In this document: in pieces, positions 1-64,000 of the stretch
How positions within the stretch are numbered: the first letter of the stretch is position 1
Layout of the letters: each line of letters starts with the position of its first letter
DNA from: Azospirillaceae bacterium
GTDB lineage: Bacteria > Pseudomonadota > Alphaproteobacteria > Azospirillales > Azospirillaceae
Direction: 5' to 3'
DNA: 64,000 bases
Assembly: GCA_031291675.1 (NCBI GenBank)
Contig: JARLIO010000030.1
Coordinates: 62,001 to 126,000 of the forward strand
The notes under the pieces: generated by a model
The model's input: the letters and a program-made list of their open reading frames with translations, nothing else
What the model was told of the DNA's origin: nothing
The model's database searches: none
Translations under genes and position numbers: made by a program

Positions 1-46
1 GACGGGAGCGTCAAACGCAAATTCACCAAAATATGACAGTGAAACC

Positions 47-841
47 GTGATGCAAGCCCTGCGATCGCTGTGTCAGGTTATAGCACCGGAGGTCGGGGCG
101 ACGACAACGGCCAGCGTCGCGACCGGGCCGGCAAACGCATCCGACAGCGCCGCACAGCGCGGCGATGCCGAGGCTCTGGCGGCATTGCGACGGTTGCGCT
201 ACCTGGCGCAACACCGGATGCGCGACGGGGCGAGCGAGGCGCAGGCCCGCCTGATGCGTCTGCTGGAAAGCTATCAAAAACTGCTGCTTCTGGGAAACTC
301 TGCTGGCCTTGCCGCGCTGGCCAAGGATATCGCCGCCGCGGCCAAACTGGTCGCAGCTTATGGCGGGGCTGACGATGCCGCAGCGGCGGCGCCCGACTCG
401 GGCACGGCGGCGGTGACGGCGCCCGACACGCAAGCGACGACGGTCGCGATTGCCGCGACGACCGCAGAGGGTGCCGCCGCCGCGGCCCATCCCGACACGG
501 CCGCTGCGGCTGTCGACGGTGAGGCCGCTCAACAAGAGGGGGCTGTCAGCTCCGGCTCCGGCGCGCTGACCCATGGCGGTGGGTCGTCCTCCGGTCAATC
601 GCTGCTGGGGACCGCCCTGGGCGTGGTCAAGGCCATCCGGAACCGGCTTGAGGCCGAGGCCCGCGCCGCCGAGGCTGCGGGCGATCACGAGAAATCACGC
701 CATCTGGCGCGGCAGATCAAGGAATCTGCCGAGGCCGTGGACACGATCAGCCAGGCCGTGGCGGATCTTGAGGGGGCCACGACGTCTTTCCCGGCGGCCG
801 CCACGGCGGCGCCGGCTGGCGGCGTCAACCTGATGACCTGA
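47..841 (+). CDS. Ala-rich hypothetical protein, helical
   Basis: I do not recognise this 264-residue protein. Two likely helical segments (about residues 40-105 and 195-245, the second with heptad-like Leu/Ile/Ala spacing) flank a low-complexity Ala/Thr/Asp/Gly linker. There is no signal peptide or membrane segment. The frame is GTG (47) followed at once by ATG (50), with no clear Shine-Dalgarno site before either. The frame stays open to the window edge, so a start outside the window cannot be excluded. In another frame, bases 1-36 read as a possible C-terminus ending in TGA, so this could be the last gene of an operon that begins upstream. The strong third-position GC bias supports real coding. 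Confidence 0.55.
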   Translation: MMQALRSLCQVIAPEVGATTTASVATGPANASDSAAQRGDAEALAALRRLRYLAQHRMRDGASEAQARLMRLLESYQKLLLLGNSAGLAALAKDIAAAAKLVAAYGGADDAAAAAPDSGTAAVTAPDTQATTVAIAATTAEGAAAAAHPDTAAAAVDGEAAQQEGAVSSGSGALTHGGGSSSGQSLLGTALGVVKAIRNRLEAEARAAEAAGDHEKSRHLARQIKESAEAVDTISQAVADLEGATTSFPAAATAAPAGGVNLMT

Positions 842-1354
842 GTCCGCCGATCGGCGCACCATGGGCCCGGTCTCTGCGCCCGGGGGCGGCAGGCGTGTCA
901 TGGCATGGCCCGGTTGACATAGACCTCGATCGCGGTGTGTCAAGTCCATCGCAGGTGCTTGGCAGTGTCAAAAGGTCACTGGCCCTCGGGTCGCAATTAT
1001 GCGGCAAATCGTCTCCGGATCCGGATGGCGGTCACAGTGTCGCAATCGCTGCATCGCGGGAAGCCGGCATCGCGTGTGCTTCACAGGGAATCGACACAAT
1101 CAATTGTAGCGCATCATGGTGCGATGATATTGGCAGAACTGGCACAAAACCGCGGTTTTCTGCCAAAATATCGCCACTCTCTTGGGTGTCGGCGATTGTG
1201 ATCACCCGTTGATTACCTTCGCGGGATGGTCGGGAATTCGGTTGATCAAGCGGATTCTGGCCCGTGTCGGGGTATCTAACGAACTCTTGAAGGTGCAATG
1301 GCGGAAGACTAGCGTGAGCCCTGGTCGCGCCCTGCTCATTATTCTGAGAGTGTC
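842..1354. other. Intergenic region upstream of the Nfn-rubrerythrin gene
   Basis: This 513-bp gap has no supported gene. Its one clear element is the 26-bp palindrome at 1140-1165, described separately. The last 100 bases are likely to hold the promoter of the flavoprotein gene, but no convincing -35/-10 pair stands out. Confidence 0.6.
1140..1165. promoter_or_regulatory. 26-bp palindrome, possible operator
   Basis: The core AAAACCGCGGTTTT (1146-1159) is a perfect palindrome. It is flanked by TGGCAC on the left and CTGCCA on the right, so 12 of 13 positions of each half-site match. A second TGGCAG lies just upstream at 1131-1136. There is no T-run after it and no loop, so a dimeric repressor or activator site fits better than a terminator. 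It lies about 190 bp before the flavoprotein start codon. The regulator is unknown. Confidence 0.4.
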
Positions 1355-4336
1355 ATGTATCAGATCATTCGCCGCGAGGTCTTCTCTGACACCTCGTTTC
1401 TTTGGGAAATCGAGGCTCCCGACGTCGCCCAGTCCGCCGAACCCGGCCACTTCGTCATGATCCGCCTCTATGAAGGCGGTGAGCGTATTCCCCTGACCGT
1501 CGCCGATTACGATCGCCAGCGGGGGACCGTCACCATCGTCGTCCAGGCGCTGGGCAAGACGACGCGCGAGATGCGCGACAACTATGCGGAAGGCAGCACT
1601 TTCGACGATTTCGTCGGTCCGCTGGGGCTGCCGCAGCATGTCGCACCGCTCGGCCATGTCGTCCTGGTCGGTGGCGGCCTCGGCGTGGCTCCGGTGTTTC
1701 CGCAATTGCGCGCCTTCAAGGAAGCCGGCAATCGGATCACCGGCATCATGGGCTTTCGCAGCAAGGACCTGATCTTCTGGGAGGACCGGTTCCGCGCCAA
1801 CAGCGACAACCTGATCATCTGCACCGACGATGGCAGCTATGGCCGCCCGGGCTTTGTGACCGCGGCCCTGACCGACGTCGTGCTGAACGACAAGCCGGAT
1901 CTGGTGATCGCCATCGGTCCATTGCCGATGATGAGCGCCTGTGTCGAGGCGACGCGTCCCTATGGCGTCAAAACCATGGTGTCGCTGAATACCATCATGG
2001 TCGACGGTACCGGGATGTGCGGGTCGTGCCGCGTCACGGTCGACGGCAAAGTGAAATTCGCCTGTGTCGATGGCCCCGATTTCAATGGCCATCAGGTCGA
2101 TTTCAAGGAACTTTTCGCGCGGCAGAAACGCTTCAAGGGTGAGGAGAAGCGTGCGGTCGATGACTTCGAACATGTTTGCAACCTTGAGAAGGTGTTGATC
2201 ACCGAGGGCAAGCGGACCTACAAGAAGATCTCCACGGTCGCCCCGCATCAGCACAAGATGCCGGAGCGCGACGCCCAGGAGCGGGCGCGCAACTTCAAGG
2301 AAGTCAATCTCGGCTACGATATGCAGGCGGCATTCGAAGAGGCCGAGCGCTGCATTCAGTGCCACAAACCGGGCTGTGTCGCCGGTTGCCCGGTCGCGAT
2401 CGACATCCCGCGCTTCATCCGCCATTTGCTGGTGCGTGATCTCGACAAGGCACTCGACGTCATTTACGAATCCAGCGTTTTCCCCTCGATCTGCGGCCGC
2501 GTCTGTCCCCAGGAATCGCAATGCGAGGCGCAGTGCATCCTCGCCAAGAAGATGGACCCGGTCGGGATCGGCCGGCTGGAGCGCTTCGTCGGTGACAATG
2601 CGCATCCGGCCAAGGCGGTGCCGCCGGCATTCGCCGGTCAGTTGGGCAAGGTCGCCGTGGTCGGATCCGGGCCGGGTGGCTTGGGGGCCGCGGCCGATCT
2701 GGTGCGTTTCGGCGCTGACGTTACGGTGTATGAGGCCCTGCATGTTGTCGGTGGCGTGCTGCAATATGGCATCCCGTCCTTCCGCCTGCCGCGCGACATC
2801 ATCGAGCGCGAAGTGCAGCGCCTCCGCGATGCCGGCGTCAAATTCGAGACCAACAAGGTGATCGGCAAGACCTTCACGGTGGCGCAACTGATCGCGGACA
2901 AGGGCTTCGATGCGGTCTTCGTCGCCGCCGGGGCCGGGGCGCCGTCGTTCCTCGGCATCCCGGGCGAGTTCGCCGGCCGGGTCTATTCGGCCAACGAATT
3001 CCTGACCCGCGTCAATCTGATGGGCGGGGATCGCTTCCCCTTCCGTGACACGCCGATCAGTCTGGGCCAAAGCATCGTCGTCATCGGTGCCGGCAATACG
3101 GCGATGGACTGCCTGCGCGTCGCCAAGCGCCTGGGCGCGCCGACCGTGCGCTGCGTCTATCGCCGTTCCGAAGCCGAGGCGCCGGCCCGGATCGAGGAGC
3201 TGCGCCACGCCAAGGAAGAGGGGATCGAGTTCTACTTCCTGCACGGCCCGGTCGAGATCAAGGTCGACGACAATGGCGAGGTCAAGGGCATGAGGGTCCA
3301 GAAGATGGTCCTGGGCGAGCCCGATGACCGCGGTCGCCGCAAGCCGATGCCGCTCGACGAATTCGTCGATCTGGAATGCGATACCGTGATCTATGCCCTG
3401 GGCACCAATGCCAACCCGATCATCGGCCAGTCGACTCCGGGCCTGTCCCTGAACAAGTGGGGCTATATCATCGCGGACGACAAGACCCAGGCGACCTCGG
3501 TTCCCGGTGTCTTTGCCGGCGGTGACATTGTGACCGGCGGTGCCACGGTGATCCTGGCCATGGGGGCAGGACGCCGGGCCGCCAAGGCGATCGGCGCCTA
3601 TCTGCAATCAGGCAAGCAGACCTGGCCGATTACCGAGGCCGATGTCGCGGCTTTTGTGCCGGGGAGCTTTCCCGCTTCTTCGCGGTCGACCACGGAGGGT
3701 GTCATGCTGTGTCCGAAATGCCATCAGCCGCTGGAAGGTGACGAAAGCTATATCTGCTGCGCCGACCAATCGATCGCCTGGCGGTGTCAGGACTGTGACA
3801 AGGTCTCCGAGGGCTTTGCCTTCCCCTACGGCGCCTGTCCCTATTGTGGCGGCAAGCTGGAAGCCTTGGCGACCCGCGAGTTCGCCGATGCCGCGGCGCT
3901 GGACGCGGTTCGCGCGGCGTTCGAAATTGAGCAAGGCGGCCAAGCCTTCTACCATCAGGCCGCCAGCCAATCCCAGGACCCGGCGCTTCGCGACCTGTTT
4001 GAACGGTTCGCGGCGATGGAAGGTGAGCATATGCGCACTCTGTCACGGCGCTATCACACCCACAGCCCGGCGCCGTCCGGCGATCTGCGCATGAATGTTC
4101 TGGCTGTCTATGCCGGCGTCGAGGGGCAGCCGGAGGATCCCGACACCCTGTTCCGGATCGCGATCGGTCTTGAAAAGCGCGCGGTCGCCTTCTTTGTGGC
4201 GCGCGCCGACCAGGCAGCCGAAGATTCGGCCGAACGTCAACTCTATCGGGAGTTGGCGGCCGAGGAACGCGAGCATGTCGCCGTGCTGTCGACCGAGCGG
4301 GAACGCTGGCGCGCCGGCAAGCCCGGGATGCTCTGA
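1355..4336 (+). CDS. NfnA-NfnB-rubrerythrin fusion flavoprotein
   Basis: This 993-residue cytoplasmic redox protein has three parts. Residues 1 to about 280 resemble NfnA/DHOD electron-transfer subunits (FAD and NAD(P) binding, then a [2Fe-2S] motif MCGSC near residue 224). Residues about 290-760 resemble NfnB/GltD: Cys clusters CIQCHKPGCVAGCP (near 333) and CGRVCPQESQCEAQC for two [4Fe-4S] clusters, an FAD loop GSGPGGLGAA (near 433) and an NAD(P) loop VIGAGNTAMDC (near 576). Residues 784-993 carry CxxC zinc ribbons (CPKC, CQDC, CPYC) and a ferritin-like di-iron domain with EGEH and EREH. Nfn proteins move electrons between NADH, NADPH and ferredoxin; rubrerythrins reduce peroxide. I infer a pyridine-nucleotide-driven peroxide reductase. 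The start has GAGAG upstream. Confidence 0.88.
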   Translation: MYQIIRREVFSDTSFLWEIEAPDVAQSAEPGHFVMIRLYEGGERIPLTVADYDRQRGTVTIVVQALGKTTREMRDNYAEGSTFDDFVGPLGLPQHVAPLGHVVLVGGGLGVAPVFPQLRAFKEAGNRITGIMGFRSKDLIFWEDRFRANSDNLIICTDDGSYGRPGFVTAALTDVVLNDKPDLVIAIGPLPMMSACVEATRPYGVKTMVSLNTIMVDGTGMCGSCRVTVDGKVKFACVDGPDFNGHQVDFKELFARQKRFKGEEKRAVDDFEHVCNLEKVLITEGKRTYKKISTVAPHQHKMPERDAQERARNFKEVNLGYDMQAAFEEAERCIQCHKPGCVAGCPVAIDIPRFIRHLLVRDLDKALDVIYESSVFPSICGRVCPQESQCEAQCILAKKMDPVGIGRLERFVGDNAHPAKAVPPAFAGQLGKVAVVGSGPGGLGAAADLVRFGADVTVYEALHVVGGVLQYGIPSFRLPRDIIEREVQRLRDAGVKFETNKVIGKTFTVAQLIADKGFDAVFVAAGAGAPSFLGIPGEFAGRVYSANEFLTRVNLMGGDRFPFRDTPISLGQSIVVIGAGNTAMDCLRVAKRLGAPTVRCVYRRSEAEAPARIEELRHAKEEGIEFYFLHGPVEIKVDDNGEVKGMRVQKMVLGEPDDRGRRKPMPLDEFVDLECDTVIYALGTNANPIIGQSTPGLSLNKWGYIIADDKTQATSVPGVFAGGDIVTGGATVILAMGAGRRAAKAIGAYLQSGKQTWPITEADVAAFVPGSFPASSRSTTEGVMLCPKCHQPLEGDESYICCADQSIAWRCQDCDKVSEGFAFPYGACPYCGGKLEALATREFADAAALDAVRAAFEIEQGGQAFYHQAASQSQDPALRDLFERFAAMEGEHMRTLSRRYHTHSPAPSGDLRMNVLAVYAGVEGQPEDPDTLFRIAIGLEKRAVAFFVARADQAAEDSAERQLYRELAAEEREHVAVLSTERERWRAGKPGML
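3694..3706 (+). promoter_or_regulatory. Internal Shine-Dalgarno and ATG before the rubrerythrin domain
   Basis: GGAGGG (3694-3699) sits five bases from an in-frame ATG (3704-3706), exactly where the zinc-ribbon/rubrerythrin domain begins (MLCPKC). Initiation here would give a free 210-residue rubrerythrin-like protein. It may instead be a leftover of the separate gene before fusion. Activity is inferred, not shown. Confidence 0.4.
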
Positions 4337-4677
4337 GACCAGCCTGCGGGGACCGCTGTCGTCCCTCGGTGTCAAGGCCCGGTCCCGCGGTTTCGCGGCT
4401 GCCGGGCCTTGTCATGTCCGGGCGGATTGCGGGTCCACAAGGTTGCGGGTGGCCGACCCGGGTGATATCGTCCCGATGATCTTGCTGTTGACCGGCCGGC
4501 GTCGATTCCCGTTACGGGTCGCCGGCAGCGGTCACGGCTTGTGAAAAACGCGCGTTTGCGAAACAATACCCCCTCGGAAACAGAGTTTTCCCGTTGAAGG
4601 CGTTGCGCTTTCAACACTGAACCCGGTGCCCGCGGGCCTTTCTTCACAAACCTTCAGCGGACGGAGATCCCTTCCCG
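4337..4677. other. Intergenic region before gatC
   Basis: This 341-bp gap holds the terminator-like hairpin at 4373-4411 and then a more AT-rich stretch (about 4540-4620) that probably contains the gatCAB promoter. No confident -35/-10 pair is visible. Confidence 0.5.
4373..4411 (+). terminator. Hairpin after the Nfn-rubrerythrin gene
   Basis: CAAGGCCCGG (4373-4382) pairs perfectly with CCGGGCCTTG (4402-4411), with a further CCGC/GCGG pairing inside the loop. It lies 37 bp after the stop codon. There is no strong T-run, so termination efficiency is uncertain. Confidence 0.5.
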
Positions 4678-4965
4678 ATGTCGCTCGACAAGGCCACCGT
4701 GGCGAAGATCGCCCACCTGGCCCGGATTAAAGTACCCGAAGCCGACCAGGACCATCTGGCTCAGGAACTCAGTGCCATCCTCGCCTTCGTCGCCCAGCTT
4801 GACGAGGTCGATACCGAGGGTGTGGCGCCGATGACCAGTGTCGTCGAACATGCGCTGCGCTGGCGGGATGACGTCATCGATGACGGCGGCAATGTCGAGC
4901 GTGTGGTGTCCAACGCCCCGGAACAGGTGGCGGGGTTCTATGTCGTGCCGAAGGTGGTGGAATAA
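4678..4965 (+). CDS. gatC: Asp/Glu-tRNA amidotransferase subunit C
   Basis: This 95-residue protein has the usual GatC length and pattern: an N-terminal helix with [12 protein letters not shown], a middle segment [19 protein letters not shown], and PMTSV followed by the LRWRDD region. GatC braces the GatA-GatB complex, which converts Glu-tRNA(Gln) and/or Asp-tRNA(Asn) to the amide form. It is the first gene of gatCAB. Its TAA stop overlaps the gatA ATG by one base (TAATG), so translation is probably coupled. Confidence 0.96.
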
Positions 4966-6455
4966 TGTCGGAGTTGACCCAGCTGACCCTGGCCGCGGCG
5001 CTCAAGGGCCTGGACCGTGGTGACTTCACCGCGGCGGAATTGACCGAATCCCATATCGCGGCCGTTGCGGCCGCGCGACCGCTCAACGCCTTCATCACCG
5101 AGACGTTTGATCGGGCGCGGCAGCAGGCGACGGCATCCGATGCCCGTCGCGTCCAGGGAACGGCCGGTCCCCTGGACGGTGCACCGCTAGCGATCAAGGA
5201 TCTGTTCTGCACCGAAGGCGTCCAGACCACCGCGGGCAGTGCCATCCTCAAGGGGTTTGTCCCGACCTATGAGTCAACCGTGACCGCCCGGTTGTTTCGT
5301 GACGGCGCGGTGATGCTCGGCAAGGCCAATCTCGACGAATTCGCGATGGGATCCTCGAACATCACCAGCCATTATGGCCCGGTGATCAGTCCCTGGACCG
5401 GCAAGGCGCCGGCGGATGCGGTGCGCAAGCTGGTTCCCGGCGGTTCGTCCGGCGGGTCGGCGGCGGCGGTTGCCGCGCGCTGCGCCCTGGGCGCAACCGG
5501 AACCGACACCGGCGGCTCGATCCGCCAACCGGCGGCATTCACCGGCATTGTCGGCCTCAAGCCGACCTATGGCCGGTGCTCGCGCTGGGGCATCATTGCC
5601 TTCGCGTCGTCGCTGGATCAGGCCGGGCCAATGACCCGGACGGTCGAGGATGCGGCGATCATGCTGCGCTCGATGGCGGGCTATGATCCCAAGGATTCGA
5701 CCAGCGTCGATCGACCGGTGCCCGATTATGCCGCGGCCTTGACCGGGGATATTCGCGGGCTCAGGGTTGGCATTCCGGCGGAATACCGGGTTGACGGCAC
5801 CGACCCGGAAATTGCCGCCCTGTGGCAGCAGGGGATCGACTGGCTGCGCGCCGCGGGCGCCGAGCCCGTGGATATCCACCTGCCGCATACAAAATATGCC
5901 TTGCCGACCTACTACATCGTGGCGCCGGCCGAGTGTTCGTCGAACCTGTCGCGTTATGACGGTGTTCGCTTCGGCGTCCGGGTGCCGGGCGACAGCCTCG
6001 CGGAGATGTACGAGAACACACGCGCCGCCGGGTTCGGGGCGGAGGTCAGGCGCCGGATCCTGATCGGCACCTATGTGCTGTCTGCCGGTTACTACGACGC
6101 CTATTACCTCAAGGCGCAAAAGGTCCGTACCCGGATTGCCGAGGATTTCCGGCGCGCCTTCGAACAATGCGACGTCATCCTGACCCCGACCGCCCCCAGC
6201 GCCGCCTTCGCGATCGGGGAGAGGATGGACGACCCGGTCACGATGTATCTCAACGATGTGTTCACCGTGCCGGCGTCGCTGGCCGGGTTGCCCGGCCTGT
6301 CGGTTCCCGCCGGTCTGAGCTCCAAGGCCCTGCCCTTGGGGCTGCAACTGATCGGACGGCCGTTCGACGAGGAGACCCTGATCCGCGTCGGCGGCGTACT
6401 CGAGACGGCTGCCGGCTTCCACACCAGGCCGCCTTTTATTGCCGGGGAGGTTTGA
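4965..6455 (+). CDS. gatA: Asp/Glu-tRNA amidotransferase subunit A (amidase)
   Basis: This 496-residue amidase-signature protein releases ammonia from glutamine for transfer by GatB. The Ser-cisSer-Lys triad is visible: Lys78 in PLAIKDLFC, Ser161 in PGGSSGGSA and nucleophile Ser185 in [12 protein letters not shown]. These correspond to the Lys79/Ser154/Ser178 of characterised GatA. The C-terminal segment [15 protein letters not shown] is also typical. It lies between gatC (one-base overlap) and gatB, whose ATG follows the stop by four bases. Confidence 0.97.
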
Positions 6456-6459
6456 GATC

Positions 6460-7911
6460 ATGAGCTACGTTCAAGGCGCCACCGGCGAATGGGAAGTTGT
6501 GATCGGGCTTGAGGTTCATGCCCAAGTCGTTTCGCAAGCGAAACTGTTTAGCGGTGCTGCGACTGTTTTCGGCTCCGAACCGAATAGCCAGGTCAGCCTG
6601 GTCGATGCCGCATTCCCGGGCATGCTGCCCGTGATCAACCGCGTTTGTATCGAGCAGGCGGTGCGCACCGGCCTGGGTCTCAAGGCGCAGATCAACCTGT
6701 TCTCGGTTTTCGACCGCAAGAACTATTTCTATGCTGATCTCCCAGCGGGCTATCAGATCAGCCAGTTCACTCAGCCGATCGTGGGTCATGGCGAGATCAT
6801 ACTCGATCTGCCCGATGGTTCGACCCGGACCGTGGGCATCACCCGGCTGCATCTGGAACAGGACGCGGGCAAGAGTCTGCACGATCAGCACCCGTCGAAG
6901 ACCTATGTCGATCTGAACCGGGCCGGCGTCGCGCTGATGGAAATCGTTTCGGAGCCGGATATGCGCACCGCCGAGGAGGCGGCAGCCTATCTGCGCAAGC
7001 TGCGGGCGATCCTGCGCTATCTCGGCAGCTGCGACGGCAACATGGAAGAAGGCTCGATGCGGGCCGACGTCAATGTCTCGGTGCGTCGTCCCGGGGGCCC
7101 TCTGGGCACCCGGACCGAAACCAAGAACGTCAATTCGATCCGCTACGTTCAGCAGGCCATCGAGTTCGAGGTGGAACGGCAAATCGAGGTCCTGGAGGGT
7201 GGCGGCACCATCAAACAGGAAACGCGTCTCTGGGATACCGTCAAGCATGTGACCCGCTCGATGCGCAGCAAGGAAGAGGCGCACGATTACCGGTATTTCC
7301 CCGACCCGGATCTGCTGCCGCTGCAACTCGACCAGGGTTGGGTTGATGCGATCGCGGCGACCCTGCCCGAACTGCCCGACGACAAGAAGGCGCGGTTCCA
7401 GGAGCAATACAAGCTGTCGCTCTATGACGCCGGCGTGCTGGTCGCCGACCAGGCCAGTGCGGACTATTACGAGGCGGTCGCCCGGGGGCGTGATCCCAAA
7501 CTGGCGGCCAACTGGGTCATCGTCGAGCTGTTCGGCGCGCTGAACCGCCTGGGCAAGGACATCGCCGACAGTCCGGTCTCCGCCGACAAGCTCGGCGGTC
7601 TGATCGACCTGATCGTCGACAACACGATTTCCGGCCGCATCGCCAAGGATGTCTTCCTGGCGATGCTCGAAACTGGCAAGTCAGCGGCGGATCTGGTCGA
7701 GGAGCGCGGACTGCGCCAGGTCACCGACACCGGGGCGATCGATCAGGCGATCGACCAGGTTCTGGCGGCCAACCCCGACAAGCTTGCCGAATACAAGGCG
7801 GGCAAGGAAAAACTGTTCGGCTTCTTCATTGGTCAGATCATGAAAATGACCCAGGGCAAAGCCAATCCGGCGCTGGTCAACGAACTGCTGACCCGAAAGC
7901 TGCAGGCGTGA
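6460..7911 (+). CDS. gatB: Asp/Glu-tRNA amidotransferase subunit B
   Basis: This 483-residue kinase-like subunit activates the misacylated aminoacyl-tRNA with ATP and receives ammonia from GatA. Signatures seen are VIGLEVHAQ at the N-terminus, [28 protein letters not shown], and a C-terminal YqeY/tail domain with INxxxxxKxLF-like helices after residue 390. The ATG at 6460 is preferred because GGGGAGG (6444-6450) precedes it at good spacing. An upstream in-frame TTG at 6439 would start inside gatA without a ribosome binding site. It is the last gene of gatCAB. Confidence 0.97.
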
Positions 7912-7917
7912 CGCCGG

Positions 7918-7949
7918 GCCCTGGGGCGGGGATGTCCCCGCCCCAGGGC
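7918..7949 (+). terminator. Strong hairpin after gatB
   Basis: GCCCTGGGGCGGGGA (7918-7932) is perfectly complementary to 7935-7949, giving a 15-bp stem with a two-base turn. It begins seven bases after the gatB stop. No T-run follows, but the position and strength suggest termination or 3'-end protection. Confidence 0.6.
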
Positions 7950-8011
7950 ACAACCCCGGACTGATACCGACCCCTTGATCCGAAGGCCGCGCGCCGGCCC
8001 TGAGGAGGCAA

Positions 8012-9175
8012 ATGATGACCGACTCTGATCCCGCGGCCCCGTTGGCGCCCAGTCCGGAAACGCTGGCCGCCCAGGCCTTGGGCTGGGTCGACGCCGGTGG
8101 TGCCATTGTCGCGGGCATTTCGCCCAGCACGACCTTTCTTCGCGATGCCGACGGCAGCTATGCGACCTCAGGCCGGGCCTACAGTCGCGCCGAGAATCCC
8201 ACCTATCTTCAGGTCGAGGCGTTGCTGACCGCGCTGGAGGGCGGGCGCGCGGCGATGGTGTTCGCTTCGGGCATGGCCGCGGCGACGGCGGTGTTCCTGG
8301 CGCTCAATCCCGGCGACCATGTCCTGGTTCCGTCGGTGATGTATTGGGGGCTTCGGGGATGGCTGTTGGACTTCGCGGTGCGCTGGGGCCTCGATGTCGA
8401 GATCGTGCCGTCGGCGGATCTGGCGGTCCTGGCCGCATCGGTCCGGCCTGGTCGGACCCGGCTGGTCTGGCTGGAAACGCCGGCCAACCCGCTGTGGCAT
8501 GTCACCGACATCGCGGCGGCCGCCGAGATCGCCCACGCCGCAGGTGCCCGGCTCGCGGTTGACAGCACCGCCGCCAGCCCGGTGCTGACCCGTCCGCTGG
8601 CGTTGGGCGCCGATCTGGTGATGCATTCGGCGACCAAATATCTCAACGGTCATAGCGACGTGGTTGCCGGTGCCCTGATCACCGCGGACGAAGACGCGCC
8701 GTGGCAGCGGATGGCCGCGGTGCGCTCCGGGGGCGGGGCGGTGCTGGGTCCCTTTGAAGCCTGGCTGCTGCTTCGCGGGATGCGGACCCTGTTTCCCCGG
8801 GTTCGCACCGCCTCGGCCAACGCGCTTGATGTGGCCCGCTATTTCGAAGGCTATCCAGGGGTTGCGGAGGTGCTTTATCCCGGCCTGGATAGTCATCCCC
8901 AGCATGCGGTGGCGCGGCGGCAGATGGTCGGCGGATTCGGCGGGATGTTGTCGATTCGGTTTGACGGCGGCCGTGATGCCGCCATGGCGGTTGCCGCCAC
9001 GACCCGGATCTTCAAGCGCGCGACGTCGCTGGGCGGCGTCGAAAGCCTGATCGAACATCGGGCCAGTGTCGAAGGCCGCGACAGCCCGGTTCCCGAGGAT
9101 TTGCTGCGCCTGTCGGTCGGAATCGAGGCGGCTTCCGACCTGATCGCGGATCTCAAGCAAGCAATCGACCGATGA
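8012..9175 (+). CDS. Cys/Met metabolism PLP-dependent enzyme (MetB/MetC family)
   Basis: This 387-residue fold-type I PLP enzyme belongs to the group that includes cystathionine beta-lyase, cystathionine gamma-synthase and O-succinylhomoserine sulfhydrylase. Family marks are YSRAENPT near the N-terminus, the cofactor-binding GMAAATAVF stretch, VDSTAASP, and the PLP lysine in [16 protein letters not shown]. The substrate-loop tyrosine lies in MYWGLRGW rather than the common YGGT. That is closer to lyase-type members, but the exact reaction cannot be settled here. CTGAGGAGG sits before tandem ATGs (8012, 8015). It is monocistronic, with its own 230-bp gap downstream. Confidence 0.88.
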
Positions 9176-9407
9176 CCGGTGTCAATCTCCGGGGCCTGCA
9201 ACTTCTGCTTCGCAGGAGCGGGATCGATCAGGCATAATTCTCGCTCCGTGCCGGATTGCAACCTGTGTGATGTCCGGCTGGCAATGATGGGCAGAACCGC
9301 ATCGAAGCATTGGCGCGGGCGTCTTGGTGTGGCCGGCATGCGGCCATGCGGATCCTGTTGATGCGGTCGTGAGAAACGGACCGTCTGATGCAAAGGAGGA
9401 TTGATCA

Positions 9408-10043
9408 GTGACCGAAAGCCAGGAAGAACGAATCCGCAAACGGGCGTACGAAATCTGGGAGCGTGAGGGTTTTCCCTCGGGCCGGGAGGCCATTCATTGG
9501 AGCGTCGCCGTTCGCGAGATTGGCGCCGAAGATGATCACAGCGCGCCGGCTTCTGCCGACCAGCCCGCCGACGATGTCAATGGCGCGACCACGGTCGTCG
9601 CGAGTGCCCCGATCGCCGATATTTCGCGCGATCCCCTGCCCATCGCGCCCGAGATCGAGGCTCCGGTGTCGGTGGTCCCGGTGTCGGTGGTCCCGGCGTC
9701 TGGGGCTCCCGTGAGCGCCGCGCCCGAGCCCAAAGCTCCGGTGCCCGGGGCGCAACCCGTCACCGCGGCGAATGGCGACACCGTGGTCGCCGCGGCGAAT
9801 GGCGACACCGTGGTCGCCGAGGCGAATGGCGACACCGTGGTCGCGGCGGCGAATGGCGACGCGGTGGTCGCCGCCGAACCCGCCAGGAAACCGCGGGCGC
9901 CCCGCGCCAAGGCGGCCTCTCGGACCGCACCGACGAAAACCAAGGCCGATGACCACGCCTCATCATCGGGTGCTTCCGTTGACCCGGGTCGCGCGCCGGG
10001 CGCCAAACCGGCCAAGCCGCGGACGCCCCGGTCGAAAGTCTGA
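9408..10043 (+). CDS. DUF2934 protein with tandem repeats and basic tail
   Basis: This 211-residue protein begins with the short DUF2934 motif (ERIRKRAYEIWEREG, then HWSVA). Next come a low-complexity Pro/Val/Ala linker, four copies of a nine-residue repeat around AANGDTVVA (residues about 120-155), and a Lys/Arg/Pro/Ala-rich C-terminus that looks like the basic tails of histone H1-like or AlgP-like proteins. The start is a GTG with AAAGGAGG about ten bases upstream. DUF2934 has no assigned function. The basic tail suggests nucleic-acid or polyanion binding, which is inference. Confidence 0.75.
   Translation: MTESQEERIRKRAYEIWEREGFPSGREAIHWSVAVREIGAEDDHSAPASADQPADDVNGATTVVASAPIADISRDPLPIAPEIEAPVSVVPVSVVPASGAPVSAAPEPKAPVPGAQPVTAANGDTVVAAANGDTVVAEANGDTVVAAANGDAVVAAEPARKPRAPRAKAASRTAPTKTKADDHASSSGASVDPGRAPGAKPAKPRTPRSKV
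9765..9872 (+). repeat. 27-bp tandem repeat, four units, inside the DUF2934 gene
   Basis: Units begin at 9765, 9792, 9819 and 9846, each 27 bp. The first two are identical, the third has G-to-A and C-to-G changes, and the fourth differs in the ACC/GCG codon. The unit keeps the reading frame and encodes nine residues around NGDTVVA. Near-identity at DNA level points to recent slippage expansion. Confidence 0.92.
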
Positions 10044-10195
10044 CACGGAAAGTCTGACACGGAAAGTCTGGCGCGCCCGGGCGGCGCACGAGAGATTCGA
10101 AGATTCGGCGGGAAGAGCGGACCCGGTTTGCGGGTCGTGCCGGCCGCCGAATCTTCCGGGATGCGGTGTGGCCGCGTGTTTGGCCTCGCCCGCCG

Positions 10196-10411
10196 TCAGG
10201 CGGCGTGTTCGACGGTGACCAGGTCGAGCAGGGCGCCGTAGCATCGACGATCCTCATGCAGGGCGTCCAACATGTCGCTCAGGCTTTCGCGCGCAAATGC
10301 CGAGCTCTGTCGCTCCAGTTCGGCTCGCGTCATTTCAATAAAGCTGTCCAGAAGACGGGCGTGGCTGCGGCAGGATTCGCGGAGCTCAGCTGGAGCGAAT
10401 GATGTTGCCAT
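10196..10411 (-). CDS. Small hypothetical protein, 71 aa
   Basis: This 71-residue, mainly helical acidic protein contains a single Trp-free helical hairpin pattern (SHARLLDSFIEMTRAELERQSS, then a second helix with LDALHEDRRCYGALLDL). I do not recognise a family. AGGA lies about eight bases upstream of the ATG on the minus strand, and the codon bias matches the genome. It is separated from the transglycosylase gene, also on the minus strand, by an AT-richer gap that could hold its promoter. Confidence 0.5.
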   Translation of the reverse strand: MATSFAPAELRESCRSHARLLDSFIEMTRAELERQSSAFARESLSDMLDALHEDRRCYGALLDLVTVEHAA

Positions 10412-10720
10412 TTGGGAAGTCCTGGCGGCGTGGGTTGATCGGCTTCGGTTTATCTAGACACGTTTGCCGCAATTTGCCGATGGAAATGAAAGATAGGGAT
10501 AATAAATCTTTTGAATTAATGCCTTTTTTCCGTGGAGTTCTGGAAATTATGGGTGGGCCTCGATGATGTCGGCGTTTTGATCGCGCGGATCGCACGCCGC
10601 CCTGGCCCGTTCGTCGAGTTTGATCTTATCCTATTCAAGAATAGTGCATTGTTGCGCGGCCTGAACGTGGCCCGCGTGCTATGGAGCCGGTGGGTTCTCG
10701 GGGTCCGGGGCGGGCCCGGT
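10412..10720. other. AT-richer intergenic stretch
   Basis: This 309-bp gap lies between two minus-strand genes and is clearly richer in A+T (about 10450-10540) than its surroundings. It probably carries the promoter of the 71-aa gene. Short open frames here are on the wrong strand or run into the transglycosylase 3' end, and have no ribosome binding sites. I see no repeat or RNA gene. Confidence 0.5.
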
Positions 10721-12751
10721 TCAGGGGGTCGGCGCGGGGAGCTGCGATGATACCAGATCGACTGTCGCCGGGGCCGGTTTTGCACCGCGGCCGCGATAGA
10801 CCTTCATGTTCTCCATGACCCGCTGCACGTAATTTCGGGTTTCGGCCACCGGGATCGATTCAATCCAATCGATCATGGCGCTGCTATCGCCGCTGCGCGG
10901 GTCACCGAAGGTGTGAAGCCAGTCGGCGACCCGTCCCGGTCCGGCATTATAAGCGGCGGTTGCCAATTCATAGTTGCCGCCAAACCGGTCGAGCAGGGTC
11001 TGGAGGAACGCCGCACCCAGCCGGACATTATAGGCGCCATCGCTGATCAGGCGATGCTCGACAAATGGGACGCCGACACTGCGGGCGACATGTTCCGCGG
11101 TCGAGGGCATCAGCTGCATCAGGCCCAGGGCGCCGGCGGGGCTGACGGCGTTTTTGTTGAAGACGCTTTCCTGGCGAATCAGGCCGTCAACCAGGGCCGA
11201 TTCGGGTTCCGCGCCCGGCGCCTTGCCCGGCGCCTTGATCGTGGGATAGGCGCCGCCGACAAAGGCGATATCGTCCTGAACACCGTTTTTGCCGATCGAC
11301 ACCGCCAGATCGCGGCGGCCGATTTCCTCGGCCAGCCGGACGGCCAGGGCCAGCTGAGCCGGCGTCTTCGCGTCCATGCCGATGCGCCGCAGGAACAAAA
11401 TCTCCCGATCACCGGTATTGTCGATTTCCCGCAACAGGCGCACCAGACGAACCAGCTCGTTCTGCTCGAATGCCGCCGCGGCCGCTGGCGTGATCGTCGG
11501 CTCGGCGGGCAGGGCGTCGGCCAGCGCCAGGCCGAGATTTTCCAGGGCGAGCTGGCCGTAATAATTGGTCGGGACCTGGGCTGCTATTTGATACCAGTGA
11601 TGGGCATCGTCGGCCCGGTTCAGGTTCTCATAGCTGCGGGCCAGCCAATAGGCGCCGCGCGCCCGGCTGGCCGGCGTGATCACGCTATCATACAGGCGCT
11701 GGAAATGGGGCAGGGCGTCCTGTGGCCGGTTCAGGAAGCGCAGCGCGAGCCAACCGGACAGGAATTCGCCTTGCCACAGCGTCTTCGCGTCGCTCTGGCC
11801 GTGGTTCACCGCCAGGCGATAGGCCAGGCTGTATTGGCGGTGTGCCATAACCCGGCGGATCAGGATCTGGCGTTCGCCCCACCAGGCGGCGGGCCGGCCG
11901 AGCTGGGCCGGCGGGTTGTTGAGGATCGCGATCGCGCCGGCGTCCTCGTCCCGGCGCCGGCGCCAGCGCAGGCGCTCGAAGCGCAGGCCGGGATCGCCAC
12001 GCAACGCGATCGGCACGGCGGTCAGCAGGCCATCGACATCATTCTGGTCGGCGGCAAGCCCGAGGCGGGCCTGGGCCAGTTCACGATAGCCGGGCGGGGC
12101 CAGGGACAAGACGCGGCGCGCGCCGTCGAGATCGCCATCCCACAGCAGCCGGTCCAGCCGCGCGACATGATCGCGTTGACGCAGCAGATCGTCGAAATGG
12201 CTGCGGAACTCCGCCTCGTCGCTGGCGCTAAGGCTGGCGTTGATCCAATGGTCACGGACCAGTTCCGCGGCCTTGGCCTGTTGGCCCGCGGTGATCAGCG
12301 CGTCAGCGTCGCGCATGATGCCCCGATGGGTCACGGGGGGGAAACGGTCGAACCAGGCGACCACCGTCGCCGTGTCGGTGGTTGGCGTCAGGACCATTTC
12401 CGCCTGCTTGCGCAGCGGCAGGAGCCCCGGCCATTGCGGATTGGCGTCGATGAACGCCGCAATCTCGGGGAACGTCGCGCCCGAGGTCGGCTGGCCGAGG
12501 ACGATCGCGGTGATCGCCTTGGCCGGCAATGTTTCTTTCGCGTGCCCGGCGGTGCGCTGCGCTTCGTCCCACTGCCCGGCATCGAGCGCCGCGAACGCGG
12601 CGCGGTACAGCGCCAGATCGCGATCGGACAACAGGGCCGCCGCAGCCGGCAGCGGTGCCAGGATGGTGGCGGCGGCCAGCGCCCCGAGGGCGGCCGGTGT
12701 CAGGACCGGCGGTGCCATGATGGCGCCGAGGAATGCCAGGATCGCCGCCAT
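10721..12751 (-). CDS. slt: Soluble lytic murein transglycosylase (Slt70-like)
   Basis: This 676-residue exported enzyme cleaves the glycan strand of peptidoglycan. A long hydrophobic leader (LGALAAATILAPLPAAAA) precedes a large helical superhelix typical of Slt70. A C-terminal lysozyme-like domain then shows the catalytic glutamate at residue 528 in LIRQESVFN, followed by GALGLMQLMPSTA and YNAGPGRV. The reading frame extends upstream across dapA, but that part is implausible. I chose the ATG at 12751, which starts the signal peptide; ATG 12718 is an alternative that keeps it. It is divergent from dapA, with about 93 bp between them. Confidence 0.93.
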   Translation of the reverse strand: MAAILAFLGAIMAPPVLTPAALGALAAATILAPLPAAAALLSDRDLALYRAAFAALDAGQWDEAQRTAGHAKETLPAKAITAIVLGQPTSGATFPEIAAFIDANPQWPGLLPLRKQAEMVLTPTTDTATVVAWFDRFPPVTHRGIMRDADALITAGQQAKAAELVRDHWINASLSASDEAEFRSHFDDLLRQRDHVARLDRLLWDGDLDGARRVLSLAPPGYRELAQARLGLAADQNDVDGLLTAVPIALRGDPGLRFERLRWRRRRDEDAGAIAILNNPPAQLGRPAAWWGERQILIRRVMAHRQYSLAYRLAVNHGQSDAKTLWQGEFLSGWLALRFLNRPQDALPHFQRLYDSVITPASRARGAYWLARSYENLNRADDAHHWYQIAAQVPTNYYGQLALENLGLALADALPAEPTITPAAAAAFEQNELVRLVRLLREIDNTGDREILFLRRIGMDAKTPAQLALAVRLAEEIGRRDLAVSIGKNGVQDDIAFVGGAYPTIKAPGKAPGAEPESALVDGLIRQESVFNKNAVSPAGALGLMQLMPSTAEHVARSVGVPFVEHRLISDGAYNVRLGAAFLQTLLDRFGGNYELATAAYNAGPGRVADWLHTFGDPRSGDSSAMIDWIESIPVAETRNYVQRVMENMKVYRGRGAKPAPATVDLVSSQLPAPTP

Positions 12752-12844
12752 GCGTGACGACAGCGGAAAAATGGACGACTTGAAGCCGGGCCGATGGGGG
12801 GCTATGGTGCGCGCTTCGATTTTTGCGCGCCCGCGGAGGTTGCC

Positions 12845-13720
12845 ATGTTCTCCGGTTCCATCGTCGCTTTGATTACCCCGTTCCGGGACGGAAAGGTCGA
12901 CGACAAGGCTTTCCAAAGCCTCGTCGATTGGCAGATCAAGAGCGGCAGCCACGGCGTGGTGCCGGCGGGCACCACGGGTGAGTCGGCCACGCTCAGTCCT
13001 GCCGAGCATCGGCGGGTGATCGATCTGTGTGTCGAGGCGGCCGGCGGACGGGTCCCGGTGATCGCGGGTGCCGGGTCCAACGCGACCGCGGAGGCGATCG
13101 AGTTTACCCGTCATGCCCAAAAGGCCGGTGCCAACGCTGTCCTGCTGGTCACGCCTTATTACAACAAGCCGACGCAAGAGGGACTGTATCAACATTTCAA
13201 GGCGATCCACGATTCGGCTGACATACCGATCATCATTTACAACATACCGGGCCGTTGCGTTGTCGATATGACCGTCGCGACGATGGGCCGGCTGGCACGA
13301 TTGCCTAACATTGTCGGGGTCAAGGATGCTACCGCCGATTTGGTTCGGCCGTTAAGAACCCGAATCGAGATCGGTCCGGAATTCTGTCAGCTTTCCGGTG
13401 AGGACGCGACGGTCGTCGCCTTTCTCGCCCAGGGCGGGCATGGCTGCATCTCGGTGACGGCCAATATCGCGCCGCGCGATTGCGCCGATTTGCATAATGC
13501 GTGGCAGGCCGGGGATATGGCGGTGGTGACGCGGCTGCGCGACAAGCTGTTGCCACTCCATCAGGCGATGTTTGCCGAAAGCAATCCGGCGCCGGTCAAG
13601 TTCGGCGCCAGCCTGCTCGGCCTGTGCCGTGACGAGCTTCGCCTGCCACTGGTTCCGGTGACGGAAACGACTCGGGATTTGGTGCGGACGACGATGACGG
13701 CCGCCGGGTTGCTGACGTGA
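12845..13720 (+). CDS. dapA: 4-hydroxy-tetrahydrodipicolinate synthase
   Basis: This 291-residue TIM-barrel enzyme condenses pyruvate with aspartate semialdehyde in lysine and diaminopimelate synthesis. Visible are GTTGES (pyruvate carboxylate site), YYNKPTQEG, the catalytic tyrosine in IIIYNIPGR (Tyr132) and the Schiff-base lysine in GVKDAT (Lys160). ATG 12845 is preceded by GGAGG at correct spacing, so the longer frame from 12794 is rejected. It is followed by smpB 59 bp downstream, probably in one transcript. A peptidoglycan-precursor gene beside a peptidoglycan lytic gene is a sensible neighbourhood. Confidence 0.97.
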   Translation: MFSGSIVALITPFRDGKVDDKAFQSLVDWQIKSGSHGVVPAGTTGESATLSPAEHRRVIDLCVEAAGGRVPVIAGAGSNATAEAIEFTRHAQKAGANAVLLVTPYYNKPTQEGLYQHFKAIHDSADIPIIIYNIPGRCVVDMTVATMGRLARLPNIVGVKDATADLVRPLRTRIEIGPEFCQLSGEDATVVAFLAQGGHGCISVTANIAPRDCADLHNAWQAGDMAVVTRLRDKLLPLHQAMFAESNPAPVKFGASLLGLCRDELRLPLVPVTETTRDLVRTTMTAAGLLT

Positions 13721-13779
13721 CCGGCGGCGCTTTGCCGTCGGTGTGATCCGGCGGCTTCAGACAACAGAGGGGGCATATC

Positions 13780-14253
13780 ATGGCCCGGCAGGAGCCGGCG
13801 GGGAAACTCGCCGCACAGAATCGGCGTGCGCGGTTCGACTATTTCATCCAGGACACGCTGGAAGCCGGCATCATTCTCGCGGGAACGGAGGTCAAGAGCC
13901 TGCGCGGCGGTCGGGCCAGCATCAATGAGTCCTATGCGGGTGAGACCAGCGGTGAGCTGTTCCTGTTCAATGCCCACATCCCCGAATATGGTCAGGCGGG
14001 TCGTTGGCTGCAGCATGAACCCAAGCGGCCGCGCAAGCTTCTGGTGCACCGTCGTCAACTCAACAAGCTGCTGGGATCGATCCGCCGTGACGGTATCACG
14101 CTGGTTCCGCTGTCGGTGTATTTCAACGAGCGGGGCATGGCCAAGGTCGAGTTGGGCATCGCCAAAGGCAAGCGCAAGGTCGACAAGCGGGCGACCGAGA
14201 AGGAACGGGATTGGCAGCGCGACAAGGCGCGGCTGATGCGCGAGAAGAACTGA
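13780..14253 (+). CDS. smpB: SsrA-binding protein SmpB
   Basis: This 157-residue partner of tmRNA delivers it to stalled ribosomes in trans-translation. Family signatures are [38 protein letters not shown] and GLAKG-like [12 protein letters not shown], with the basic C-terminal tail ending in KARLMREKN. Length is normal. The start ATG has GAGGGGG upstream. It sits 59 bp after dapA. No tmRNA gene was found nearby; in alphaproteobacteria tmRNA is usually two-piece and often distant. Confidence 0.97.
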
Positions 14254-14712
14254 TCCGGGCCCGGTATGGAACGACTCGGCGGCTGGCGTCGGCTTGAGGG
14301 AGCGCCCGGTGCCGCGCCGGCGCCCGGGTTGCCGTGATTGCCGATACGGCATGATCCGCCGGGCCGGTCGATTCGATCGCTTTCGGTTTAAGGAACCAAC
14401 CGGTCGTCGGCAACCAAGTGCAAAGACCCATATCCCAACGCGATCATCAAGCAGTGAACTTTGCCGTTGTGTTGGTTTCATTAACAAAATCGTGATGAAA
14501 ATCGGTTGTGTACCGATAGACTGCTGGAGTAGAGCGTGCCACAGTCGCTTGACTTTGGCTTGACATGGTGTGAGGGCTCAGATAGAGTCGATCATGCGAT
14601 AAGGGAGCAACGCTGCCGGGTTGGGCCGCCGTAATCTGACGCAAGAATTCGCTCAAGGGCGGCGATGGCAGGTGCCTAGAAGGGCAGAACCGTCGGTGCA
14701 GTGGAGTTGACG
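14254..14712. other. Intergenic region before the FlaG-like gene
   Basis: This 459-bp gap is GC-rich at first, then more AT-rich from about 14450. It contains the sigma70-like promoter at 14560-14588. About 125 bp of possible 5' leader lies between that promoter and the FlaG-like start. No gene is supported. Confidence 0.55.
14560..14588 (+). promoter_or_regulatory. Sigma70-like promoter
   Basis: TTGACA (14560-14565), a 17-bp spacer, then TAGAGT (14583-14588). The -35 is a perfect consensus and the -10 matches at four positions. It is correctly oriented for the FlaG-like gene. Confidence 0.5.
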
Positions 14713-15270
14713 ATGATCGGGTCCGTGAACTCATATACCTCCGTCGTGGCCTCATACCGAAGTGATATGGCCGCTACCGCGGTGCAGACAGCGACGCCGT
14801 CCGCGGCGAATAGCGCGACAGCCTCGCCCGGAATCGCCTATTTCAGCCCCGAAGGAAAGTTCGATTCAGCCAGCCAGAAGCTGGTGTTGGTTTATGTCAA
14901 TAATTCGACGGGTGAGACCGTCAATCAGATCCCGTCGGTGCAGCAGCTTGAGGTCTATCGGCGCCAGGCCGCGGCGGCCGAGGAACAGAAGGCTCAGTCC
15001 GCGACGCAAACGCCCAGCACGAGCACAATGTCGGGCGCTGTTACGGCGACAGGCGGCGCGGCTGCGACGGTCAGCGCCAACGCATCGTCGAATGGTGCGT
15101 CCTCTTCGGCGGCGCAATATAGCGGTAGCGGCTCGACGGTGAGTAATGTTGCGGCGGCGCCGACGGTTGTCACGGTGGTGACAACGACGGTTGCGGCGCC
15201 AGCAACGCCGACGGCGGCCGCGGCGCAGACTGGCACTGGTTCCGCGCAACTCGTCAACCTTTCCGCGTGA
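14713..15270 (+). CDS. FlaG-like protein with low-complexity tail
   Basis: This 185-residue protein has a segment at residues about 55-80, LVLVYVNNSTGETVNQIPS, matching the FlaG core pattern (V-x-V-x-D/N-x-x-TGE-x-x-x-QIP). FlaG proteins affect flagellar filament length. The rest is Ala/Ser/Thr/Val low complexity, and the C-terminal 100 residues have no fold signal. ATG 14713 is chosen because GGAG lies seven bases upstream; an in-frame GTG at 14701 lacks one. No other flagellar gene is in the window, so its role in flagella is inferred only from the motif. Confidence 0.65.
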   Translation: MIGSVNSYTSVVASYRSDMAATAVQTATPSAANSATASPGIAYFSPEGKFDSASQKLVLVYVNNSTGETVNQIPSVQQLEVYRRQAAAAEEQKAQSATQTPSTSTMSGAVTATGGAAATVSANASSNGASSSAAQYSGSGSTVSNVAAAPTVVTVVTTTVAAPATPTAAAAQTGTGSAQLVNLSA

Positions 15271-15595
15271 CCTGTCGCGCGGGACCCCCGGGTCCCGATC
15301 GCGATCGATGAAATGGCCGGCGATGATGATGGGCGCCGAGTGAAACCGCCCTTGTTCCTGTATCTTTTTCAAAATGGTGGCGTCCAAGATGGCGGCTCGC
15401 GGCGAAGCGGCGGGCGCGATACCTCTCTATGATCCGGTTGCTGGCTTGGGATGGTGGCGCGGCATTGGGCCCGTGGCAAACCGGCTGTTGACGATGTTCG
15501 CATTTCGTGGCCTGTGTCACCGTCATCTTGGTGAATCGCGGTGTCTGGCAATGGGGCCAAGGCGGTTGACCGTCACATTCCGCCTGGGTTGATGC
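15271..15595. other. Intergenic region between FlaG-like and TPR genes
   Basis: This 325-bp gap contains the small hairpin at 15281-15296 just after the FlaG-like stop. I see nothing else that is convincing: no repeat, RNA gene or clear promoter pair. Confidence 0.5.
15281..15296 (+). terminator. Short GC hairpin after the FlaG-like gene
   Basis: GGGACCC (15281-15287) pairs with GGGTCCC (15290-15296), starting eleven bases after the stop codon. No T-run follows, so it is only a weak terminator candidate. Confidence 0.3.
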
Positions 15596-17515
15596 ATGAC
15601 AACCGATCCCGAATACCAGATTGCCCGCGATCATTGGATGGCGGGGCGAGTGGACGCGGCGCTGACGGTGTGCCAGCGCGTCGTTGATCGCGATCCCGGT
15701 CGGGCTGACGCGATCCAGCTGCTGGCAATGTTGTGCGCCCGGGTCGGGCGGCTTGATGAGGCTTCGGCCCAGATGGTTCGGGCCTTGACCCTGAAGCCGG
15801 ATGAGGCGGCCTGGGTCCAGGATCTCGGCTTGCTGACCCTTCAGGCCGGGCGCTCCGGTGACGCGGTGACGCTGTTCCGTCGGGCCCTGGTCCTTGATCC
15901 CGCCCGCGCGATCAGCTGGCACCGTCTTGGCAGTCTTGCCGGCGCGGGGGCTGCTGCCGACGGCCCCGCGGTGCTGACGGCGTTGGCCCGTGCGGTGCGT
16001 TTGCGCCCGGCGATGACGCCGGCGGTGATCGACTATGCCCAAGCCCTGAACCAGGCCGCGCGCTTCGAGGAGGCGGTCGGGATCATGCAAAATGCCATGG
16101 CACGCCAGCCGCAGTCGCCCGCGTTGTTGAATCTGCTGGCCGCGACCTGGCGGGATTTGGGGCGGCTCGATGCTGCGGCTTCCGTCTATCGCGACGCCGT
16201 CCATGATTTCCCTCAGTTGGTGGTGTTGCATCATAATCTCGGTGTCGTGCTGCAGGAGGCGGGGCAGACCGGGCCGGCGATCGCCGCATACCGTGCCGGC
16301 GCTGCGCTCGACGCCGCCAATGCCGCAATCCGGTTCAGCCTGGGCAATGTGCTGGCGCAATCGGGCGATCTTGCCGGGGCGGTGACCGCCTTGCGGGAAG
16401 CCGTGGCGATCGATCCCGATTTTGCCGACGCCCACATGGCTCTTTATGTCGCGTTGCAGCTGCTGCATCAGCGTCCTGCCGCGATCGGCCATTTGCGCCA
16501 GGCGGTGCGGATCAAGGACCTGTTCACCGAACCGTGCCGCGGCAAACAGCCGCGGCGTTCAATCCTGGTGCTGGAGGCGGTGGGCGACTGGCAAGCCAAT
16601 GTTCCTCATGGCTTCCTTCTCGATCCCCAGGTCTCGACGATCCATCGGTTGTTCCTGACCGAGGGCCAATCGTTTCGGGACCTGGTGTCGCTGCCGCCGC
16701 ATGATGTCGTGTTCAACGCGATTGCCGAGCCGGATCGCACCGCCGGGACGTTGGCACTCGCGGCGCGCCTGCTCGAAGGTTATCCCAAGCCGGTCATCAA
16801 CGATCCGCGCAAGGTGGCACGGACTGGTCGCGATGCCGTCGCCCAGGCCCTGGCCGACCCCGCGCTGGCCGGACACGACCAGATCCTGGTGCCGCGGATG
16901 CTGCGGCTGCGGCGTGACCAGCTGATCGGGCCGGACGCCGCCGGATTCCTGGCTGCTCACGGGGTGACGGGGACGATCCTCGCCCGGCCCGTCGGCACCC
17001 ACGCGGGCGATGATCTGGCCCGGCTCGACAATATCGCGGCGCTGCACGACTATGTTGCCGCGCTGGACGCTGATCACTTCTTCGTGTGCCCGTTTGTCGA
17101 TTACCGAGACCCGGACGGGTTCTATCGGAAATACCGGTTGATCTTTGTTGAAGGGCAGGCCTACCCGTTCCATATGGCGGTGTCACCGCGATGGATGGTG
17201 CATTACTATAATGCGCCGATGCTCGAAAACGCCTGGATGCGCGCGGAGGAGGAAGCCTTTCTCGCCGATCACCGCACGCGTTTTGGTGCCCTGCAGCCCG
17301 CGCTCGACGCGATCGCGCGGACGGTTGATCTCGATTACTTCGGCCTGGATTGCGGCGTCACGGCCGATGGCCGTCTGTTGCTGTTCGAGGTCGATGTGGG
17401 CATTATCGTTCACCTTCTGGATTCGAAGGAACATTTCCCCTACAAGCATCGTTACGTGCCGCGCATTTTTGACGCGGTCGAGGCGATGCTCGACCGGCGT
17501 TGCCGGGGAACATGA
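15596..17515 (+). CDS. TPR protein fused to an ATP-grasp-like domain
   Basis: Of 639 residues, about 1-300 are tandem tetratricopeptide repeats (e.g. DAVTLFRRALVLDPARA, AAIGHLRQAVR). The rest, from about 320, looks like an ATP-grasp ligase: PVINDPRKVARTGRD before the ATP domain, ILARPVGTHAGDD as a glycine loop, YRKYRLIFVEGQAYPFH, and the metal-site motif DYFGLDCGVTADGRLLLFEVD, where Asp replaces the usual Asn. ATP-grasp enzymes form acyl-phosphate intermediates to join a carboxylate to an amine or thiol. The substrate is unknown. The TGA is one base from the ATG of the PLP decarboxylase gene, so the two are almost certainly co-translated. Confidence 0.82.
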   Translation: MTTDPEYQIARDHWMAGRVDAALTVCQRVVDRDPGRADAIQLLAMLCARVGRLDEASAQMVRALTLKPDEAAWVQDLGLLTLQAGRSGDAVTLFRRALVLDPARAISWHRLGSLAGAGAAADGPAVLTALARAVRLRPAMTPAVIDYAQALNQAARFEEAVGIMQNAMARQPQSPALLNLLAATWRDLGRLDAAASVYRDAVHDFPQLVVLHHNLGVVLQEAGQTGPAIAAYRAGAALDAANAAIRFSLGNVLAQSGDLAGAVTALREAVAIDPDFADAHMALYVALQLLHQRPAAIGHLRQAVRIKDLFTEPCRGKQPRRSILVLEAVGDWQANVPHGFLLDPQVSTIHRLFLTEGQSFRDLVSLPPHDVVFNAIAEPDRTAGTLALAARLLEGYPKPVINDPRKVARTGRDAVAQALADPALAGHDQILVPRMLRLRRDQLIGPDAAGFLAAHGVTGTILARPVGTHAGDDLARLDNIAALHDYVAALDADHFFVCPFVDYRDPDGFYRKYRLIFVEGQAYPFHMAVSPRWMVHYYNAPMLENAWMRAEEEAFLADHRTRFGALQPALDAIARTVDLDYFGLDCGVTADGRLLLFEVDVGIIVHLLDSKEHFPYKHRYVPRIFDAVEAMLDRRCRGT

Positions 17516-17516
17516 G

Positions 17517-19025
17517 ATGACGAATCCCCCCCGGGGCGGGCCGGTGGAACCGGAGCCGCCCTTGACGTCACCATCGCTCGATCCCGTGGATTGGGATGCC
17601 TATCGCGTCGAGGCGCATCGTCTGCTGGATGCGGTGCTTGACGAGATCCGCGATGTCGCTGCCGGCCCGGCGTGGCGTCCGTTACCGGATGACATCAAGG
17701 CGGGCTTCGCCGCACCGTTGCCCCAGGATGGTGAACCAATTGCCGCGGTCTGGGCACAATGCCGCGACACGGTGATGCCCTATGGCGTCGGCAACCGGCA
17801 TCCCCGTTTTCTCGGGTGGGTTCATGGCGCCGGCACGGTTGGCGGTATGCTGGGGGAACTCGCGGCGGCCGGGCTCAATGCCAATCTCGGCGGGCGCGAC
17901 CACGCCCCGGTCTATCTGGAGCGCCAGGTTGTGGCATGGTTCCGCGACCTTTTCGGTTTTCCCGAAACGGCCGCCGGTCTTCTGGTCACGGGAACGTCGA
18001 CGGCGAATTTGATCGGGGTGACGGTGGCACGAACCGCTGCGGCGGGGCCCAGGGTTCGTCAGCATGGGGTCGCCGGGTTGCGCTTGGTCGGTTACGCCTC
18101 GGATCAGGTTCACGGTTGCGTTGCCAAGGCGTTTGACATCACCGGACTGGGGCGCGATGCGTTGCGTCTGATCCCGACGGATCGCAATTTCCGCATTGAG
18201 ATCCCGGCGCTGCAGGCGGCGATCGCCGCCGACCGGCGTGCCGGGTTTCAACCTTTCCTGGTCGTCGGCTGTGCCGGGACGGTCAATACCGGTGCCATTG
18301 ATCCGCTGCCGCAGCTCGCCGATCTGGCCGCGGCCGAGGGGCTGTGGTTCCATGTCGACGGTGCCTTTGGCGGTCTGGTGCGTCTGGCCCCGGCCTTGGC
18401 CCCGCTGGTCGCGGGGATCGAGCGGGCCGATTCATTGGCGTTCGATTTTCACAAATGGCTGCACGTCCCCTATGATGCCGGGGGCATTCTGGTTCGTGAC
18501 GGTGCGTTGCAAGTGGCGACATTTGGCGGCCGGGCGCCCTATCTGGCCGGGGCCGATGGCGGGACAGCGGGCGGCGAACCGTGGTTCTGCGATCTGGGGA
18601 TCGACCTGTCGCGTGGATTTCGGGCGTTGAAGGTGTGGTTCACCCTCAAGGAGCATGGCGCCCGCCGCCTCGGCGCCAAGATTGCCGACAATTGCCGGCT
18701 CGCGGCCTATCTGGCGGCCCGGGTCATTGCGGCGCCCGATCTGGAACTGGCGGCACCGGTCCCGCTCAATATCGTTTGCCTGCGCTATGTTGCGCCGGAC
18801 GACGCCCGCGATGGTGACGCGCTGAACGCCGCGATCGTTGTCGAGCTTCAGCGGCGGGGACTGGCGGTGCCGTCGACGACGGTGCTGGAACGTCGGCTGG
18901 CGATCAGGGTCAACATCACCAATCATCGGACCCAGGCGGCCGATCTGGACCTGCTGGTGCGGGCGATCCAGGCCATTGGCCGCGAGCTGACAGGCCGTGC
19001 GGAGGGCGCGCCGATCGGCGAATAG
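17517..19025 (+). CDS. Group II PLP-dependent amino-acid decarboxylase
   Basis: This 502-residue fold-type I enzyme belongs to the aromatic-amino-acid/glutamate/histidine decarboxylase group. The PLP-contacting aspartate is Asp281 in FHVDGAFGG and the Schiff-base lysine is Lys313 in FDFHKWLHVPYD. HPRFLGWVHG, LVTGTSTAN and the C-terminal RVNITNHRT also match this group. Substrate specificity cannot be read from the sequence. ATG 17517 follows the TPR/ATP-grasp stop by one base; the frame upstream of it is just a shadow inside that gene. I infer that the decarboxylase supplies or processes an amine for the ATP-grasp partner. Confidence 0.88.
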   Translation: MTNPPRGGPVEPEPPLTSPSLDPVDWDAYRVEAHRLLDAVLDEIRDVAAGPAWRPLPDDIKAGFAAPLPQDGEPIAAVWAQCRDTVMPYGVGNRHPRFLGWVHGAGTVGGMLGELAAAGLNANLGGRDHAPVYLERQVVAWFRDLFGFPETAAGLLVTGTSTANLIGVTVARTAAAGPRVRQHGVAGLRLVGYASDQVHGCVAKAFDITGLGRDALRLIPTDRNFRIEIPALQAAIAADRRAGFQPFLVVGCAGTVNTGAIDPLPQLADLAAAEGLWFHVDGAFGGLVRLAPALAPLVAGIERADSLAFDFHKWLHVPYDAGGILVRDGALQVATFGGRAPYLAGADGGTAGGEPWFCDLGIDLSRGFRALKVWFTLKEHGARRLGAKIADNCRLAAYLAARVIAAPDLELAAPVPLNIVCLRYVAPDDARDGDALNAAIVVELQRRGLAVPSTTVLERRLAIRVNITNHRTQAADLDLLVRAIQAIGRELTGRAEGAPIGE

Positions 19026-19061
19026 CGGCGCTCATCCTTTATAGTCGCCGCTGTCACAATG

Positions 19062-19730
19062 TCAGGCATCGACCCGTTGCCGTACCCGGGCGAAAATCTC
19101 ATGAAACATTGTGGTCGTCAGCAGCCCGGAATTGGTATTGCGCCGCGAGGGGTGGTAGGTCGCCAGCAAAGTGACCCCGGTCGGCAGCGCGAACTCGCCG
19201 CCATGGCTGAATTTCTGCGCAGAAGGACGCAGACCATGCGCGGCCAGGATCGCACCATGGGCAATCCCGCCCAGGGCGACGATGACTTTGACACGGCTGA
19301 AAGTCGCCAGCTCGGCTTCGAAGAACGCGCGACAGGTCACGATCTCGATCCGTTCCGGCTTGTTCTGCGGCGGTACGCAGCGCACGGCATTGATCAGACG
19401 GGCGTCGCGCAGCACCAGACTGTCGCCGGGGTCGGCACGGTATTCGCCGTCGGCGAAGCCGAATTTCTGCAGCGTCGGGTAGAGCAGATCACCGGCATAA
19501 TCGCCGGTGAACGGGCGGCCGGTGCGATTGGCCCCCTTCAGCCCTGGTGCCAGACCGACAATCAACAGGCTCGGCTGTTCGCTGCCGAATGATGGCACCG
19601 GACCGTTGAAGTAATCAGGAAACTGTCCCCGGTTTGCCATTCGAAAGCTAAGCAAACGCGGGCACAGCGGGCAATCATGCGCCGGCTGCGTCGGATCGAT
19701 GTCTCGAACCGACGCTGGACTGGAGGTCAT
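19062..19730 (-). CDS. Uracil-DNA glycosylase, UDGb (family 5) type
   Basis: This 222-residue base-excision repair enzyme removes uracil or deaminated bases from DNA. It has motif A GLAPGLKGANRTGRPFTGD, in which the catalytic Asp/Asn of other families is absent, as in family 5. The C-terminal motif HPSRRNTNSG also fits. Cysteines in CPLC, and further Cys in VRCVPPQ and VTCRAFF, fit a four-Cys [4Fe-4S] site. Its ATG overlaps the stop of the NYN-domain gene by one base (TAATG on the minus strand). It is convergent with the decarboxylase gene. Confidence 0.9.
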   Translation of the reverse strand: MTSSPASVRDIDPTQPAHDCPLCPRLLSFRMANRGQFPDYFNGPVPSFGSEQPSLLIVGLAPGLKGANRTGRPFTGDYAGDLLYPTLQKFGFADGEYRADPGDSLVLRDARLINAVRCVPPQNKPERIEIVTCRAFFEAELATFSRVKVIVALGGIAHGAILAAHGLRPSAQKFSHGGEFALPTGVTLLATYHPSRRNTNSGLLTTTMFHEIFARVRQRVDA

Positions 19731-20341
19731 TACACCGACTCATACAGGGCCGACGGGCTGGGATGATCGGTCTGCATCCCCTGGCCGGGCATGCCTTGTG
19801 GATCCCGATTGGGATGGACCCGGGCGATGTTGCCGGCGAGGTCCTGCAGCTCGATGAAGTTGTCGGCCTGGCGCCGCAGCTCATCGGCGACCATGGGCGG
19901 TTGCGAGCGTACCGTGCTGATGACGCTGACGCGGACGCCTTTGCGCTGAACGGCCTCAACCAGGCGGCGGAAGTCGCCATCGCCGGAAAACAGCAGAATA
20001 TGATCGACATGTTCCGCCATCTCCATGACATCGATCGCCAATTCGATGTCCATGTTACCCTTGATTTTCCGGCGGCCGGAGGCGTCGGTGAACTCCTTGG
20101 TCGGCTTCGTCACCATCGTGTAGCCATTATAATCAAGCCAGTCGACCAGGGGGCGGATCGGCGAATATTCCTGGTCCTCGACAAGAGCAGTGTAATAGAA
20201 AGCGCGAACAAGTCGCCCCTTTGATGCAAAAAGATCCAGCAAGCGCTTATAATCGATATCAAATCCCAGGGCTCTCGCGGCGGCGTAGAGATTTGCGCCG
20301 TCGATAAACATTGCAATTCTTTCTTGGGCATAAAATGGCAT
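19730..20341 (-). CDS. NYN-domain (LabA/DUF88) protein
   Basis: This 203-residue protein of the PIN-like NYN nuclease group is related to LabA. Visible are the first acidic motif MFIDGANLYAAA near the N-terminus, KGNMDIELAIDVMEM, and LFSGDGDFRRLVEAVQRKG, which together supply the conserved aspartates of the metal site. NYN proteins are predicted RNases. I chose the ATG at 20341 because GAGG lies at good spacing and LabA proteins usually begin near this point. An upstream in-frame ATG (20404) would add 21 residues but lacks a ribosome binding site. It is co-transcribed with the uracil-DNA glycosylase gene. Confidence 0.9.
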   Translation of the reverse strand: MPFYAQERIAMFIDGANLYAAARALGFDIDYKRLLDLFASKGRLVRAFYYTALVEDQEYSPIRPLVDWLDYNGYTMVTKPTKEFTDASGRRKIKGNMDIELAIDVMEMAEHVDHILLFSGDGDFRRLVEAVQRKGVRVSVISTVRSQPPMVADELRRQADNFIELQDLAGNIARVHPNRDPQGMPGQGMQTDHPSPSALYESV

Positions 20342-20487
20342 GGTATTATCCTCTGCTTCGTAGTGCGCAATTACTGGTTGTGTCATTGTCTCTTGATCCG
20401 TCATGCGGTCGATGGATGACTATCCATCCCTTTTTCAGTAATGTTGGCGCTTAACCCATTATCCTTTCGGCCTTGTTCGATATGGTG

Positions 20488-20515
20488 TTGACAAGGCCAT
20501 TTTCAGGATTACAAC
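20488..20515 (+). promoter_or_regulatory. Sigma70-like promoter for folK
   Basis: TTGACA (20488-20493), a 16-bp spacer, then TACAAC (20510-20515), about 50 bp before the folK start. The -35 is a perfect consensus and the -10 is weak. Confidence 0.4.
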
Positions 20516-20565
20516 CGCACATGATAACTTAGATAGGTCAAAAACGGCCAATAGGCAAGAGCACC

Positions 20566-21093
20566 GTGGCGCAAGAAAAACCGATCGTGCTGGTCGCTTT
20601 AGGATCTAATCTTGGTCATGCGGGATTCGGCTCCCCCCTGGCAACATGTCAGGCGGCGGTCGCCGCCCTGATCGAACGCGGAACCTCCGTTTTGGCACTG
20701 TCGCGTTGGTATCGAACCGCCCCGGTGCCGGCATCGGATCAGCCTTGGTACGTCAATGGCGTCGCTCTTGTCGATAGTGCATTGGGCCCGGACGCGTTGC
20801 TGGAACGGCTCCACGCCATTGAAGCCGCTTTCGGCCGGGTGCGCCGGGAGCGCAACGAAGCGCGCTGCCTGGATCTGGATCTGCTGGCCTGGGGTGACAG
20901 GATTATGCCGGGGCCGCAAGCGCCGATCCTGCCACATCCGCGGCTTCACCAGCGGGCGTTCGTTTTGCGCCCGTTGCTCGATATTGCCCCGGACTGGCGC
21001 CATCCGTTGTTGGGCCGGAGCGCGCGTGAATTGGCCCGCGAGCTGCCGCCCGATCAGGTCACCACGGTGATCGCCGATGACGGCCAGGCATGA
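20566..21093 (+). CDS. folK: 2-amino-4-hydroxy-6-hydroxymethyldihydropteridine pyrophosphokinase
   Basis: This 175-residue enzyme (HPPK) transfers pyrophosphate from ATP to the pterin in folate synthesis. It shows VALGSNLGH at the N-terminus, LSRWYRTAPV, QPWYVNGV, the core RxxRxxRxLDLDLLxxG pattern (RRERNEARCLDLDLLAWGD) and ILPHPRLHQRAFVLRPL. The start is GTG. It stands alone, and the next gene (rpoZ) is 590 bp away across a MITE-like insertion. Confidence 0.96.
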   Translation: MAQEKPIVLVALGSNLGHAGFGSPLATCQAAVAALIERGTSVLALSRWYRTAPVPASDQPWYVNGVALVDSALGPDALLERLHAIEAAFGRVRRERNEARCLDLDLLAWGDRIMPGPQAPILPHPRLHQRAFVLRPLLDIAPDWRHPLLGRSARELARELPPDQVTTVIADDGQA

Positions 21094-21141
21094 TCGGGTC
21101 GGTTCGCGGTTCTCGCCGTGCGCCCCCGGTTTGATGGGAGC

Positions 21142-21600
21142 CGGTTTGACCAGCAGTTCTCATTTTGGCTACGACCCAAAAAACGCGCCAGGGGGCGGTT
21201 TCGATTTTGGGTGACAGGAGAACACGGATTGACACGGATTACACGGATATCCGGGCATCGTCACCGGCGGCGCCCCCGCCTTAACCAAGGGCGGCGTTCG
21301 GGCGGGGGTGTTTTCAGGGGGATGATCCATGAATTCCTTCGGACTGGGAAGTGCCTGGCCACGCGATACCTCTCCGGTGTCAATCGATTGCCCGTGATTT
21401 AGTCGCAGCACCACCCGATGGCCGATGACGAGATCAAGGTCCGAATGAAGCATTGGGCTTTCGCTCAAGCGCAACGGCGGCAATGCCCCAGCCCCTCTTT
21501 GTTTTTGTCAAAAGAGAAGGCGGATTCGGGGTTCACCCCGAGCGGGTGTGGGCGGCAGCCCGCGGGCCGACAGCCAAAATGAGAACCGGTGCGGTTTGAC
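21142..21600. mobile_element. MITE-like non-autonomous element with 20-bp inverted ends and 9-bp target duplication
   Basis: The ends at 21151-21170 and 21572-21591 are inverted repeats, 18 of 20 positions identical, with a perfect 15-bp core GTTCTCATTTTGGCT / AGCCAAAATGAGAAC. Directly outside both ends is the same nine bases, CGGTTTGAC (21142-21150 and 21592-21600), the mark of a transposition event. The 441-bp interior has no transposase frame and contains three ACACGGAT(T/A) units. A 9-bp duplication is typical of several DDE families such as IS4 and IS1, but the parent element is unknown. Confidence 0.75.
21222..21249 (+). repeat. ACACGGATT direct repeats inside the MITE-like element
   Basis: There are three copies: 21222-21230, 21232-21240 and 21241-21249 (the last ends in A). 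The same short word recurs in the gap before msrA near 47.8 kb. Confidence 0.7.
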
Positions 21601-21608
21601 AGGGACGC

Positions 21609-21637
21609 TTGCGCAATCGGTTGTCACCGCCTATCTT
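21609..21637 (+). promoter_or_regulatory. Possible rpoZ promoter
   Basis: TTGCGC (21609-21614), a 17-bp spacer, then TATCTT (21632-21637), 49 bp before the rpoZ ATG. The -35 is a weak match. It begins nine bases after the right target duplication of the MITE-like element. Confidence 0.35.
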
Positions 21638-21685
21638 AAAGGGCTCTGAAAAGCAGGTTGATGAGATTAGCGGAGTTCGGGTGTC

Positions 21686-22117
21686 ATGGCGCGTGTAACT
21701 GTCGAGGATTGCGTTCTCAAAATCCCGAACCGGTTCGACCTGGTGATGGCGGCGGCGCAGCGGGCGCGCGACATCACCGCGGGGGCTTCGCTAACGATCG
21801 ATCGCGACAATGACAAGAATCCAGTCGTAGCATTGCGCGAGATCGCTGATGAGACAGTGTCGGTTGAGGCACTGCGCAATTCGCTGATCAAGGGCCATCA
21901 GAAGCATGTCGAGGCCGATGAGCCCGAAGAGGATATCGTCGAGCTGATGGCCGGCGAGCAGGGGGTCTGGGCTCCGGTCATGGACGGTGAAGTCGACGAG
22001 CCGTTGGCCGTCGATGATGAAGAGGAAGACGAGGCGCTCGAAGCAGCCGAGGACGAGCCCGAAGACGGCTTCCCCGAAGGCGTCGTCGATGGGGATCTCG
22101 ACGAACCACTGCTGTAA
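21686..22117 (+). CDS. rpoZ: RNA polymerase omega subunit
   Basis: This 143-residue omega subunit helps fold and assemble the beta' subunit of RNA polymerase. The N-terminal 60 residues match omega: [43 protein letters not shown]. The protein is longer than the roughly 90 residues of E. coli omega because of a very acidic tail rich in Glu/Asp (residues about 75-143). It stands directly upstream of rsh, as is common in alphaproteobacteria, linking the polymerase subunit with stringent-response control. Confidence 0.96.
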
Positions 22118-22128
22118 TCCGGATGATC

Positions 22129-22148
22129 CCGAACCGCGATCGGTTCGG
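22129..22148 (+). terminator. Hairpin between rpoZ and rsh
   Basis: CCGAACCG (22129-22136), a CGAT tetraloop, then CGGTTCGG (22141-22148): a perfect 8-bp stem eleven bases after the rpoZ stop. No T-run follows, so it may attenuate rather than fully separate rpoZ from rsh. Confidence 0.35.
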
Positions 22149-22234
22149 CCACGGATGGGCGGGGGTGAATCCAGGGCTTTGCGCCGCTTGCCAACAGGCG
22201 CGGCGGCTCGTGTCGTGCCTTGCGGGGGCGGGCG

Positions 22235-24403
22235 ATGATCCGCCAATATGAGCTGGTCGAGCGGGTTCGGGCCTATGATCCGACGGCCGACGAGGATTTG
22301 CTGAACCGCGCCTATGTCTTTTCGATGAAGGCGCACGGGTCGCAGATGCGGGCCTCGGGCGACCCCTATTTTTCTCACCCGCTCGAAGTCGCCGGTATCC
22401 TGACCCAGATGAAGCTGGATACCGCCTCGATCGTGACCGCGCTGTTGCACGACACCGTCGAGGATACCGTCGCAACCCTGGCCGACATCGAAAGGCTGTT
22501 CGGCCACGACATCATGCGGCTGGTCGACGGCGTCACCAAGCTGTCGCGCATCGAACTCCAGAGCGATCAGACCAAGCAGGCGGAGAATTTCCGCAAGCTG
22601 GTCCTGGCGATGAGCGAAGATATCCGCGTCCTGCTCGTCAAGCTGGCGGATCGTCTGCACAATATGCGGACGCTGCACTATCTCAACAATCCGGAAAAAC
22701 GGAAGCGGATCGCCCGCGAAACGCTGGAGATCTATGCCCCGCTGGCTGAGCGGATCGGCATCCAGCGGATGAAGGACGAGCTGGAAGATCTTGCCTTCTC
22801 CGAGCTCAATCCCGATGCCCGGGATTCGATCCTGATGCGCCTGGCCCATTTGCGCACCGAAGGCACCGGCGTGGTCGACCGTGTCATGGCCGAGCTGCGG
22901 GACATTCTGGACAAGAATGGCCTGGGTGCCGCCTCGGTCTCCGGCCGCGAAAAGACGCCCTATTCGATCTGGCGCAAGATGCACCTCAAGAATGTCACGT
23001 TCGAGCAGCTCTCGGACATCATGGCGTTCCGCATCATGGTCGACGATTCCGACGAATGCTACCAGGTCCTGGGCATCATCCATGGCCGCTATCACGTCGT
23101 GCCAGGCCGGTTCAAGGACTATATCTCGACCCCCAAGCCCAACGGTTACCGGTCGCTGCATACCACGGTGATGGGTCCGGAGCGCCAGCGGGTTGAGGTT
23201 CAGATCCGCACCCGCGACATGCATGAGATCTCGGAACTTGGTGTCGCGGCGCACTGGGCCTATAAATCAACCCAACCGGTCACGCTCGACAGCCTGCAAT
23301 ATCGCTGGCTGCGGGAACTTCTCGATATTCTGGAGCATGCGCAGAAACCGGAGGAGTTCCTGGAACACACCAAGATGGAGTTGTTCCAGGATCAGGTGTT
23401 CTGCTTCACCCCCAAGGGCGACCTGATCGCCTTGCCGCGCGGCGCGACACCGGTCGATTTTGCCTATGCCGTCCATTCCGCGGTCGGTGACACCTGCGTT
23501 GGCGCCAAGATCAATTCCCGGATGCTGCCGCTGCGGACCCAACTGCAGAATGGCGACCAGGTCGAAATCCTGACCTCCAAGGCCCAGACGCCGTCGGCAA
23601 CCTGGCTCGAACTCGCGGTGACGGGCAAGGCGCGGGCGCGGATCCGCCGCTTCATCCGCCTGCAGCAGCGCACCCAGTATATCGATCTCGGCAAGGCGTT
23701 GCTGCAAAAGCTGTTCCGCCAGGAAGGCTACGACTTCTCCGACAAGGCCGTCGACGGCGTCATCAAGATCTTCCAGGCTGCCACCAGCGAGGATCTGTAC
23801 GCCAGTCTGGGCGCGGGCCTGGTGTCGGGCCGCGAGGTCTTCAATGCGGTGTTCCCGGGTCATCGCCAGCAGGCCACCAGTCTCCAGACCGTCGACGAGA
23901 AAATCGCGGCGCAGAACAAGGCGCGGGCAAAGGCCAAGGGGCTCGACTCCCCCCTGCCGATCCGCGGTCTGTTCGGCGGGCTGGCGGTCCATTTTGCCCG
24001 GTGCTGTCACCCGCTGCCCGGGGACCGGATCGTCGGCATCGTCACCACGGGCAAGGGGGTGACGATCCACACCATCGATTGCGAAACCCTTGATAGTTTC
24101 AATGATACGCCGGAACGTTGGATCGATGTCGCCTGGGAAGCTGACGCCGAAACCGCGGAAATCCATGTCGGCCGGCTCGCGGTGATCCTGGCCAACGAGC
24201 CGGGCAGCCTGGGGACCCTGTCGACGGTGATCGGCAAGAACGGTGGTAACATCACCAATCTGAAGATCACCAGCCGGTCGCGCGACCTGTTTGAGATGCT
24301 GATCGACATCGACGTCAAGGATGTGAAACATCTGACCAATATCATGGCGGCGCTGCGGGCGACGCCGGTGATCAATTCCGTCGACCGGGCGCGCAGCCGA
24401 TAG
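22235..24403 (+). CDS. rsh: Bifunctional (p)ppGpp synthetase/hydrolase
   Basis: This 722-residue Rel/SpoT protein makes and degrades (p)ppGpp. In order, it has an HD hydrolase domain (YFSHPLEVA, then the intact metal motif LLHDTVEDT), a synthetase domain (KTPYSIWRKM, DIMAFRIMVDD, KPNGYRSLHTTV), a TGS domain (LPRGATPVDFAYAVHSAVGD), a central Cys-containing region (FARCCHPLPGD) and a C-terminal ACT domain (LGTLSTVIGKNGGNITN). Both catalytic halves look intact. ATG 22235 (MIRQYELVERV) is preferred over the upstream TTG. It lies downstream of rpoZ. Confidence 0.96.
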   Translation: MIRQYELVERVRAYDPTADEDLLNRAYVFSMKAHGSQMRASGDPYFSHPLEVAGILTQMKLDTASIVTALLHDTVEDTVATLADIERLFGHDIMRLVDGVTKLSRIELQSDQTKQAENFRKLVLAMSEDIRVLLVKLADRLHNMRTLHYLNNPEKRKRIARETLEIYAPLAERIGIQRMKDELEDLAFSELNPDARDSILMRLAHLRTEGTGVVDRVMAELRDILDKNGLGAASVSGREKTPYSIWRKMHLKNVTFEQLSDIMAFRIMVDDSDECYQVLGIIHGRYHVVPGRFKDYISTPKPNGYRSLHTTVMGPERQRVEVQIRTRDMHEISELGVAAHWAYKSTQPVTLDSLQYRWLRELLDILEHAQKPEEFLEHTKMELFQDQVFCFTPKGDLIALPRGATPVDFAYAVHSAVGDTCVGAKINSRMLPLRTQLQNGDQVEILTSKAQTPSATWLELAVTGKARARIRRFIRLQQRTQYIDLGKALLQKLFRQEGYDFSDKAVDGVIKIFQAATSEDLYASLGAGLVSGREVFNAVFPGHRQQATSLQTVDEKIAAQNKARAKAKGLDSPLPIRGLFGGLAVHFARCCHPLPGDRIVGIVTTGKGVTIHTIDCETLDSFNDTPERWIDVAWEADAETAEIHVGRLAVILANEPGSLGTLSTVIGKNGGNITNLKITSRSRDLFEMLIDIDVKDVKHLTNIMAALRATPVINSVDRARSR

Positions 24404-24503
24404 AGCATTTTCCGACCAAGTGGGTTCCGGTTGGGCGTCGAAAATGCGACAAAACAAAGATCTAGAGCTGTTTCCGATCCAACGTGATCGGAAACAGCTC
24501 TAG
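24404..24503. repeat. Palindromic intergenic repeat pair after rsh
   Basis: Directly after the rsh stop, AGAGCATTTTCCGACC...GTCGAAAATGC forms an imperfect hairpin (about 24404-24448). Then CTAGAGCTGTTTCCGATC (24462-24479) and GATCGGAAACAGCTCTAG (24486-24503) form a perfect 18-bp stem with a six-base loop. This resembles the dispersed AGAGC...GCTCT palindromic repeats common in alphaproteobacterial genomes, and may also protect or end the rsh message. Confidence 0.7.
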
Positions 24504-24587
24504 CCCCAGGGTCGGGCGGTATTGCCGCCGGACCGATGCGGCCGCGCGGTGGCGCGCGATAACAAAGAAGGCACAGGACCAGGGACC

Positions 24588-25340
24588 ATGACCCGACATC
24601 TGCGGCTTGGCATCAATATCGACCATATCGCGACGGTGCGAAACGCGCGCGGCGGCGATCATCCGGATCCGTTGCGCGCGGCGCGCCTTGCGGTGGCGGC
24701 GCACGCCGATGGCATTACCGCCCATCTGCGCGAGGACCGGCGCCATATCCGTGACCGGGATATCGACCTGTTGCGTGCCGAGATCGCGCTGCCGCTCAAT
24801 ATGGAGATGGCGGCGACCCCGGAAATGATGGCGATCGCCCTGCGCCACCGTCCCCACGCGGTATGTCTGGTCCCCGAACGCCGCGCCGAGGTCACGACCG
24901 AAGGCGGGCTCGACGTTGCCGCGGGGCGCGACCATCTGGCCCCGATCATCCATGCGCTGACCGACGCCGGGATCCGGGTTTCGCTGTTCATCGACCCGGA
25001 TCCGCGTCAACTCGATGCCGCGCGCGCCCTGCGGGCGCCGGTGGTCGAATTGCACACCGGGGCCTATGCCAACGCCGCGCCGGGGCCGGACTGCGACGCT
25101 GAACTGGCCCGCCTCGTCGCCGCCGCGGCGCACGCCGAGGCGATCGGCCTGGAATGCCATGCCGGTCACGGCCTGCGCTACGACAATGTCGCGCCCGTGG
25201 CGGCGATCAGCAGTCTGCACGAGCTGAATATCGGGCATTTTCTGATCGGCGAGGCCATTTTTGTCGGCCTGGAGGCGGCGATCCGGCACATGCGGATTCT
25301 GATGGATCAGGCGCGCGCGCCGGGCGTGTCCCGGCGATGA
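24588..25340 (+). CDS. pdxJ: Pyridoxine 5'-phosphate synthase
   Basis: This 250-residue TIM-barrel enzyme closes the ring of vitamin B6 from 1-deoxyxylulose 5-phosphate and 3-amino-2-oxopropyl phosphate. Signatures are [64 protein letters not shown], and [12 protein letters not shown] with [13 protein letters not shown] at the end. ATG 24588 is chosen for the family start and the AGGACCAGGGA upstream. Its stop overlaps acpS (ATGA). It heads the run pdxJ-acpS-lepB-rnc-era. Confidence 0.97.
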
Positions 25341-25771
25341 TCCTGGGCATCGGCAATGATCTGGTCGATATTCGACGAATCGAACGGGTCCTGGAACGCC
25401 ATGGCGAGCGTTTTGTGACCCGGATCTTTACGCCGATCGAACGGGCGCGCAGCGAGCGACGCGCCGATGCCGGGAACCGGTCCGCCAGCTACGCCAAGCG
25501 CTTTGCGGCCAAGGAAGCCTGCAGCAAGGCTCTGGGCACCGGCCTGTCGCACGGCGTATTCTGGCGCGATATCGGCGTGGTCAATCTGGCTGGCGGGCGG
25601 CCGACGTTGGCCTTGACGGGAGGCGCCCTGCTCCGGCTCAATGCCCTCACCCCCAAGGGCATGGTGGCGCGGATCGATTTGACGCTGACCGACGAATACC
25701 CCTTGGCTCAAGCCATTGTCGTGATCTCCGCGGTTGCGCCAGCAGTGGACGCAGCAGCCCCCAAGCAATAG
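25337..25771 (+). CDS. acpS: Holo-[acyl-carrier-protein] synthase
   Basis: This 144-residue enzyme attaches the 4'-phosphopantetheine arm of CoA to acyl carrier protein. It has [18 protein letters not shown], where the Asp binds metal, and [17 protein letters not shown] with the catalytic Glu, plus the usual C-terminal HxSLTD-equivalent [14 protein letters not shown]. Length is normal with a slightly long C-terminus. ATG 25337 overlaps the pdxJ stop by four bases. lepB begins twelve bases after its stop. Confidence 0.95.
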
Positions 25772-25783
25772 AGGTTCTCCGTC

Positions 25784-26545
25784 TTGGAAAGCAATCTGGT
25801 GATGAAAAAGGAAATACCGTCCGGCGGATGGGGCGAGGTCGCCCGTACGGTGATCTATGCCGTCGTGATTGCGCTGGGCGTGCGCACGTTCGTGGCAGAG
25901 CCTTTCAACATTCCGTCGGGATCGATGATTCCGACTTTGTTGGTCGGCGATTACCTGTTCGTCTCCAAATGGTCCTACGGCTATAGCAAATACACCGTCG
26001 CGATGGGATTGCCTCTGTTTGATGGGCGATTCCTTGGCGGACGGCCGCAACGCGGCGATGTCGCGGTGTTCAAGCTGCCGCGCGATAACCATACCGACTA
26101 TATCAAGCGGATTGTCGGGCTTCCGGGGGATCGCATCCAGGTCATCGACGGTGTGCTGAACATCAATGGCGAGCCGGTGAAACTGCAACGGATCGAGGAT
26201 TTCGTCAGCACCGATGGTGCCGGTGAGGTCACCCGGACGCCGCAGTTCCTGGAAACCTTGCCCGGTGGCAAGCAGCATCGCATCCTCCAGGCAAGCGATC
26301 ACGGACCGCTCGACAATACGGCGGTCTATGTCGTGCCCGAGCATCATTACTTTGGCATGGGCGACAACCGGGACAACTCGATGGACTCCCGCGTCCCGTC
26401 CGCCGTTGGCTACATTCCCGAGGAAAATCTGGTGGGGCGGGCCATGTTCCTGTTCTTCTCGATCGACGAGGGCGCCCATTTCTGGGAATTCTGGAAATGG
26501 CCATGGGCCGTCCGGTTGGGCCGAATCTTTAATTCGGTCCAATGA
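25784..26545 (+). CDS. lepB: Signal peptidase I
   Basis: This 253-residue inner-membrane protease removes signal peptides from exported proteins. One N-terminal membrane segment (about residues 18-40) precedes the catalytic serine in IPSGSMIPTLLVGDYLFVSKWSYG and the general-base lysine in DYIKRIVGLPGD. GDNRDNSMDSR is the conserved box E. I chose TTG 25784 because GAGG lies nine bases upstream; ATG 25802 would remove six residues. Its stop overlaps rnc (ATGA). Confidence 0.95.
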   Translation: MESNLVMKKEIPSGGWGEVARTVIYAVVIALGVRTFVAEPFNIPSGSMIPTLLVGDYLFVSKWSYGYSKYTVAMGLPLFDGRFLGGRPQRGDVAVFKLPRDNHTDYIKRIVGLPGDRIQVIDGVLNINGEPVKLQRIEDFVSTDGAGEVTRTPQFLETLPGGKQHRILQASDHGPLDNTAVYVVPEHHYFGMGDNRDNSMDSRVPSAVGYIPEENLVGRAMFLFFSIDEGAHFWEFWKWPWAVRLGRIFNSVQ

Positions 26546-27324
26546 TGATGGTGACGGAAAACGCTGATTGTGCGCCGGGCCCGGTCGCGGCCGCGGGTGG
26601 CGACGGCGGCAGGGACGAGGGCGCGGCGCTGTCGGGGTTGGCGACAGCATTGGATTACCGGTTCGGCAATCCGGCGTTGCTGGCTGATGCCTTGACCCAC
26701 CCCAGCCTGTTGGGGCTGGGGCGCGGCTCGGAAAGGCTGGCCGCGCACCGCGCCTATGAAAGACTGGAATTTCTGGGCGATCGCGTGCTGGGGCTGGTTG
26801 TCGCGGAATGGCTCTATGATCGCTTCCCGACCGAGAATGAGGGCCAACTGGCCAAGCGCCATGCGGCCCTGGTCCAGGGTGATGCGCTGTGCCGGGTCGC
26901 GGAGGAATTGGACCTGGGCCGTTACATCCGGATGTCGACCGGGGAACGTGATTCGGGTGGCCGTTCGAAGCGGACCCTGCTTGCCGATTGTTGCGAGGCG
27001 GTGATCGGTGCACTCTATCTTGATGGCGGACTGGAGCCCGCGCGCGGATTCATTCGCGCCCGTTGGGCCGGTGTGATCGAGCGCAGCACAGCGCCGCAGG
27101 ATGTCAAAACAATGTTGCAGGAATGGGTTCAGGGCCAGGGACGGAAATTGCCGCGCTACGAGGTGATCGACCGTTCCGGCCCTGCTCATGCCCCGGAATT
27201 CCAGGTACGCCTGGTTGTCGAGGGGGAGGAGCCGGAAATCGCGCGGGGCTCATCAAAACGTGAAGCGGAAAAAGCGGCGGCCCAGGCGATGCTGGACCGT
27301 TTGGGAGTGACCGGCAATGAATGA
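26542..27324 (+). CDS. rnc: Ribonuclease III
   Basis: This 260-residue double-strand RNase matures rRNA and other transcripts. The nuclease domain carries the signature ERLEFLGDRVLGLVVAEWLY, with ALTHPSL before it and DCCEAVIGALYLDGG after it. The C-terminal dsRNA-binding domain includes the KREAEKAAAQAML helix. A 30-residue Gly/Ala-rich N-terminal extension precedes the domain; three tandem ATG codons (26542, 26545, 26548) leave the exact start open. It overlaps lepB by four bases and era by eight. Confidence 0.96.
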   Translation: MMMVTENADCAPGPVAAAGGDGGRDEGAALSGLATALDYRFGNPALLADALTHPSLLGLGRGSERLAAHRAYERLEFLGDRVLGLVVAEWLYDRFPTENEGQLAKRHAALVQGDALCRVAEELDLGRYIRMSTGERDSGGRSKRTLLADCCEAVIGALYLDGGLEPARGFIRARWAGVIERSTAPQDVKTMLQEWVQGQGRKLPRYEVIDRSGPAHAPEFQVRLVVEGEEPEIARGSSKREAEKAAAQAMLDRLGVTGNE

Positions 27325-28288
27325 GGCAAATTCCGAGAACCAGGGGCCGGAGGACGTTCCGTCCGATCAGCCGGAGGTCGTGGTGCCGACCGGACCGACG
27401 CGGTGCGGTTTTTGTGCCCTGGTCGGAGCGCCCAATGCCGGCAAGTCGACCCTGCTCAATGCGATGGTTGGCAGCAAGATTTCGATCGTCAGCCCCAAAG
27501 TGCAGACAACGCGCAGCCGGGTCACCGGGATTGCGATGGCCGGCGCCTGTCAGTTGATCTTCGTCGACACGCCCGGCATCTTTTCACCGCATAAGCGGTT
27601 GGAGCGGGCGATGGTCGCCGCGGCGTGGCAGGGGGCGGCGGATGCTGATGAAGTCGTGCTGCTGGTCGACACGGCACGGCGCACGGTCGACGCCGACACC
27701 CGGTCGATCATCGATCGGCTCAAGCAGGGGGGGCGGACCGCGATCCTGGTGCTCAACAAGATCGACCTGATCCGTCGCGACAAGCTGTTGGGTTTGGCCG
27801 AAACCCTGAACCAGGATGGGATTTTCACCGAGGTCTTCATGATCTCGGCCGAGACTGGCGATGGTGTCGAGGATCTGCGCGCGGCGCTGGTGCGTCGCAT
27901 GCCCGAAGGGCCGTGGCTGTTCCCGGACGATCAGTTGTCGGACATGCCGATGCGGCTGCTGGCCGCCGAGATTGTCCGCGAAAAGCTGTTTTTGCAATTG
28001 CATCAGGAATTGCCCCATTCCGCGGCCGTTGAGACCGAGGCCTGGGAAGAGTTCGATGATGGCAGTGCCAAAATCCAGGCGACGATCACGGTGCAGCGCG
28101 ACAGCCAGAAGGCGATCGTGCTCGGCAAGTCCGGCGCCCGGATCAAGGCGATCGGGGCCGCGGCCCGCGAGGAGCTGGAGCATCTGATGGATCGGCGCGT
28201 CCATCTGTTTCTGCACGTCAAGGTCCGCGAGAATTGGGCTGATGATCCCGATCGCTATCGCGACTGGGGCCTCGACTTCAACGCCTGA
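27317..28288 (+). CDS. era: GTPase Era
   Basis: This 323-residue GTPase assists maturation of the 30S ribosomal subunit. The G domain has G1 GAPNAGKSTLLN, G3 VDTPGIF and G4 LNKIDLI. The C-terminal KH domain contains the VGKxGxxIK-equivalent VLGKSGARIKAIGAAARxEL. A short N-terminal extension rich in Glu/Pro precedes G1. It is the last gene of the pdxJ-acpS-lepB-rnc-era run, overlapping rnc by eight bases, and is followed by a strong hairpin. Confidence 0.97.
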   Translation: MNEANSENQGPEDVPSDQPEVVVPTGPTRCGFCALVGAPNAGKSTLLNAMVGSKISIVSPKVQTTRSRVTGIAMAGACQLIFVDTPGIFSPHKRLERAMVAAAWQGAADADEVVLLVDTARRTVDADTRSIIDRLKQGGRTAILVLNKIDLIRRDKLLGLAETLNQDGIFTEVFMISAETGDGVEDLRAALVRRMPEGPWLFPDDQLSDMPMRLLAAEIVREKLFLQLHQELPHSAAVETEAWEEFDDGSAKIQATITVQRDSQKAIVLGKSGARIKAIGAAAREELEHLMDRRVHLFLHVKVRENWADDPDRYRDWGLDFNA

Positions 28289-28302
28289 CCAATTGATCGC
28301 GA

Positions 28303-28336
28303 CGTCGGGGCGGGACCGTCGGTGCCCGCCCCGACG
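28303..28336. terminator. Hairpin between era and the convergent GGDEF/EAL gene
   Basis: CGTCGGGGCGGG (28303-28314) pairs perfectly with CCCGCCCCGACG (28325-28336), giving a 12-bp stem whose ten-base loop can pair further. It lies 15 bp after the era stop, in a 134-bp gap between convergent genes, so it could act in both directions. Confidence 0.55.
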
Positions 28337-28422
28337 GTCGCCGGCGAGGGCCGAAGCCTGCGTGGCATTTCAACGCAACGGTTATTTTCTGTGACCGTTG
28401 GTATAAAGCCGGTGGCCCGGGA

Positions 28423-31074
28423 TCAGGTGCCGGCGGCAATGCCTGACGGAACCGCTGGCGCGACCCGCGATGCGGCACCATCGCCCAGGCTTTTCTCAAT
28501 CTGATCGGCCGGGACGGGCCGGCCAAAAAGCCAGCCCTGGCCGTAGCGACAGTTCAGTTTGCGCAGGCAATGGGCGGCCTCCGGCGTTTCAATGCCTTCG
28601 GCGACAACGTCCATGTTCAGGGCGCTCGCCAGGTAGGTGATGATGCGCACGATTTCATTGCTGCCCTCATGGCGGTCGAGATCGAGGACGAAGGACTGGT
28701 CGATCTTGAGATTGTCGAAGGGAAAGCGTTGAAGATAGCTCAGCGATGAATAGCCGGTCCCGAAATCGTCGAGCGACAACAGGATGTTCTGGCTCTTGAG
28801 CGCCCGAATCACCCGTTCGCAGCGATTGGGGTCGTTCATCAGCACTGTTTCGGTGATTTCGAGCTTCAACGTCTGCGGTGTGATCCGCGTTGTCGCCAGG
28901 ACGTCGGCGACCCGTGACACCAGGTCGTCCTCGAGGAACTGCTTGCCGGACACGTTGATGCTCATGAACAGCGAGCGTTCGTGATTGCGCTGCCATGACG
29001 CCAACTGGTGGCAGGCTTCGTTCAGGGCCCACCGTCCCATGGGCACGATCAGGCCGCTCTCCTCGGCCATCGGAATGAAATCGCTGGGGGCAACCAGGCC
29101 GCGCTCGGGGTGTTGCCAGCGCATCAGCGCCTCGAACCCCGCGATCACGCCGGTCGCCAGGGCGACAATCGGCTGATAATAAAGCCGCAACTGCCCCGCA
29201 TCGATGGCGGTGCGCAGATCCGCCTCGGTACGCAATTGCCGGAGGGCCTGCAGATGCAGCGCGGGATCAAAGACCTCAACCCGGTTGCGACCCGACGATT
29301 TGGCGCGGTACAGGGCCAGGCTGGCGTCACGCAGCAGATCCTGGGCGCGCATGGCCGGCTCGCCCATCGTGATCCCGATCGACGCGGTCAGGACGATGTC
29401 GCGGTTTTCCAGCCTGAACGGCCACTGGGCGATGTCGCCAAAATGGCTGGCTTTGCGACGCGCCTCTGCGACGTCGGCGATGTCCTCAAGCAGGATCGCA
29501 AATTCGTCAGCCGACAGCCGGGCGACGGTGTCGCCGATATCGCGGTTCTGTTCGAACCGGTTGCCGATCAGGAGCAGAACTTCGTCGCCCGCCATCGGTC
29601 CCAGACTGTCATTGACGGTCTTGAAACGATCAAGATCGAGAAACAGCACCGCAAAGCGGGCACCGGTGCGCCGCTGGCGCTCCAGCGCACGACCGATCCG
29701 ATCGAGAAACAGGGCGCGGTTGGGCAGGTTGGTCAGGCCGTCATGGAACGCGTCATGGATCAACTGCTGCTCGACGCGTTTGCGCGTGGTGATGTCGCTC
29801 ATCGATCCGGCGATGCGCCGCGCGACGCCCTCGGAATCCCGGATCGCGATGCCACGGACCATCATCCAGCGCAGGCCGCCGTCGGCATGGCGCATCCGGA
29901 ATTCGGCCTCGAGATGGGCGCTGCCACCGGACAGATGCAGCTCGAGCGCCGCACGAAAGCCGGGAAAATCGACGGTGTCGACGCGATCCAGCCATTCCTC
30001 GGGGCTGGTGCCGATGTCGTCGCCCTGGTATCCCAGCATTTGCTTCCAGCGCGGCGAGTAATAGACCCGACGATCGGCGATGTTCCAGTCCCAGATGCCG
30101 TCATTGGCGCCGCGAACGGCCAGGGCATAGCGCTCTTCGCTGATCCGGAGCTGCTCTTCGGTCTGCTTGCGCTCCGTGATGTCGGTCTGCGATCCGACCA
30201 GACGGACCGGTTCCCCGGCGCCATCGAGGACGGCCGTGCCGCGGCACAACATCCAGCGCCAGCTGTCCTTGGCGTCGCGGACACGGTATTCGATCTGGAA
30301 CGGCCGCCCACCGGCACCGACCTGAGCCTCCAGCGTGGCTTGCAGCCAGATCAGATCCTCCGGGTGCACCCGCTCCAGCCACTCCTCCGGGGTGTTGCCG
30401 ACCGTGGCCTCGGCGAGATGGAGCATGGCCTTCCAACGCGTCGAGTAGTGGATCTGGTCGGTGCGGAGGTCCCAATCGAACAGGCCGTCATAGAGCGTCT
30501 CGGAAACCAGGGCGTAGCGCTGCTCGGAGCGCCGCAGAGTCTCGATGGCCTGTTGGGGGTCGGAGATATCGCAGAGCCAGCCCACCAGCCGGATCGGCAT
30601 GCCACCGGGGCCGATCCGGGCGAGACCGAAGCAGCGCAACCAGTGCCAGGAGTCCGCGTCGTCATGGCGTGCCCGGATCTCAAGGCAAAAAGGGTGCTCG
30701 CGCCGCGACCGCGTGTCACCCGGGCGGTCATGCATCACCGGGGGGGGATCGAGCAGGGCGCGAAAGATCGCCCGGTCGTCGATATGGAGTCGATCAAACC
30801 ACGCCTGGCCCGACAGAATGCCGCCTTCGCTGCGCAAACCAAGAAGCGCGCGAAACCGAGCCGAACCGTCGAGGCGATCGCGAAGCAGATCCCACTGCCA
30901 ATTGCCGTCACGCCCCGTGGCTTCCGACCAGGGGGACGGTCCCATCCCGGCAACACCCGCCGATTCCGTCACGGGGTTGGGGATTGCCGGCCCCTTTCCG
31001 AGCGGCGCAGATCGGTTTCGATCCGGCGTCGGCTGATGTCGACGGGTGATGACCAGACGGCGCTCCCCGGACAA
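28423..31074 (-). CDS. PAS-PAS-PAS-GGDEF-EAL signalling protein
   Basis: This 883-residue c-di-GMP protein has three PAS-like domains (about residues 55-165, 185-310, 315-435), a GGDEF domain (440-600) and an EAL domain (620-865). The cyclase motif reads RLSADEF instead of GGDEF (codons near 29500-29517), so synthase activity is probably lost. The EAL part looks intact: GFEALMRW, KLEITETVLM, LDDFGTGYSSLSYL, LKIDQSFV, EGIET. I therefore expect a phosphodiesterase tuned by PAS input. No membrane segment is seen. A TTG start (31074) with GAGG upstream is the best choice; an ATG 43 codons in is possible. It is convergent with era. Confidence 0.9.
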   Translation of the reverse strand: MSGERRLVITRRHQPTPDRNRSAPLGKGPAIPNPVTESAGVAGMGPSPWSEATGRDGNWQWDLLRDRLDGSARFRALLGLRSEGGILSGQAWFDRLHIDDRAIFRALLDPPPVMHDRPGDTRSRREHPFCLEIRARHDDADSWHWLRCFGLARIGPGGMPIRLVGWLCDISDPQQAIETLRRSEQRYALVSETLYDGLFDWDLRTDQIHYSTRWKAMLHLAEATVGNTPEEWLERVHPEDLIWLQATLEAQVGAGGRPFQIEYRVRDAKDSWRWMLCRGTAVLDGAGEPVRLVGSQTDITERKQTEEQLRISEERYALAVRGANDGIWDWNIADRRVYYSPRWKQMLGYQGDDIGTSPEEWLDRVDTVDFPGFRAALELHLSGGSAHLEAEFRMRHADGGLRWMMVRGIAIRDSEGVARRIAGSMSDITTRKRVEQQLIHDAFHDGLTNLPNRALFLDRIGRALERQRRTGARFAVLFLDLDRFKTVNDSLGPMAGDEVLLLIGNRFEQNRDIGDTVARLSADEFAILLEDIADVAEARRKASHFGDIAQWPFRLENRDIVLTASIGITMGEPAMRAQDLLRDASLALYRAKSSGRNRVEVFDPALHLQALRQLRTEADLRTAIDAGQLRLYYQPIVALATGVIAGFEALMRWQHPERGLVAPSDFIPMAEESGLIVPMGRWALNEACHQLASWQRNHERSLFMSINVSGKQFLEDDLVSRVADVLATTRITPQTLKLEITETVLMNDPNRCERVIRALKSQNILLSLDDFGTGYSSLSYLQRFPFDNLKIDQSFVLDLDRHEGSNEIVRIITYLASALNMDVVAEGIETPEAAHCLRKLNCRYGQGWLFGRPVPADQIEKSLGDGAASRVAPAVPSGIAAGT

Positions 31075-31456
31075 AGCGACCTCAATTTCTTGTTACTATT
31101 CGGTCGATCGTAGCCGAGGGGGCGGCAAGTTCAAGACAAAAGGGCCGCGAGACGATCGAGGGATCAAAAGAAGTATTTTCGGAAAATGGTGTTGATTGTT
31201 TTTGGGGTGAGGTGTCGTGTCCGAGAGGTTTTCAGGGCGCGGCGCGCGATCCCTGGTTGGCACACGACCGTCTGTCGGTGCAGAATGGCCGGTCCGGCGG
31301 CATGATCGGCGGGCCGGGCTGCGGGCACTGGGGAAATGAGTAAAATGGCGAGGCATGGCGCGTTTTCCGCGAGCGCGCGACCCCGGGCGCGACCTCCGCG
31401 ATGGAATGTCATGGTGCCAAGGGTCAAGAGCGGCATGCCCGAGCAAAGGCGATCCG

Positions 31457-32209
31457 GTGGATTGGCGCGATGATGCCATCGTCCTCGCCTTGCGACGACA
31501 GGGCGAATCGAGCGCGGTCGTTACCGTGTTGTCGCGCGACCATGGCCGTCACGCCGGGTGGCTTCGCGGCGCGCGGGATGGCCGTCCGCGCGGCGGGCTG
31601 GAGCCGGGGACGCTGGTGCAGGCCCGATGGCGCGGCCGCCTGGCGGAGCAACTCGGGGTGTTCGTGCTGGAGGCGCAGCTCAGCCACGCCGCGGCACTGC
31701 TGGATGATCCGCTGCGCCTCGCCGCCCTGAGTGCCGCCTGCGCGGTGTGCGAGCGCGCGCTCCCCGAACATCAGCCGCATCCCGGTGCCTTCGCCGGCTT
31801 GTCGGTGCTGCTGGCGCAGTTGCCCGGGCCGGTCTGGGCGGCGGCCTATGTGCAATGGGAGGTCGCGATGTTGCGCGAATTGGGCTATGGCCTTGATCTC
31901 TCGGCCTGCGCGATCACGGGTGGCCATGATGACCTGGCCTATGTCAGTCCGCGCAGCGGGCGTGCCGTCTCCGCGGCGGCGGCGGCGCCCTGGCGCGATC
32001 GGCTGTTGGCGCTGCCGCGCTTCCTGGTTGGCCGTGGTGACGCCGACGCCGCGGCCATCCTTGACGGCCTGGCGCTGACCGGGCATTTCCTGGCCCGCCA
32101 TCTGGGTGAGACCGCCGGGGTGGCCGACCTGCCGGCGGCGCGATCACGATTTGCGCAAACCTATCGCAAAATGATGGCCAAATCGGGTAGCGTGCCGCCC
32201 CATGAGTGA
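31457..32209 (+). CDS. recO: DNA repair protein RecO
   Basis: This 250-residue RecFOR-pathway protein loads RecA onto SSB-coated single strands. The N-terminal OB fold begins DWRDDAIVLALRRQGESSAVVTVLS; GLEPGTLVQARWRGR follows. The helical domain holds VQWEVAMLRELGYGLDL, typical of the family. I chose GTG 31457 because RecO proteins start at this point and AAAGG lies seven bases before it; the frame upstream is not RecO-like. Its last eight bases overlap parC. Confidence 0.92.
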   Translation: MDWRDDAIVLALRRQGESSAVVTVLSRDHGRHAGWLRGARDGRPRGGLEPGTLVQARWRGRLAEQLGVFVLEAQLSHAAALLDDPLRLAALSAACAVCERALPEHQPHPGAFAGLSVLLAQLPGPVWAAAYVQWEVAMLRELGYGLDLSACAITGGHDDLAYVSPRSGRAVSAAAAAPWRDRLLALPRFLVGRGDADAAAILDGLALTGHFLARHLGETAGVADLPAARSRFAQTYRKMMAKSGSVPPHE

Positions 32210-34457
32210 TGAGACACCAATGGATATTCAGGACAAGCCGTTGGCAGAGGCGCTGGGTGAGCGTTATCTGTCCTACGCGCTGTCGACGATCATGGCGCGG
32301 TCGTTGCCCGACGTTCGCGACGGGTTGAAACCGGTACACCGGCGCCTGCTGTTCGCCATGAGCCAGCTGAATCTGGGGCCGGACACGCCGCCGAAAAAGT
32401 CGGCGCGCGTCGTCGGCGATGTCATCGGCAAGTTCCACCCCCATGGCGATGTCGCGGTCTATGACGCGCTGGTGCGCCTGGCCCAGGGCTTCGCCGTGCG
32501 CTATCCGCTGATCGACGGCCAGGGAAATTTTGGCAATATCGACGGCGATAACGCCGCGGCGATGCGATACACCGAGGCGCGATTGACCGCGGTCGCCAAG
32601 GCGATCCTCGATGGCATCGAGGAGGACGCCGTCGATCTCCGCCCGACCTATGACGGTGACGGCGATGAGCCGGCGGTGATGCCGGGGGCCTTTCCCAATC
32701 TTTTGGCCAATGGTTCCACCGGGATCGCGGTGGGCATGGCGACCAGCATCCCGCCGCACAATGCCGGAGAATTGTGCGCGGCGTTGCAACGACTGATCGA
32801 TCACGATCTGACGGCGCTGGAGACGGGCAACACCGCGGCGCCGGACGTTTCGATCGAGGAACTGGTCACTCTGATCCCGGGGCCCGATATGCCGACCGGG
32901 GGCTCCCTGGTCGAGCCCCGTGACGCCATCGTTGAAGCGTACCGGACCGGCCGCGGCAGCTTCCGGATCCGCGCCCGGTGGGAGGTCGAGAAGCTGGCCC
33001 AGGGGACCTGGCAGATCATCGTCACCGAGATCCCCTATCAGGTGCAGAAATCGCGCCTGATCGAGAAGATCGCCGAATTGCTGGCGGCCCGGAAACTGAT
33101 CCTGCTCGACGACATCCGCGACGAGTCGGCTGAGGACATTCGCCTGGTGCTGGTGCCCAAAAGCCGGAATGTCGATCCGGCGGTGCTGATGGAATCGCTG
33201 TTCCGGGCCTCCGAACTGGAGACGCGGTTTTCCCTGAACATGAATGTGCTCGACCGCAATCAGGTGCCGCAGGTGATGAATCTGCGTCAGGTGTTGCGGG
33301 CCTTTCTGGATCATCGCCGCGAGGTGCTGGGGCGGCGTTGCCGTCACCGTCTCGGCAAAATCGACCACCGCCTGGAGGTTCTGGGCGGCTATCTGATCGT
33401 CTTCCTCAATATCGACACGGTGATCCGCATCATCCGTGAGGAGGACGAGCCGCGACCGGCGCTGATGGCGCAGTTCGGGCTGACCGAGGTCCAGGCGGAG
33501 GCGATCTTGAATATGCGGTTGCGCTCGCTGCGCCGCCTCGAAGAATTCGAGATCCGCAAGGAATATGATGGCCTGACGGCCGAGCGTTCCGGTCTGCAGG
33601 CGCTGTTGGACAGCCCGCCGCTGCAATGGCGCCGGATCCGTCAGGAGATCGCGGACATCGATGCCCGGTTTGGCGGCACCACGGCGTTGGGACGGCGGCG
33701 CACGGCGATCGCCGATGCGCCGCCGCTGATTGACGTGCCGTTGGAGGCCACGGTCGAACGGGAGGCGGTGACCGTGGTCTGCTCCGAGAAGGGCTGGATC
33801 CGCTGCGTGTCGGGCCACAAGGCGGATAGTGCGGAGCTGCGCTACAAGGAGGGCGATGCCGAACGCTTCGTCCTTCTGGTCGAAACCACCGACAAATTGC
33901 TGGCATTTGCCAGCGATGGTCGTTTCTACACCCTGGGCGTCGATAAATTGCCGCGGGGGCGCGGGTTCGGTGAACCGATCCGGCTGATCATCGACCTGGG
34001 CAATGACGTCGAGATCGTCAGCCTGTTCAAGCATGTGCCGGGGCAGATGCTGATCGTTGCCGCCAGCGACGGCCGCGGTTTCCAGGTTCCGGCCGACGAT
34101 GTGCTGGCCCAGACCCGATCGGGCAAGCAGGTGCTGAATCTGGCCGAGGGGGCGATCGGGCGATTGTGCGTCGCGGTCGAGGGCGACACCGTCGCCGTGA
34201 TTGGCAATAATCGGCGCTTGCTGGTGTTCGGGCTCGACGAATTGCCGGTCATGGCCCGGGGCCGCGGTGTCACGCTGCAGCGCTACAAGGACGGCAGCCT
34301 GTCTGATCTGACGACCTTCCTGGCGGACAAGGGGCTATCGTGGAAGAGCGGCGAGCGCACCCGGGTTGAAACCGACCTGACGCCGTGGCGGGCGCTCCGG
34401 GGCACCTCGGGCCGGATACCGCCCAACGGCTTCCCGCGCGGCAATCGGTTCACCTGA
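32202..34457 (+). CDS. parC: DNA topoisomerase IV subunit A
   Basis: This 751-residue type IIA topoisomerase subunit decatenates daughter chromosomes together with ParE. It has [23 protein letters not shown] at the N-terminus, [17 protein letters not shown], and the strand-cleaving tyrosine in [13 protein letters not shown]-terminal beta-pinwheel region is less conserved. At the position of E. coli ParC Ser80 it has Val, and at Glu84 it has Asp. The shorter C-terminal domain and the absence of a GyrA box support ParC over GyrA. It overlaps recO by eight bases; parE is not in the window. Confidence 0.93.
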
Positions 34458-35104
34458 TCGCAACCACGCCACCACCGACGCGCGACCGCCACGGTCGCGA
34501 CGGCCCCTGAGGTTTCGCTTTGATCGGTCACGATCCAAGCGGATCGGTATAAGGCCAGTTTATTCCGCGGTGGCGATCCCTTCGCCACGGCCTGTCTGGT
34601 TGGCTGCCGGTTGCCTGACTGTCTGTTGGCTGATTGTCTGTTCGGGGCGCTGTGTCGCCGCCAGCCGTCAACAATCGCAGCGATGCGGCAAGGCGCGCAC
34701 AAAGCAATTCCGGGGCGCCGCTACCGCTTATCAAAAGCGGCAAGCGCCACCGGAAAGGGGGCGTTTACTCTCCCTATGATCGACAGCGCCGCCAACACTG
34801 ACTTCTTTTTCTTTTGTGCGGCGCAGCAATCATTATTTTTGTTTGATTGGTCTTGGTTGGTCCCGGTTTGCCATCTCGATCGTGGCGTTTCCTCCCTGAA
34901 CTCGGGCCTGCTGTTTATTACCGGGGTTTTACCGCTTCGCCTATCCTACCATAGTGTCATGCCACAGTTGGTCGCGGCACTGGGGGTTGACGCCGGTGGC
35001 GGGGCGCTCGCGAAACGGGGGGCGTCGCGGCGCGTTGAAATTCATCATCATTTTCGACGTTGGGGGCTTGGCCGCGCCGGGCGCGGTGCGGTATTGATAA
35101 GTCC
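34458..35104. other. Long intergenic region after parC
   Basis: This 647-bp gap is the longest without a supported gene. It has a small hairpin at 34481-34499 near the parC stop, then a mixed stretch with a T-rich run near 34802-34860. Open frames here lack ribosome binding sites and family resemblance. I see no tRNA or repeat. Confidence 0.55.
34481..34499 (+). terminator. Short hairpin after parC
   Basis: CGCGACCG (34481-34488) pairs with CGGTCGCG (34492-34499) across a three-base loop, 23 bp after the parC stop. There is no T-run. Confidence 0.35.
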
Positions 35105-35656
35105 ATGATGGCAACGATCCCCCCTATGACGCCCCCAGCGACGCCCCCCGTGACGCCCCCTGTGACAGAGGCCGTCGACACCGCCTGCCCCTGTGGTTCC
35201 GGCCGGCCGATCCGTGCGTGCTGTGGTCCGTACCTGTCCGGTGCCGCGATCGCCCCGACGCCCGAGGCGTTGATGCGTGCGCGCTATTCGGCCTTTGCTA
35301 CTCAAAATATCGACTATATCGAGCAGACGGTTCTGATCGAAAAGCGCGAGGATTTTGATCGCGAGAAAGTGGCCGATTGGGCGGTCCGCAGCCAATGGAA
35401 CGGTCTTGAGATCCGCTCGGCACCCCCGCCCGACGAGACCGAGGGCTGGGTGGAGTTCGTGGCGCGCTTCAGCCTGGACGGCAAGGAGTATCTGCATCAC
35501 GAATCCAGCCGGTTTCTGTATCGTCTTGACCGGTGGTGGTATAGCGACGGAATCATGGGGCCGCGTCCCCGCGCTGTCACCAAGGTCGGGCGCAACGACC
35601 TTTGTCCCTGCGGCAGCGGCAAGAAATACAAGAAGTGCTGTGGTGCCGCGGCCTGA
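35105..35656 (+). CDS. YchJ-family SEC-C motif protein
   Basis: This 183-residue protein has Cys motifs at both ends: [14 protein letters not shown] near residue 25 and [14 protein letters not shown] at the C-terminus. Between them is a YchJ-like domain with [19 protein letters not shown] and a RWWYSDG segment. SEC-C motifs bind zinc. The role of YchJ proteins is unknown. The N-terminus before the first motif is a Pro/Thr/Val repeat ([13 protein letters not shown]). I chose ATG 35105; ATG 35108 follows at once and no clear ribosome binding site is seen. Confidence 0.85.
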
Positions 35657-35687
35657 GGCCCGATAGCAGCATACGGCGCGGCTCCGG

Positions 35688-36413
35688 ATGACACAGGATC
35701 ATCAAAAGCACGGTGCGCTGTCACAGCCCGGGAACCCGGAGAAGGCCCGGGACCGGTCCCCGGCGGAGGGCGCGGCCCGGGTTCCCAAGCGGCAGCGGGG
35801 CAAGGAGCGTGTCGCCACCCTGCTGGCCGCCGCGGCGGCGGTCTTCGTCGACAAGGGCTTCGAGGCCGCGACCATGACCGAAGTTGCGTTTGTCGCCGGC
35901 GCCGCCATCGGCTCGCTCTACCAGTTCTTTCCCAGCAAGGAGCACCTGGCCGAGGCTTTGCGCCGTCAGTGCGTCGACGCGCTGTGTGAAACGCTTCATG
36001 AATTTGCCGGACGGGTTGCCCTCTGGGACGCGCCGGAAATTGCGACGCGGCTGTTCCAAACCTTGCTGGATTTTCATGCCGGCCATCCGGTCCTGGCGGT
36101 CCTGGCCGAAATTCGCAGGCCGCCACCGGCGGTGGTTCACGACATTCGCATCCGGCTGCGCACGGCCATCGCCGATATTCTGTCGTTGAAACGGCCGGAC
36201 CTGTCGCGGCCGCAGGCCCAGGCGATCGCCGGGGCGATCCTGCTGGTCATGAAAACGGCCGGAACACTCCGCGCTGAACCCGATCCGCAGATGCGTCACG
36301 CCATGCTCGATGAGTTGCGCATGATGTTTCGGTGCTACCTTGAGACCCGAATCGATTGTTCGGCCCTGAATGATCTGCGGCAATCCGACGCTGGTATCGA
36401 CAACAGGGTGTGA
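35688..36413 (+). CDS. TetR-family transcriptional regulator
   Basis: This 241-residue regulator has a TetR-type helix-turn-helix at residues about 45-90: LLAAAAAVFVDKGFEAATMTEV, then AGAAIGSLYQFFPSKEHLAEAL. A helical ligand-binding domain follows. The first 40 residues are a charged, Pro/Gly-rich extension. Its ligand and targets are unknown. It begins 31 bp after the YchJ-like gene and might be co-transcribed with it. No palindrome that I would call its operator is obvious nearby. Confidence 0.88.
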   Translation: MTQDHQKHGALSQPGNPEKARDRSPAEGAARVPKRQRGKERVATLLAAAAAVFVDKGFEAATMTEVAFVAGAAIGSLYQFFPSKEHLAEALRRQCVDALCETLHEFAGRVALWDAPEIATRLFQTLLDFHAGHPVLAVLAEIRRPPPAVVHDIRIRLRTAIADILSLKRPDLSRPQAQAIAGAILLVMKTAGTLRAEPDPQMRHAMLDELRMMFRCYLETRIDCSALNDLRQSDAGIDNRV

Positions 36414-36826
36414 TCGGTTCTGGAGAAACACCGGTGCCGGCGTTGGGACGGGGTGCCGAACTCATGAATCCTCGAGGTGGGTTCATTCCAAAATCGATTC
36501 AGATGTGCGTTTTTCTACTATTCGGTTCGCCCGGTGCGATCGGGTGCCCCGCCACGCCGCACGGGAAACAGAATGATTGAGCGGCGGGTGATGCAGTCTA
36601 ATCATTCTCAAAATTTGTAATAAAATATGGGATTGTTTATTTCAATATTCCGGACTTGTTTCGCGCTGTCTTCACCTTTTTTTCATGAACCTACCCCTAA
36701 GTTTGTTGCAGGCAGCGAAAGCGATTCCCTTGGCGTCTGTCGGAACCGGGCGAGTCCCGGGCCTTCCGCGGGCCGGGTCCCCATTGCGACGGCTCCTATT
36801 TCGACAGGATGAGGGAAGGTGAAACC
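36414..36826. other. AT-rich intergenic region before the chemotaxis operon
   Basis: This 413-bp gap is notably AT-rich between about 36500 and 36700, as expected for the promoter of the long che operon. CTAAGTTT followed ten bases later by GCGAAAG (about 36697-36720) loosely resembles a sigma28 promoter, but the match is poor. No gene is supported. Confidence 0.45.
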
Positions 36827-37183
36827 ATGACGGCACTGAGTGCTTCGACGGCCCGCCTGGTGTTCGATGGCGATCAGACCATCCGGGATGTTGAAACGGC
36901 GCGTGCCCGGCTGCTTGATGCGTTGGCCGCACATGCGGTGGTTGAAATTAACTTCGACGACGCAACGACGATTGACGTCAGCATGATCCAACTGATCCTG
37001 GCCGCCCGCAACAGTGCGCAGCGGCGGGGCCGGACCCTGATCCTGAGCCACCCTGCCCATGGCGTGCTGCGCGATAGCCTGACGCGCGGCGGGTTTATTC
37101 CTGCGGCTACCGACCGCCCGGTTCCGGGTGCGGTCGCGGCGCCGCCCAATGACGTTTTCTGGTCCAAAGGAGCGACCGCGTGA
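36827..37183 (+). CDS. STAS-domain protein of the chemotaxis operon
   Basis: This 118-residue single-domain protein has the anti-sigma-antagonist (STAS) pattern: LVFDGDQTIRDVETARARLLDAL, then VEINFDDATTIDVSMIQLILAARNSAQRRG, with Asp-Val-Ser at the usual Ser phosphorylation point, and a C-terminal helix. STAS proteins occur at the head of several alphaproteobacterial che operons; their job there is not clear. ATG 36827 has AAGGTGA upstream, better than ATG 36809. The TGA overlaps the cheY ATG by one base. Confidence 0.82.
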   Translation: MTALSASTARLVFDGDQTIRDVETARARLLDALAAHAVVEINFDDATTIDVSMIQLILAARNSAQRRGRTLILSHPAHGVLRDSLTRGGFIPAATDRPVPGAVAAPPNDVFWSKGATA

Positions 37184-37551
37184 TGAGCAAGACAGTCCTT
37201 ACCGTCGATGACTCGGCAAGCATGCGCCAAATGGTCAAGTTCACACTCGCGAGCGCCGGCTATCTGGTGATCGAGGCCGGGAACGGTGTCGAGGGCCTGA
37301 GCCGCGCACGCGAAAAAGCCGTCGACGTCGTCGTGACCGACCTGAATATGCCGGTGATGAACGGCCTCGACATGATCCGCGAGCTGCGCAAGCTGCCGGC
37401 TTACAAAGGCGTGCCGATCATCTTCCTGACCACGGAATCGGATGCGGCGATCAAACAGCAGGCCCGTGCGGCCGGTGCGACCGGCTGGATCACCAAGCCG
37501 TTCCAGCAGGAGCAGATCGTGGCCGTCGTCAAAAAGGTCCTGGGTGCATGA
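37183..37551 (+). CDS. cheY: Chemotaxis response regulator CheY
   Basis: This 122-residue single receiver domain shows acidic residues in VLTVDDSAS, the phospho-acceptor Asp53 in VVVTDLNMPVMNG, the Thr in IFLTTE and the Lys in WITKPF. Phosphorylated CheY binds the flagellar switch or acts as a phosphate sink. AAGGAG lies upstream. GTG 37180 would add one residue with slightly better spacing. Its end overlaps cheA by four bases (ATGA). Confidence 0.95.
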   Translation: MSKTVLTVDDSASMRQMVKFTLASAGYLVIEAGNGVEGLSRAREKAVDVVVTDLNMPVMNGLDMIRELRKLPAYKGVPIIFLTTESDAAIKQQARAAGATGWITKPFQQEQIVAVVKKVLGA

Positions 37552-39656
37552 GCGGCGTGGATCCTGCCGAGACCTTTCGCCAGGAGGCGCAGGAACTTCT
37601 CGATCAGCTGGAACACGCCCTGCTCGATCTCGAGCACAGTCCCGGCGATGCCGAACTGATCGATAGCGCGTTTCGGGCCCTGCACACCATCAAGGGGTCG
37701 GGCGCGATGTTCGGCTACGAGCGCGCGGCCGGCTTTACCCACCATGTCGAAAACGCCTTCGACCGGGTGCGCAAGGGCGACGTCGCCCCGACTCGGGAGC
37801 TGATCAGCCTGGCCCTGATCGCCAAGGACCATATTCGGCTTTTGATTGAAACCCCGGAAAACGTGGCGTCCGATGACGAAACCGAGGCGACGATTCTGCG
37901 TGACCTCGATGTGGTGATGCGTCCCGGGGCGGCGCCGGCCCCTGGAGCGGCGGGGCTGGAGCCCGAGCCCCGGTCCTGGCGCATCCAGTTCCGGCTGCCG
38001 GCCGGGGCGATGGCCTCCGGGACCAATCCGCTGTTGCTGCTGGACGAATTGCGCGGTCTCGGCAACGCCACCATCGTCGCGCAAACGGGCGCGATCCCCG
38101 AGTTGGAGGAGCTCGATCCCGCGGAATGCTATATCGGCTGGGATGTTGTGCTGTCGACCACCGAGTCGCGCGACATGATCGAACAGGTGTTCATGTTCAT
38201 CATGGACGATATGGACCTGTCGATCATGCCGATCGCGTCGGGCGCCGGGACCGATCGTCTTGGTGAAATCCTGGTTGATCGGGGCGATGTTGCCCGCGAG
38301 GCGGTCGATGCCGCGCTGATGGCGCAGCAGCAGGAGAGCCGCACCGATCGGGTTGGCCTGACGGTAAAGCCTGAGCGGCTCGGTGCGTTGCTGGTCAAAT
38401 CCGGGGCTGTCACCGAGGAGGGTGTTGCTTCGGCCCTGGCCGAGCAGCAGCACGTTCGCACGGAGGCGCGTGCGACCCGGACCGTTGACAGCATCCGTGT
38501 TCCGGCGGAGCGGTTGGATGAGCTGATGGAACGCGTCGGCGAGTTGGTGATCGCCCAATCGCGTCTCAAGGAGATTGTGGCGCGCAGCACCGACCCGCTG
38601 GTTCAGTCGGTTGCCGAGGAAATCGAGCGCTTGGCTCTGGAGCTGCGCGACACCACGATGAATGTCCGCATGGTGCCGATCGGTTCGCTGTTCAGCCGGT
38701 TCCGCCGTCTGATCCATGACCTGTCCCGGGATCTCGGCAAGGAAGTTGCCCTGAAGACGGTCGGTGAAGAGACCGAACTCGACAAGACCGTGATCGAGCG
38801 TCTGAATGATCCGCTGGTCCATCTGATCCGCAATTCGATCGACCATGGCCTCGAACAACCCGACGACCGGGCCGCCGCCGGCAAGTCGCGGCAAGGGCAG
38901 ATCACGCTGACGGCGCAACATGCCGGGGGCGAGGTTCTGGTCATGATCGACGATGATGGACGCGGGCTCGATCGCGAGCGCATTCGGGCGCGGGCCGAGG
39001 AGCAGGGCCTGGTCGTGGCCGGCGCCAAGCTCTCGGACAGTGATCTGTTCGGCGTGCTGTTTGAACCCGGTTTTTCCACGGCGCGGGAGGTGACCAGCGT
39101 TTCGGGTCGTGGCGTCGGCATGGATGTGGTCAAGCGCACGATCCAGGCGTTGCGCGGCACCATCGATATCGCCAGCACGCCCGGCGCGGGCACCCGGATC
39201 ACGCTGCGTCTGCCTTTGACCCTCGCGATCATTGATGGGTTGCTGGTGCGGATCGGGCAGGGGCGCTACGTCATCCCGCTCTCCGCCGTCGAGGAATGTG
39301 TCGAGCTGGGGGCCGATGACGACAAGCGGTCGCGCGGTCGCAGCTTCCTCAACATTCGCGGTGAGCTGGTGCCGTTCCTGCGCCTGCGTGAAATGTTCAA
39401 GGTGACGACACCGCCCGATCGCTTCCAGAAGGTCGTGATCGTGTCCTCGGGTGACATGCGGGTGGGCATGGTTGTGGACCAGGTGATTGGCGACCATCAG
39501 ACGGTCATCAAGTCGCTGTCCAAGCTCCATGCCGACGTCAGGACCTTTTCCGGCGCCACAATCCTCGGCGATGGCACGGTGGCCCTGATTCTCGACGTGA
39601 TGCATCTCGTCAGTTTCGGGCAGGAACTCGAAAAGCAACTAAAGATAGCTGGATAG
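37548..39656 (+). CDS. cheA: Chemotaxis histidine kinase CheA with MshEN-like motifs
   Basis: This 702-residue kinase receives MCP signals and phosphorylates CheY and CheB. The Hpt domain carries His46 in [13 protein letters not shown]. Residues about 140-230 form a CheA-specific domain. The linker (237-301) holds two 25-residue motifs, [12 protein letters not shown]...AQQ and [12 protein letters not shown]...AEQQ, that match the MshEN c-di-GMP-binding pattern. The dimerisation helix ([20 protein letters not shown]), the ATPase ([22 protein letters not shown]) and the CheW-like regulatory domain follow. It is translationally coupled to cheY. Confidence 0.95.
38256..38450 (+). other. Tandem MshEN-like motifs encoded in cheA
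   Basis: Residues 237-261 and 277-301 of CheA each fit R-L-G-x-x-L-V-x-x-G-x-V-x-x-x-x-V-x-x-A-L-x-x-Q-Q, the two-copy motif of MshEN (T2SS/T4P ATPase N-terminal) domains that bind c-di-GMP. The copies are 40 residues apart, a somewhat longer spacing than in MshE. Binding here is inference. Confidence 0.55.
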
Positions 39657-39763
39657 GGTCTGCGTCGCCTCAAGGCGGCAAAACTGTCTGGAACAGCACA
39701 ATGCGCGGCGGGACTGCCCCCGCATCGGATAAGAACGGTCGAAGGCCACAGGGAGTTATGGCG

Positions 39764-41971
39764 ATGCGCCTTACCATCAAGTTGAAGCTGGGCGTCGTGT
39801 TCTTTGTCATTATCGTGATGTCGATGATCTCTGCGTTCATTGCGATCAATGGTTTGGGCCAGCTCAATCAGGTGATCGCCGAATTCGTCGGTGTTTCGAC
39901 ACAACGGGTCTCGTCCGCTCTGAAATTGCCGACGACGATCTATCTGTTGCAGCGCGAGGAAAAGAACTTCCTGCTCGCCAGTACGCCCGAGGATATCGAT
40001 CGTTTCGACAAGGCCATTCTGGCCCGGCGGGATGATTTCCGTAACGAGTTGGCGCAGTACCGCAAGGTTGCGGATGAGGATGGCCAGAAACTTCTGGCCC
40101 AGGTGGAGGCCAAGTTCACCGAATTCGTGACGGCGCAGGACAAGGTTCGCGAGCTTGGCCGGGTTCACTCGAACGAGCGTGGTACTGATCTGCTCATGGG
40201 TCCCGGCGTCGTTGTGACCAATGCCGCGATGGATGCGCTGAAACCATTGCTGGACCGGGTGGAAAACAGCCGCGGTGCGAGCGAAGCACAGGTGATGATC
40301 GCCGAACAGATCCGTCAGATGACCTCGCAATGGGGGCTGATGCGCGTGGCCCTTTTCAGGTCGTTTCTGACGGCGGACGATGCGGCCACCGAGGCGGCGC
40401 TGGCGCCGATTCCTGCCCTGTTCGATGATATTCACCGCTTGCAGGATACGGTCCGATCGCTGCTGACGACGGATGAGGATCAGCGCGCCTTCGCTCTGTT
40501 CCTGGACAAATTCACCCAATACACCAAGGTCTTCGAGGAGGCCGAGGCGTGGAGCCGCAAGAATACCGAAGCCAAGGCGCTGGCCCTGTCGGTGGGCGAG
40601 GTGCGGACCATCGCGGGCCAGTTGAGCCAGTTGGCCGGCGACATGGTGGCCCATGCCGAGAAATCGATGGCGGATGCCAGTGTCGAGGCCGATCACACCT
40701 ATGGCTCCTTGCGGACACTGCTGATTGCGGCGGTCGCGGCCTCGCTGCTGATTGCGCTCGCCGCCGGCACCTGGATTTCGCTGAATATCGCCCGGGGATT
40801 GGCCCGCGCGGTTGGTCTTGCCGATGCCGTCGCCTTGGGTGATTTGAGCCAGACGGTGGCAATGAAGACCAATGATGAAATCAAGGATGTCATCACCGCC
40901 CTCAACCAGATGACGGCCAATCTGCGGGCGACCGCCGCCGTCGCCGATGCGATCGCTGCGGGTGACCTGACCGTCGATGTTCAGCGTCTGTCCGACAAGG
41001 ACACGCTGGGGATGGCGTTGGAGCGGATGAGCGAAAAGCTGCGGACCATTGTTGCCGAAGCGATGGCCGCTGCGGAAAATGTCTCCGCCGGCAGCCAGGA
41101 ACTCTCGGCGAGCGCCCAGCAGCTGTCGCAGGGCGCCACCGAACAGGCGTCGTCGACCGAGGAGGCCTCGGCCTCGATGGAGCAGATGGCCGCCAATATC
41201 AAGCAGAACGCCGACAATGCCGCGCAGACCGAGCGGATTTCACGCCAGTCCTCGATCGACGCCCAGGCCAGCGGTGAGGCCGTCGGCCGGTCGGTCGAAG
41301 CGATGCGGATCATTGCCGACAAAATCCTGATCGTGCAGGAGATCGCCCGCCAGACCGACCTGCTGGCCCTGAACGCCGCGATCGAGGCGGCGCGGGCCGG
41401 GGAGCATGGCAAAGGCTTCGCCGTTGTCGCCTCCGAGGTGCGCAAGCTGGCGGAACGCAGCCAGACCGCGGCCACCGAAATCAGCGCGCTGTCGACCCAG
41501 ACGGTCGGTGTCGCGCAGGAAGCCGGGGCGATGCTGGTCAAGCTGGTCCCTGACATCAAGAAGACGGCCTCGCTGATTTCCGAGATCAGCGCCGCCTGCC
41601 GCGAGCAGGATATCGGCGCCGATCAGATCAATCAGGCGATCCAGCAACTCGACAAGGTGACCCAGCAGAACGCCAGCGCCTCGGAGCAGATGTCGGCGAC
41701 CTCGGAGGAGCTGGCGGCCCAGTCCGAACAGTTGCAGGCCGGGATCTCGTATTTCCGGATCGCTCAGCCGGCGCATGGGACGGTGCGGCCGGGGCACGGG
41801 GGCGCCGCCAAGGCGGTCGAACCAGCCAAGGCCCGTGCGCGCGCCGTCACCCGACCCGTCGCGGCGAAAAGGGCGGGGCTCAATGGCAGCGCCCCGCGCA
41901 CCAACGGTTTTGCCCTGAACCTCACCAACTCCGGCGCCGATGCCCATGACGATGATTTCGAGAGGCTATAA
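39764..41971 (+). CDS. Methyl-accepting chemotaxis protein 1
   Basis: This 735-residue transmembrane receptor has a membrane helix at residues about 8-30, a large helical periplasmic sensor (about 31-325), a second membrane helix ([19 protein letters not shown]), two successive HAMP units and a cytoplasmic signalling hairpin with [20 protein letters not shown]. The last 80 residues are a flexible Ala/Pro/Arg-rich tail ending in DFERL. ATG 39764 is chosen because GGGAG stands eight bases upstream. The signalling half is nearly identical at DNA level to the second MCP of this operon. The ligand is unknown. Confidence 0.92.
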
Positions 41972-42061
41972 GAGATAGGTTGCCGCTTTTGCGGCCTGCG
42001 ATCGTGTTCGAGACCGGGACTTTCACAGGCCGTTCCGGCATACCGTGTAAGGATACGAGTG

Positions 42062-42592
42062 ATGTCGATGACACAAATAATTGAACGTCAGAGCAACGGG
42101 ATCACCCGGATCGGCGTGCCCGAGGCCGGGGCGCCGGCGATCGAGGTCCTGACGGTGCGGTCTCATGACGAGATCTTTGCCCTGGAAATCAAATATGTCC
42201 GCGAGATTCTGGATTTGATCCCGATTACCGAGGTTCCGGGCAGCCAACCCTTTGTCAACGGGCTGATCAATGTCCGGGGCAAGGTTGTGCCCCTGGCCGA
42301 TCTTCGGCTCAAATTCGGCATGGAACAGACGCCGCCATCGATCGACGCCCGGATTGTCGTCGTCGAGATCGATCGCGACGGGGTGCCGACGACGATCGGA
42401 ATCCGGGCCGACAAGGTCTATGAGGTCACCGAGCTGGCGGCGGCGACGCTGGAGGAAACCCCGCGCATTGGCATGCGTTGGCGTCGCGAATTCATTCGCT
42501 GCATCGGCAAGCGCGGCAGCGATTTCATCATTGTGCTTGATCTTGAGCGGATTTTCCTCGGCGATGCCGAGGCCGAACATGAGAGGGTTTGA
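42062..42592 (+). CDS. cheW: Chemotaxis coupling protein CheW (first copy)
   Basis: This 176-residue adaptor docks CheA to the receptors. The CheW fold is clear: FALEIKYVREILDL, PITEVPGSQPFVNGLINVRGKVVPLADLR, then VDxVxEV-like ADKVYEVTEL and a final LDLERIF. ATG 42062 has AAGGA seven bases upstream. It lies between the first MCP and the second CheW gene. Two different CheW proteins in one operon suggest distinct array positions or partners, which is inference. Confidence 0.94.
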   Translation: MSMTQIIERQSNGITRIGVPEAGAPAIEVLTVRSHDEIFALEIKYVREILDLIPITEVPGSQPFVNGLINVRGKVVPLADLRLKFGMEQTPPSIDARIVVVEIDRDGVPTTIGIRADKVYEVTELAAATLEETPRIGMRWRREFIRCIGKRGSDFIIVLDLERIFLGDAEAEHERV

Positions 42593-42595
42593 ACC

Positions 42596-43159
42596 ATGGC
42601 TGGTTCCGTCACGACGATCGAGGATGGCACGCCTTTCGTCACCCTGGGCATCGATCGCGAGGTCTTTGCCGTGCCGGTGGCCGCGGTGCTGGAAATCCTG
42701 GACATGCAATCGGTGTGTCGCATTCCTGATGCCCCAGCCTATCTGATCGGTCTGATCTCGGTCCGGGAACGTGGGGTTCCGGTGATCGATCTGAGGGTCC
42801 GGTTGGGCCTGCCGGCGGTGCCGGCCACCGGGCACACCCGGATCCTGGTGCTCGATATGCCTTTGGCCGAGCGGAAATTGACCCTGGGTCTGGTCGTCGA
42901 CCGGGTGTTCGAGGTCACGCCGCTTGACAGCCGCTCGATCGAACCACCGCCGGATATCGGCATTCGTTGGCGTTCCGACTACATCGATGGCGTCGGGCGT
43001 CGCGGCGACAAGTTCGTCATTATTTTGAATCTGGCACGGTTGTTTTCGTCGAGCGATGTTCCGCTGGCTGGCACCGGTGTCGACGGTGAGAAGGGTGCGG
43101 CACTGTTTTCGGCTGCCGCTGTTTCGAGCCGTACCACGGAGGCCGTGTCATGCGCGTGA
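42596..43159 (+). CDS. Chemotaxis coupling protein CheW (second copy)
   Basis: This 187-residue CheW-like protein has [45 protein letters not shown], with the common NxRG reading SVRERG, then [11 protein letters not shown] and LNLARLF. It differs clearly from the first copy (roughly one-third identical by eye) and has a 30-residue C-terminal extension. It starts three bases after the first cheW stop, and its last ten bases overlap the second MCP gene. Confidence 0.92.
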
Positions 43160-45147
43160 CGATCAAAGCCAAACTGACGCTGGCCTTCGGTGTCATCATC
43201 CTGCTGTCCGGGCTGACCGCGGCACTGGGCATCGCCAATCTGGCGTCGCTGAATGGCGCGATGGGCGACATGGTCCAGGGCCCGGTTCAGCGCTCCGAGA
43301 TGGCCCAGGAAATGTTCAGCGACCTGCTGACGGCGATCCGTGCCGAGAAGAACATGTTGCTGTCGGACACGCCCGAACAGCTGGCGCGCTATGACGGCGA
43401 GCTGCTGGCGGCGCGCCGGGCGCTGGAAACGCTGCACGACCAGTACCAACCGATGGCGACGGCCGAGGGCAAGGTAAAACTGGCCGCGTTTTTCGCCAGC
43501 TGGCAGGAGGCGATCGCGGCGCAGGAGCGGGAACGCGAGCTGCTGAAGCACGGCGACAATGCCACAGCCAAGGGGATCTCGCTGGGCGACGTTCGTCAGC
43601 ATGTCAATGAGGCGCAAAAGCCGCTGCTGGAGATGGTCGCCTTGAACAAGACGATCGTCGGCCAGGCGATCAATGACGCGAACGCGCAATACCGCAGCGC
43701 CCGCTGGCTGCTGATCGCCGCGGTCGCGGCGTCGCTGCTGATCGCGCTGGGCGCTGGAATCTGGATTCTGACGACGATCAGCCGCGGGCTGCGCAAGGCG
43801 GTCACGCTGGCCGATGCTGTCGCCCTGGGTGACCTCGATCAACAGGTCGCGGTGACAACCAATGATGAAATCAAGGACATGGTCGACGCCCTCAACCGGA
43901 TGACGACCAATCTACGGGCTACGGCGGCGATCGCCGATACCATCGCCGATGGCGATTTGTCGGTCGAGACCCGGCGTTTGTCCGATCGGGATACGCTGGG
44001 GATTTCGTTGGAGCGGATGACCGGCAATCTGCGGGAAACCGCGGCCGTCGCCAACGCGATCGCGAATGGTGATCTGACCGTTGAGGCCCGGCGCCGCAGC
44101 GACAAGGACACGCTGGGCGTTGCCCTGGAACAGATGAGCCACAAGTTGCGGACGATCGTCGCCGATGCCATGGCGGCGGCGGACAATGTCTCTGCCGGCA
44201 GCCAGGAACTTTCGGCCAGCGCCCAGCAACTGTCGCAGGGTGCCACCGAACAGGCGTCGTCGACCGAGGAGGCCTCGGCCTCGATGGAGGAGATGGCCGC
44301 CAACATCAAGCAGAACGCCGACAACGCCGCCCAGACCGAGCGGATTTCGCGTCAGTCCTCGATCGATGCCCAGGCCAGTGGTGAGGCTGTCGTTCGGGCC
44401 GTCGATGCGATGCGAATCATCGCCGACAAGATCACGATCGTCCAGGAAATCGCCCGCCAGACCGACCTGCTGGCCCTGAATGCCGCGATCGAGGCGGCGC
44501 GGGCCGGGGAGCATGGCAAAGGCTTCGCGGTTGTCGCCTCCGAGGTGCGTAAGCTGGCGGAGCGCAGCCAGGTTGCGGCCGCCGAGATCGGCACGCTGTC
44601 GTCGCAAACGGTGGGCGTGGCGCAGGAAGCCGGGGCGATGCTGGTCAAGCTGGTCCCTGACATCAAGAAGACGGCCTCGCTGATTGCCGAGATCAGCGCC
44701 GCCTGCCGGGAGCAGGATATCGGCGCCGATCAGATCAATCAGGCGATCCAGCAGCTTGACAAGGTGACCCAGCAGAACGCCAGCGCCTCGGAACAGATGT
44801 CGGCGACCTCGGAGGAGCTGGCGGCCCAGGCCGAGCAGTTGCAGGCCGGGATCTCTTATTTCCGGATCGATGCCGCGACGGTCGGACCGGACCGCGATGA
44901 GGGGCGGGCGCGCAAACCGGCGGCCGGGGTCGCGGCCGGACTAGCGGCCGGACTCGCGGCCGGACTCGCGATTGTTCCGCGCCGCGGCGCCGTCGCGGCG
45001 ACACCGTCGGCGGGCCGGCAAAAGCCCGCAGCCGCGCCCCGGGCGATCCCCGCCAAACGGGCGGCAGCCGCGACGGGCAAGGGCTTCGCCCTGGACCTGC
45101 ACGGCAATCCTGGTGATGACGGCGACGCCGATTTCGAAAGGTTTTAG
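43150..45147 (+). CDS. Methyl-accepting chemotaxis protein 2
   Basis: This 665-residue receptor has a membrane helix (about 8-30), a compact four-helix-bundle-type periplasmic sensor (about 31-185), a second membrane helix ([21 protein letters not shown]), three HAMP-type units (one more than the first MCP), the signalling hairpin ([20 protein letters not shown]) and a low-complexity tail with [11 protein letters not shown] repeats. It ends in DFERF, a close match to the aromatic-x-x-aromatic pentapeptide that tethers CheR and CheB. GGAGG precedes the ATG, which overlaps the second cheW. cheR begins three bases after its stop. Confidence 0.93.
44932..44967 (+). repeat. 12-bp tandem repeat in the second MCP gene
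   Basis: Three in-frame copies of a GCGGCCGGACTC-like unit encode repeated Ala-Ala-Gly-Leu in the tail of the receptor. It is a flexible linker prone to slippage. Confidence 0.6.
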
Positions 45148-45150
45148 CCC

Positions 45151-46035
45151 GTGCCCGACGGATCGATGACAAGTGCGGCAATGCCGACGCTCAGCAGTGG
45201 TTTCGACCATCTTCGCCCGCGCGATTTCGACCGCCTGTCGAAATTCATCCATGGTTACTGTGGCATCAAATTGCCGCCGTCCAAGCGGACGATGCTCGAG
45301 GGCCGGCTGCGCCGTCGCTTGCGCGAAACCGGCCTGCCGGATCTTGCGACATATTGCAATTTCCTGTTCGAGAAGGGTGGCCTTGACGAGGAGTTGGTTC
45401 ACCTCATCGATGTCGTGACCACCAACAAGACCGAGTTCTTTCGCGAGCCGAGCCATTTTCAGTTCCTGGCCCAGACGGCGGTGCCGCGTCTGCTGGCCGC
45501 GCGCCGGACCGGCAGCGTGCGTCCGCTCAAGCTGTGGAGCGCCGCGTGCTCCAACGGCGCCGAGCCCTACACGCTGGCGATGGTGATGGCCGAGTTGGGG
45601 CTGCAACGGCCGGAGCTTCAGTCCACGATCATCGCGACCGATATCTGCACCGAGGTTCTGGAAGCCGCGATCCTGGGCATCTACCCGGCGGCAATGGCCG
45701 AGTCGATCCCGTTGGCGCTGCGCCAGCGCTATATGATGAAATCAAAGATTTCGGCTCGTGCGCAGGTGCGCGTCGTTCCGGGCCTGCGTAGACAGGTACA
45801 GTTCGGCCGTCTCAACTTGATGGATGAAGTCTATCCGGTTGGGCGGGATATCGACGTCATCTTTTGCCGTAACATCCTGATTTATTTTGATCGGCCGACC
45901 CAGGAATTGGTGTTGCAGAATCTTTGCAATTGCCTCAATCCTGGGGGCTATCTGTTCCTCGGGCATTCCGAGTCTCTGGCGGATTTCGTTTTGCCCCTGG
46001 CCCCGGTTGGCAACACGATCTTTCGACGGCTTTGA
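45151..46035 (+). CDS. cheR: Chemotaxis protein methyltransferase CheR
   Basis: This 294-residue enzyme methylates receptor glutamates using S-adenosylmethionine. The N-terminal helical domain holds FIHGYCGIKLPPSKRTMLEGRLRRRL. The catalytic domain has TNKTEFFREPSHF, LWSAACSNGAEPYTLAM (SAM-binding; the usual Glu-Glu-Pro reads Ala-Glu-Pro), ATDICTEVLEAA and IFCRNILIYFD. The start is GTG 45151 with AAAGG upstream; ATG 45166 is possible. It lies between the second MCP and cheB. Confidence 0.95.
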   Translation: MPDGSMTSAAMPTLSSGFDHLRPRDFDRLSKFIHGYCGIKLPPSKRTMLEGRLRRRLRETGLPDLATYCNFLFEKGGLDEELVHLIDVVTTNKTEFFREPSHFQFLAQTAVPRLLAARRTGSVRPLKLWSAACSNGAEPYTLAMVMAELGLQRPELQSTIIATDICTEVLEAAILGIYPAAMAESIPLALRQRYMMKSKISARAQVRVVPGLRRQVQFGRLNLMDEVYPVGRDIDVIFCRNILIYFDRPTQELVLQNLCNCLNPGGYLFLGHSESLADFVLPLAPVGNTIFRRL

Positions 46036-46059
46036 GCTTGCGGCGGTATTGGGATTATT

Positions 46060-47160
46060 ATGGTGGAAAAAATCCAAGTCCTGATCGTCGATGATTCCGC
46101 GTCGGTTCGTCAGACGATGTCGGACATTCTGGGGGCGGATCCGGAGATCACGGTGATGGGGACGGCGTCGGACCCGTTCGTGGCCGCGCGCCGCATCCAG
46201 AAACAGATTCCCGACGTCATTACCCTTGATGTTGAAATGCCGCGGATGGACGGCATCACCTTCCTGCGCAAGCTGATGGCGCAAAAGCCGATCCCTGTCG
46301 TGATCTGTTCGTCCCTGACCGAGGCCGGCAGCGAAACCCTGATGCAGGCGCTGGAAAGTGGCGCCGTCGACGTCATCGTCAAGCCAAGGATCGATTGTGC
46401 CCAGTTCCTGATGGAATCCAAGGTTCAGATTTGTGACACCGTCAAGGCGGCGGCGCGGGCGCGGCTGTCGCGTCGCCCGATCATGAAGGTGGACAGCGGA
46501 CGGCACGGTTTGTCCACCGGGCCAGCCCTGAAACTGAGTGCCGATGCGATGCTGCCGCGACCGACCGGCGCCGCGGCCATGGCCCGGACCACCGAAACCG
46601 TGATCTGCGTCGGCGCCTCGACCGGCGGTACCGAGTCGCTGCGCGTGGTCCTGGAAGCGCTGCCGCCCGATTGTCCCGGCATCGTCATCGTGCAGCACAT
46701 GCCCGAGAAATTCACCGAGGCCTTCGCGCGCCGGCTCGACGGCTTGTGCCAGGTCAGCGTCAAGGAGGCGGCCGATGGTGACACCGTGTTGCGCGGTCAT
46801 GTCCTGATTGCCCCGGGCAACAAGCATACTTTGCTGCAACGAAGTGGCGCCCGCTACTATGTTTCGGTCAAGGACGGCCCGCTGGTGACCCGCCATCGCC
46901 CCTCGGTTGACGTGTTGTTCCGCTCGGCCGCGCAATATGCCGGGGCCAATGCCGTCGGGATCATCATGACCGGGATGGGAGACGATGGCGCCAACGGCCT
47001 GTTCGAGATGAAACAGGCCGGGGCGTTCACCATCGCCCAGGACGAAACCTCCTGCGTCGTGTTCGGGATGCCCAAGGAGGCGATTGCCCGCGGCGCGGTT
47101 GACAAGGTGGTGTCGCTCGACGCCCTTTCCGCCGAAATTATCCGGGCCGGGCGTCGATGA
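46060..47160 (+). CDS. cheB: Receptor methylesterase/deamidase CheB
   Basis: This 366-residue protein reverses CheR methylation for adaptation. The receiver domain has [10 protein letters not shown], the phospho-acceptor Asp57 in [12 protein letters not shown] and the Lys in VIVKP. The esterase domain has the catalytic serine in [12 protein letters not shown], the histidine in [12 protein letters not shown] and the aspartate in [14 protein letters not shown]. All three catalytic residues appear present. The ATG overlaps nothing upstream; its own stop overlaps cheD (ATGA). Confidence 0.96.
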
Positions 47161-47657
47161 CGGATGTGTCCGTCCCGCCCTCGTTGCCACGGATCTTCTT
47201 GAGGCCGGAATCCATCTTTTGTTCGTCGACGCCGACGGTCGTCACGACGGTCCTCGGGTCCTGCGTCTCGATCTGCCTTTGGGACCGGGTGCTGCGCGTC
47301 GGCGGGATCAATCATTTCCTGTTGCCGCAAACGCTCCAGGAGGGCAGTCCGTTGCGCTATGGCGAGAGCTCGTGCGATCAACTGGTGCGGGACATGGTCG
47401 CGCTGGGATGCCGGGTCGACAGTTTGGAAGCCAAAGTGTTCGGTGGCGCTGCCGTGCTGTTCGGCCTGACCCCGGAGACCAGCGTCGGCACTCGCAATGT
47501 CGAGATCGCGTTGGCGCGCCTGCAATTTCACCGGATCCCGGTCCGGGCCCGTCGCACCGGCGGCGAGCGGGGCTTGTGGGTTCAACTGATCACCGACAGC
47601 TTTGACGTGCTGGTCCGCCCGGTCCAGACCCAGGTTCAGCCCCCTGCAATCTTGTAG
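47157..47657 (+). CDS. cheD: Chemoreceptor glutamine deamidase CheD
   Basis: This 166-residue enzyme converts receptor glutamines to glutamates. It has [13 protein letters not shown] with the catalytic Cys, GGINHFLLP with the catalytic His, the Thr in VVTTVLGSC, and [12 protein letters not shown] and [10 protein letters not shown] typical of the family. It is the last gene of the che operon and overlaps cheB by four bases. The presence of CheD together with CheB and CheR suggests that receptors are made with Gln at some adaptation sites. Confidence 0.94.
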
Positions 47658-48114
47658 AGACGTGCCGTTGAGGCCCGTCTTCGGGGGGGGGCGGGGCGAG
47701 ATCCCCGATCATGGGTGTCGCAACCCACCCGTCCGCGAGTTCGGACCAGACCAGCGAGAGAACACGGATTTCACGGATCGGACACGGATTTCACGGATTC
47801 CCCCGAGACGCCCCGCATTCCATGCCCCCCTGTCCCTTTGCGAGAGGCGCTTCCCCCGGTCCGTTGGTCAGCACGCCAAAAAACCGTGAAATCCGCGTTC
47901 TTTGGGTTGGGCGGCATGACCGGGGCACCGGCGGACAACAAGGCCCGCCGGCCCTCCCTTGAGCGACAGGGTCGTCCTTCAGGAACGCGCGATGGCTCGA
48001 TTCATCGTCGGGTGCTATTCAACATCGTGCCAACCGATCGTATATCAGGGAGCCCGGCGCAATAACGGGTGGGCACCGCCGGTTGTCGGAAACAGGGAAC
48101 GGGAGATCAGGATC
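47658..48114. other. Repeat-bearing intergenic region between cheD and msrA
   Basis: This 457-bp gap has a nine-G run near 47686-47694, the ACACGGATT inverted and direct repeats at 47759-47901, and no supported gene. Frames that extend msrA upstream into it do not look coding. Confidence 0.6.
47759..47901. repeat. Inverted plus direct repeat element (ACACGGATTTCACGGAT family)
   Basis: AGAACACGGATTTCACGG (47759-47776) and its inverted partner at 47884-47901 match at 17 of 18 positions, enclosing 107 bp. On the left side, ACACGGATTTCACGGAT occurs twice, 20 bp apart (47762-47778 and 47782-47798). The same ACACGGATT word is repeated inside the MITE-like element near 21.2 kb. No coding frame or target duplication is seen. 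Confidence 0.7.
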
Positions 48115-48648
48115 ATGGCGCAAGCGACCCTGGGCGGGGGCTGTTTCTGGTGTCTCGAGGCGGTTTATCAGGGGATTGTCGGCGTCACCGCGGTGAAGTC
48201 CGGTTATGCCGGCGGCACACTGGCCCATCCGAGCTATGAGCAGGTTTGCGGAAAAAAGACCGGCCACGCCGAGGTCGTGCAAGTCACTTTTGATCCCTCG
48301 CTGATCAGCTTTGCCGATCTGCTGCGGATCTTTTTCACGATCCATGATCCGACGACCCGGGATCGTCAGGGCGCCGATGTCGGTCCGCAATACCGGTCGA
48401 TCATTCTGACCCATGATGACGCCCAGCGCGAAACCGCACAGGCGGTGATGGCGGAGATCAGCACGGCGCGCCTCTGGCCCGACCCGCTGGTGACCGAAAT
48501 CGAGCCGCTGACGGTCTTCTGGCCGGCCGAGGCCGAGCATGACGACTATTTCAACCGCAACCCCTGGAGCGGCTATTGCCGGGCCGTGATTGCCCCGAAA
48601 GTGTTGAAGTTCCGCAAGCAATTCGCCGATCGGCTCAAGCCGGCCTGA
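48115..48648 (+). CDS. msrA: Peptide methionine sulfoxide reductase MsrA
   Basis: This 177-residue enzyme reduces the S-epimer of methionine sulfoxide in proteins. The catalytic cysteine lies in GGGCFWCLEAV near the N-terminus, followed by GVTAVKSGYAGG, HPSYEQVCGKKTGHAEVV and the usual FHDPTT-equivalent IHDPTTRDRQGADVGPQYRS. ATG 48115 has GGGAGATCAGG upstream; the longer frame from 47959 runs through the repeat region and is rejected. It is a single gene. Confidence 0.96.
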   Translation: MAQATLGGGCFWCLEAVYQGIVGVTAVKSGYAGGTLAHPSYEQVCGKKTGHAEVVQVTFDPSLISFADLLRIFFTIHDPTTRDRQGADVGPQYRSIILTHDDAQRETAQAVMAEISTARLWPDPLVTEIEPLTVFWPAEAEHDDYFNRNPWSGYCRAVIAPKVLKFRKQFADRLKPA

Positions 48649-48833
48649 AGCGCCTTCATCCGGGGATCCTTTCCTGCCACCACCTTGTATTGTGCGTGGC
48701 GGAAGCATAGGCAACAAGGATTGGCCAGCGCCTGGACCCGGTCCTGCGCGCCGTGCAATCCTGAGCGTGTCGGGACGAAGGGCGTTCCGGCTTATCGACC
48801 ACGCCTCGGGCTGGTCGAACAAAGGGCTGAACC

Positions 48834-49271
48834 ATGGTGGAGTCAAATCTTTACGAGCGTGATTTCTTCGCCTGGGCCAATCAGCAGGCGGCCTTGCTGC
48901 GCTCTGGAAACCTGTCACAAGCCGATATCCGGAATATTGCCGAGGAAATCGAAAGCATGGGCCGGACCGAGAAGCGCGAACTCGTGAGCCGTTTGACGGT
49001 TCTGCTCATGCACCTGCTGAAATGGCAATTCCAGCCAGAGCGGCGCGGCCGAAGCTGGCTGTCGACGATCACCATTCAGCGCCATGCGCTCGCCGACCAC
49101 CTCGCCGACAATCCGAGCCTCAAATCGACGCTCGATCAGGCGCTGGTGCGCGCGTATGAGGATGGGCGTCTTGGCGCAATCGGTGAGACGGATCTTCCAG
49201 AATCCCTCTTCCCGGCGGAATGCCCGTGGTCGTTCGAGAAAATCACGAATACCGGTTTTTGGCCCGAATAA
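48834..49271 (+). CDS. DUF29 family protein
   Basis: This 145-residue protein has the DUF29 pattern: LYERDFFAWANQQAALLRSG, NIAEEIESMGRTEKRELVSRL and LLKWQFQPERRG. The family is common in cyanobacteria and proteobacteria, often as solitary or repeated genes, and has no established function. It is cytoplasmic by prediction. It stands alone, between msrA and the pilus-type genes. Confidence 0.88.
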   Translation: MVESNLYERDFFAWANQQAALLRSGNLSQADIRNIAEEIESMGRTEKRELVSRLTVLLMHLLKWQFQPERRGRSWLSTITIQRHALADHLADNPSLKSTLDQALVRAYEDGRLGAIGETDLPESLFPAECPWSFEKITNTGFWPE

Positions 49272-49375
49272 GGATCTGGAACGCGACAACGGAGCGCGAT
49301 CCGCCCGCACGGCGGGCCCCGTCCTGAACAGGGCTATGATCCTGGCTTGCCTTCCGGTTCTTCGTGAGTATAATA

Positions 49376-49429
49376 CCACAATCACTAAGTTACTATTTTG
49401 AGACAGTAATATAAAGGTAATTATTGTGG
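49376..49429. promoter_or_regulatory. AT-rich dyad upstream of the Tad-type genes
   Basis: CCACAAT (49376-49382) mirrors ATTGTGG (49423-49429), and TTACT (49390-49394) mirrors AGTAA (49405-49409) inside it. The 54-bp stretch is far more AT-rich than its flanks and lies 77 bp before the first pilus-type gene. A regulator site or promoter region is likely; the factor is unknown. Confidence 0.4.
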
Positions 49430-49505
49430 AATGCAGAGTCGTGGTGCTGTCAACGAATGTTCACGTTCGTCCAGGCCGATTCATCGAAGAGTTTGAGTAT
49501 CCGCG

Positions 49506-50087
49506 ATGACCGGGCGGGGGCTGCCTTTGAGGGCGTGGTTCGCCTGTGTTGGACGCTTTTGGCGCGCCACCGGGGCGGTATCGATCCTCGAGTTTAGCCT
49601 GATCGGGGTCCCGTTCCTGATGCTGCTGCTGGGTGTCGTTGAAATGAGCTATATGCTGAAGACACAGGCAGATCTGGATTATGCGACGCAGACTGCGGCG
49701 CGGCAGATTATGACCGGGACGGTCCAAGCCAATTCGCCCACAGTCACCCCGGCTCAGTTCGCTACTCAATATATTTGCCCGAATCTTCCGTCAACCTTTA
49801 CCTGTGGAAATGTGATTGTTGTGATGTCGACGATCGTCAACGCGACGGGCAAAGATTTTTCATCCCTTATCAATGCGAGCCATTCCGGCGTGACGAACAA
49901 TTCAAATTCGACAACGATCTGTCTAGGAACAAGCACGGCGTATGTTTTCATTCAAGTATACTATAAGATACAGGGAACAATTTTTGCGTTTACTGGGATT
50001 GCTGATCTAACATTGGGTTCATCTCTGGCGTTCAGGAACGAGCCATTTCATTCTACGAAGTATTCACCGCCAAGCGTGTGCTCATGA
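49506..50087 (+). CDS. TadE-like pseudopilin/pilus assembly protein
   Basis: This 193-residue protein has one N-terminal membrane helix in the TadE style: Gly-Ala-Val-Ser-Ile-Leu-Glu-Phe-Ser-Leu (residues about 22-31) and then LIGVPFLMLLLGVVEMSYML. The extracytoplasmic remainder is Thr/Ser/Asn-rich with paired Cys. The glutamate five residues into the helix is the usual TadE/pseudopilin mark. Base composition is more AT-rich than the genome average. Its stop overlaps the next gene (ATGA). Tad ATPase, secretin and Flp pilin genes are not in the window. Confidence 0.78.
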   Translation: MTGRGLPLRAWFACVGRFWRATGAVSILEFSLIGVPFLMLLLGVVEMSYMLKTQADLDYATQTAARQIMTGTVQANSPTVTPAQFATQYICPNLPSTFTCGNVIVVMSTIVNATGKDFSSLINASHSGVTNNSNSTTICLGTSTAYVFIQVYYKIQGTIFAFTGIADLTLGSSLAFRNEPFHSTKYSPPSVCS

Positions 50088-50815
50088 TTATGCTGTTTTC
50101 CCCTCGCTTTCGCCGCTTGATTCGCGACAGAAACGGCAATGTCTCCATCGAGGTCGCATTCGTCTTTCCAATTCTGGTTCTGATGCTGGGCGGCGTGTAT
50201 CAGCTTTGGCAGGCGCTCAACACAAGCCGACAGGTGCAAATCGTGGCCGACTCGATTGGCCAGATGTTGAGCCAGAATCTGACCAATACACTCGCGTCGA
50301 ACGATCTCCTCTTCGCCGCTCGGGCGACGCCGGTGCTGTTTCCCCGGGTGCTGGCCGACACGGCCAGCAAGACGGGGACGGATCCCTGGATGCAGGGAAT
50401 CAAATTGACGATCAGCAGTGTCGTATTTTCGCAGAGCGTGACACCGACCAAAGCCAATCCATCCCCGCCCTACGACATCGCCCAGGTTGTGTGGAGTTTC
50501 GGCTCCGTCCCGCGTCCCTGCGCCACAGCCCCGGTTACAACGGTTGGCGGGGCGGTGATCAAGAAAGTCAGCGATACCGCGACGCCATCGTCGACTACTC
50601 TCCCTACGGACGTGTATCAGGCCGGTTCGGCGATCGTAACCGATGTCGAATACGAATTTAAACCATCGCTTTGGGGCAATGTCTTGCCTTTGGATATCAC
50701 ATTCAAAAGGTCAAGTTATTTTCAGCCGCGCTACCTTGTCTCGACGGACTGGATGCGTTATTCGCCCGACACAAGCGACGCCTATACCAAAGTCTGCACG
50801 CAAGGCGGATTCTGA
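50084..50815 (+). CDS. Second TadE/TadF-like membrane-anchored protein
   Basis: This 243-residue protein has one N-terminal membrane helix after RNGNVSIEVAFVFPILVLMLGGVYQLW, again with Glu near the helix start as in TadE/TadF pseudopilins. The rest is a Ser/Thr/Pro-rich extracytoplasmic domain containing Cys at PRPCATAP and the C-terminal VCTQGGF. ATG 50084 overlaps the previous stop, so translation is coupled. ATG 50090 and GTG 50078 are alternative starts. Only four bases separate its stop from the TadG-like gene. Confidence 0.75.
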   Translation: MIMLFSPRFRRLIRDRNGNVSIEVAFVFPILVLMLGGVYQLWQALNTSRQVQIVADSIGQMLSQNLTNTLASNDLLFAARATPVLFPRVLADTASKTGTDPWMQGIKLTISSVVFSQSVTPTKANPSPPYDIAQVVWSFGSVPRPCATAPVTTVGGAVIKKVSDTATPSSTTLPTDVYQAGSAIVTDVEYEFKPSLWGNVLPLDITFKRSSYFQPRYLVSTDWMRYSPDTSDAYTKVCTQGGF

Positions 50816-50819
50816 TCCC

Positions 50820-52250
50820 ATGATGAAACGACATTGCCGCTTTGGTCGTCTGCGTTTCTTCGCTCAGGATCGGTCCGGTGCCGTTGTGCTGATCGTGGCT
50901 CTTTTGCTGCTTCCGCTGATGGGCTGCATCGGTCTTGCCCTCGATTATGAGAATGCGATGGTCTACAAGGGCAAACTTGATCGCGCGGCCGATGCTGCGG
51001 CGCTTCAGACCCTGGTGACGGCACAATCTTACGTTCTTGCCAATCAGAATCAGCCGTTCTCCCAGGCCACACAAACCGCAACAGACGCCGGCAAAGCCGC
51101 GTTCAACGCCAATGCCGGGTCGCTCCTCCCGGCGGTGCAGGGCGCACCCACGATCGCACTCACGATGACCGGCCAGACACTGACGACGCTGTCGATGACG
51201 GCGACAGCGAGCTATTGGGCTCAGATGCCGACCACTCTCGGGCGGCTGTTCCATGTCAATTTGTTCAACCTGTCCGGTTCCGCGTCGTCGTCGATGAACA
51301 TGGCCACCTATGTCAACTATTATGTCCTGGTCGATGTTTCGGGGTCGATGGGCCTGCCGATTTCGGCGGACGGTCAAAGCCGGCTCGCTGCGATCAATCC
51401 TGACGATTTAAGTTCGTACCCGAGCGGCTGCGTGTTTGCCTGCCATTTTAGTGGCAACTCGGGTTATAGCCTGTCGCGAACCAATAAGGGCAAGACCGCG
51501 ATCAGCGGTGTTTGCCCGGCACCGGATGCCTTGGCAGCGCCGAGCCAATGGAAGTGCATCCAGTTGCGCCTCGACGCCGTTGCAAGTGCCCTGAAGAATT
51601 TCATGACGAGCGCCATCGCGGTCAACAATGCGGCTGGCCACGACCAGATTGGCGTCGGTCTGTTTCCCTTCATCGTGCATATGCAGAATTATCAGGCGAT
51701 TACGACGGATCTTGTGAGCGCGCAAACTGCCGCTGACGGGATTCCAAATCTCCTCGACACCGGAGTTGGGAGTGGGGCGCTGGGCTCGGGCGGGACGCAT
51801 TTCGACAATGCCTTCAGTGAGCTCAGCAAAATCATCCCGAACGATCCAGCAACCGGTAAAATCGGAACGGGTCTCAGTGCCCAGACGCCGGTTCCGATCG
51901 TATTTTTTATTACCGATGGCGCACAGGACAATCAAACCCAGAACAACGGCAGTTGGTCTGGAAGCAATCATGCCACAACAATATCCGCCTCGACCTGCAA
52001 AATACTAAGTAATAGAAATATTACCCTCTACATTCTCTATATTCCCTATGCGACGATCCAGAATCCGAACAGCAGCTTTGCTGGCAACGAGGATGGCTAT
52101 GCGAATGATAACATCAAAAATATTTACGGTGCCCTTCAGTCCTGTGCCAGCCCCGGTGACTTGTTTTCAGCCGACAGCTCGACGGATGTCAATGCCAAGA
52201 TCCAGGCGATGTTTGCGCAGTCGCTGCAATCGATTCGCCTGGTGCAATGA
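50820..52250 (+). CDS. TadG-like protein with von Willebrand A domain
   Basis: This 476-residue protein has an N-terminal membrane helix (AVVLIVALLLLPLMGCIGLALD, the TadG-type leader following DRSG) and a Tad-like helical segment with RAADAAALQ. A vWA domain begins near residue 160, where the metal-site motif VDVSGSMG is intact. The vWA domain is interrupted by a Cys-containing insert (SGCVFACHFSGNSG). TadG proteins support Tad pilus biogenesis or surface attachment. ATG 50820 is followed by ATG 50823. The 3' half is AT-rich. Confidence 0.85.
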   Translation: MMKRHCRFGRLRFFAQDRSGAVVLIVALLLLPLMGCIGLALDYENAMVYKGKLDRAADAAALQTLVTAQSYVLANQNQPFSQATQTATDAGKAAFNANAGSLLPAVQGAPTIALTMTGQTLTTLSMTATASYWAQMPTTLGRLFHVNLFNLSGSASSSMNMATYVNYYVLVDVSGSMGLPISADGQSRLAAINPDDLSSYPSGCVFACHFSGNSGYSLSRTNKGKTAISGVCPAPDALAAPSQWKCIQLRLDAVASALKNFMTSAIAVNNAAGHDQIGVGLFPFIVHMQNYQAITTDLVSAQTAADGIPNLLDTGVGSGALGSGGTHFDNAFSELSKIIPNDPATGKIGTGLSAQTPVPIVFFITDGAQDNQTQNNGSWSGSNHATTISASTCKILSNRNITLYILYIPYATIQNPNSSFAGNEDGYANDNIKNIYGALQSCASPGDLFSADSSTDVNAKIQAMFAQSLQSIRLVQ

Positions 52251-52526
52251 GAGATCCGGGGGATCCAGGTCTCACGTCGTGACACCGTGACGGGCTTGGC
52301 CTGCCTGTTCAGCTCCGGTGCGCAGGCCGTTTCGGCAGTGACAGAAGACGAATGTTCCAATCAATAGCCCGATCATCAGACATCCCGGGGGCGTGCTCCG
52401 GATCAGGGGCGCGTGAGGCAAATCAATGCCGGTCCTTCGGATCGGCGCTAGCCTGACCCTGTTCGTTTCTGTTCCGCCGGTTGCTGAGCCTCCGACGGAG
52501 ACCAGCCTCAGAACAGGGAGAGCAGC

Positions 52527-52739
52527 GTGGCCTATCGAATTGACCCTGAGCTGTGTAACGCCTGCGGCGCTTGCGAACCCGAATGCCCCCATCAAGCGAT
52601 CAGCATGAGGGGCGATCATTTCGTCATCAATCCGGCGCGCTGCACCGGGTGCCAGGGCGAATTCGACGTTCCGCAATGTGTCCTGGTCTGCCCCAATGGC
52701 GGACCGCGGCCATCGGTCCGCCCTAACACCGGCGCGTGA
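52527..52739 (+). CDS. 2[4Fe-4S] ferredoxin
   Basis: This 70-residue electron carrier has two Cys clusters, CNACGACEPECP and CTGCQGEFDVPQCVLVCP. Its second cluster has the extended spacing seen in YfhL/FdxN-type ferredoxins. The start is GTG with GGGAG upstream. No redox partner is adjacent; the Nfn-type flavoprotein at the other end of the window is a candidate only by function. It is convergent with the Gfo/Idh gene. Confidence 0.9.
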   Translation: MAYRIDPELCNACGACEPECPHQAISMRGDHFVINPARCTGCQGEFDVPQCVLVCPNGGPRPSVRPNTGA

Positions 52740-52793
52740 ACGCCGGCTGCGGCCCTTCCGGGCTGATGGTGCCGGGGTTCCCGCCGGCCGGGA

Positions 52794-53795
52794 TCAGGCG
52801 CCGGTGCCCTCGACCGCGACCCAGTCACCGGCCGCGCCCGCCTGGAAGATCGCGTCGATCGCCCGCTGGTTGCCCAGTGAATTCTCTAGCGTGAACACCG
52901 GGGTTTCTTCGCCGCGCGCGGCCCGAACGAAATGCTCGCATTCCAGGCGATATTGCCGGACGTCCGGAAAGCGCAGGATCTGCGCCTGGCTGTGATCGCG
53001 ATTGTTCAGGGTGATCCGGGCATGGTCGTAGTCGCCCGCATTGAAGGGGGCTGCCACCTCGATGAACCCGGTGTCGCCATGGAACACCATGTGCTGGCGC
53101 AACGCCATCTGGGTGGCACAGTAAAAGCTCAACTCGAAATCACCGAAATCCGCGGTGACGCTGGCATAGCTGTCGGTGCCGAACACCGGGTCGATATCGA
53201 TGCGGGCCTGAACGCGGCGGGGTTCGGCGCCGGTGGCGATGCGGGTCGTCACCAGCGGATAGACGCCGATATCCCGGATCCCGCCGCCGCCTAGCGCCGG
53301 TTGATTGCGCATGTTCGCGGGGTCATCATTGAAATAGCAGAACGCACCCTGGACCTGGCGCAGTCGTCCGATCGTGCCTTCGGCAATCAGGCTGCGGATG
53401 GTGTGCCATTGCGGGTGATAGAACACCATGAAGGCCTCGGAGATCAGCACGCCATGGCGCTCGCGGGCTTCGATCAGCCGGGTGATCTCGCCGGCGTCGA
53501 GCGCGATCGGCTTCTCGCACAGGACATGCTTGCCGGCCTCGGCCGCCTTCAGCGTCCAGGCGACATGCTCGGAGGTCGGCAGCGGGATATAGACGCCGTC
53601 GATCAGGTCCGACTCCAGCAACGCTTCATAGGAACCGAAGGCATGCGGAATCCCGAACCGTGCCGCGACCTGCCTCGCCTTGGTTTCGTCGCGGCTGGCC
53701 AGGGCGGTGACGACGCCGTTGATCGAATCCTGGATCTGCGGGATGACGCATCGGATCCCGATCGCCGCCGTGGATAAGACGCCCCAACGAAACAT
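52794..53795 (-). CDS. Gfo/Idh/MocA family NAD(P)-dependent oxidoreductase
   Basis: This 333-residue oxidoreductase opens with a Rossmann fold (RWGVLSTAAIG, a variant of GxGxxG). It has HVLCEKPIALD with the catalytic-site Lys of the EKP motif, and GGGGIRDIGVYPL, the usual GGGxxxDxGxH site with Tyr near the His position. Family members oxidise or reduce sugars, cyclitols or dihydrodiols; the substrate is unknown. AAGGAG precedes ATG 53795, so the longer frame is rejected. It follows the ABC transporter genes on the same strand after a hairpin. Confidence 0.88.
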   Translation of the reverse strand: MFRWGVLSTAAIGIRCVIPQIQDSINGVVTALASRDETKARQVAARFGIPHAFGSYEALLESDLIDGVYIPLPTSEHVAWTLKAAEAGKHVLCEKPIALDAGEITRLIEARERHGVLISEAFMVFYHPQWHTIRSLIAEGTIGRLRQVQGAFCYFNDDPANMRNQPALGGGGIRDIGVYPLVTTRIATGAEPRRVQARIDIDPVFGTDSYASVTADFGDFELSFYCATQMALRQHMVFHGDTGFIEVAAPFNAGDYDHARITLNNRDHSQAQILRFPDVRQYRLECEHFVRAARGEETPVFTLENSLGNQRAIDAIFQAGAAGDWVAVEGTGA

Positions 53796-53884
53796 GATTT
53801 CGCTCCTTCGATCCTGCGCCCTCCGGCGCGCCCGCATGATCTTATACCAAATCGCGATCAAGCCAAACCTTCCGGGCTCTTGAC

Positions 53885-53906
53885 GGGCGGGCAGGGACGC
53901 CCGCCC
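53885..53906. terminator. Hairpin between livF and the Gfo/Idh gene
   Basis: GGGCGGGC (53885-53892) pairs with GCCCGCCC (53899-53906) around a six-base loop. It lies 18 bp after the livF stop (minus strand), so it may end or attenuate the transporter transcript before the oxidoreductase. Confidence 0.4.
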
Positions 53907-53924
53907 CACCGGCGGTCGCATCCG

Positions 53925-54647
53925 TCAATGACCGCGCCCCAGATAGGCAGCCTGGACCGCCGGGTCGTTGCGCAATTGCCGCGCCGGCCCCTCGATGCGG
54001 ATATGACCATTTTCGATGACATAGGCGTAGTCGGCGACCCAAAGCGCGGCGGCGGCGAACTGCTCGACCAGCAATATCGTGACCTGGTCCTCGCGCAGTT
54101 GACGGATGATGCGGAACACCTCTTCGACCAGCAGCGGCGCCAGCCCCATGCTGGGTTCGTCGAGCAGCAGCACCTCGGGGTTCAGCATCAGGGCGCGGGC
54201 CATCGCCAGCATCTGCTGTTCGCCACCGGAGAGGGTTCCGGCCAGTTGGTGGCGGCGTTCGCGCAGCCGGGGGAACAGCACGGCCATGCGCTCCAGGTCG
54301 GCCGTGACATCGCCGCGGGTGCGCTGGCCCGTCAGCCTTGTGTAGGCGCCGAGCCGCAAATTATCGAGCACCGAGAGGGTCGGGAACACCCGTCTGCCTT
54401 CCGGGCTGTGGGCGATGCCGCGGCGGGTGACGGCGTGGCTGTCGAGGCCGGTGAGGTCGCGGCCGTTCAGCGTGATCCGCCCCGCCGTGGGTTTCAGCAT
54501 CCCCGACAGCGTTCGCATCGTTGTGCTTTTGCCGGCGCCGTTGGAACCGATCAGGGTGACGAGCTGCCCCGTGGGCACGCTAAAGGTCAAGCCGTGCAGG
54601 ACTTCAACCTTGCCGTAGCCGGCGACCAGCCGGGTGACTTCGAGCAT
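53925..54647 (-). CDS. livF: Branched-chain amino-acid-type ABC transporter ATP-binding protein LivF
   Basis: This 240-residue ATPase has Walker A GSNGAGKST, signature LSGGEQQMLAMARAL and Walker B LLLDEPSMGLAP. The sequence GRDLTGLDSHAVTRRGI, then EGRRVFPTLSVLDNL, is typical of LivF. It begins 14 bp after the fused LivM-LivG gene stop and is the last transporter gene. The transported solute is not certain: Liv-type systems also carry urea, amides and aromatic acids. Confidence 0.94.
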   Translation of the reverse strand: MLEVTRLVAGYGKVEVLHGLTFSVPTGQLVTLIGSNGAGKSTTMRTLSGMLKPTAGRITLNGRDLTGLDSHAVTRRGIAHSPEGRRVFPTLSVLDNLRLGAYTRLTGQRTRGDVTADLERMAVLFPRLRERRHQLAGTLSGGEQQMLAMARALMLNPEVLLLDEPSMGLAPLLVEEVFRIIRQLREDQVTILLVEQFAAAALWVADYAYVIENGHIRIEGPARQLRNDPAVQAAYLGRGH

Positions 54648-54661
54648 GCGGCGGCTCCCGA

Positions 54662-56635
54662 TCAGGCGGCGGTTTCGGCGATGGTGCCGCCAAGATAGGC
54701 TTCAATCACCTTGGGATCGGCCTGGACCTGGGCCGGCCGCCCTTCGGCGATCTTGTGGCCGAAATCGAGCACGGTGACGGTGTCGCTGATCGTCATCACG
54801 ACATCCATGTGGTGTTCGATCAGGATCACGGTGACGCCGTGGTCACGGATCTTGGTGATGATCGCGATCAGGGTGGTGATGTCGGGGGCGGTCAGACCCG
54901 CGGCCGGTTCATCGAGCAGCAGCACACTCGGGCTCAAACCCAGGGCCCGGCCGATTTCGAGCAGGCGCTGTTTGCCATAGGGCAGGTTGCGCGCCTCTTC
55001 GGCGGCCAGGTCGGCCAGGCCGACAAAATCGAGGAGCGCCAGGGCCCGGGCCCGGGCCTGGGCCTCGTCGTGGCGCTGGCGCGGGGTCGACAGCAGGGCA
55101 TCAAGGACCATGCCGCGAAAGCTGTGATGCAGCGCGACCAGAACATTCTCGAGGGCCGACATCTCCCCGAACAGCTGCACATTCTGGAAGGTCCGGGCGA
55201 TGCCCTTGCGGGCGATCGCGGCCGGTGTCAGGCCGGTCACGGTTGTTCCGGCCAGCACAACCCGCCCGTCGCCGGGTTGATAGATGCCGGTCAGGACATT
55301 CATCATCGTGCTTTTGCCCGAACCGTTGGGGCCGATCAGGCCATGAATGCTGCCGCGGGCGACCGTCAGGTCGACCTGGTTGAGCGCGGTCAGGCCGCCG
55401 AACTGCATGCGGATCCGCTCGGCCAGCAGCAGGGGCTCGCCCAGGGCGGCCGGGAGGCCCGTCGGGGCAAAGGCGCTGACCGCGTCGCGTTCGATCGCGA
55501 TCGGCGGCATCTCCGGTCGCCCGGTGCGCGGGGCCAGCGTGCGCAACCAGCCGACCAGGCCGTCGGGCAGGTAATAGACGACGAACAGGATCATCAGGCC
55601 AAAAACGGTCAGGCGATAGTCGGTGATGCTGGTCAGGGCCAGGGAAGCCGGGAAGGTCGCGAGACACAGCGCGGCGGGGATCAGAATTCGGCGTCGGTTG
55701 TCGGTTCGCCGCAGCCAGGCGCGGGCGACGACGACCAGGGCGACGCCCGCGATCAGCGCGGCGATATCGCGGGCCAGAGCCATGTCCGACAGCAGGTTGG
55801 GCAGCAGCACGACAATCGTCGCCCCCAGCAGCGGTCCGCTGCGGGATTTGCGCCCGCCCAGGGTCAGGGCCAGCAGGAACTGGACCGTGAGTTCGAAGCC
55901 ATAGCTGTTGGGCGAGATATATTGTTCGGAATAGCAGAACAGGCTGCCGGCCAGGCCGGCCAATCCGGCGCTGATGACGAAGGCGTAGACCTTGTTGGCA
56001 TAGACGCTGACGCCCATGCAATCGCAGGCGATCGGGGCATCACGCAACGCCTCGAAGGCGCGGCCGAACTGCGAACGCATCAGCCGGTTCAGCGCGATGA
56101 TGGTGGCGACCAGCAGAATCGCGACGACCTCGTAGAATTCACTGGCGCGGGGCAGCACCCCGACAAGGCGGGGTTGGCGGATGGTGATGCCCATCGGACC
56201 ATTGGTCAGAAAGTCCATTTCGTTGATCAGGATCTGGACGATGGTGCCGAAGGCCAGGGTGACCATTGCCAGATAGGGTCCGGTGACCCGCAGCGCCGGC
56301 AAGGCCAGCACGAACCCGAACAGAGCGGCGACGACGATCCCGGCCGGTACCGCCGCCAGCAGGCCGAGGCCGAGTTGAAACTTCAGCACGCCCGCGGTAT
56401 AGGCCCCGATGCCGAACAGGCCGGCATGCCCCAGCGAGACTTCGCCGGTATAGCCGACAACGATGTCGAGGCCCAGGACCAGGATCGCGTAGACGGCGAT
56501 CAGCGTCGCGAGGTGGATGTAATAGGGGCTGGTGATCACCAGGGGAAAAGCGGCCAGCGCGGCGATTGCGGTTATCGCGCCCAGGCCGGAGAAACTCAGG
56601 CCAGGCCGCAGGGTGGAACGGGCCATCGCGGTCAT
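54662..56635 (-). CDS. Fused LivM permease and LivG ATPase
   Basis: This is a 657-residue fusion. Residues 1 to about 370 are a LivM permease with about ten membrane segments, and contain GLDIVVGYTGEVSLGHAGLFGIGAY and LRDAPIACDCMGV. Residues about 405-650 are a LivG ATPase with Walker A GPNGSGKST, Q-loop RTFQNVQLF, signature LPYGKQRLLEIGRAL, Walker B LLLDEPAAGL and switch His in EHHMDVVM. The signature LPYGKQ in place of LSGGQ is normal for LivG. ATG 56635 overlaps livH by four bases. Fusion enforces equal amounts of permease and ATPase. Confidence 0.94.
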   Translation of the reverse strand: MTAMARSTLRPGLSFSGLGAITAIAALAAFPLVITSPYYIHLATLIAVYAILVLGLDIVVGYTGEVSLGHAGLFGIGAYTAGVLKFQLGLGLLAAVPAGIVVAALFGFVLALPALRVTGPYLAMVTLAFGTIVQILINEMDFLTNGPMGITIRQPRLVGVLPRASEFYEVVAILLVATIIALNRLMRSQFGRAFEALRDAPIACDCMGVSVYANKVYAFVISAGLAGLAGSLFCYSEQYISPNSYGFELTVQFLLALTLGGRKSRSGPLLGATIVVLLPNLLSDMALARDIAALIAGVALVVVARAWLRRTDNRRRILIPAALCLATFPASLALTSITDYRLTVFGLMILFVVYYLPDGLVGWLRTLAPRTGRPEMPPIAIERDAVSAFAPTGLPAALGEPLLLAERIRMQFGGLTALNQVDLTVARGSIHGLIGPNGSGKSTMMNVLTGIYQPGDGRVVLAGTTVTGLTPAAIARKGIARTFQNVQLFGEMSALENVLVALHHSFRGMVLDALLSTPRQRHDEAQARARALALLDFVGLADLAAEEARNLPYGKQRLLEIGRALGLSPSVLLLDEPAAGLTAPDITTLIAIITKIRDHGVTVILIEHHMDVVMTISDTVTVLDFGHKIAEGRPAQVQADPKVIEAYLGGTIAETAA

Positions 56636-57504
56636 ACCTTGCGTATCGCGGTCTTGCCAAACAGGCCGGCGGGTTTGAAGCTCAGGACCAGCAGCAGCAG
56701 AACCAGGCCGGGCACGTCCTTGTAACCGGTGGCAAGGTAATAGCCGGTGGTGGTCTCGGCGATCCCGAGGATGAGGCCGCCGACGATGGCGCCGATCCCG
56801 GAGTTGAGCCCGCCGATGATGGCCACGGCAAAGGCTTTCAGCCCGAGCACCGCGCCCATGGTGGCCCCGGTCAGCGTCACCGGCGCGACCAGGACGCCGG
56901 CAAAGGCGGCGGTCATGGAACTCAAGGCATAGGAGAGGGTGATGACCCGGCTGGTGTCGATGCCCATCAGGCCGGCGGCATCACGGTCATTGGCGGTGGC
57001 GACGATCGCCTTGCCATAGATGCTGTAGCGGTTGAACAGTTCGATCGCGACCATCATCAGCAAGGCGCCGGCCACGACCAGCAATTCCATCGGCAACATC
57101 CGGACACCCGAGAACACCAAGGGCGCTTCGGACAGCGGCGAGGGGAATTTCAGATCGTCGCGGCCCCAGATATTCTCGGCCATATTGCGGAAGATGATAC
57201 CCAACGCGATCGTTGACATGATCCAGCCGGCTTCCGAGCGGGCGCGGATCGCCGGCCGGATACCCAGGCGCTCGACGACGGCGCCCTGGGCGGCACCGAA
57301 CACCAGGACGCAGGGCAGCATCAGCCAATAGCCGGTCCAGCCGACCAGGCTGAGTCCGACCAGGGCCCCGAGCATCAAGGCCTCGCCCTGGCCGAAATTC
57401 AGGGTTTTGGATGTCGCGAAGGTCAGCTGGTACCCAAAGGCGATCGCGGCGTAAATGGCGCCGACGGCGATGCCACTGGCCGCGAGTTGAGCGAGGATGA
57501 CCAT
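56632..57504 (-). CDS. livH: Branched-chain amino-acid-type ABC transporter permease LivH
   Basis: This 290-residue inner-membrane permease has about eight hydrophobic helices. LivH marks are AIYAAIAFGYQLTFATSKTLNFGQGE near the N-terminus and RDAAGLMGIDTSRVITLSYALSS. The minus-strand ATG at 57504 has GGGAG upstream; the longer frame from 57573 is rejected. It starts 85 bp after the binding-protein gene and overlaps the LivM-LivG gene, so all are one transcript. Confidence 0.94.
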   Translation of the reverse strand: MVILAQLAASGIAVGAIYAAIAFGYQLTFATSKTLNFGQGEALMLGALVGLSLVGWTGYWLMLPCVLVFGAAQGAVVERLGIRPAIRARSEAGWIMSTIALGIIFRNMAENIWGRDDLKFPSPLSEAPLVFSGVRMLPMELLVVAGALLMMVAIELFNRYSIYGKAIVATANDRDAAGLMGIDTSRVITLSYALSSMTAAFAGVLVAPVTLTGATMGAVLGLKAFAVAIIGGLNSGIGAIVGGLILGIAETTTGYYLATGYKDVPGLVLLLLVLSFKPAGLFGKTAIRKV

Positions 57505-57589
57505 GGACGCTCCCGTCCTTATTGGTTTGGCGTTTTCCGTCCTGGGGGTGATGCGCGCTCCCGGATCCGGCAATGACGCCGACGGGGCG

Positions 57590-58783
57590 TCAGTTCGAAG
57601 CGGTCTCGGCGGCTTTGCGGTCCTGCTCGTAGGCGAACCCGACCCGGCCGCCGCGCACCTCGCCGAAGACCACGAGTTCGGGGGTGATCGCCTCGTGATT
57701 GGTGGCGGAGAACGGGGTGTGGTAGGTCGTGATCACGCCGTCCACCGGATCCTTCAGCGACTCCAGGGCTTCGCGAATTTTCTTGCCGTCGGTCGATCCC
57801 GCCTGCTTGATCGCGGCGACCAGAAGCAGGACCGAATCATAGCCCTGCGCGGCGGACACCGGCGACGGCATCCGGTCGATCGCGTAGGCCTTCTGATAGG
57901 CTTCGATGAAGGCCTTGCGCTTGGGGGTCGTCGGCTCCTGGATGAAGGTTTCAGGCATCCGCGCGCCCTCGCCATTGGGGCCGGCATTGTCGATGAAGCT
58001 CGACATCGACAGGGTCCAGCTGCCGACCAGCGGAACCTTGTAGCCCAGCTTGCTCATGCCATTGGCGATCTGCGCCAATTCCGGCCCGATGCCGTAGGTT
58101 AGGATGGCATCGGCGCCGGCCTGCTGGGCGCGCAGGAGCTGGGCCGTCATGTCGACATCCTTGATGTTGAATTTCTCGATCGCGACCGGCTTCATCCCTT
58201 TGCGGGCCAGGGCCGCCTCCAGGTCCTGACGGCCGAGCTGGCCGTAATTTGTTGAGTCGGCCATGATCGCCACCTTTTGGAAGTGCCGGTGGTCGATCGC
58301 TTCATCAACGATCATCGACGCCTGGATCGTGTCGTTGGCCGAGGTGCGAAAGATGTAGTTGTTGTCATAATCCGGCGGCAGAAACTGCTTGGTGATCGCG
58401 CTGCCCGTCGCGACATTGTTGATGACGGGGATTTCGGCATCTTCATAGAAGCGCTGCGCCGAAAGCGCGACGCCGGTATTGATGAAACCAAGGGTGGCGA
58501 CAACCTTTTCCTTGTTGACCAGTTCCTGGGCGATCTGAACGCCCACCTCATTTTGTGCCTGGTCGTCGCGTTCAATCAGCGCGATCGGCCGGCCCAGAAC
58601 GCCACCGGCCCTGTTGACCTCGTCAACCGCCAATTTGACCCCGTCGCGCATGCTGACGCCCATCGACGAGGAGCCCCCGGTAAACGGACCCGACAGCCCG
58701 ATCTTGACCGGATCGGCCGCCCGGGTCGGTGTGGCCGCGGCCAGGGCCGCCAGGATGATCGTGGAAACGACGAGGCGCTTCAT
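57590..58783 (-). CDS. Periplasmic substrate-binding protein of the Liv-type transporter
   Basis: This 397-residue exported protein has a signal peptide (MKRLVVSTIILAALAAATPTRA, cleaved near residue 22) and a type I periplasmic-binding fold: IGLSGPFTGGSSSMGVSMRDG, VDEVNRAGGVLG and PVINNVATGSA. It is the first gene of the transporter operon and delivers solute to LivH/LivM. The ligand cannot be read from the sequence. A divergent, unrelated regulator gene lies 240 bp away. Confidence 0.93.
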   Translation of the reverse strand: MKRLVVSTIILAALAAATPTRAADPVKIGLSGPFTGGSSSMGVSMRDGVKLAVDEVNRAGGVLGRPIALIERDDQAQNEVGVQIAQELVNKEKVVATLGFINTGVALSAQRFYEDAEIPVINNVATGSAITKQFLPPDYDNNYIFRTSANDTIQASMIVDEAIDHRHFQKVAIMADSTNYGQLGRQDLEAALARKGMKPVAIEKFNIKDVDMTAQLLRAQQAGADAILTYGIGPELAQIANGMSKLGYKVPLVGSWTLSMSSFIDNAGPNGEGARMPETFIQEPTTPKRKAFIEAYQKAYAIDRMPSPVSAAQGYDSVLLLVAAIKQAGSTDGKKIREALESLKDPVDGVITTYHTPFSATNHEAITPELVVFGEVRGGRVGFAYEQDRKAAETASN

Positions 58784-59025
58784 CTCTCCCCTCCCTCTTG
58801 CCGCCCTTGATGGGCATTTTCACCGGTTCGGCTGCGATGCGGCCTCCCGTCCGCGCCCGGCGCTGCCGGCATCCGGAGTCGCCGCCCGCTCGCCAAAACG
58901 CATGGCGGCTGGAGTAAAGCGGAATTTCATACGGGAATATATGAGCCTAATTGCCGAGGGGCGCAGCGGGATGATCCGTTGACGCGGCCCAGGACAAGGG
59001 GCGGCCGTGCGGCACGCCGCTTGGC

Positions 59026-59802
59026 TCAGGCGGTCAGCGCAGGACCCGGCGTCACCAGGGTGCCCGGCGTCACCAGGCTGATTGGCTGACAGTCCGCCAT
59101 CGCTGCCGGAAAGGCCTGCTGGTCCTCGGCGGGGGCCTCCAGCTTGTAACCGCGACCGTAAATGGTCTCAATGTAACGGGCACAGCCCGTGGTTGCGGCG
59201 ATCTTTTTGCGCAGCTTGCAGATATAGACATCGATGACTTTTTCCATCGGATCGGAATCCGACAGGCCATAGACGGTCCCGTAAATGTGTTCCTTCGAGA
59301 CAACCCGGCCGGCGTTCAGAGCCAGAACCTGGAAAATCGCATGCTCGCGATGACTGAGGCGCAGGCGGGCGCCGTCGATTTCCGGATCGCGGCCGTCGAG
59401 ATAGACGGTCAGGCGGCCGATTTGCAATTGCGACGTGGCATGGCCGTGGACGCGCCGCCGCGCGGCGTGCAGGCGGGCGGCGGTCTCGCCGCCATTGATC
59501 GGTTTGGCGAGAACGTCATCGGCGCCGGCCTCGAGATGGTCGATCGTCTCGGCAACCGAACGGCACTCCAGCAACGATATGATGATGACGTTGACCTGTC
59601 GACGACGCAGATGGGAAATCCAGGTTGCCGGCTCGTCGATCCCGCCGACCAGCACCGCGACATAGTCATTTGCCAATCCGCCTTCGTCAAGATCGCGGAG
59701 TTGCTGAGCGCTGGCATGATCACAAGTAATTTCGCCTTTGCGAAGTTCCCGTGCGATGGCACCGGCGATTGCCATATTGGGTTCGATCAGCAGGCACCGC
59801 AT
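59026..59802 (-). CDS. CtrA-like response regulator lacking the phospho-acceptor Asp
   Basis: This 258-residue protein has an OmpR-type winged-helix DNA-binding domain strongly resembling CtrA: GRLTVYLDG, LSHREHAIFQVLALNAG, EKVIDVYICKLRKKI and YIETIYGRGYKLEAP. The receiver-like N-terminus (MRCLLIEPNM) keeps the CtrA pattern, but the acidic pocket reads Glu-Pro-Asn and the expected Asp51 position is Gly53 (VLVGGIDEP). The conserved Lys (AKPI) remains. It probably acts without phosphorylation. The C-terminus has a 40-residue extension with a GTLVTPG repeat. It may be a second, divergent CtrA paralogue. Confidence 0.88.
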   Translation of the reverse strand: MRCLLIEPNMAIAGAIARELRKGEITCDHASAQQLRDLDEGGLANDYVAVLVGGIDEPATWISHLRRRQVNVIIISLLECRSVAETIDHLEAGADDVLAKPINGGETAARLHAARRRVHGHATSQLQIGRLTVYLDGRDPEIDGARLRLSHREHAIFQVLALNAGRVVSKEHIYGTVYGLSDSDPMEKVIDVYICKLRKKIAATTGCARYIETIYGRGYKLEAPAEDQQAFPAAMADCQPISLVTPGTLVTPGPALTA

Positions 59803-60054
59803 CGCCGCTTCCCTTAATCTGAAATTCCTGCGTCCAAAACCCTATTCCGAGGTCGTCTGAATACTTCTCAGACAGCACAGCCCCGTTGCTTTATGATTTA
59901 AGCCATTCCATTTGGCGCCGTCAAGGTCGATATGTTACCAGTTTTTAACCATGTTTTGCTAAAATACGCTGTTTCGTCGGAATCGTTGAGACTTCGTCAA
60001 TCTTCCGCGGCTATAGTGGCTCCGTGAAACCTTCGTGACGAGGGAGTGATCGCG

Positions 60055-60291
60055 ATGACGACCCGAACAGACCTGGGACCCGAACTGCGCGGGCTGCTGG
60101 ATAAGGCCCTGGACTATGCGGATGACGCGTGTCTGGCGCAGCTTCACGGGTTGCTGGTTTGCCTCAGCGAGGGGGCCGATCTCGTCGACTATTCCTGCGA
60201 CGTCCCGGATGGCTTGCAGGAAAAACCGGTTTTCAAGCGCATGCTGCTGTCGCGCAATCTGCTCAATGAGGTGCCGCGCGGCTGTGCCTGA
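60055..60291 (+). CDS. Small hypothetical protein, 78 aa
   Basis: I do not recognise this 78-residue helical protein (GLLDKALDYADDACLAQLHGLLVCL, then an acidic Cys-containing turn and KRMLLSRNLLNEV). AGGGAG (60041-60046) lies eight bases before ATG 60055. It is divergent from the CtrA-like gene and lies 370 bp before the large histidine kinase, and could belong to that regulatory group. Confidence 0.6.
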   Translation: MTTRTDLGPELRGLLDKALDYADDACLAQLHGLLVCLSEGADLVDYSCDVPDGLQEKPVFKRMLLSRNLLNEVPRGCA

Positions 60292-60661
60292 GCCGTCGCC
60301 CGCGGCGCACAGGTCCTTTCGGCTGGTTTTCCAGCCTGACCGCGGCGGGTCTGCGGTGATGACGGTGGATCGCGGATCGGCGCTTCCGGTGATGACCCTG
60401 CGCATTCGGCGCAAGACTGTATAAGGCGTCGATGCCACAGTTGCCGATGGCCAAGGGCAATGCGATCTTGAACCGACACAGCGACGATCCGGGAAGAGGA
60501 ACCGAACGCGGGATCGGCGTTGCCTTGGCGGGATCGCGGTTCGTGCCGGAATCGCCGTACGGGAAGGAAAAGGTCAAAGCGATGGTGTCTGTGATCTGCT
60601 GCGGTGCCGATGCGGGCGCGTCGCAATCAAATTCAGCAAAACCGGCCCCTGTTGGAGTGGC
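60292..60661. other. Intergenic region before the multi-PAS histidine kinase
   Basis: This 370-bp gap has no supported gene. A short frame starting near 60432 overlaps the kinase start and has no ribosome binding site. I see no repeat, RNA gene or clear promoter pair. Confidence 0.5.
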
Positions 60662-63600
60662 ATGTCGTTGCGCGGATCGACGGTAAAATTGCACGCCGCC
60701 GACCTGGAAAGCTGGGCGGCGCCAGCGTTTGTTGTCGATGTCGCCATGGCGCGGCATTTTTCGCTGGCCGCGGCCAACGCTCGTTTCCACACATTGGCCG
60801 GCTCTGGTGATGCGGCGCCGCCGGGGTGGTCCGAAGCCAGTGCCCGATGCGTTGCCGGGGGGCACGCGGTCGAGGCCCTGCTGCGGTTGGGGGAGCAGGC
60901 GTGGCGCACCGTGCTGGTTCCGCTGCTCGATGAGGCCGGCCGCGTTGTTCAGATCCAGGGGACGTGTATCGCGCCGGATTGCCGCGAACCCCCGTGCGGC
61001 GAGCCCCCGTGCGGCGAGGCGCCGCCGGTGCCGGGCGCCGGGGACGCGCCGATCGCGGATCCCTGGGCTTTCGCCGATGACATTGCTGCGGCGCTTGTCG
61101 TCGTCGATATCGGCGGCCGTGTGGTGAAGGTCAATGCCCCATGGACGGCACTGTTCGGCCACACGGCGGGCGAGGCCCGGTCGCTGCGGGCCGAGGACCT
61201 GGTCCCCACGCCGCACCAGCTCCGGTTCAAGCGGATCTTTGATCGTTTTGTCGCCGGGCGGCGTGACCGCGGCCGGTTTCATGCCATGGTCGTCATCCCG
61301 ACCGGGTCGCGGATCGTCCGGATCACGGCCAAGCGCCAGGGCACGGTCGCGGAGCCGATCGCCGTCGTTGCGATTATCGAGGACGTCACCGCGGCCTGGC
61401 ATGCTCATCATCGGGCGCGCGCGGAGTTGCGCGATCAGCGCGATATGATCATTCGGCTGGGGCCGGACACGACGGTGAGCGATATCAACGGGCCGGCCGC
61501 CCGTAATCTTGGTTGTGAGCCCGCTGCGGTGATCGGCCGGCCCCTGGCGGAATTCCTGCAGCCCGCGATGCGTGAGATGTTGGTCGCCGATATCGCCAGC
61601 ATGACGCCGGCGACCCCGGAATGCCGGTTCGAACTTCCGATCGTCGGTGCGGATGGTGAGTTCCGCTGGTTCCTCTGGACCAATCACGGCTATTTCGAGG
61701 CCAATGGCCGCCTGTTCGAATGTCATCTGGTGGGAATCGAGATCACCGCGCAGAAGCGCCTGGAGACGGATCTGCGCGCGAGCAACGACCGGTTCCGCCT
61801 GGCGGTCGCCGGGACTCGGGACGGGATCTGGGACTGGGATGTCACGACCGGCGCTGTCTGGTTCTCATCGCGCTGGAAGGAGATGCTGGGATACAGCGAC
61901 TCCGATCTCGCCAATGACCGCGCCACCTGGACGGTGGTTTTGCATCCGGACGACCGCCAGCGGGCGATGCGCCTGTTCGAGGAACATTGGTACGACGATA
62001 CGCCGTTGGATACGACGTTGCGCTTTTGCCACCGTGACGGCACGGTGCGCTCGATTCTCTGTCGGGGCACGACGGTGCGCGACGCCGCGGGTCGGCCGCT
62101 GCGGACCATTGGCGCCCATACCGACGTCACGGCGCTGACCGAGGCGCGCGAGGCCCTGCGCATCGCCCGCGCCGAGGCTGACCAGGCCAATCGGGCGAAA
62201 ACCGAATTTCTGGCGATGATGAGCCACGAATTGCGCACGCCGCTCAACGCCGTGATCGGCTTTGCCGAGATCTTGCGCGATCAGTTGTTCGGTCCGTTGG
62301 GCAGCGAGCGCTATGACGAATATGTCGAGCTGATTCTCCAGAGCGGCCGGCATCTGTTTTCGATCATCAACGACATTCTCGATATCGCCAACGTTGATGC
62401 CGGCCAGGTCACGCTGCGCGAAACGGTGGTCCGGTTCGGGCCCCTGGCGCAGGGGCTGGTCGTCCAATTCCGGGCCCAGGCGCTAGCGTCCGGGATTTCA
62501 ATCGATCTCGCCTTTGATGAGCCGGGGCCGATGGTCCGCGGTGACGACGTCCGGATTCGCCAGATCCTGTCGAACCTGTTGTCCAATGCCATCAAGTTCA
62601 GCCATCGCGGGGACCGGGTCCGCGTCAGCACCGGCCAACGCAACGACGGCATGGTCTTTCTTGCGGTCGCGGATACCGGGATCGGTATGGCCGAAGAGGA
62701 TGTGCCCCGGGCCTTGATGCCATTCAGCCAGCTCGATAGCAGTCTGGCACGCCGTCATGAGGGCACCGGACTGGGGTTGGCGACCGTGAAACGCCTGGTG
62801 GATCTGCACGGCGCCACGCTGGATATCCGAACCCGACTGGGGGAAGGGACCGTCGTTTCGGTGCTGTTTCCGCCCAACCGCAATGTTGCCGTGGCGACCC
62901 GACCGGGTGTCGCGCCGCCGCGGCCCTTCCCGGTCGGCGAGCCCGTGGCGAAGCTCGATTACAGCGGCACGGCGGGAGGGAGCGCGGCGCTCGCGGAGAC
63001 TTTGCTTGAGGCGATCCCGCTCGGCGCCGCGGTGGTCACCGAAGACGGCATCTGCCTGCGCTTCAATCACGTTCTGACCCGCATGGTGGGGCTGCCCGAA
63101 GGCCGTTTCATCGATCGGCCGTTCGTTGACATGTTTCCCAACGAACAGGGTGACATTCGTCTGGTGACCGAAACCCGGCCGCGGGAATGTCAGCTGATGA
63201 CGGCCGATCAGCGCGTGCTGCGGGTTGAATTGACCAGCATGCCCTTCAAGGGTGCCGACGATCGGCGTTATCGTCTGGTTCTCGTCGTCGATGTCACCGA
63301 GCAACGCAACATCACGCTGGCGCTGAAGGCCAGCGAGGAGAGGTTCAGACTGGCGGTCCGGGCTGCGCGTTGGGGCAGCTGGGACATGAACATGCTGACC
63401 GGTCAGTTCTGGCTCAGCGCCGGCTTCGTCGCGATGCTGGGGTGCGATGCCGACAAGATTGTCGATTATCACCGTTTCTGGCGTGATCGGGTCTATCCGG
63501 GCGAGCTTCCGGCCGTCGAGGCCGGGATCGCCGACCACCTCAATGGCAAGACGCCGGCGGTCGAGGCGACATTCCGGATCCGCCATCAGGACGGTCACTA

Positions 63601-64000
63601 TCTTTCAATTGCGATCAGGGGCGTGTCCTCCTTTGACGAGGCCGGGCGACCGGTGCGTTTCACCGGAATTGTCGCCGACGTCACACCGCTGAGGACGGCT
63701 GAGGCCGCGCTCCAGGATGCGTTGGACCTGCTGGGGATCGTCCGCGAGTCGCTGACGCAAGGGCTCGTCGTGGTTGGCGCGGATCGCCGGGTGCGTTTGG
63801 CCAATCCCCTGATCGGCTCAATGTATGATCTTCCCGCCTGGGCGCTCGAGCCCGGAACGCGGATCGAGGATGTCTGTCGCTACCGAGCCGCGCGGGGCGA
63901 TTTTGGCGTGTTTGCCGATGATGAAGCGCGGGAACAGGAGGTCGAGGTGCGATGCCGGCACCTGTTGGCCGAACGGCCGGCGCCGCTTGTCGACCGGCCG
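60662..64000 (+). CDS. Multi-PAS sensor histidine kinase (3' end beyond the window)
   Basis: The frame is open for 1113 codons to the window end, so the protein is partial. Domains in order: PAS-like (about 135-245, ALVVVDIGGRVVKVN), PAS-like (258-365), PAS (372-495, DGIWDWDVTTGAVWFSSRWKEMLG), HisKA with the phospho-His at 522 in MMSHELRTPLN, and HATPase with NLLSNAIKF (near 642), VADTGIGM (near 670) and GTGLGLAT (near 701). Three more PAS domains follow (about 780-880, 890-1020 and 1020 onward). No membrane segment is seen. PAS domains after the ATPase suggest that more output lies beyond 64000, such as a second kinase or GGDEF unit. ATG 60662 has GGAG upstream. Confidence 0.92.
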   Translation, partial: MSLRGSTVKLHAADLESWAAPAFVVDVAMARHFSLAAANARFHTLAGSGDAAPPGWSEASARCVAGGHAVEALLRLGEQAWRTVLVPLLDEAGRVVQIQGTCIAPDCREPPCGEPPCGEAPPVPGAGDAPIADPWAFADDIAAALVVVDIGGRVVKVNAPWTALFGHTAGEARSLRAEDLVPTPHQLRFKRIFDRFVAGRRDRGRFHAMVVIPTGSRIVRITAKRQGTVAEPIAVVAIIEDVTAAWHAHHRARAELRDQRDMIIRLGPDTTVSDINGPAARNLGCEPAAVIGRPLAEFLQPAMREMLVADIASMTPATPECRFELPIVGADGEFRWFLWTNHGYFEANGRLFECHLVGIEITAQKRLETDLRASNDRFRLAVAGTRDGIWDWDVTTGAVWFSSRWKEMLGYSDSDLANDRATWTVVLHPDDRQRAMRLFEEHWYDDTPLDTTLRFCHRDGTVRSILCRGTTVRDAAGRPLRTIGAHTDVTALTEAREALRIARAEADQANRAKTEFLAMMSHELRTPLNAVIGFAEILRDQLFGPLGSERYDEYVELILQSGRHLFSIINDILDIANVDAGQVTLRETVVRFGPLAQGLVVQFRAQALASGISIDLAFDEPGPMVRGDDVRIRQILSNLLSNAIKFSHRGDRVRVSTGQRNDGMVFLAVADTGIGMAEEDVPRALMPFSQLDSSLARRHEGTGLGLATVKRLVDLHGATLDIRTRLGEGTVVSVLFPPNRNVAVATRPGVAPPRPFPVGEPVAKLDYSGTAGGSAALAETLLEAIPLGAAVVTEDGICLRFNHVLTRMVGLPEGRFIDRPFVDMFPNEQGDIRLVTETRPRECQLMTADQRVLRVELTSMPFKGADDRRYRLVLVVDVTEQRNITLALKASEERFRLAVRAARWGSWDMNMLTGQFWLSAGFVAMLGCDADKIVDYHRFWRDRVYPGELPAVEAGIADHLNGKTPAVEATFRIRHQDGHYLSIAIRGVSSFDEAGRPVRFTGIVADVTPLRTAEAALQDALDLLGIVRESLTQGLVVVGADRRVRLANPLIGSMYDLPAWALEPGTRIEDVCRYRAARGDFGVFADDEAREQEVEVRCRHLLAERPAPLVDRP

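Follow-up and report, generated by a model that had tools for sequence, protein, structure and literature searches.

The chemotaxis kinase CheA encoded in the window (the whole stretch of DNA analysed, 64,000 nucleotides from an Azospirillaceae bacterium) contains, in the linker between its P2-like and P3 domains, a module spanning residues 237-300. We describe it as a four-helix module of the MshEN_N type, which probably binds c-di-GMP and would provide chemotaxis with a second input. The evidence consists of the position of a tandem motif pair, its homology to c-di-GMP-binding domains of pilus ATPases, its predicted fold and the conservation of residues which contact the ligand in a known structure.

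Gene organization and domain layout

The gene lies in a chemotaxis cluster (36809-47657) with the order STAS - CheY - CheA - MCP - CheW - CheW - MCP - CheR - CheB - CheD. Pfam recognizes in its product, in the order expected for a CheA, the Hpt (residues 8-91), H-kinase_dim (P3, 314-372), HATPase_c (421-558) and CheW (564-688) domains. The relevant features are:

36809-37183, forward strand: protein with a STAS domain, encoded immediately upstream of cheY and cheA (Pfam STAS_2, 7.9e-10)
37180-37551, forward strand: CheY-type response regulator (Pfam Response_reg, 1.7e-28)
37548-39656, forward strand: cheA, 702 aa; P1 (Hpt) - P2-like - MshEN_N-like pair - P3 - P4 - P5, from Pfam and the translation
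37971-38234, forward strand: P2-like region, residues 142-229 approximately; modelled by AlphaFold2 as an alpha/beta part, with pLDDT values over 90 for the most part
38256-38327, forward strand: MshEN motif I, residues 237-260; strict pattern, profile homology, two helices in the models
38328-38375, forward strand: spacer between motif I and motif II, 16 residues
38376-38447, forward strand: MshEN motif II, residues 277-300; strict pattern, profile homology, two helices in the models
38487-38663, forward strand: P3 dimerisation domain, residues 314-372 (Pfam H-kinase_dim, 8.9e-14)
39701-47657, forward strand: rest of the chemotaxis cluster, namely MCP, CheW, CheW, MCP, CheR, CheB and CheD (Pfam)

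Pfam gives no P2 match for the P2-like region, and Foldseek finds for it weak matches, mostly PII-like, with a best E of 2e-3. TadE- and TadG-like Flp pilus genes are found near the cluster, at 50078-52250 of the window, the TadE match being just under the curated cut-off.

The motif pair in the linker

A strict motif pattern, leaving position 11 free and permitting L, V or I at position 17, matches exactly two places in the 64-kb window (85,567 residues in six frames, from open stretches of at least 60 aa), both of them in the CheA linker. When the CheA protein was shuffled, not even one strict motif was produced in 200,000 trials. The first-pass annotation had noticed two such motifs at 38256-38450, and they are indeed found there, as residues 237-260 and 277-300: the ends agree, since inclusion of the second Q of each QQ moves the motif ends to 38330 (I) and 38450 (II). 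Their placement, proposed to be after the P2-like region and before the dimerisation helix, is likewise confirmed, H-kinase_dim beginning at residue 314.

Both motifs contain RLG, G10, L21 and Q24. Measured against the published consensus, which asks for L, V or I at position 11 and for L at position 17, each of them agrees at nine of the 11 specified positions: position 11 is D in motif I and A in motif II, and position 17 is V, not L, in both. The spacer of 16 residues also departs from the 5-residue spacer of MshEN.

Sequence homology to MshEN-type domains

A single-sequence phmmer search of the linker against PDB retrieved the MshEN-type domains of PilF (1.2e-7) and PilB (1.5e-3), with MshE at a non-significant E of 1.2. 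A profile of 29 CheA linkers, built from 28 pair-bearing near relatives and the window CheA, matched PilF at 3.4e-29, PilB at 1.5e-11 and MshE (5htl) at 1.1e-7, pilus-ATPase chains of the MshEN/GSPII kind filling the best 14 of 16 rows. For the reverse direction, 30 loci were fetched by Pfam PF05157, and the 12 with no ATPase ORF recognizable by pattern were dropped: 14 of the 18 recognized ATPases match the CheA linker profile with a full-sequence E of 4e-9 or lower, and four match it poorly.

Pfam PF05157, the model named MshEN, gave no hit with E<=1, neither in the window CheA nor in the 29 linkers, and none in the window's own genome either. In all six ATPases examined (assuming equal locus flanks), however, the PF05157 match starts just after the tandem motifs; this suggests that PF05157 models the C-subdomain and cannot see the motif module, which would account for its silence on the CheA linkers. 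The missing match was for this reason set aside as a refutation of MshEN homology. Weak matches to DUF4388 were found in 20 of the 29 linkers (best 2.4e-5), none in the window's. The profile check proposed together with the first-pass annotation has thus succeeded against PDB, where PilF, PilB and MshE are matched, and failed with the Pfam model, whose starting point explains the failure. Overall, homology of CheA residues 237-260 and 277-300 to the c-di-GMP-binding N-subdomain of MshEN/GSPII domains is supported.

Predicted fold

AlphaFold2, run on an alignment of 29 sequences, predicts four helices where the motifs lie in a P2-linker-P3 construct (mean pLDDT 88.1). A Foldseek search with this larger model gave mainly PII-like matches, which belong to the P2 part, and the 50 matches listed contain no MshEN chain; the linker was therefore modelled alone. 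The resulting model (mean pLDDT 79.3) has helices at positions 8-18, 23-42, 51-58 and 63-86. The four-helix bundle is present in the predicted model, and the structural matches are supportive, not decisive.

In PDB, Foldseek ranks c-di-GMP-bound MshE first for the linker model (5htl; probability 1.00, TMq 0.54, E 0.12) and PilF GSPII-A third; none of the 49 matches reaches E <= 0.001. VIA-align also places 5htl first (Z 8.6, with 33% identity and an rmsd of 2.9 A for 60 residues), followed by XpsE (Z 7.4) and Xanthomonas PilB (7.0), both MshEN-type, and then by the unrelated PurB (6.4). XpsE MshEN has been reported as a non-binder of c-di-GMP (PMC5013675), and the same is described for PilF GSPII-A, despite its near-consensus motif (PMC12002112). 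As these non-binders rank high, the fold supports kinship and says nothing on binding.

Distribution among CheA proteins

The motif pair is present in 28 of 80 near CheA relatives from GTDB genomes and the other 52 are devoid of the module; the 80 were selected for their closeness to the window CheA, and one of the seed peptides came from within the linker, so that the fraction is not a frequency among all CheAs. Scores of the linker profile are bimodal: the 28 pair-bearing relatives, which together with the window CheA had been used in building it, reach at least 58 bits, 12 same-family loci not used in building it score 46.5 to 53.4, and the others score at most 10.7 or do not match. A search of 59 genomes treated as relatives, that of the window among them, found a CheA at E<=1e-150 in 12; 10 of these have at least one pair-bearing CheA, and, leaving aside the window's own, 12 out of 15 loci carry the pair. 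The spacer is a single residue in these 12 same-family loci, the window's copy being 15 residues longer. Across 41 pair-bearing CheAs it ranges from 1 to 16 residues, and is 1 residue in 22.

In a FastTree kinase-core tree of 93 rows, the pair is found in Pseudomonadota, Thermodesulfobacteriota, Nitrospirota, Spirochaetota (one row) and in one Actinomycetota record, possibly a transfer or a mis-assignment. Length filters excluded loci L035, a fragment without the linker region, and L066 from both the display alignment and the tree, and L103 was left out of the tree. The pair label needs at least 15 changes on the tree, 10 of them forced by well supported branches, versus about 30 in shuffles. 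This distribution may be read as that of an ancient module lost many times over; on this unrooted tree, transfers would be compatible with it as well. In four relatives (L054, L057, L059 and L065; profile scores of at most 10.7 bits) the linkers contain what to the eye resembles decayed remnants of motif I only, as though the module were being lost.

In Alphaproteobacteria, 12 of 289 genomes match the linker profile at E<=1e-8 (for large genomes, part of the first-look candidates were scored), and the module therefore appears to be rare in this class. The 12 matches include two CheAs, the window's and a 731-aa CheA (L108, genome G077), seven proteins which by reading are something else, and three remaining loci (L110, L112 and L116). 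From their sequences, L111 and L117 resemble glycosyltransferases, L114 resembles an ATPase of the GspE/PilB type and L115 a P-loop kinase of the exopolysaccharide type; L118 is another protein, not a CheA. L109 and L113, each of ~360 aa, combine several MshEN-type motifs in tandem with a different part at the C-terminus.

Only tentatively, and with some doubt, do we extend these observations to the proposal that direct c-di-GMP gating of CheA is old and widespread, the MshEN_N module having existed early on, been lost or degraded often, and been overlooked because PF05157 covers only the half devoid of the binding motifs.

Ligand-contact positions and half-site variants

In the MshE structure, the ligand is contacted by positions 1, 2, 3, 17, 21 and 24 of each motif, the backbone amide of Gly3, together with that of the next residue, contacting guanine O6/N7 (PMC5013675). 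In the 41 pair-bearing CheAs, Gly3 is invariant in both motifs (41/41 each), Gln24 is found in 40 (motif I) and 41 (motif II) of them, and Leu21 in 37 for each motif. Position 1 is more variable: in motif I it is R in 28, L in 5, K in 4 and another residue in 4, in motif II P in 24, R in 13 and another residue in 4. R, K and L fall within the extended consensus; according to PMC11731258, Arg at this position is dispensable in PilF GSPII-B, and motif II of PilF GSPII-C has Pro there. GSPII-C is reported to bind c-di-GMP (PMC12002112).

Mean entropies, in bits for motif I and motif II, are 0.75 and 0.74 at contact positions, 0.77 and 1.27 at core positions and 2.32 and 2.28 elsewhere. Invariance (41/41 each) also extends to positions which are not contacts, namely Leu6 in motif I and Ala20 in motif II, so that conservation may be partly structural.

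A second sample was drawn with a P2-linker-P3 profile from 299 Pseudomonadota genomes, 54 of which had a match. Of the 60 matches listed, 10 end within the P2 part; the best 30, the window's own among them, were read, and the module is present in all 30 by selection. Gln24 of motif I is missing in 18 of the 29 loci other than the window's and kept in 11; the loss is due to a shortened second helix running straight into motif II in 17 cases and to replacement by H in one. The Gln of motif II is found by eye in 29 out of 29, and in 24 by a stricter pattern. By family label, Gln24 of motif I is kept in nine families and missing in seven. The loci with a shortened motif I devoid of Gln (L159, L161-L164, L166, L167 and L169-L178) constitute natural half-site variants.

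The module can thus persist without one ligand contact, which would fit either the loss of binding in some lineages or a structural or docking role. As to the condition set at first pass, that motif residues be conserved in orthologous CheAs, the contacts are kept where the module exists, as in the 41 CheAs, while 52 of 80 relatives have no module and 18 of 29 loci lack one Gln.

A possible c-di-GMP input to the kinase

The MshEN-like interpretation given in the first-pass annotation is upheld by the profile homology, the predicted four-helix fold and the conserved contact residues; beyond these and the position of the pair, we infer c-di-GMP input, including the binding itself, the sign of its effect and the coupling to P3. 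Most likely each protomer would bind one c-di-GMP, each motif holding one guanine, and the ligand would clamp the two helix pairs of the linker module. Binding might alter the freedom of P1 and P2 to reach P4 and CheY, as, in the AlphaFold2 model, seven residues separate the bundle's last helix (model positions 161-183, CheA 290-312) from the P3 helix that follows. Autophosphorylation or phosphotransfer would be tuned in this way, by a second input acting beside the receptors. Isolated MshEN_N (residues 1-62) is reported to bind at 0.35 uM without the C-subdomain (PMC5013675); a near-consensus motif need not bind, as illustrated by PilF GSPII-A (PMC12002112).

It is possible, albeit rather unlikely, that the module is a docking or spacing element derived from MshEN, in which the fold has been kept for protein binding or positioning and not as a nucleotide receptor. 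The 18 of 29 Pseudomonadota loci keeping the module without Gln24 of motif I would be consistent with such a role, as would the spacer lengths of 1 to 16 residues. There are also precedents for protein binding: a P2-P3 insert, the LID of Vibrio cholerae CheA, is bound by the localisation protein ParP (PMC7534058), and the titles of entries 7lkm and 7lkn describe the Xanthomonas PilB N-domain bound to a PilZ protein. Docking, however, does not predict conservation of exactly the polar contacts, and Gly3 and Gln24 are among the best conserved positions of the 41 CheAs (window included).

A preference of the module for a nucleotide other than c-di-GMP, for instance 3',3'-cGAMP, is improbable. MshEN does bind cGAMP, weakly (3.3 x 10^-4 M; PMC5013675), and position 11 and the spacer are unlike those of MshE; the guanine-contacting Gly3 is nevertheless kept, c-di-AMP is reported not to be bound by MshE (PMC5013675), and the 28 GGDEF matches of the genome speak for c-di-GMP. 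A chance repeat within an unstructured linker, as might be suggested by the lack of Pfam domains there and by the Pro/Ala-rich linkers found at the same place in many related CheAs, was rejected as practically negligible, given the shuffles (0/200,000), the profile homology to MshEN-type domains, the recurrence of the pair in CheA relatives of several phyla and the helices predicted with confidence.

Turnover of c-di-GMP and other candidate receptors

The c-di-GMP input to CheA which we favour would not lack a source of ligand, as the genome contains 28 GGDEF matches. One relevant protein is encoded in the window itself:

28423-31074, reverse strand: PAS-GGDEF-EAL protein (Pfam, motifs); GGDEF site LSADEF, EAL signature EALMR and DDFGTG

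It had been suggested at first pass that this protein could supply or remove the ligand. The GGDEF site is degenerate and the EAL signature is present, so that supply finds little support and removal is more likely, the protein being a candidate phosphodiesterase.

Elsewhere in the same genome (locus L105, contig C46, 1177-2340), a 387-aa protein carries N-terminal stretches that resemble MshEN motifs (profile E 3e-7). It reads like an exopolysaccharide-type P-loop kinase, with a Pfam ParA match below cut-off, and is a second candidate c-di-GMP receptor.

Significance and comparison with known systems

The second messenger c-di-GMP reaches chemotaxis through adaptors, such as a PilZ adaptor. 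Should CheA itself read c-di-GMP, the decision to swim or settle would be integrated inside the kinase, and natural controls would be provided by those relatives that have no module or a single damaged half-site. A blind spot may also be involved, as surveys based on PF05157 may miss this module of roughly 64 residues.

Wang et al. (2016) name CheA and CheX, among others, as partners of MshEN, in a single sentence referring to their Supplementary Table 4 (PMC5013675); the pairing with CheA is the same domain combination as in the window. The combination is thus already known; its breadth across CheAs was not found described in the parts of the literature available. A survey of 13,673 CheA sequences by Berry et al. 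(2023) lists P2/CheY-binding, receiver and CheC/CheX as auxiliary domains, and its main text nowhere mentions MshE, T2SS, GspE or c-di-GMP (PMC10782961). That survey used HMMER, followed by HHpred only for undetected regions of more than 100 residues (PMC10782961); its silence may be due to the module being shorter than 100 residues once P2 is assigned. A literature search of titles and abstract starts retrieved no experimental report of a CheA binding c-di-GMP via such a module.

Among characterized domains, MshEN of Vibrio cholerae MshE (5htl), the best structural match of the linker model, shares with it the two 24-residue motifs, the four-helix N-subdomain and the RLG, G, L and Q residues. 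It differs in the spacer (16 residues in the window versus 5), in V17 replacing L17 and in the non-hydrophobic position 11; in addition, the CheA has no match to MshEN_C (PF05157), and the host is a kinase, not an ATPase. Thermus PilF GSPII-B/GSPII-C provide the best PDB sequence match of the linker, and Pro at position 1 of motif II in GSPII-C is shared by 24 of the 41 CheAs, whereas spacing, C-subdomain and host protein are different.

The LID of Vibrio cholerae CheA is likewise an extra module between P2 and P3, and shows that an insert at this place can carry a function of its own; the likeness is one of position, LID being bound by ParP (PMC7534058). CckA, a histidine kinase for which a c-di-GMP-binding CA domain is listed, resembles the window CheA in the proposed direct action of c-di-GMP on a histidine kinase, exerted there on the catalytic domain and here, as we propose, on a separate linker module (PMC7288161).
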